From a virus, in the IMG/VR virus record IMGVR_UViG_3300031539_000350, positions 1 to 21,982 of that record: a DNA stretch of 21,982 nt; one strand, written 5' to 3'. Each line of letters starts with the position of its first letter. Position 1 is the stretch's first letter. The notes below the pieces were generated by a model, which did not search any database, was not told the DNA's origin, and saw only the letters and a list, made by a program, of their open reading frames with translations. Positions 1 to 21,982 of this stretch are shown piece after piece. The translations under genes were made by a program, and so were the position numbers.

Positions 1-627
1 ACTTGTACTTACTTCCCTTGGATTCAGATGCGTGATACTCAGAATAACGTCAACGTTTATATTCCACCAACAGGTGAAGTTGTAAGAGCGATGGCATTTA
101 CCGATAACGTGAGATTCCCTTGGTTCGCACCTGCTGGTCTGAATCGTGGTGTAACTAACGCCAAGAAGTCAATGTATAAATTGTCTCTGGAAGCACGTGA
201 TATTATCTACGCAGGTAGAATCAACCCAATGGCTGATTTCGCTGATGCAGGTACTGCAATTTTTGGTCAGAAGACTCTTCAGGTTAAAGAAAGTGCACTT
301 GATAGAATCAATGTTCGTAGATTACTGCTTCAAATCAAGGTTCTTATTGCTAATGTTGCAATCAGACTTGTATTCGAACAGAACGACCAAGCAACTATTG
401 ACCAATTCTTAAATAAAGTAAACCCAATTCTTGATAGCATCAAGAGAGAAAGAGGTCTAACCGACTTCAGGGTTAAAATGGACAATAGTAATAACACTCC
501 CGAAACTCGTGACAGAAACGAGCTATATGGTGAAATATTCTTGAAACCAACACGTGCTGTTGAATTCATCGGTATTACATTCACCATCACACCATCTGGT
601 GCATCATTTGATGACGTAGGTGGCTGA
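1..627 (+). CDS. gp18: Contractile tail sheath protein, C-terminal part (T4 gp18-like)
   Basis: The reading frame is open from the first base, so the gene is truncated at its 5' end; an internal ATG at 28 is not its start. The visible 208 residues match the C-terminal half of T4-type tail sheath proteins: an APWF/FPWFAPAGLNRG-like segment, an AGRINPMADF stretch, a GQKTL motif, then DRINVRRLLLQIK and, near the end, NNTPETRDRNELYGEIFLKPTRAVEFI followed by a GASFDDVGG tail, all in the same order as T4 gp18. The sheath polymerises around the tail tube and contracts to drive infection. It is followed by a terminator and by the tube gene two genes downstream, the usual late tail order. Identification is from motif recall and is very secure. 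Confidence 0.96.
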   Translation, partial: TCTYFPWIQMRDTQNNVNVYIPPTGEVVRAMAFTDNVRFPWFAPAGLNRGVTNAKKSMYKLSLEARDIIYAGRINPMADFADAGTAIFGQKTLQVKESALDRINVRRLLLQIKVLIANVAIRLVFEQNDQATIDQFLNKVNPILDSIKRERGLTDFRVKMDNSNNTPETRDRNELYGEIFLKPTRAVEFIGITFTITPSGASFDDVGG

Positions 628-646
628 TAATAAGGTTTAAGTAAGG

Positions 647-674
647 AAAAGACTCACGATTAGTGGGTCTTTTT
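647..674 (+). terminator. Rho-independent terminator after the sheath gene
   Basis: Stem AAAAGACTCAC pairs with GTGGGTCTTTT around a 5-nt loop (GATTA), with one G-U pair, and runs into a five-T tail. It lies 20 bp after the sheath stop codon and 10 bp before a GTATTTAT promoter motif, so it separates the sheath transcript from the next unit. Confidence 0.85.
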
Positions 675-683
675 CATTTATGA

Positions 684-691
684 GTATTTAT
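684..691 (+). promoter_or_regulatory. Putative phage late promoter motif GTATTTAT
   Basis: Exact octamer GTATTTAT, 33 bp between its last base and the ATG at 724. The same octamer stands ahead of five other transcription units in this window. Role as a late promoter -10 element is inferred from position and recurrence. Confidence 0.65.
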
Positions 692-723
692 GTGAAATAA
701 TAATAACGATAAATTAGAATATT

Positions 724-1134
724 ATGACAAATAGAAGAGGAAGACCCACAAAAAGTGCTCTGGGTCAAACACCAGCACCTAAAGTAGAAGAAGTTGCAAA
801 ATTACTAGCACCAGAATTAGAATCTGTTGTTCCTATGGCAGAACCACCAGTGGTTGAAGAACCTGTGGAAGAAAAAGGATTTGTATATGGTGAGGATTAT
901 GTTGACAATCCCGATATTGAAAGAGTGTTGGTGGAGAAAGTTTCACCACAAGTATTTGAAGAACCCGTTGAAGAAGTTTCTACTGAAGTTCCTTTACAAG
1001 ATGAACTCCCAGATGATGAAGACGTTGATGACGGGGATTTTGAGGAAGAAGAAGAAAAGCCACCAAGGACTTTGAAAAGTCTTGGAAAAGCTGAACTAAG
1101 GTTATTTCAGAGAACAGGTATTATGCCAAAATAA
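724..1134 (+). CDS. Small acidic protein between sheath and tube genes
   Basis: A 136-aa protein of unknown function. The first 15 residues are basic with an AT-hook-like RRGRPTK; the middle is proline- and glutamate-rich, low complexity (repeated PVEE/EEPVEE units), and a run of Asp/Glu occupies about residues 95-112. The last 22 residues (TLKSLGKAELRLFQRTGIMPK) are basic and look folded. It has its own upstream terminator and GTATTTAT motif and lies between the sheath and tube genes, so it is probably a late virion or tail-assembly protein. The charged, disordered middle suggests a flexible linker or chaperone, but I do not recognise a family. No Shine-Dalgarno sequence precedes the ATG; the leader is AT-rich. 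Confidence 0.85.
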   Translation: MTNRRGRPTKSALGQTPAPKVEEVAKLLAPELESVVPMAEPPVVEEPVEEKGFVYGEDYVDNPDIERVLVEKVSPQVFEEPVEEVSTEVPLQDELPDDEDVDDGDFEEEEEKPPRTLKSLGKAELRLFQRTGIMPK

Positions 1135-1173
1135 TTTTGTTTGTTTTTATCGGTATGATTTTCAAATACCAGA

Positions 1174-1181
1174 GTATTTAT
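1174..1181 (+). promoter_or_regulatory. Putative phage late promoter motif GTATTTAT
   Basis: Exact octamer GTATTTAT preceded by AGA, 43 bp upstream of the tail tube ATG at 1224. A weak hairpin (GGTAT at 1152-1156 with ATACC at 1166-1170) lies just upstream, without a T-run. Confidence 0.65.
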
Positions 1182-1223
1182 TATTAAACGCAAAAATAAG
1201 CAGAAAATTAACATTCAAATAAC

Positions 1224-1721
1224 ATGGCAGCAGAAGAAACAATGATAAGAACGATGCCGTTCGAATACGAACCAAAAAGAGTCAATAGATTCTTTGCCGT
1301 ATTTGACGACTCATTAGGAATTCAGGTTTGGAAAGTTCAGAAGTTCAAAAGACCTTCGATGAAAATCAATAGTGTCCCAATTATGTACATGAACGAACAA
1401 AACTATGTTGCTGGTAGATATACTTGGGATTCGATGTCAGTGACATTCCTAGACCCAATTGGTCCGTCTACTTCACAGCAACTTATGGAGTGGGTTCGTT
1501 TACATGCTGAATCTCTTACAGGACGTATGGGATACGCAGCAGGTTATAAAAAAGACATTACACTTAAATCATTAGACCCAACAGGTGTTGAGGTTGAAAA
1601 ATGGTTCTTGGAGCAATGTCAAATCGTAAGTATTGACTTTGGTGATAACGATTATACAAATGATGAACTGACAAACATTACACTAGAAATTCAACCTTGG
1701 AGATGTATCCTTAACCTATAA
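1224..1721 (+). CDS. gp19: Tail tube protein (T4 gp19-like)
   Basis: A 165-aa protein, almost the same length as T4 gp19 (163 aa). It has the family layout: an N-terminal region with NRFFAVF, a strand pair around VWKVQKFKRPSMKINSV, the segment WDSMSVTFLDPIGPSTSQQLMEW, and a C-terminal LTNITLEIQPWRCIL strand. It forms the hexameric rings of the rigid inner tube that the sheath surrounds, through which the DNA passes. It has its own GTATTTAT motif, fitting the high expression needed for a major structural protein, and ends at a strong terminator. The ATG at 1224 is the only good start and has no Shine-Dalgarno sequence. Confidence 0.93.
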   Translation: MAAEETMIRTMPFEYEPKRVNRFFAVFDDSLGIQVWKVQKFKRPSMKINSVPIMYMNEQNYVAGRYTWDSMSVTFLDPIGPSTSQQLMEWVRLHAESLTGRMGYAAGYKKDITLKSLDPTGVEVEKWFLEQCQIVSIDFGDNDYTNDELTNITLEIQPWRCILNL

Positions 1722-1742
1722 GATACACACACTACTAAATCT

Positions 1743-1771
1743 AAAGCCATCCGTTTCGGGTGGCTTTTTTT
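1743..1771 (+). terminator. Terminator between convergent transcription units
   Basis: A 10-bp stem, AAAGCCATCC pairing with GGGTGGCTTT (one T-G pair), with a GTTTC loop and a seven-T tail on the plus strand. It ends the tail tube transcript. The minus-strand gene stops at 1770, inside the T-tail, so the same hairpin (with a weaker TTTAGATTT tail) may also end the leftward operon. Confidence 0.9.
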
Positions 1772-1958
1772 ATTGGAAGGTGCAGCCAGTGGGGGTCACT
1801 ACGAAATCACACACGATGTATTGAAGAGATGTTTTTGGGAACACGTAGACGTTTATAATTCCATCTTCAACTTTAATTGTAAAATCTGAAATTTCACCAT
1901 TTTCCTTTGATACTTCCATCTTTTTTTGAACGCATCTAATCTTATTATCTTCTGTCAT
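1770..1958 (-). CDS. Hypothetical 62-aa protein
   Basis: Small protein, last gene of the leftward operon. It starts with a charged, lysine-rich segment (residues 1-30) followed by alternating hydrophobic and polar residues (FTIKVEDGIINVYVFP and YIVCDFVVTP) suggestive of a small beta-sheet domain. Two Cys (9 and 50) and a third near the C-terminus are present but form no metal-binding pattern. It is separated from the nuclease gene by 55 bp that hold a large palindrome, so it may be regulated apart from the rest of the operon. I recognise no family. Confidence 0.6.
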   Translation of the reverse strand: MTEDNKIRCVQKKMEVSKENGEISDFTIKVEDGIINVYVFPKTSLQYIVCDFVVTPTGCTFQ

Positions 1959-1975
1959 CTTTGTTGGTTTTTACT

Positions 1976-2006
1976 AACATTAACCACTAAATTAGGTGTT
2001 AATGTT
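1976..2006. repeat. 31-bp imperfect palindrome between two minus-strand genes
   Basis: Arms AACATTAAC and GTTAATGTT are perfect 9-bp complements, and the centre (CTAA-A-TTAG) continues the symmetry; only two of fifteen base pairs mismatch. No T-run follows on either strand, so it is not a standard terminator. It could be an operator for a dimeric repressor or an mRNA hairpin controlling the 62-aa gene that starts at 1958. Confidence 0.6.
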
Positions 2007-2013
2007 GGGATTT

Positions 2014-2799
2014 CTATGCAGCTAATTCTGCGATTCTGTTGTTCATCATAATGTTGGTGTAATAACTTCTGTCTTTGGTCTCAATTATTTCATAATTCTC
2101 GTTATTATGACTGAACCAAACAATATATGATTTTCCTAGTTTTATACCAGTATTTTTCTCAATAATCATTTTATACATGGCAAGTTGAAGCGAATAAATT
2201 TCCAAATCACTGTCTTCCAACATAAATAATTCATCATGAAAATGTCGGGACTTCATTTCCTTATCGAATTTCTTGTTGGTTTTCCAGTCCCAAATTTGGA
2301 ACTGTTTCATTTTTACGTTATAAAATAGGATATCGAGCATTCCACCAATTAATGACTCTCTATCGTATATTATCATCTCTGTTCGTATCGGAATGAGTTT
2401 TCCTTGAATATCGTTATAGAAATTATCAACATGTTTTTTCGTTATCTCGTATTCCGGTAAAACCGGGTCAAATCCGAATTCGTCAAGAATCTGTTGTTTC
2501 GGATAGGGGAATATTTTATTTAAAAACAATCTTTCTGCGTAGTCATGGATTGCCGAACCTTTCATTGTGCCCTTTTTGTTTATAAATTCCCAAGCACGCA
2601 ACACTTCTCTCTGAGTAAGAGTGTATTCATTGGCTTTATAATCTGACCAATAATCTTCGTCAAATTCTTCCTGATATCGATGGATTAATGTAGTAACACT
2701 CACCAATTCTTTACCATCCACATAATATTTATGTGGTTCATCATGAAACGTGACTTCGTTAAATGAAGTGAAAAATTTATTGGGAACCTCGATGTTCAT
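2014..2799 (-). CDS. PD-(D/E)XK superfamily nuclease, RecB/Cas4-like
   Basis: A 261-aa protein with the ordered motifs of RecB-type PD-(D/E)XK exonucleases: G81-S-A-I-H85 (GxxxH, metal-binding His), Glu141, GGMLD156 (the catalytic Asp), IWDWK with D171 and K173, and Q205-LAMY209 (QxxxY). All catalytic positions are present, so it is probably active on DNA ends. The length fits single-domain phage members. There is no helicase domain and no cysteine cluster, so an AddB or iron-sulfur Cas4 type is unlikely. It follows the hub gene by 21 bp in a structural operon, so a role in DNA processing late in infection or host DNA degradation is possible but inferred. Confidence 0.82.
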   Translation of the reverse strand: MNIEVPNKFFTSFNEVTFHDEPHKYYVDGKELVSVTTLIHRYQEEFDEDYWSDYKANEYTLTQREVLRAWEFINKKGTMKGSAIHDYAERLFLNKIFPYPKQQILDEFGFDPVLPEYEITKKHVDNFYNDIQGKLIPIRTEMIIYDRESLIGGMLDILFYNVKMKQFQIWDWKTNKKFDKEMKSRHFHDELFMLEDSDLEIYSLQLAMYKMIIEKNTGIKLGKSYIVWFSHNNENYEIIETKDRSYYTNIMMNNRIAELAA

Positions 2800-2820
2800 T
2801 GCAGCAAATATACAAAAATT

Positions 2821-3714
2821 TTAGTTCGTGACAACGTTTTTCTGTAGAATGGCTTCGAATTGTATTTCTTCGAGTTTTTTAATTATGGCTGCTCTATCTG
2901 CTGCTAAACCCGGATATGGATGAATGTGGTTTAGTAATGCAATTCTAATGACCTCTAGGGCTTCAATTAAGACATCTGCACGGGCTAATGGGTGTCCTTC
3001 GGCAAATACCCTCACTCTATCCTCTGGAGTCATTCTAGCAGCTTTAAACTTGGGATTACCTTCATGTGTAATCAGGGCAATCTTATCACTTTGAATAATG
3101 GTATTACTGTAAAAATCATCATTATTACCTTCAAGTGGCTCATAAACTAATCCTATATGTGCAGGATTCTTTACATTGAGACTTAATATATCACCATCTT
3201 CGTGTTTTCCTGCTCTGAGATGCAGTTCATTTACTTTGAGTATGATATCAGCATTAACTTTACCAATAATCGCCACATCTTCTTTTGTTGGAAACACGCC
3301 AACAGCATCGGGATATGTTGTAGGTGCTTTCTGGGGTTTAGTTAAACCGAGATTGGTTGTCGAAAGCGCACTGAATCTCGAATCGAATCCGATTTTTTGT
3401 GGTTGTGAGATAATTGGACCTAACCAGAAACGACTTCTTTCTGGAAATTTATTGTCTTCAACAAAAATCCTAACCATTTCCCCAGCCTGTGGATATAGAT
3501 GGAAAAATTTGGGTTGTAAAGGGTAGCAATCCGGTAAATCACTATCTCCTGTTCTGTTATCGAGTTCAGGAATTCTAACTTTAATTATACCACCATCGGT
3601 TTCATCAACAATGCTTATAACCTCACCGTAGAAAATGGTTCTGTTTCTTTGAATGTTGGCATGTTCCTTTTTATTAGGATTGCTGGTTTGTATGATTGGC
3701 TTATCGTATGGCAT
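2821..3714 (-). CDS. Baseplate hub/spike protein with gp5-like OB-fold, no lysozyme domain
   Basis: A 297-aa protein. Residues about 25-105 (FYGEVISIVDETDGGIIKVRIPE through a YPLQPKFFHLYPQAGEMVRIFVED strand and FWLGPII) fit the N-terminal OB-fold of T4 gp5 and related VgrG-like hub proteins that link the tube to the spike. Residues about 150-235 are beta-rich with turn-forming DG/GN steps and could form a short spike or beta-helix. The last 60 residues are helical, containing HIHPYPGL. The muramidase domain found in T4 gp5 is absent, so wall digestion must be supplied by another protein. Its start overlaps the stop of the coiled-coil gene by one base, showing translational coupling. Hub assignment is fairly confident; the exact T4 counterpart is not. 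Confidence 0.75.
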   Translation of the reverse strand: MPYDKPIIQTSNPNKKEHANIQRNRTIFYGEVISIVDETDGGIIKVRIPELDNRTGDSDLPDCYPLQPKFFHLYPQAGEMVRIFVEDNKFPERSRFWLGPIISQPQKIGFDSRFSALSTTNLGLTKPQKAPTTYPDAVGVFPTKEDVAIIGKVNADIILKVNELHLRAGKHEDGDILSLNVKNPAHIGLVYEPLEGNNDDFYSNTIIQSDKIALITHEGNPKFKAARMTPEDRVRVFAEGHPLARADVLIEALEVIRIALLNHIHPYPGLAADRAAIIKKLEEIQFEAILQKNVVTN

Positions 3715-3917
3715 TATGTACTTATTTTTTCAATGATTTCCACGTAATTTTTTTCAAGTTCTTCCAACTGTCGTGCCTTTTCGTTAAGATTTATTTCAAG
3801 TTCCTCCAATTTATAGGTATCGGCAATAATTTCCTTTTTCAAGGCTTCATGTTTCACACAGATATCATTACTTATTTTAAGTAACTGTGTTGGTGTATAT
3901 CCACTTAAATTTTCCAT
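3714..3917 (-). CDS. 67-aa coiled-coil protein
   Basis: Small protein whose residues 20-65 form a strong heptad pattern (ALKKEI, LEELEINLNEKARQLEELEKN) typical of a parallel coiled coil. It overlaps both neighbours by one base (start/stop sharing), so it is translated together with the hub protein and the 136-aa protein. It may be an assembly chaperone or a structural clamp of the hub. No family recognised. Confidence 0.75.
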   Translation of the reverse strand: MENLSGYTPTQLLKISNDICVKHEALKKEIIADTYKLEELEINLNEKARQLEELEKNYVEIIEKIST

Positions 3918-4327
3918 TATTGTATTACCCCATAACCTTTTGAAAATGTTATTGTTGACCCGAATACCGAAACGGGTCCAGTTGGTGAAATACCTGCTGC
4001 TGTCAACGTGATTCCCGGTGGAATTGCCACAGAAATAAGTGCATCTTGTTGAAGTGCTTTAACAATTTCTTCAATTCTGATTCTTTCCATTATTTCATCG
4101 GGACTAATTGCTCCCGAAGGCAGCGCACCAACAGGTAATCCAGCTTCAGATTTTCTCGCAATAATACGTGATGCTATTTTTGTTGGTGACAACCCAGCAC
4201 GTAGGGGCACACCTATTAACATAAGTGGTGTGGGTACGGGTGGTGGACCACCAACTGATGAGAGGTTCAATATTTTATCGAATCCCCCAATAATTGCATC
4301 GATACTATTGAAATCAATCGCTGCCAT
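3917..4327 (-). CDS. Hypothetical 136-aa structural-operon protein
   Basis: Unrecognised. Residues 25-45 are proline- and glycine-rich (VGGPPPVPTPLMLIGVPLRAG), the middle (SPDEIMERIRIEEIVKALQQDA) is an amphipathic helix, and the rest has Gly/Pro-Thr turns with short hydrophobic strands (LISVAIPPGITLTAAG; VSVFGSTITFSKG). That C-terminal pattern resembles small beta-domains of virion proteins. It sits in an operon with the OB-fold hub protein with a one-base overlap, so a baseplate or spike component is the best guess. Confidence 0.7.
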   Translation of the reverse strand: MAAIDFNSIDAIIGGFDKILNLSSVGGPPPVPTPLMLIGVPLRAGLSPTKIASRIIARKSEAGLPVGALPSGAISPDEIMERIRIEEIVKALQQDALISVAIPPGITLTAAGISPTGPVSVFGSTITFSKGYGVIQ

Positions 4328-4328
4328 A

Positions 4329-4505
4329 TTAATTTAGGCTCTTTAGTTTTTTAATACTAATCCATTCCCAACCCAAGAATAATCTTGTACATACTCTTCT
4401 AAAACCGTTAGGTTTTGAAGTTGTAGCAAGTTGTGTACCGTCAGTCGCTCCATCTATTAGATAAACGCCAAGGAATTTTTTGTTTAATTTTTGGTCTACT
4501 ATCAT
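4329..4505 (-). CDS. Hypothetical 58-aa protein
   Basis: Short gene that fills the gap between the 450-aa and 136-aa genes. The frame begins MIVDQKLNKKFLGVYLIDGA and ends KKLKSLN; the product is basic with several aromatic residues (LFLGWEWI). It lies 5 bp after the upstream stop and 1 bp before the next ATG, the tight packing seen for every gene in this operon, and that is the main evidence that it is real. No family recognised. Confidence 0.65.
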   Translation of the reverse strand: MIVDQKLNKKFLGVYLIDGATDGTQLATTSKPNGFRRVCTRLFLGWEWISIKKLKSLN

Positions 4506-4510
4506 GATTT

Positions 4511-5863
4511 TTATGTTATTACATTTGTAACTTTCCCTAACGCACCCGTTAGGCTTGTTATAATACCAGTATACTGGTTTATTTTTTCTTTAAGTACTCT
4601 TATAATTACTGGTTTCAGTAATTTTATTAAATAAGCAACAGCTAATGCGAAAATGAATTCAGCAATCAGCCTCATTATTTCCTTTGCCATACACTTAATA
4701 CAGGTTTTGAAGTATTTCATGTCTTCACTTGCCTTATTAATTTTAACCTCACCATTATTTTGTAACGAACTCATCATACCCAATAATACTCGTACTTGTG
4801 GTGCAGTTGTCACGGCTTCCAACATTTTAATTGTGAGGGCATTGATGATTTTCTGAAAAAAACCGTCTTTAATTGTTTCCTTATTTTCTTTAGTCGCATC
4901 TTCTAATGTCGGGTCACCATTAGTACTTTCATCAATAGTTGCTTCGAATTGGTTAGCAACAAAAAATGGGTCCGTTGAACCTGATACATTTTGAATCATA
5001 TTATCTAAGTCACCGAACTGAAGTTCTGGTGCTATTAATCCACAACCCAAGTCATATGTCACGATACCAGCAGTTAATTCACGTGCTTTTTTAAGTAACT
5101 CATCTAAATCCTCTGGAGGAATCTCAAAACTATCATCATTATTAAGTACTTGTTCAAGTTGTAAACTAACTTCTAGTTCTTCGTGGTTTTGTTCTACGGT
5201 TTTATTTTGTTTTTTTGCAAGTGTACCATAAAACGCATCCATTACTTTTGTCGTAATTTCTTTTTTATCAATAAGTACGGCATCATCAATATATTGTGTA
5301 AAGAAATCCCCAATTTTTAAAGATTTAGCAGCAGTCGTGGGTCTTATTTGCATTTCATCGGTTGTGCCGTTATATTTTAACGTAAACACACTGAAATTCA
5401 CGTCACTACCTTCATTTAAAATAGCATTATAAGCACTTTGGTCAAAGTTTGGTGTTACTTTTTCATACAATAAACTGCCTTGGTCAGTAGCGGGGTTAAC
5501 TTTTAACTTTCCACCAACATCTATGTCTTTTACTGGTAACGTAATACCGTTATCCTTGAAATTGCTTCCGGTTGTAGGCAATAAATTGTCGGCATTTGAC
5601 TGAATGAATTGTTTTTTCAACACATCCTTTAATTGTGGCTCCACATTATCGATTAGGTCCGTAAACATACCACCAATAGTCTCTTTCAATGCATCGGTTC
5701 CAGCAACAGTTTTCATTACGTCAAGTAAAAAGGGCACGATGTCCTTTTTATTGTTGATTGACGGGAATAAATCTGTCTGCAATGGCTTCTTACTTTCTTG
5801 AATTAAGGAAGTATAGGAACCAATTGTAGTAAAAACATTTCTTTTGTCGTCAGCTAAACTCAT
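4511..5863 (-). CDS. 450-aa protein with hydrophobic C-terminal helix, possible tail/baseplate component
   Basis: I do not recognise the family. The first 300 residues are mixed alpha/beta and acidic, with predicted helices at 40-85 and around 225-265. Residues about 330-450 are almost entirely helical; residues 399-424 (LIAEFIFALAVAYLIKLLKPVIIRVL) are long and hydrophobic enough to cross a membrane, followed by an amphipathic Gly-containing tail (TSLTGALGKVTNVIT). A CIKC pair lies at 388-391. There is no signal peptide. It is the second gene of the leftward baseplate-type operon, overlapping the 130-aa gene by one base. A membrane-interacting tail-tip or injection protein is possible, but this is inference from the hydrophobic segment and location only. 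Confidence 0.75.
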   Translation of the reverse strand: MSLADDKRNVFTTIGSYTSLIQESKKPLQTDLFPSINNKKDIVPFLLDVMKTVAGTDALKETIGGMFTDLIDNVEPQLKDVLKKQFIQSNADNLLPTTGSNFKDNGITLPVKDIDVGGKLKVNPATDQGSLLYEKVTPNFDQSAYNAILNEGSDVNFSVFTLKYNGTTDEMQIRPTTAAKSLKIGDFFTQYIDDAVLIDKKEITTKVMDAFYGTLAKKQNKTVEQNHEELEVSLQLEQVLNNDDSFEIPPEDLDELLKKARELTAGIVTYDLGCGLIAPELQFGDLDNMIQNVSGSTDPFFVANQFEATIDESTNGDPTLEDATKENKETIKDGFFQKIINALTIKMLEAVTTAPQVRVLLGMMSSLQNNGEVKINKASEDMKYFKTCIKCMAKEIMRLIAEFIFALAVAYLIKLLKPVIIRVLKEKINQYTGIITSLTGALGKVTNVIT

Positions 5864-6255
5864 TATTCATTTTCTAATTCTTCATTACTAACACCTGTGC
5901 CTCTGGCAACGATATCCAGTAATTCGCTTTGTCTTTCACTTGTCAACTCACCCTTTTCTTGTGCTTCGGTCTTACCAAAAACAGCACCATCTTTCTTATC
6001 AAAGACAACCTCTTTTAAATACTTGAGAATCATAATTTTCTGCTCTTGGTTTTTGGCTTCGGCAGCAATCAATTTAATGATTTCACCACCTATTGCCTGA
6101 ACCTCACCGGGTTCTTTAACTTTGACTTCCCATTTATTATATAATCGGATAATTTTTGCTTTGATATTATGACTTTCATCATATATTTCCTGAAGAAGTT
6201 TATTTACACTTTCTTCATCGAATTTTAACTGTTTTCTCTTAGGACGTGGACACAT
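5863..6255 (-). CDS. Hypothetical 130-aa helical protein, first gene of leftward operon
   Basis: Starts with a basic segment (MCPRPKRKQLKF), then charged helices through residue 100, and ends with a very acidic tail (NEELENE). No enzymatic motif is seen. It is the first gene after the minus-strand GTATTTAT motif, 68 bp away, and its stop overlaps the start of the 450-aa gene. It could be an assembly chaperone or scaffold-like protein for the baseplate genes that follow. The ATG at 6255 is preceded by an A-rich leader without a Shine-Dalgarno sequence. Confidence 0.7.
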   Translation of the reverse strand: MCPRPKRKQLKFDEESVNKLLQEIYDESHNIKAKIIRLYNKWEVKVKEPGEVQAIGGEIIKLIAAEAKNQEQKIMILKYLKEVVFDKKDGAVFGKTEAQEKGELTSERQSELLDIVARGTGVSNEELENE

Positions 6256-6322
6256 AAGTGTTTAATTTTATTCTTTTTCGGTTATTTACTATTGTCTTAG
6301 CATAATTATAGTTTTAGTACAT

Positions 6323-6330
6323 ATAAATAC
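6323..6330 (-). promoter_or_regulatory. Putative phage late promoter motif GTATTTAT (minus strand)
   Basis: ATAAATAC on the plus strand, i.e. GTATTTAT in the direction of transcription, in the 81-bp gap between two leftward genes and 68 bp ahead of the ATG at 6255. It suggests that the 6255-1770 genes form their own late unit rather than relying only on read-through from the upstream genes. Confidence 0.6.
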
Positions 6331-6336
6331 GGGTTA

Positions 6337-6711
6337 TTATATTTCTGGATTGTCTTTATACCAGTCATCAAAACTAATATTTTTTCGTTGACGAGCATAT
6401 TTAAGTTTCCAATCAGCCATCCAACTCCTAATTAAAACAATACAATATGACTTACCAGTTGCCTTCTTACCACTTGGATACACAGTGTCAGGCTTAAACC
6501 TACCCACATTCAGTACTAAGTGACTTAATATTGCAAGCCTCACGTCATCATCGACAAAATGAAGGCGATATCGTTCAAGAATAGCGTCAATAAGTTTTCT
6601 AAACGGAATAAAAAGATGATTATCAAAAATTTCATTCTTTTCAACGATATCTTCGGTAGTAACATATTCTGCAAGTTTTTCTTCAACTTCTGGTGTCCAA
6701 TATTCTTTCAT
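6337..6711 (-). CDS. Short gp55-like sigma-family protein (paralogue of the 290-aa protein)
   Basis: A 124-aa protein clearly related to the 290-aa protein encoded at 7031-7903. Shared blocks are EKNEIFDNHLFIPFRKLIDAILERY (residues 24-48), a following AILSHLVLNVGRFKP (60-74), and GKSYCIVLIRSWMADW...KNISFDDW (86-117). This order (helix pair, then ...SY...I.R...) resembles sigma region 2 of T4 gp55-type late sigma factors, where the last block contacts core polymerase and the -10 DNA. It lacks the roughly 45-residue insertion and the C-terminal 120 residues of its relative. It may be an alternative sigma, an anti-sigma-like decoy or a partner. Sigma function is inferred from resemblance, not shown. 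Confidence 0.6.
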   Translation of the reverse strand: MKEYWTPEVEEKLAEYVTTEDIVEKNEIFDNHLFIPFRKLIDAILERYRLHFVDDDVRLAILSHLVLNVGRFKPDTVYPSGKKATGKSYCIVLIRSWMADWKLKYARQRKNISFDDWYKDNPEI

Positions 6712-6713
6712 AA

Positions 6714-7031
6714 TTATTTTAATTCATGTCCCTCATCCTGATAAACCCCACAAATACATGGTATGTTAAATTTAATGTGTTCAGACTTTCTAACGAAATA
6801 TAGTGCTAATGCTGGTGAATAGACATCCCGAACCATTCTTACTCCCCGATATTTCATTCGTTCTTCTTGAAATTCATTCTTTTCTTCGTAGTCGGTATGT
6901 TCATAATATTCTCGAAAAGCAGCAAATATTTCAGGTGACACTATCATCATTCTGATATCATCCCGGTGTTCATCGATGTATTTATCTAGCTTCTCGATGT
7001 TTTCCTTATTCTTAATTAAAAACTTTTCCAT
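6714..7031 (-). CDS. Hypothetical 105-aa protein between the two sigma-like genes
   Basis: Unrecognised. The N-terminal 30 residues are charged helix; a segment MMIVSPEIFAAFREYYEH is followed by MKYRGVRMVRDVYSPALALYF and a C-terminal CIC (residues about 94-96) with His near the end. Its start overlaps the stop of the 290-aa gene (TAATG) and it ends 2 bp before the 124-aa gene, so all three are translated together. Tight coupling with two sigma-like proteins makes a transcription-related role possible, but nothing in the sequence shows it. Confidence 0.7.
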   Translation of the reverse strand: MEKFLIKNKENIEKLDKYIDEHRDDIRMMIVSPEIFAAFREYYEHTDYEEKNEFQEERMKYRGVRMVRDVYSPALALYFVRKSEHIKFNIPCICGVYQDEGHELK

Positions 7032-7903
7032 TAATCTTCCATGTAATCCATTTTCTCCAGAAAATAAATTTCTTTGAATGGTTTAATACCGATTCGTATT
7101 TCTTTGGTGCTCAGACCAGTTTGTTCTTTCAGGTACAATAGAATTTTATTTTTAGCGAATTTATTTGTCACTCTTTTATTATACTTTCCTTCTGGACTGT
7201 CTTCCATAAACAAGACCTGCCAGTTCTTCAACACGTTTGCAATCGCATCACCAACAATAATTTCATTCTTTTTAATTATCGGGTCATTATCTATCCGGTC
7301 TTCAATTTTTTCAATAACGCTTTGAATTAACATTTCGAGTTTTTGCTGTTCCTCATTTTCCATCTCATATGTGTATTCGATGTTTTCATTGATTTCATCA
7401 ACGTAATCATCAAAACTCAAATTAATTTTCTTTTCAGTATAACTCTTTTTACTATGGTCTTTATAGAAATTTCTAATAATTGTCTGACAATAACTAAATG
7501 CTTTGGAGTTAAAGATTCTATATTTACATCCATCTTCACTTTCAATCATATTAGCCAATTTTTCATAGGCGTTTTCGATATGAATGAACCTATAGGCATC
7601 ACCCAATTTAGTCCATTTTTCAGTAGGGGGATTCTCACCTTTACGTTCAATTATAAATGGTTTATATTTAACCATATGGTCAATTAAATGAGCAAGTGCG
7701 TTGGTTTCGACTTCTTCCATATTATAATTTCCAATATGGATTGGATATCGTCTTAAAATAGACTGTATCATTTTTCGAAAAGGTTCAATCAGGATTTCGT
7801 TATAGAGTTTATTTTTTTCTTCCAGCGAATCAGAATGAATATAATCTAAAACTGCCTGTTCTTCCCTTTCAGCGAAATAAAGTGTGGTTGATTTAACTGC
7901 CAT
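7031..7903 (-). CDS. gp55-like late sigma factor homologue
   Basis: A 290-aa protein. Residues 28-82 (EEKNKLYNEILIEPFRKMIQSILRRY followed by ETNALAHLIDHMVKYKPF) and 133-170 (SKAFSYCQTIIRNFYKDHSKKS... LSFDDY) match the pattern of phage late sigma factors: a helix with LY...PF.K.I..I..RY, then AL.HL...KYKP, then KAFSY...I.RN, comparable to sigma region 2. Between them lies an insertion of about 50 residues. Residues 180-290 are helical; the end (LYLKEQTGLSTKEIRIGIKPFKEIYF) could be a DNA-binding helix-turn-helix. T4 gp55 needs a sliding-clamp co-activator; whether that applies here is unknown. It would direct host polymerase to late promoters, with GTATTTAT as the candidate target. Confidence 0.68.
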   Translation of the reverse strand: MAVKSTTLYFAEREEQAVLDYIHSDSLEEKNKLYNEILIEPFRKMIQSILRRYPIHIGNYNMEEVETNALAHLIDHMVKYKPFIIERKGENPPTEKWTKLGDAYRFIHIENAYEKLANMIESEDGCKYRIFNSKAFSYCQTIIRNFYKDHSKKSYTEKKINLSFDDYVDEINENIEYTYEMENEEQQKLEMLIQSVIEKIEDRIDNDPIIKKNEIIVGDAIANVLKNWQVLFMEDSPEGKYNKRVTNKFAKNKILLYLKEQTGLSTKEIRIGIKPFKEIYFLEKMDYMED

Positions 7904-7925
7904 TATTATATTGTTAACAATACAG

Positions 7926-8786
7926 TTATTTTACAACAACTTTTTGCATTTTACTTAGGTCGATTGGTCTATCGTTAGTAAAATTTGATTCCTTAGTCGC
8001 TGTTTCAAACCAGAATTTTCTCTCATCGACAGACATTGTTTTCCCATAATTATCGAATAAGCTACCTTCACGTGTTGCAAGGTGTTTGTAACCAATTTTT
8101 GGAATGCTAAAGATTTTTGATGCATTATTTAATGCTCTGAGCAGAAACTCATACATAAAAGTCAACTTAATATTGACTTTATATCCACCAAGATTCTGGA
8201 AATCAGATTTCTTAATAACAGCACCACTTAATTTAAAATCGGTATATTGTTTCAATGCGTTAGCATTTAGATAACCCATTTCTCCGTTCTCGCCAACAAA
8301 TTGTTGCGCCCAAACCGTTTCATTTGTCAACTTAATTCCTTCATTCGCAGCGTTTACCTCAATCATCATTGTGAGAAACACATCGATTTCTGGATAGACT
8401 TTAACATATTCGGTGGCTCTTTTAATATATGTGTCAGAGTATTCATCATCGAATTCAAGTACCGAAAAATAATCGGTAGTTACTGATTTGACACCAAGAT
8501 TGACTTGCGACTGATAACTCGTATCACCATCATTTTTAATTAAAACGAAGTTCTCGTGAGTGAGACTTTCATGTTTACGAATCATTGAGTCTCGCAACCC
8601 AATCATACTTTCGTCAAGTTCTGTTGGATATACAAGAACTATTGGTGTTAATGAATCGGGAACTTCCTGTTCATCAACAACGATAAGTGGTAATTCTTGT
8701 TTCTCGACACTCTCAACTGCTCTGGTAACCAATACAGACAACTCGTCATTATATTCGTGTATTGGTATGATTACTGATATATTCAT
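7926..8786 (-). CDS. Family 2 (GT-A) glycosyltransferase
   Basis: A 286-aa protein with the GT-A layout: MNISVIIPIHEYND at the N-terminus (nucleotide-sugar binding strand), a second strand ELPLIVVDEQ (31-40), and SVLEFDDEYSD at 108-118 holding the DXD-like metal-binding EFDDE. The acceptor half contains FKLSGAVIKKSDFQNLGGY, the usual GT2 segment after the DXD. No membrane helix is present, so it should be soluble. It could glycosylate virion proteins or DNA bases. It lies 22 bp upstream of the sigma gene and 32 bp downstream of a second glycosyltransferase. Confidence 0.85.
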   Translation of the reverse strand: MNISVIIPIHEYNDELSVLVTRAVESVEKQELPLIVVDEQEVPDSLTPIVLVYPTELDESMIGLRDSMIRKHESLTHENFVLIKNDGDTSYQSQVNLGVKSVTTDYFSVLEFDDEYSDTYIKRATEYVKVYPEIDVFLTMMIEVNAANEGIKLTNETVWAQQFVGENGEMGYLNANALKQYTDFKLSGAVIKKSDFQNLGGYKVNIKLTFMYEFLLRALNNASKIFSIPKIGYKHLATREGSLFDNYGKTMSVDERKFWFETATKESNFTNDRPIDLSKMQKVVVK

Positions 8787-8818
8787 TTTATATTTTTCTT
8801 TAAAATTTCTTATTATTT

Positions 8819-9991
8819 TTACAATACTGGCGGTGGATTAAATACTTCGACAGGTGGCGGTTCGGGAGTAACGGCTTTGGTAAGTAATTCCGTTCTGGCT
8901 TTAAGAACAGTTTCATAGATTTCAGTTAATCTAATTTCACTGTCTTTTTGATTGTATTTAACTACAATCTTATCCATGTTTTCATAAAGCTCATCTTTAA
9001 TTCCATCATCTAGGAACTTAACTAATACTTCACCAGCCAATAATGGAAGGTCGTAGTAATTTTCAGTCCAAACTCCACCACCATCAACAACTTTATCAAT
9101 CTTGCCGTTTTCATCTCTTTCGACCATGTATTCTGGCATGATATCGGGTTTCAAACAAATAGGAATTGTGCCTGATTTCATACATTCCAGTGGGAAAGTA
9201 CCAAAAGACGCAATTCTATCAATCCAGATTGCAGCAAAATTCTCTTTCAACCTCTTAGCGAAATCAACACGTCTCATTGGTTGTGGTGGTTTACTTTTTG
9301 TTACCATTGGGTCAAAAGTTATCCAGCTATATTGAGGATATTTACTGAAAAACAGTTTTACGAATTTCGAAATCTCGTTAGCATTTCTACCAATAACCGA
9401 AATTATTGGTTTTTGTGGTAGAGTAGATTTTTCGAAATAATCTGGAATACCAACATTATAGACCATGATATTATATTTACCCTCACCATGAAAGGTTTCC
9501 ACCCATGTTTTAAGAGTTTCTGAGGTAGTAATGATGTCATTAACACCAAATGCTGCCCAATCGGTTCCCGGTATCAGTGAGTTCATCATGTAATCAACAG
9601 ATTGTAATAATCCAACCCTTACACATGGTAGATTTTTTGTCTGCTCCATTACATTTGTGAAAACTTCAGGAATAACCATAACATCTTCGGGACCAACCAT
9701 TAGTTTTGGGTCTGCCATTGGCATGTGTGGATGGTTAGTAAGTTCTTTTTCAATCCAAGCTGGTACGACATAATCGCCCTTTTCAACCATCATAATAACT
9801 TCAAATCCCATATTTTTTGCAACACTTGCATGGAAATATATTTCATATACACTTGCAACAGGACTCATTGATTCCGGTACTGCAAATAGAAATTTTGATT
9901 TTTTGGTTGCGATTTTATTGAGAGATACTTTAATTTTCTCAATCTTTTCTAATTCAGCTTGTTCGGCTGACTTCTGTAATTCTTCGCTCAT
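8819..9991 (-). CDS. GT-B fold glycosyltransferase (GT1/GT4-like)
   Basis: A 390-aa protein. After a charged N-terminal helix, residues 33-70 (SKFLFAVPESMSPVASVYEIYFHASVAKNMGFEVIMM) form the first Rossmann domain, and 194-225 (KPIISVIGRNANEISKFV) starts the second. ASFGTFPLECMKSGTIPI (261-278) is the donor-binding motif of GT-B enzymes, in which Glu269 would hold the nucleotide sugar. The C-terminus is proline-rich (PEPPPVEVFNPPPV), unusual for the family and possibly a tether to another protein. It starts 1 bp after the HAD-like gene stop. Acceptor unknown. Confidence 0.82.
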   Translation of the reverse strand: MSEELQKSAEQAELEKIEKIKVSLNKIATKKSKFLFAVPESMSPVASVYEIYFHASVAKNMGFEVIMMVEKGDYVVPAWIEKELTNHPHMPMADPKLMVGPEDVMVIPEVFTNVMEQTKNLPCVRVGLLQSVDYMMNSLIPGTDWAAFGVNDIITTSETLKTWVETFHGEGKYNIMVYNVGIPDYFEKSTLPQKPIISVIGRNANEISKFVKLFFSKYPQYSWITFDPMVTKSKPPQPMRRVDFAKRLKENFAAIWIDRIASFGTFPLECMKSGTIPICLKPDIMPEYMVERDENGKIDKVVDGGGVWTENYYDLPLLAGEVLVKFLDDGIKDELYENMDKIVVKYNQKDSEIRLTEIYETVLKARTELLTKAVTPEPPPVEVFNPPPVL

Positions 9992-9992
9992 T

Positions 9993-10733
9993 TTATTTAC
10001 TTTTATATTTAATTATTTTTTGAAAATCTTTATTTTCGATTAAATCAACAACTTGTAGTGCATCCAGCGTACCTTCTTTTAAATCTACGTTGTATGGTCG
10101 TTTTAATTTAATTAATTTTTTACCCCAAGGCGCACCAAGTTTTATGATTTCAGGGTCTGTGGTAATTAGGACATCCACGTGTTTCCACATATCAACTGAA
10201 TTATCGAGAAATTTATAGTCTCTAAATCTACTTGAAATCTTACTTAGGAAGAAAAGAGTTGGTGGGATACTGAAACGGTTTTCAATAGATATTACTGTAA
10301 AATCTACGGTGTCTTCATACTTTTGTAAGAAATTATTTACGTCTAAATCCAATTGGGGATAGAGTTTTGGTGCTGCTCCGTGGATTTCAAACAGATAATC
10401 TTCATACATGAATCTATTATAAACTTCTCTTGCTGTTAGTGTTACTTTTTCTGCTGGTTTGAACAACATAAAATCGGCAGGTGCTTCCCCGTTTTCATCA
10501 ACCTGATAATCTATTGGATTGATTGTGTCTGGCGTTTCTTCGGGTTCACGCATTTCCTTAACTTCTTCTACAGTGTCTTTCCAACTATACTTTTTCCAGA
10601 AATCATATATATATGGAACTGCTTCTTCTGGCATATTCTCTTCACCAAATTCTTCAAGATAGAATCTATCAAATGCTGCCCATCTAGCTCTTAGAACCTC
10701 ATTTATATCTATCCCAACTTTTAATTTACCCAT
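9993..10733 (-). CDS. HAD-like protein with degenerate active site
   Basis: A 246-aa protein with the outline of the HAD fold as used in 5'-nucleotidases: KVGIDINEVL at 5-14 (motif I), TVIS at 146-149 (motif II), a Lys in the WGKKLIKLKRPYN segment (204-215), and DVLITTDPEII at 187-197 (motif IV). In motif I the usual DxD reads D9-I-N11, so the second catalytic Asp is missing and phosphatase activity is doubtful. An inserted acidic segment (60-95) replaces the usual cap. It overlaps the 95-aa gene by 8 bp and precedes two glycosyltransferases, so it may be a sugar-phosphate or nucleotide-binding helper. Fold assignment is moderate. Confidence 0.6.
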   Translation of the reverse strand: MGKLKVGIDINEVLRARWAAFDRFYLEEFGEENMPEEAVPYIYDFWKKYSWKDTVEEVKEMREPEETPDTINPIDYQVDENGEAPADFMLFKPAEKVTLTAREVYNRFMYEDYLFEIHGAAPKLYPQLDLDVNNFLQKYEDTVDFTVISIENRFSIPPTLFFLSKISSRFRDYKFLDNSVDMWKHVDVLITTDPEIIKLGAPWGKKLIKLKRPYNVDLKEGTLDALQVVDLIENKDFQKIIKYKSK

Positions 10734-11013
10734 TATTTTCTTCTTTTATTTGCTCCAACTGATTTTGGAGATGTTCTCTTAATTTTTTCATCATCTCAGT
10801 ATGCTCATTAAGTAATTCAGCATCTGTGATATATTTTGGATTAATACATTCAATCCTCGTATCCGGTGATTGTGTTGGAATCATAATTATCTCACCTTTT
10901 ATACTGGTTGGTGCGATTCTTTTTGATAGCCTATGTACGAATTCCTCAATATCTTCACTTCGAATACCTTGCACCCCGGCATATACCACAATTAATTTAT
11001 ATTCTTCTTCCAT
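10726..11013 (-). CDS. Hypothetical 95-aa protein, first gene of leftward glycosylation/sigma operon
   Basis: Begins with YKLIVVYAGVQGIRSEDIEEFVHRL, a beta-alpha unit, followed by GEIIMIPTQSPDTRIECINPKYI and a charged C-terminal helix with coiled-coil character (HTEMMKKLREHLQNQLEQIKEENN). This alpha/beta plus helix layout is small enough for a partner or regulator. It starts the leftward operon across a 109-bp divergent region from the gp26-like gene. No family recognised. Confidence 0.7.
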   Translation of the reverse strand: MEEEYKLIVVYAGVQGIRSEDIEEFVHRLSKRIAPTSIKGEIIMIPTQSPDTRIECINPKYITDAELLNEHTEMMKKLREHLQNQLEQIKEENNG

Positions 11014-11087
11014 AATAACAATTATTCTTATATATGGTAATACGAGTTTTAATTAAAAATCTTGAATGTCAAAAAATTTTTTTTCGA

Positions 11088-11095
11088 GTATTTAT
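11088..11095 (+). promoter_or_regulatory. Putative phage late promoter motif GTATTTAT
   Basis: Exact octamer, preceded by CGA and followed by TAAAAAAG, in the divergent region; 27 bp lie between its end and the ATG at 11123. The copy at 15183 shares the trailing TAAAAAA, suggesting a longer consensus for some members. Confidence 0.7.
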
Positions 11096-11122
11096 TAAAA
11101 AAGTATAAAAAATTATAAATTC

Positions 11123-12058
11123 ATGGAAAACCAGAATCAAGAACAAGTCCCTGAGAAAAGACCGATTGGAGACGTATTAAATGAATACAAAAAAATACAC
11201 GGTACTGAAAAAACTCCATTAGCACCTCCATCACCACAACAGGTAATGACTGATGCAGTACCAGCAGCTAGTAGTTTTAATCCTCATGATTATCAAGCAG
11301 CAATGTCACAGGAAACCGACCCAGATTTAATGACTTCATATGAAATCATCAAATTACCATCAAAAGGTAAGTTTTATAAAAACGGGCTTAAAGAACTTAG
11401 TGTTGAATATATGACATCGAAAGATGAAGATATTCTAACCACACCATCTTTAATTGAAAATGGTACGGTAATCGATGTGTTGTTAAGAAGAAAAATTAAA
11501 ACTCCCGGTGTTAATGCCAACGATTTATTGGTTGGTGACCGAAGTGCTATTATTTTATTCCTTCGTAGTTCAAGTTATGGTTCTGATTATGCAGTACAAG
11601 TACCGGACCCAAGAACAAATATTTTATTTAAAACAAAGGTTGATTTAAATAAATTGAAATATAAGAAAGTCAGTCAAGAACCTGATGAGAATGGGTTTTT
11701 CAGTGTTGAATTACCAATGCGTAAGAAAACTGTTAAATTTAAACTACTGACCAGTGGTGAAGAAAACATTTTATTTAAAAAAGCCGAAGCCTTTAAAGAT
11801 GCTAGTGGTGAAGAATTTAGTGAATACAGTACACTTAAATTAAAATCACATATCGTCAGTATTGGTGAGAAAACCGATAGAACATATATTAGTAAATTCG
11901 TTGATGCGATGCCAGCAATGGATGCCTTAACTATTCGTAGAAAAGTTCTGGAAGTAAGTCCTGATGTTGATATGGCTTATGAATTCCAGACCAAAGATGG
12001 TTATAAATTTAAAGCTGATTTAAGTATAGGGATAGATTTTTTTTTCCCAAACACTTAG
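11123..12058 (+). CDS. gp26-like baseplate/tail assembly protein, frameshift donor upstream of the tape measure
   Basis: A 311-aa protein. The first 70 residues are polar and proline-rich. Residues about 72-180 (IIKLPSKGKFYKNGLKELSVEYMTSKDEDILTTP, then a DLLVGDRSAIILFLRSSSYG block) match the conserved core of the T4 gp26-type baseplate protein family (LPSKG.FY...MT..DE.IL, GDR..I..R..SYG). T4 gp26 is 208 aa; the extra length is mainly N-terminal. The gene ends at TAG (12056) just after a nine-T run at 12037-12045. The -1 frame is open from 12019 to 12253, so a shift at the T-run would give a product of about 377 aa ending in the downstream domain. In lambda-like phages a gene at this place makes the tail assembly chaperones G and GT for the tape measure; I infer the same here. 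Confidence 0.82.
   Translation: MENQNQEQVPEKRPIGDVLNEYKKIHGTEKTPLAPPSPQQVMTDAVPAASSFNPHDYQAAMSQETDPDLMTSYEIIKLPSKGKFYKNGLKELSVEYMTSKDEDILTTPSLIENGTVIDVLLRRKIKTPGVNANDLLVGDRSAIILFLRSSSYGSDYAVQVPDPRTNILFKTKVDLNKLKYKKVSQEPDENGFFSVELPMRKKTVKFKLLTSGEENILFKKAEAFKDASGEEFSEYSTLKLKSHIVSIGEKTDRTYISKFVDAMPAMDALTIRRKVLEVSPDVDMAYEFQTKDGYKFKADLSIGIDFFFPNT
12037..12046 (+). promoter_or_regulatory. Candidate -1 ribosomal frameshift slippery site
   Basis: Nine T followed by C in zero-frame codons GA-T TTT TTT TTC. Both T TTT TTT and T TTT TTC fit the X XXY YYZ rule for tandem -1 slippage, with re-pairing fully possible. The -1 frame continues FPKHLAGEYKK and then into the 59-aa reading frame with no stop. 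It lies inside the only overlap (12019-12058) between the two frames. Confidence 0.7.
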
Positions 12059-12075
12059 CGGGTGAGTACAAAAAA

Positions 12076-12255
12076 ATGGTCGATGAGGAAATCTACATCC
12101 TGACCAAACACGCTAAGTTTCAAGCAGATTATGTAGAAAAATTACCAATATATCGTAGACGACATTTCTTATTTCTCTTAGAAAAAGAGAATGATGAGAT
12201 TGAGAAAATGCATGAGAAGGCACGAAACAAAAATAACTTTAGACCGGGACAGTAA
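12076..12255 (+). CDS. C-terminal extension of the gp26-like protein in the -1 frame (59-aa ORF)
   Basis: Read alone from the ATG at 12076 this gives 59 aa ending RNKNNFRPGQ. Read by -1 frameshift from the gp26-like gene it adds about 70 residues. The sequence (ILTKHAKFQADYVEKLPIYRRRHFLFLLEKENDEIEKM) has the shape of the small domain that follows gp26-type proteins in other phages: a helix, then LPIYRRRHFL like the MP.W.RR.F. segment, then a charged helix. A weak GGTGAG lies 10 bp before the ATG, so separate initiation cannot be ruled out. The stop codon lies in the loop of the terminator at 12241. A base error in the T-run would also produce this split. Confidence 0.7.
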   Translation: MVDEEIYILTKHAKFQADYVEKLPIYRRRHFLFLLEKENDEIEKMHEKARNKNNFRPGQ

Positions 12256-12270
12256 AAAACTCGGTCTTTT
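12241..12270 (+). terminator. Hairpin terminator before the tape measure gene
   Basis: AGACCGGG (12241-12248) pairs with CTCGGTCT (12260-12267), one G-U pair, 11-nt A-rich loop, four-T tail. It abuts the GTATTTAT motif at 12271 directly. The stop codon of the frameshift ORF lies inside the loop, so ribosomes reaching it would melt the stem; translation could thus reduce termination. Confidence 0.75.
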
Positions 12271-12278
12271 GTATTTAT
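12271..12278 (+). promoter_or_regulatory. Putative phage late promoter motif GTATTTAT
   Basis: Exact octamer directly behind the terminator and 19 bp ahead of the tape measure ATG at 12298. Confidence 0.65.
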
Positions 12279-12297
12279 ATAAAACACGGAAATAAAA

Positions 12298-14826
12298 ATG
12301 GCAACTGGTGACTCAGCAGATAGAATAAAAAATCTTAAACTTTTAAACGATTCAATTCAGAAACAGCTTGATTTGGCTAAATCGACTAATGATGTCGATA
12401 GAGAAAGAGCACTTCTTGGTGAAAAGATTAGTAACTACGAAAAAGTCATCACTGATTTAAAAAAAGAACAACTCGACAAAGGTATTGATAATATTGCACA
12501 AATCGAGAAACTTCAAGTCGAACAGCAACAACTAGTTAAAACCGAAAAAGACCTTAATAAACAACTTGATGAAGGTATTAAAAGGAGAACGAGACAAGTC
12601 AATCTCGCCAAAGAATTAGGTGCTCAATTAAAAATTGGTTGGAAATATCTACAAGAGCAAGATAAGATTATAAAAACTACTAATCTTAATCTCGGTATGA
12701 GTGGAAATAAAGCCGTCATGATGCGTGACGCTTTTGAAAAATCTTCGAAATACGTTTTAAGATTAGGTGGAACTATTGGTGACATTCAAGGTGTAATGCA
12801 GGGTTATGCTGATGAAACTGGTCGTGCTCGTGTTATGACGGCAGAGATGGTTCAAGACATTACCGATATTGGTAAAGGTACTGGTCTCGGAATTGCTGAA
12901 GCAACCAGACTCGGAGCACAATTCGAACTAATGGGGTATAGTGCTAAAGGAATGGTAGATTATGTTCAAGGTGTCGTGGATACTAGCGAAAGAATGGGTG
13001 TTAATACTACGAAGGTTCTGAAAAATGTTAACGATAATTTCAAAAAATTAAACACATATACTTTCCAACAAGGTGTTAAGGGTTTTGCTCAAATGGCAAT
13101 GTATGCCGAAAAATTTAAAATTGATATCGGAGATGCACTGAATGCTGCTGATGTTGCACGTACTCTTGAAGGTGCAATTGACTTATCAGCACAATTACAA
13201 GTTATGGGTGGTGAATTTGCTAAAACCGACCCTTTTGAACTCTTATATCTTGGTCGTAATGACCCGGCAAAAATGCAGGAAAAACTTGCTGATATGACTA
13301 AAGGTCTTGTGACCTTCAGAAAAAATTCAGAAGGTGTTATGGAAAAATTCATCAGTCCTGCTGACCGTGATAGAATGTTTGCTGTTGAGAAATCATTGAA
13401 TATGGAAGCGGGTTCGATGGTAGTAATTGCTGAAAGACAGGCTGAAGTACAGAAAATGCGTCAACAAATGAGTGGTCTGGGATTAAGTGCTGAACAAAAA
13501 GAAGTTATTGAAGGTGCTGCGCTATGGGACCAGAAAGCAGGAAAATTCCAAGTCCAACTTGGTGAAACCATGTTAAATATAGGTGAATTAACAAAAGACC
13601 AAGCCAAGGCATTTAAAACAGAACAACTTTTATTGAAAGACCGTGCAACTGAGGCTATGACATTCGATGAAACATTCAAAGCAACCATCGAAATTCTAAA
13701 ATCGGCATTACTTCCATTATTAAAAGGAGTTAATTGGATGCTTGATAAATTCATGAAACCAATCGCTAATTTTGCTGCTAAAGGATGGGGTGGTGCTGTT
13801 ACGGCTGCTGCTGCATTAATGAGTGCTGGACTTTTATGGAAAGGTGTCACCAGTGGATTAGGTAGATTAGGAACAAAATGGATTGCTGAAGGTGGTGGAA
13901 AAGGTTTCTTAGGTGGTATGTTAGGTGGAAAGGGTTCTGCTGCTGGAAAGAGTGCTGGTGGTGCTATAATTGGGCGTGGAGCGGATTACACCGGAACTGG
14001 TCAAATTCGTAAAGGTGCTGCTGGACTCCATAAAGCAAAAGGAATGAAAAGTCTGGCTACTGGTGGTGCTATTGGTGCTGCTGCTGTCGGTATGGGTGCA
14101 GGTGTTGGATTAGCTGCTGTCGGAATATCTAAACTTGCTGATTCAATGAGTAAATTAACACCAGAACAAGCAGAAATTCTAAAAAGTATCGCTATGACAT
14201 TAGCTGTTACATTTCCACTTGCAGCAATTGGTATTGGTATTGTAGCTGCGGTAGCAGCACCAGCAGCAATTCCACTTTTGGCTTTAGGTGCTGCTTTATT
14301 AATGATGGGTGGTGCTATTGGTATTGCTGCTGGTGGAATTGGATTCATGGCAAAAGGATTCGCCACATTATTTGATTCAATAAAAGGTGTTGAAAATATT
14401 GGTGAAGTTACTGCGGGTTTAGCGGGAATGATGGCAGTCCTAACAACAGCAACAATTGCCCTCCCTGCTGCAATAGGTCTGGGTTTTGCTATTAGTAAAA
14501 TCGGAAAACATGCTGATGACCTCGTAAAAGTAGGTGCAGCATTTCAAAATATTCAAACAGTTATGTCCGGTAGTAGAGATGATTTTATTGCGGTTCAAAA
14601 TGCCGTTGAAAGTATATCGAATATGAATACCAAAGGTGGTGGAATGCTTGCAGACCTTGCAAGACTATTGAGAAAACCACTTCAAGTCGAATTTGCAAAG
14701 GGTAATGTTATGCTACATAACGATATTACACTAGATATCGATAAAACAACATTCATGCGTAAAATATATGACCCAGAAATTGCAATCCAAATGCAAGAAA
14801 GTCTAAGAATTGGAAAGGGAAGATAA
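12298..14826 (+). CDS. Tail tape measure protein
   Basis: An 842-aa protein that sets tail length and is ejected during infection. Residues 5-115 are a strong coiled coil (repeated QLDLAKS, EKLQVEQQQLVKTEKDLNKQL). The middle, to about 480, is helical and polar. Hydrophobic, Ala/Gly-rich segments that could cross a membrane lie at about 498-520, 589-612, 630-690 and 702-735, a usual tape-measure feature linked to passage of DNA through the inner membrane. The C-terminus returns to soluble sequence. It follows the frameshifted gp26-like gene, the place where tape measure genes lie after their chaperones. T4 gp29 is 590 aa; a longer protein implies a longer tail if length scales, an inference. 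Confidence 0.9.
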   Translation: MATGDSADRIKNLKLLNDSIQKQLDLAKSTNDVDRERALLGEKISNYEKVITDLKKEQLDKGIDNIAQIEKLQVEQQQLVKTEKDLNKQLDEGIKRRTRQVNLAKELGAQLKIGWKYLQEQDKIIKTTNLNLGMSGNKAVMMRDAFEKSSKYVLRLGGTIGDIQGVMQGYADETGRARVMTAEMVQDITDIGKGTGLGIAEATRLGAQFELMGYSAKGMVDYVQGVVDTSERMGVNTTKVLKNVNDNFKKLNTYTFQQGVKGFAQMAMYAEKFKIDIGDALNAADVARTLEGAIDLSAQLQVMGGEFAKTDPFELLYLGRNDPAKMQEKLADMTKGLVTFRKNSEGVMEKFISPADRDRMFAVEKSLNMEAGSMVVIAERQAEVQKMRQQMSGLGLSAEQKEVIEGAALWDQKAGKFQVQLGETMLNIGELTKDQAKAFKTEQLLLKDRATEAMTFDETFKATIEILKSALLPLLKGVNWMLDKFMKPIANFAAKGWGGAVTAAAALMSAGLLWKGVTSGLGRLGTKWIAEGGGKGFLGGMLGGKGSAAGKSAGGAIIGRGADYTGTGQIRKGAAGLHKAKGMKSLATGGAIGAAAVGMGAGVGLAAVGISKLADSMSKLTPEQAEILKSIAMTLAVTFPLAAIGIGIVAAVAAPAAIPLLALGAALLMMGGAIGIAAGGIGFMAKGFATLFDSIKGVENIGEVTAGLAGMMAVLTTATIALPAAIGLGFAISKIGKHADDLVKVGAAFQNIQTVMSGSRDDFIAVQNAVESISNMNTKGGGMLADLARLLRKPLQVEFAKGNVMLHNDITLDIDKTTFMRKIYDPEIAIQMQESLRIGKGR

Positions 14827-14915
14827 TTTTTTTTTATCTGATTTCTGAAAAATACTAGGAATTGTCATTTATTTTTTGTAACTTTGAAAAGTTTTTTCTC
14901 AAGTTCACAAACTCT

Positions 14916-15083
14916 TTATCGCTTCTGCGAATCAATCAACAAAGTCACAAGTTTGGTTCTTAACTTCTGCGAATCTAAGAAAAATCTCGACATTATGGGA
15001 TAGTTATGTTTATTTCTGACGAAATAAAATAGACTATCTAATATTCTAATTAAATAGAGAAATTCAATAAACTTGCTATTCAT
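14916..15083 (-). CDS. Possible 55-aa protein antisense to late genes
   Basis: Uninterrupted minus-strand frame from an ATG at 15083 to TAA at 14916, beginning MNSKFIEFLYLIRIL. It is basic in the second half, and each copy of the 12-bp direct repeat encodes DSQK in this frame. The composition is not obviously phage-like and no upstream promoter with correct spacing is seen (a TAATTTTG at 15174-15167 lacks a -33 box). It could be a real early small gene or a chance frame. Confidence 0.3.
   Translation of the reverse strand: MNSKFIEFLYLIRILDSLFYFVRNKHNYPIMSRFFLDSQKLRTKLVTLLIDSQKR
14999..15038. other. Hairpin in the intergenic gap
   Basis: Outer 6-bp stem GATAGT/ACTATC, internal loop of four bases per side, inner 8-bp perfect stem TTTATTTC/GAAATAAA with a TGAC tetraloop. 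No T-run follows, so a terminator is unlikely. It may be an RNA structure or a protein-binding site. Confidence 0.5.
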
Positions 15084-15182
15084 AACCCAATAATGTTTTG
15101 ATATAAAAGAATATTATCACGTTTTTGGGGATTGTCCGTATTTTCCCAAGGTAAAAATAGGTATTTCAAAATTAATCTGCAA

Positions 15183-15190
15183 GTATTTAT
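15183..15190 (+). promoter_or_regulatory. Putative phage late promoter motif GTATTTAT
   Basis: Exact octamer with the trailing TAAAAAAA shared with the copy at 11088; 15 bp lie between it and the ATG at 15206, the shortest spacing seen. Confidence 0.65.
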
Positions 15191-15205
15191 TAAAAAAAGT
15201 TATTA

Positions 15206-18200
15206 ATGGCTGACGAACCTTCAAGATTATCATCCGGTGACATCTATTATAAAGGTGGGTATATTCCCATTGAAGAATATCGAAGTATGATATCTGCTCG
15301 TAATTTATATAATGCTTATAATGAGTATGAAAACACGAGTTTATTTTCAAAAAATAATGAAAGTAATGTTGCCAGTAGTATATCAACGATATTAAACGTT
15401 ATTCCTCAATACAACCGTCTTAACACCAGTGCAAATATTGTATTCAACACAATTGATGCTTTTGGAAGTGACCAGTCAGCACTTGCAAGAATAGGTTTGG
15501 TTATGTTGGGTAAACAAATGGCGTATAATTCGGCAAGTAATTTAGCAACCGAATTTCTCCCAAGTATTGATATATCTCAGGCACTTAAAGGTAATTTGAA
15601 AGGTATTTTTAAGAGAAATAAGGATTGGACCGTTACTGTAAAAGATAGTGCCGACAAAACTTTTTTAGAAAAGATTGGTGGATTTGCTAATAAATATCTG
15701 GGAATCGAAACATATGATGTATTTGGTGATGCCAATCCGTTTACAAAAAACCCGACACCCGGAGATTATATAAAAAATACTGGTCAAGCACAATTAACAC
15801 GTTTCTTTCAGGCAGTTAATATGAATCCATATAAACCCATTAACCCGGAACGAAATGATAATTATACTACCGTGTTGCGTGAGCATAGTGAAGAGGTTGG
15901 TGTTCCATTATTATCATCAAATAATACTGTAATTGCAAACGGTAGAACATTCTTTAATTTCATGGATTACCGAGAGAGTCCATATTTTAGAAGACCGTTA
16001 ACTATCAACCCAACAACTGCAATAGCGAATGCAAATGCAAATATGGTGTCGAGTTATCTTGGGAGTGGTGGAACTGTTCAGGAATACGCCCCATATTATC
16101 AATATATTAAAGATAATTTTGGTGATGTCGTGAAACCAGATGCTGATAGAACTGAAATCGATAATCAGGTTGGTTTAAAATCAATATTTACTGAAGATAA
16201 TAGTGATAAGAGGTTGGTTTGGGGTAGAGATGGTCTGGGTACTGAAGCAACAACATATATTAGTAATCTGCGTGGTGATGACGATTCAATGAATGACAAT
16301 CCTGATAATCAAATATTTAGTGAATTAAATATAAAAACCGGATTATTGGAATATACTAGAAATCTATTAAATGCAAGTGAAGGTAACTTTGTTGACATAA
16401 CAAGAAAAGTATTTAAAGACGGTGATAATTATGTTGGGTTCAACGGTTCTCCACTTTGGAGAGGAAATAATACCACGTATTCAAGAGCAAGTCTAAACGC
16501 TAATAAGACCGGAGTGAGACAACACACGGTTTTAGACCCATATGATAATTTTACTAAGTCAATTAGATTTAAAGGTAATTATGTGTATAAAGGTCCAACG
16601 GAATCTGTGGTTAATAAAACAGTTTTACCTAGAATTCACCCAACTATGCAAAATGGTGTACTTGATAACAAGAACCTGATGTTTAGTATCGAAAATCTTG
16701 CTATTGGTACAATTAAAAGAGAAACATATGGTGTTATTGATGATGAATATGCAACAGCCATTCCATTAAGTGAAGTTGGTCAGTTTGGTGGACGACAGAT
16801 GTGGTTCCCACCATATGATATACAAATTAATGAAGTAGCAATAGCTAAATACGAGTCAACTGTTATGGTTGGTAGAAATGAACCAATGTATAACTACATG
16901 AATTCAGAAAGAACGGCTGTTCTTGCTTTTACCTTACTTATTGATTATCCTGAACAACTAAGAAATAAATATTTAAGGGGTGAGGATAGAAATAAAGTGA
17001 TTGCGGACTTCTTCGCATTTGGTGGTGAGGCATTACCTGATGCAGCAAATATTGATATCTGGGAAAAACAAATCCAAGACCTTGAAAATCAAAAACCGGA
17101 AATCGAAGGTCCGGTTGACCAAGCAGAACCTGCACCAATAAAAAGAAAACCTGTTACTATTTTCTTCCAAAATGACAGACCAACTGAAAGCGAAGTCGAT
17201 ACGATTATCCAAACCATGTATGATAATCCAAATCATTACGAAATTATTACTGGTTTGGAATCAGCACAGGATGGAAATGGTTTTGGATTAAATGGTAATA
17301 TATACTTTAGAACAGGTCTTACTGGAACTTCTGTAATTACCGGATTCGGATTAACTGGTATTTCAGACCAATATAATTCTGTAGGTACTATTGACCAAAT
17401 AGGTTTTAGTACTTTAAATAAGGATTTATTTGATATCTATAGTAATCCCGATAATAGAAAATATTATAAAATTACCATTACTGGTGAGGCATCGAAACTA
17501 TATTTAAGTGCTAACGAGAAAGCCTATAACGAAGCACTTGGTAACAGACGTGTTCGAGCAGCAGCAAAACTGATTCGAAGCAGATTAACGGCAATGTTTC
17601 CCGATTTAAATGTTAGTGACATCGAAATAATAGAAGTGACTAGTACTGGTAGTGCGGGTAATAGTGATGCTGGTGCTTTGTCAGTTAATATGCATGAAAA
17701 AAGCGTTAAAGAAGAAAGAAGTGCAACAATAGCGATTGAAAGAAGTACTAAAGGTGTTGAAAATAAAGTACAAGATACAAATCAGAAACAAAAAGATGAC
17801 CTTGCTGAAATTCAGAGACAAATTCAGGTATTGGAATTAAAAATTAAAACAGCAAAACAACTTAATGTTGTGAATGATAATGTTTTAAATCAAAGAGATA
17901 GAGCAATTTTAGAGGGTTTTGAATCAATAAGTGGTGATAAATATTATCCGTTATTTCATAGTCAAACACCCGAAGATTTCCATCGAAGACTGACTTTCTT
18001 ACAACAATGTACCAGACAGGGTTCTGCGAAGCGTTACGACATGAAAGCGGACCAATATGGAACACTTAGAGCAAGAAACAGTGTTTTCGGAAAACAACCG
18101 ATTTGTATTTTAAGGGTTGGTGATTTCTTCCACACGAAAGTAGTTATTGAAAACGTTACTATCGACTATAATGATACGACTTGGGATATGAACCCGGAAG

Positions 18201-18478
18201 GTTTTGGTATGCAACCCATGATTGCCAAGGTAACGTTACAGATGAAGTTAATAGGTGGTCAATCACTTAAGGGACCAATTGATGCACTTCAGAACGCAAC
18301 TACGTTCAATTATTATGCGAATTCAAATTTCACAGATAAGGGTCTGTATAATAGACCAGCAGAAGAAGCAAGTAAACAAGCTAGTTATATTAAGGGTATT
18401 CTAACTAAAAAAAGTGATACATTAACTGCTGCGTATTTACAAACAGAACCATATAAATTAAGAGAAGGAGATAAATAA
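15206..18478 (+). CDS. Large baseplate protein with an embedded OmpA-like domain
   Basis: A 1090-aa protein. Residues about 528-582 (FGGRQMWFPPYDIQINEVAIAKYE, VGRNEPMYNYMNSERTAVLAFTLLIDYPEQ) match a segment I associate with large baseplate proteins of T4-type and jumbo phages (GR.MWFPPYDL, GRGEP.Y.Y.NT.R, DHP). Residues about 648-812 read like an OmpA C-terminal domain: IFFQNDRP start, then ITITGEAS and NEALGNRRVRAAAKLI, matching OmpA's I.G.AS and N..LS.RR...... pattern. Residues 853-888 form a coiled coil. Residues about 915-1040 (PLFHSQTPEDFHRRLTFLQQCTRQG ... ICILRVGDFFHTKVVIENVTIDYN) form a second structured region. OmpA-like domains bind peptidoglycan, so this could anchor the baseplate during injection. 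The gene is followed by gp53 with a start/stop overlap. Baseplate role fairly sure, T4 counterpart unclear. Confidence 0.82.
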   Translation: MADEPSRLSSGDIYYKGGYIPIEEYRSMISARNLYNAYNEYENTSLFSKNNESNVASSISTILNVIPQYNRLNTSANIVFNTIDAFGSDQSALARIGLVMLGKQMAYNSASNLATEFLPSIDISQALKGNLKGIFKRNKDWTVTVKDSADKTFLEKIGGFANKYLGIETYDVFGDANPFTKNPTPGDYIKNTGQAQLTRFFQAVNMNPYKPINPERNDNYTTVLREHSEEVGVPLLSSNNTVIANGRTFFNFMDYRESPYFRRPLTINPTTAIANANANMVSSYLGSGGTVQEYAPYYQYIKDNFGDVVKPDADRTEIDNQVGLKSIFTEDNSDKRLVWGRDGLGTEATTYISNLRGDDDSMNDNPDNQIFSELNIKTGLLEYTRNLLNASEGNFVDITRKVFKDGDNYVGFNGSPLWRGNNTTYSRASLNANKTGVRQHTVLDPYDNFTKSIRFKGNYVYKGPTESVVNKTVLPRIHPTMQNGVLDNKNLMFSIENLAIGTIKRETYGVIDDEYATAIPLSEVGQFGGRQMWFPPYDIQINEVAIAKYESTVMVGRNEPMYNYMNSERTAVLAFTLLIDYPEQLRNKYLRGEDRNKVIADFFAFGGEALPDAANIDIWEKQIQDLENQKPEIEGPVDQAEPAPIKRKPVTIFFQNDRPTESEVDTIIQTMYDNPNHYEIITGLESAQDGNGFGLNGNIYFRTGLTGTSVITGFGLTGISDQYNSVGTIDQIGFSTLNKDLFDIYSNPDNRKYYKITITGEASKLYLSANEKAYNEALGNRRVRAAAKLIRSRLTAMFPDLNVSDIEIIEVTSTGSAGNSDAGALSVNMHEKSVKEERSATIAIERSTKGVENKVQDTNQKQKDDLAEIQRQIQVLELKIKTAKQLNVVNDNVLNQRDRAILEGFESISGDKYYPLFHSQTPEDFHRRLTFLQQCTRQGSAKRYDMKADQYGTLRARNSVFGKQPICILRVGDFFHTKVVIENVTIDYNDTTWDMNPEGFGMQPMIAKVTLQMKLIGGQSLKGPIDALQNATTFNYYANSNFTDKGLYNRPAEEASKQASYIKGILTKKSDTLTAAYLQTEPYKLREGDK
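18465..18470 (+). promoter_or_regulatory. Shine-Dalgarno sequence for gp53
   Basis: AAGGAG 7 bp before the ATG at 18478, inside the 3' end of the upstream gene. It is the only strong Shine-Dalgarno match seen ahead of a start codon in the window; the other starts use A/T-rich leaders. Confidence 0.6.
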
Positions 18479-18789
18479 TGCCATATAAAGATTACGATAG
18501 ATATCAGCCACTAAAAAATGATAATGGTACAATCAATATGATGCCATTTATCAACATAAGTATTAGTGTGAGCGATAAGTATGAGTACTGGAACACGAAT
18601 TTCAGTAGATTAGATAAATTAAGCATGAAATATTATGGAAATCCTTTTTATGATTTCCTGATTTTATATGCAAATAATATCTATCTTACAGAATTTGATA
18701 TACCGGATAACGCATTAATTCGAATTCCGTTTCCACTAATCAGAGCCAAGACCGATTACGACTCGGCACTTAAGCTGTTTAAAACTTAA
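18478..18789 (+). CDS. gp53: Baseplate wedge protein (T4 gp53-like, LysM-type fold)
   Basis: A 103-aa protein; RLDKLSMKYYGNPFYDFLILYANN (residues about 43-67) followed by DIPDNALIRIPFPLIRAKTDY matches the gp53 baseplate wedge pattern, which has a LysM-like fold (D.ls..yYG.p.y..li...N; IP.G..L.IP). T4 gp53 closes the wedge and helps join neighbouring wedges. It is shorter than T4 gp53 (196 aa), so it is a minimal form. It starts in the stop codon of the large baseplate gene (TAATG), so translation is coupled. Confidence 0.8.
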   Translation: MPYKDYDRYQPLKNDNGTINMMPFINISISVSDKYEYWNTNFSRLDKLSMKYYGNPFYDFLILYANNIYLTEFDIPDNALIRIPFPLIRAKTDYDSALKLFKT

Positions 18790-18795
18790 AAATCC

Positions 18796-18826
18796 TTGTC
18801 TTTCCGGTTTTAAATCATTAAGTTTG
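18796..18826 (+). promoter_or_regulatory. Bacteroides-type promoter (TTG-N20-TAAGTTTG)
   Basis: TTG at 18796-18798, a 20-bp spacer, then TAAGTTTG at 18819-18826, matching the -33 TTTG and -7 TAnnTTTG elements used by the primary sigma factor of Bacteroidota, at the normal spacing. The start would fall about 18 bp before the ATG at 18851. A small hairpin (CAGTT/AACTG, 18827-18842) lies at the putative 5' end. Confidence 0.6.
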
Positions 18827-18850
18827 CAGTTGCATTAAACTGTAGATAAT

Positions 18851-19381
18851 ATGAAATTCAATAAATTTGGTGTAATCAAATATCCTGATTATATAAATGT
18901 TGTGTCTATTTATATGGGTAAACTCCGTGATTTATATAATGTGGAGTTAAATCTGAAAAACCCCAAATATAAAAGAGGTGATTTAAGTGAATTCGTTAAC
19001 ATCCTTGGAATTAAGGGTGAATTAGCTGTTCAGAATTTCTTGTTTCAAAACGATATTTCTTTTAGATATAGTGAAATCCTTTCAAATAAACCAGTGGGAA
19101 GTGCTGATATTTTTATCGGAGAAGACCTGAGAATTGATGTGAAGGCAATTAAAGATGGAGCACCTGATTTATTAGTGAATAAAGACGCTCATGAAAAAAA
19201 TAAAAACATCACACATTACTGGTTTGTACAACCACTAATGAATCCCAATAATGGTACAGACACAACAACAGCCAATTACTGGATATTTACCAAAGAAGAT
19301 GTTGATAGTTGGGAAATTAAATCAGTTAAATACACCGATGCATACTATAAGGAAATAAAAACAATTGTTAATGAAAAATAA
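18851..19381 (+). CDS. Small PD-(D/E)XK-like protein
   Basis: A 176-aa protein with the pattern of a restriction-endonuclease-like fold: a helix with Glu57 (GIKGELAVQNFL), then GSADIFIG with Asp86 and RIDVKAI with Asp96 and Lys98 (the DxK core), followed by a predicted helix and strands (HYWFVQPL). This matches single-domain PD-(D/E)XK proteins, although the family is diverse and function (nuclease or inactive binding protein) is not settled by the motif alone. It begins behind a host-type promoter and ends overlapping the next ATG by 11 bp, so it is the first gene of the glycosyltransferase cluster. Possibly acts on host or competing phage DNA. Confidence 0.6.
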   Translation: MKFNKFGVIKYPDYINVVSIYMGKLRDLYNVELNLKNPKYKRGDLSEFVNILGIKGELAVQNFLFQNDISFRYSEILSNKPVGSADIFIGEDLRIDVKAIKDGAPDLLVNKDAHEKNKNITHYWFVQPLMNPNNGTDTTTANYWIFTKEDVDSWEIKSVKYTDAYYKEIKTIVNEK

Positions 19382-20990
19382 TATTGTCGTAATTTTTTCT
19401 TCACATCGTAGCGAGGAAGAGAACCAGAAGTTTATAACACATATCGATAACACAATAGGAGTCCGTCACAAAGTCGTGTGTTACCCCAACTTCAACCAAT
19501 TTAGTTTACCTGAAATCTATAATGATGCAATACGGAATCACAGTAACAAAGATTGTGTTTTCGTTATGTGTCATAACGATATCCAGATTAAAACCAAGAA
19601 TTGGGGAAAGATTTTAATTAATAACTTCAATCACACCAATTACGGCATTCTTGGAATTGCTGGAACCACATTTATACCGGAGTCCGGTAGATGGTGGGAT
19701 GACCGAAGCAAAATGTATGGTATCGTTGAACACACGAATGGTATTAAGGAATGGGCATCAGAGTATTCTAATGTAATTAGGGGCGTACAATCAGTTGTTG
19801 CAGTTGATGGTTTATTTATGGCATTCGACCCCGAAAAGATTGCAACCAACGGATTTAATGAGAATTACGGTAAATTTCACTTCTATGACCTGCCGTTCTG
19901 TGTTGATAACTATTTAGATGGTTGTGATATTGGTGTATTAACCACAATACGTGTTTTACACCAGTCTGTTGGTGAAACAGACCCGGATTGGGAAGCTAAT
20001 CGTCAGAAATTCACGGAGGAATACAGTCTTCCAATAAGACACGTCAGCGAAGACAAGTTACGTGTGCTTATTTGTTGTCAGTTTTTTAAGAATTACACTG
20101 GTTCTGAGGTCAGTAACTACGAATTATCACGAGAACTGGTGAAACAGGGTTGTGATGTGACGGTCATTTCTTCAATGGTAGGTGAACCATTATTAAGTAA
20201 GGCGCAGAAAAGTGGTGTGAAAGTATGTTCCTTCGGCAACTTACCAAATCATAGACTTAACCGAGAAGGACAATTTCAGTTCGTTAAAAATGAAAAAGAG
20301 TTTGATATAATCCATGTCAATCACAAACCAATTGGAGAACTTGTATTGCAGCTATATCCTAATACCCCTGCGGTTATGCATGTCAGGAGTGAAGTCATAC
20401 CGACTTTCGAAGAACCAATTGTTAATCCTGTGATTAAACGTTATATCAGTATCAGAGACAGTATTACTGAATACATAAAGACGTTTGGAGTCAGTGGTGA
20501 CCAGATTGTGACAATAGATAATCCATTCGACCACACCAGATTCAATACTGAATATAAACCTGTGAAGAATGAAAAGGAAGTCGTGCTATTTGTTGGTACG
20601 CTTGATTATTTACGTGAAATGCTTATACGTGACCAGATAATAACGACAAAAGAAAATAATCAGGAACTCTGGATTATTGGTGCTGATAGTGCTGGAATGG
20701 CTGCTGATTTTGCCAGTCATGAACATGTTAAATATCTGGGTATTAAATCAAATGTCGAAGAATATATCAAGAAATGTGATTATACGGCAGGTATTTTCAA
20801 AGGCAGAACAACAATCGAAGGATTTCTATGTGGAAAACCGGGTTGGATATATGAAGTCGATAAAGAAGGTAAGGTTTTAAATAAAGAATTAACGCAAGTA
20901 CCTGAAGACGTGGAGAAATATAAATCAGACTTTTCAGCCAAGAAAGTATTTAGTTTATACGAAGAAGTTATTGAGGAAACGTGGTTATGA
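19371..20990 (+). CDS. Fused GT-A and GT-B glycosyltransferase
   Basis: A 539-aa protein from the ATG at 19371; a TTG at 19365 would add two residues but is less likely. Residues 1-215 (IVVIFSSHRSEEENQ, VFVMCHNDIQI, GIAGTTFIPESGRWWDD, VDGLFMAFDPE, FHFYDLPFCVDNYLDGCDIGVL) form a GT-A-type domain with HND at about 65-67 as its DXD-like site. Residues 228-539 (LRVLICCQFFKNYTGSEVSNYELSRELVKQG, then IIHVNHKP, VVLFVGTLDY, and TTIEGFLCGKPGW) form a GT4-like GT-B domain, where the last segment is the donor-binding motif with Glu. Two catalytic domains in one chain could add two sugars in sequence. It overlaps both neighbours. Confidence 0.82.
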   Translation: MKNNIVVIFSSHRSEEENQKFITHIDNTIGVRHKVVCYPNFNQFSLPEIYNDAIRNHSNKDCVFVMCHNDIQIKTKNWGKILINNFNHTNYGILGIAGTTFIPESGRWWDDRSKMYGIVEHTNGIKEWASEYSNVIRGVQSVVAVDGLFMAFDPEKIATNGFNENYGKFHFYDLPFCVDNYLDGCDIGVLTTIRVLHQSVGETDPDWEANRQKFTEEYSLPIRHVSEDKLRVLICCQFFKNYTGSEVSNYELSRELVKQGCDVTVISSMVGEPLLSKAQKSGVKVCSFGNLPNHRLNREGQFQFVKNEKEFDIIHVNHKPIGELVLQLYPNTPAVMHVRSEVIPTFEEPIVNPVIKRYISIRDSITEYIKTFGVSGDQIVTIDNPFDHTRFNTEYKPVKNEKEVVLFVGTLDYLREMLIRDQIITTKENNQELWIIGADSAGMAADFASHEHVKYLGIKSNVEEYIKKCDYTAGIFKGRTTIEGFLCGKPGWIYEVDKEGKVLNKELTQVPEDVEKYKSDFSAKKVFSLYEEVIEETWL

Positions 20991-21982
20991 AAAAAGTAGA
21001 TAGGTCTATAAAGAAATCAATTAAAAGGTCGGTTGGTATTCGGAATGAATCAACAAAAATGAATGAAAGGAATAAATTAAGAACATCAGGTACACCACCT
21101 AAACCAGTAAGAGTTGATTTGGTGAGTCGTAATGATATACGGTTAGGAAAGAATGTTTTAAAAGAATTATCACTAGAATATAATAAAAATGTATGTAATA
21201 TGGTAGGGGTATTAATTGTTAACTTAAATAATCTACAGTTAACTAAAAACTGTATTGATTCTCTGAAAAAACAAATAAACACTAATTTTAAAATCTATCT
21301 GTTTGACCAGAATTCTGATGAGCAGGGTACGGTAAAATATTTGACTCAGTGCGAAAAAACCAATATTTCTGTTATTAGAAATACCACAAACGTACCACTT
21401 AATCATCTCTGGAATAATTTTAGAAACGTTACTGATTGCGAATATCTATGTTTTTTAAATAATGATGTGGTGGTAACCAACACATTTATTGATGACACGA
21501 TTAAAATCTTAGACCGGGAACCGACTGTTGGTGCTGTAATACACATAACAAATAATCCTTATCACCTAAAGGCAAAAAATACTCTCGAATATAAAATATT
21601 TAATGAGTTACCATTATATCAAGGATGGGATTTTACAATGAGAAGAACAGTTATGCCAGAAATTCCACCAGTATTACAAATATTTGGTGGTGATGATTAC
21701 ATGTTTGCCAAAATACATACTCAAGGGCATAAAATAGCGATAGCATATAGTTCACCAATAATTCATTATAAAGAAAAAACGAGGGTTAAAATTAAAAACA
21801 TCCGAGAAATTCAAAAAGTCGATGCAACGAATTTCATTAATTTATTAAGAACCGAAAGACTTTCACAAATAGATTCGACAATGAATCATGGCATTTCACC
21901 AAAATTCCCGCAACCAAACATGAGTTTGACACAGAACAAAAATTGTGTATTCACCGCAATTATTGGTGATTATGATGGTTTG
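20987..21982 (+). CDS. Family 2 glycosyltransferase, start of a two-domain protein (runs off the window)
   Basis: Open frame from the ATG at 20987 (four-base overlap ATGA with the previous stop) to the window end, 332 codons seen, 3' truncated. After a basic N-terminal tail of 70 residues, residues 73-260 form a GT2 GT-A domain: VGVLIVNLNNLQLTKNCIDSL, FKIYLFDQNSD, FLNNDVV (157-163, with NND as the metal-binding site), then IFGGDDYMF (232-240) and a His at 260 in the acceptor region. At residue 320 a new domain begins, CVFTAIIGDYDGL, the typical first strand of DUF616/TOD1-type glycosyltransferase-like domains (VFTAI.G.YD.L). Thus a second fusion glycosyltransferase is likely. No membrane segments are seen. 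Confidence 0.8.
   Translation, partial: MKKVDRSIKKSIKRSVGIRNESTKMNERNKLRTSGTPPKPVRVDLVSRNDIRLGKNVLKELSLEYNKNVCNMVGVLIVNLNNLQLTKNCIDSLKKQINTNFKIYLFDQNSDEQGTVKYLTQCEKTNISVIRNTTNVPLNHLWNNFRNVTDCEYLCFLNNDVVVTNTFIDDTIKILDREPTVGAVIHITNNPYHLKAKNTLEYKIFNELPLYQGWDFTMRRTVMPEIPPVLQIFGGDDYMFAKIHTQGHKIAIAYSSPIIHYKEKTRVKIKNIREIQKVDATNFINLLRTERLSQIDSTMNHGISPKFPQPNMSLTQNKNCVFTAIIGDYDGL

Follow-up and report, generated by a model that had tools for sequence, protein, structure and literature searches.

A conserved -1 frameshift site at the end of a gp26-like gene probably yields a tail assembly chaperone in short and long forms in a contractile-tailed phage

The gp26-like gene and the frame overlapping its end

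The stretch of DNA that we analysed, referred to below as the window, is an IMG/VR virus record of 21,982 bases. It has PHROGs matches for genes of the sheath, the tube and the baseplate, indicating a phage with a contractile tail. The features of the locus considered here are the following.

11123-12058, plus strand: gp26-like protein of 311 aa, the putative short form (G, or TAC-N), assigned by PF12322, phrog_150 and AlphaFold2
12037-12046, plus strand: slip site GA-T TTT TTT TTC with its run of nine T (T9), kept in 75/75 uncut clade members
12056-12058, plus strand: zero-frame stop codon TAG of the short form, from the sequence and its relatives
12037-12255, plus strand: -1 frame extension (T domain) of 72 codons plus TAA at 12253-12255, predicted to be helical; based on conservation, homology to the gp51 C-terminus and structure prediction
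12076-12078, plus strand: internal ATG of a 59-aa frame, an ATG in 68/74 relatives
12077-12106, plus strand: possible mRNA hairpin that would pair 12077-12083 with 12100-12106, located 31 nt beyond the slip site, based on covariation
12298-14826, plus strand: putative tape measure protein of 842 aa, assigned by position

The gp26-like protein scored above the Pfam gathering threshold for PF12322 (4.8e-8; 33.4 bits, cut-off 24.5) and also matched phrog_150, baseplate hub, in the PHROGs collection (5e-7). We folded the G and T parts separately, each from its plain frame. The AlphaFold2 model of the short form reached a pLDDT of 87.6, and two chains of the HK97 tail assembly chaperone 2ob9 took ranks 2 and 3 among the PDB structures found with this fold; these matches were not significant (probability 0.63 and 0.57, E 0.44 and 0.73), so that the model points weakly to 2ob9 as the nearest relevant solved structure. 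A sequence search of the PDB returned no match. With regard to the T domain, three helices were predicted, likewise with a pLDDT of 87.6, and a fold search with it gave no significant match.

An earlier note on this DNA had placed the end of the gp26-like gene at TAG 12056, just past nine T at 12037-12045, with a -1 frame open from 12019 onward, a fusion of about 377 aa and a site of the form X XXY YYZ. The coordinates were verified. The -1 frame runs without a stop from 12019 to 12252 and ends with TAA at 12253-12255, which gives a fusion of exactly 377 aa. Since the GAT codon ends at position 12037, the T9 run holds two in-phase X XXY YYZ heptamers, T TTT TTT (12037-12043) and T TTT TTC (12040-12046), and at least one is present in 75/75 uncut clade members. 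The note had further identified the second domain with the 59-aa frame; the fusion itself stands, and the internal ATG does not mark where the domain begins, because the extension starts at the slip site and comprises 72 codons instead of the 59 aa that follow the ATG. It should be underlined that a similar -1 overlap occurs in 23/511 other ORFs of at least 100 aa (4.5%) in these AT-rich sequences. The open length alone is for this reason weak evidence, and the case for a frameshift, as far as can be judged from the sequences, rests on conservation.

Conservation of the slip site and of the -1 frame

We fetched 80 relatives from IMG/VR and used the 75 that were not cut by a contig end. In all 75 the gene ends with GAY TTT TTT TTC (or TCC/TCT) CCN and the -1 frame is open beyond the stop, so the alignment of homologues that had been proposed as a check shows both the slippery run and the -1 extension recurring. 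The site GAY TTT TTT TTC CCN is almost invariant in this clade. The run consists of nine T in 64/74 and of eight T in 10/74 sequences and is never shorter, and one in-phase heptamer is always kept: GAC TTT TTT TTC retains the second and GAT TTT TTT TCC the first.

For the codon analysis, sequences more than 90% alike were removed, leaving 51 that are still related, so that the counts do not represent independent events. The first and the second phenylalanine codon of the slip site were TTT in 51/51 each, and the third, where it encodes phenylalanine, was TTC in 49/49; elsewhere in these genes TTT makes up 81% of the phenylalanine codons. The third codon is held at TTC because C12046 is at the same time the first base of a proline codon in the -1 frame, and the -1 frame must therefore already be read at that point. 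Moreover, a -1 frame stop lies immediately 5' of the run in 13/74 relatives, which, together with this codon constraint, locates the shift inside the T run. Beyond the zero-frame stop, mismatches at the three codon positions of the -1 frame amounted to 0.21, 0.12 and 0.46, a coding-type pattern of substitution, and the extension protein is conserved starting at the slip site itself (FFFPKHLAGEYKKMVDEEIYILTKHA). As judged by comparison of the relatives, the shift site is conserved, the -1 frame is coding and its product is fused to the gp26-like protein.

The structure of the mRNA 3' of the slip site was less clear. RNAalifold predicted no consensus structure in this region. In the possible hairpin at 12077-12106, 87% of cells were paired, and the covariation exceeded that of 500/500 shuffles and of all slid controls. 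Testing of a CACTT/GGGTG hairpin gave an equivocal result. A CCC/GGG hairpin adjoining the slip site was also tested and was rejected.

The wider family and the T4 genes gp26 and gp51

A second search yielded 80 further and more diverse relatives, almost all of which carry TTT TTT TGG CCT ahead of the stop, with the T domain in the +1 frame. We then surveyed 174 complete loci with HMMs, requiring no slip motif. The T domain was found in a shifted frame in 169/174 (-1 in 79, +1 in 90) and in frame 0 in none. The five loci lacking a T HMM match include PA5oct, RAS14 and XacN1, in which T TTT TTC or T TTT TTT is followed by a recognisable extension in the -1 frame. The +1 loci share YTT followed by T, with L002, which has no YTT T, as an exception, and five of them read CTT T, as in the prfB site. 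The simplest reading of the +1 slip is accordingly slippage of tRNA-Phe or tRNA-Leu, although it may occur on CCT instead. Two loci, L127 and L192 (a Deltaproteobacteria contig), have the T domain in the -1 frame with no clear slippery heptamer; they may represent errors or a different site.

In a tree of the G domain the -1 clade of the window formed a single group (SH-aLRT 100), and the label for shift direction required at least six changes, three of these being forced by well-supported branches; this was a quick tree in which the placement of long branches is uncertain, and sequence errors may explain individual members, for example L127. We find it likely that the direction has switched repeatedly between -1 (T TTT TTY) and +1 (YTT T, usually TTT TTT TGG CCT) at the same protein position, with T4 using two genes, so that the requirement for two forms, one short and one long, would be conserved and the means of decoding interchangeable. 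We found no description in the literature of a repeated -1/+1 interchange at one position within one chaperone family.

The relation to T4 was examined at the level of protein profiles. Both T4 gp26 (208 aa) and gp51 (249 aa) belong to PF12322. A broad T domain profile matched the C-terminus of gp51 with an hhalign score of 29.3 (P 2.2e-5); 200 column shuffles gave at most 20.7, none of them as high as the observed score, and the other stretches of gp51 or gp26, excluding windows overlapping the gp51 C-terminus, gave at most 13.7. In a direct profile comparison with gp51, the extension of the window's clade alone was not significant (P 0.06-0.08). Four T domains matched phrog_634 (best 5.7e-4), whose name, 'baseplate hub assembly catalyst', is also that of gp51. 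Profile comparison thus identifies the T domain as homologous to the C-terminus of gp51, whereas T4 gp26 aligns to the short form only and ends at the shift position. Because gp26 resembles the short form only and the gp51 C-terminus resembles the T domain, we read gp26/gp51 as the two-gene counterpart, that is, T4 encodes its short and long forms as two genes on the evidence of these alignments. The T4 pair differs from the present locus in consisting of two divergently transcribed genes with no frameshift reported. The earlier note had named homologues with two independent genes as an observation that would speak against its reading; T4 has such genes, yet gp26 and gp51 are paralogues within one family, the former short and the latter long, and so speak in favour of the reading.

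The two-gene counterpart, which we reached from sequence, is not new. According to the PRFect paper (PMC10885494), Vladimirov, Gautam and Davidson (2022) reported that in T4-like phages a short gene is accompanied by a long fusion gene; they had apparently already proposed this counterpart. The phage Adele paper (PMC12846349) credits Vladimirov et al. 2022 with poly-T frameshift signals in TAC-N genes of T4-like phages. The statement in the earlier note that such control is poorly described for T4-type tails is out of date in view of that work as these two papers present it. A recoding review names T4 as an exception ('except T4') to the chaperone frameshift (PMC5009743). The present results place a G/GT frameshift within the family of T4 gp26, the very lineage named as the exception, and tie the frameshifted form to the two-gene form through direct homology.

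With regard to the distribution of the T domain outside these loci, a tblastn search with the T domain of another clade matched no isolate phage. In an alignment of loci L103-L181, 21/66 T domains weakly matched Pfam DUF6760 (best 6e-5), and DUF6760 may be this domain, carried elsewhere as a small gene of its own; papers on injection systems yielded nothing on this link.

Expression of the two forms and related chaperone systems

Taken together, these data make it highly probable, on comparative grounds, that this locus specifies two forms of a tail assembly chaperone, one short and one long, by way of a -1 ribosomal slip. One message would give both forms. The majority of ribosomes would terminate at TAG 12056 and release the 311-aa short form, while a minority would slip by -1 on the phenylalanine codons of the T9 run, with T TTT TTC as the most likely place. 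These ribosomes would move past the TAG and complete a product of 377 aa that ends in the helical T domain, the long form (GT, or TAC-NC). If lambda is a guide, the G part common to both forms would cover the tape measure protein, whose gene follows, and tail tube subunits would be recruited by the T part. We infer from this pattern the ribosomal mechanism, the proportion of short to long product and the chaperone function, and the binding of G to the tape measure and of T to the tube would be as in lambda.

T runs of 8-9 are known substrates for RNA polymerase slippage. The polymerase might accordingly add a U within the T9 run, so that a fraction of the mRNA would read the -1 frame with no ribosomal shift at all, and the runs of the clade are indeed long enough, with never fewer than eight T in 74 sequences. 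In homologous -1 loci, however, an in-phase heptamer persists where the run has only 6-7 T: the site is AGT TTT TTC (6 T) in PA5oct, TTT TTT A (7 T) in RAS14 and XacN1, and AAT TTT TTC in L176. For this reason ribosomal slippage appears more likely than polymerase slippage. Some +1 relatives, moreover, read TTC TTT TGG or TTT CTT TGG with runs of at most four T, and when the run shrinks to eight within the clade an in-phase heptamer is always left. We consider transcriptional slippage improbable.

Independent translation of the T domain from ATG 12076, which would give two separate proteins (the second of 59 aa) and no fusion, is more improbable still. Although this codon is ATG in 68/74 relatives, and although the annotation of Mel-JY01 shows an overlapping ORF of its own, other relatives have GTT, ATA or TTG at the position, and in three (L024, L028 and L029) none of the 20 codons that open the -1 frame is ATG, GTG or TTG. 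Conservation of the protein begins 13 codons 5' of the ATG, at the slip site, independent initiation leaves the fixed choice of phenylalanine codons unexplained, and the T4 homologue gp51 is a natural in-frame protein of G plus T. On these sequence comparisons translation of the T domain probably does not begin chiefly at ATG 12076, which is read as a plain methionine codon within it. Finally, homopolymers are prone to errors, but an error of sequencing or assembly that affected the T run of a truly continuous gene can be set aside as extremely improbable, because the nine T recur, together with a 100% identical protein, in three other contigs; furthermore, the two frames are kept apart in 75/75 uncut relatives from many metagenomes, and an in-frame fusion was found in 0/174 relatives.

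The -1 ribosomal slip thus being the preferred explanation, the locus can be set beside known systems. The earlier note had proposed a -1 shift, a fusion, a place ahead of the tape measure gene and an analogy to lambda G/GT, all of which held up against about 170 relatives, and the locus is best read as a further tail assembly chaperone of the lambda G/GT type, a kind already known. The frames overlap and a slippery site lies at the 3' end of the first, as in that kind, for which it also holds that the long form is a small fraction and that both forms are absent from virions. As with lambda gpG/gpGT, one gene would give a short and a -1 extended product, with the stop just past the slip site and the tape measure gene directly following; here, in contrast, the tail is contractile, the slip site is U-rich and of the Phe-Phe type and the G part belongs to PF12322, and the likeness is one of arrangement. 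The assignment of 12298-14826 as the tape measure gene is putative and based on position: the 842-aa protein had no family match in Pfam or PHROGs searches, and the syntenic gene is annotated as tape measure in Flavobacterium phage immuto, SP-15 and LIS04.

Among myoviruses, the TAC-N/TAC-NC chaperones of Vandenendeviridae and Andersonviridae, with their GTTTTT motif (PMC12846349), have a conserved -1 poly-T shift into a -1 frame with no stop, as found here, and are likened by arrangement; the phage families differ. Bacillus phage 0305phi8-36 gp143/gp144 has been argued to be a two-gene counterpart of G/GT with no frameshift (PMC2147016). The chaperone of halovirus HSTV-2, an archaeal virus, uses +1 according to the recoding review (PMC5009743) and provides a myovirus precedent for the 90 relatives with a +1 shift. 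The large natural series of one chaperone expressed by -1 shift, by +1 shift or from two genes could be used to test whether a fixed ratio of short to long form matters in contractile tails. Current records mis-annotate these genes, the extension being absent in immuto and split off in Mel-JY01.

Several observations concern the surroundings of the locus. In the window a minus-strand gene block of about 9 kb (2014-11013) separates the tail tube gene from the gp26-like gene, two genes that lie close together in immuto and SP-15; the block encodes an exonuclease (phrog_298, 1.2e-24), a GT2 glycosyltransferase and several unknowns. Within the window, 6337-6711 and 7031-7903, both on the minus strand, are neighbouring paralogues of unequal length (BLASTP 5e-14) with no family match. 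A second nine-T run, at 14827-14835, follows directly after the tape measure stop codon; a terminator hairpin was sought at this run and none was found. Stretches like AGTATTTATTAAAAAA occur at 11085-11101 and 15183-15198, shortly 5' of where the gp26-like gene and the gene for a 1090-aa protein start, and perhaps represent a late promoter element.
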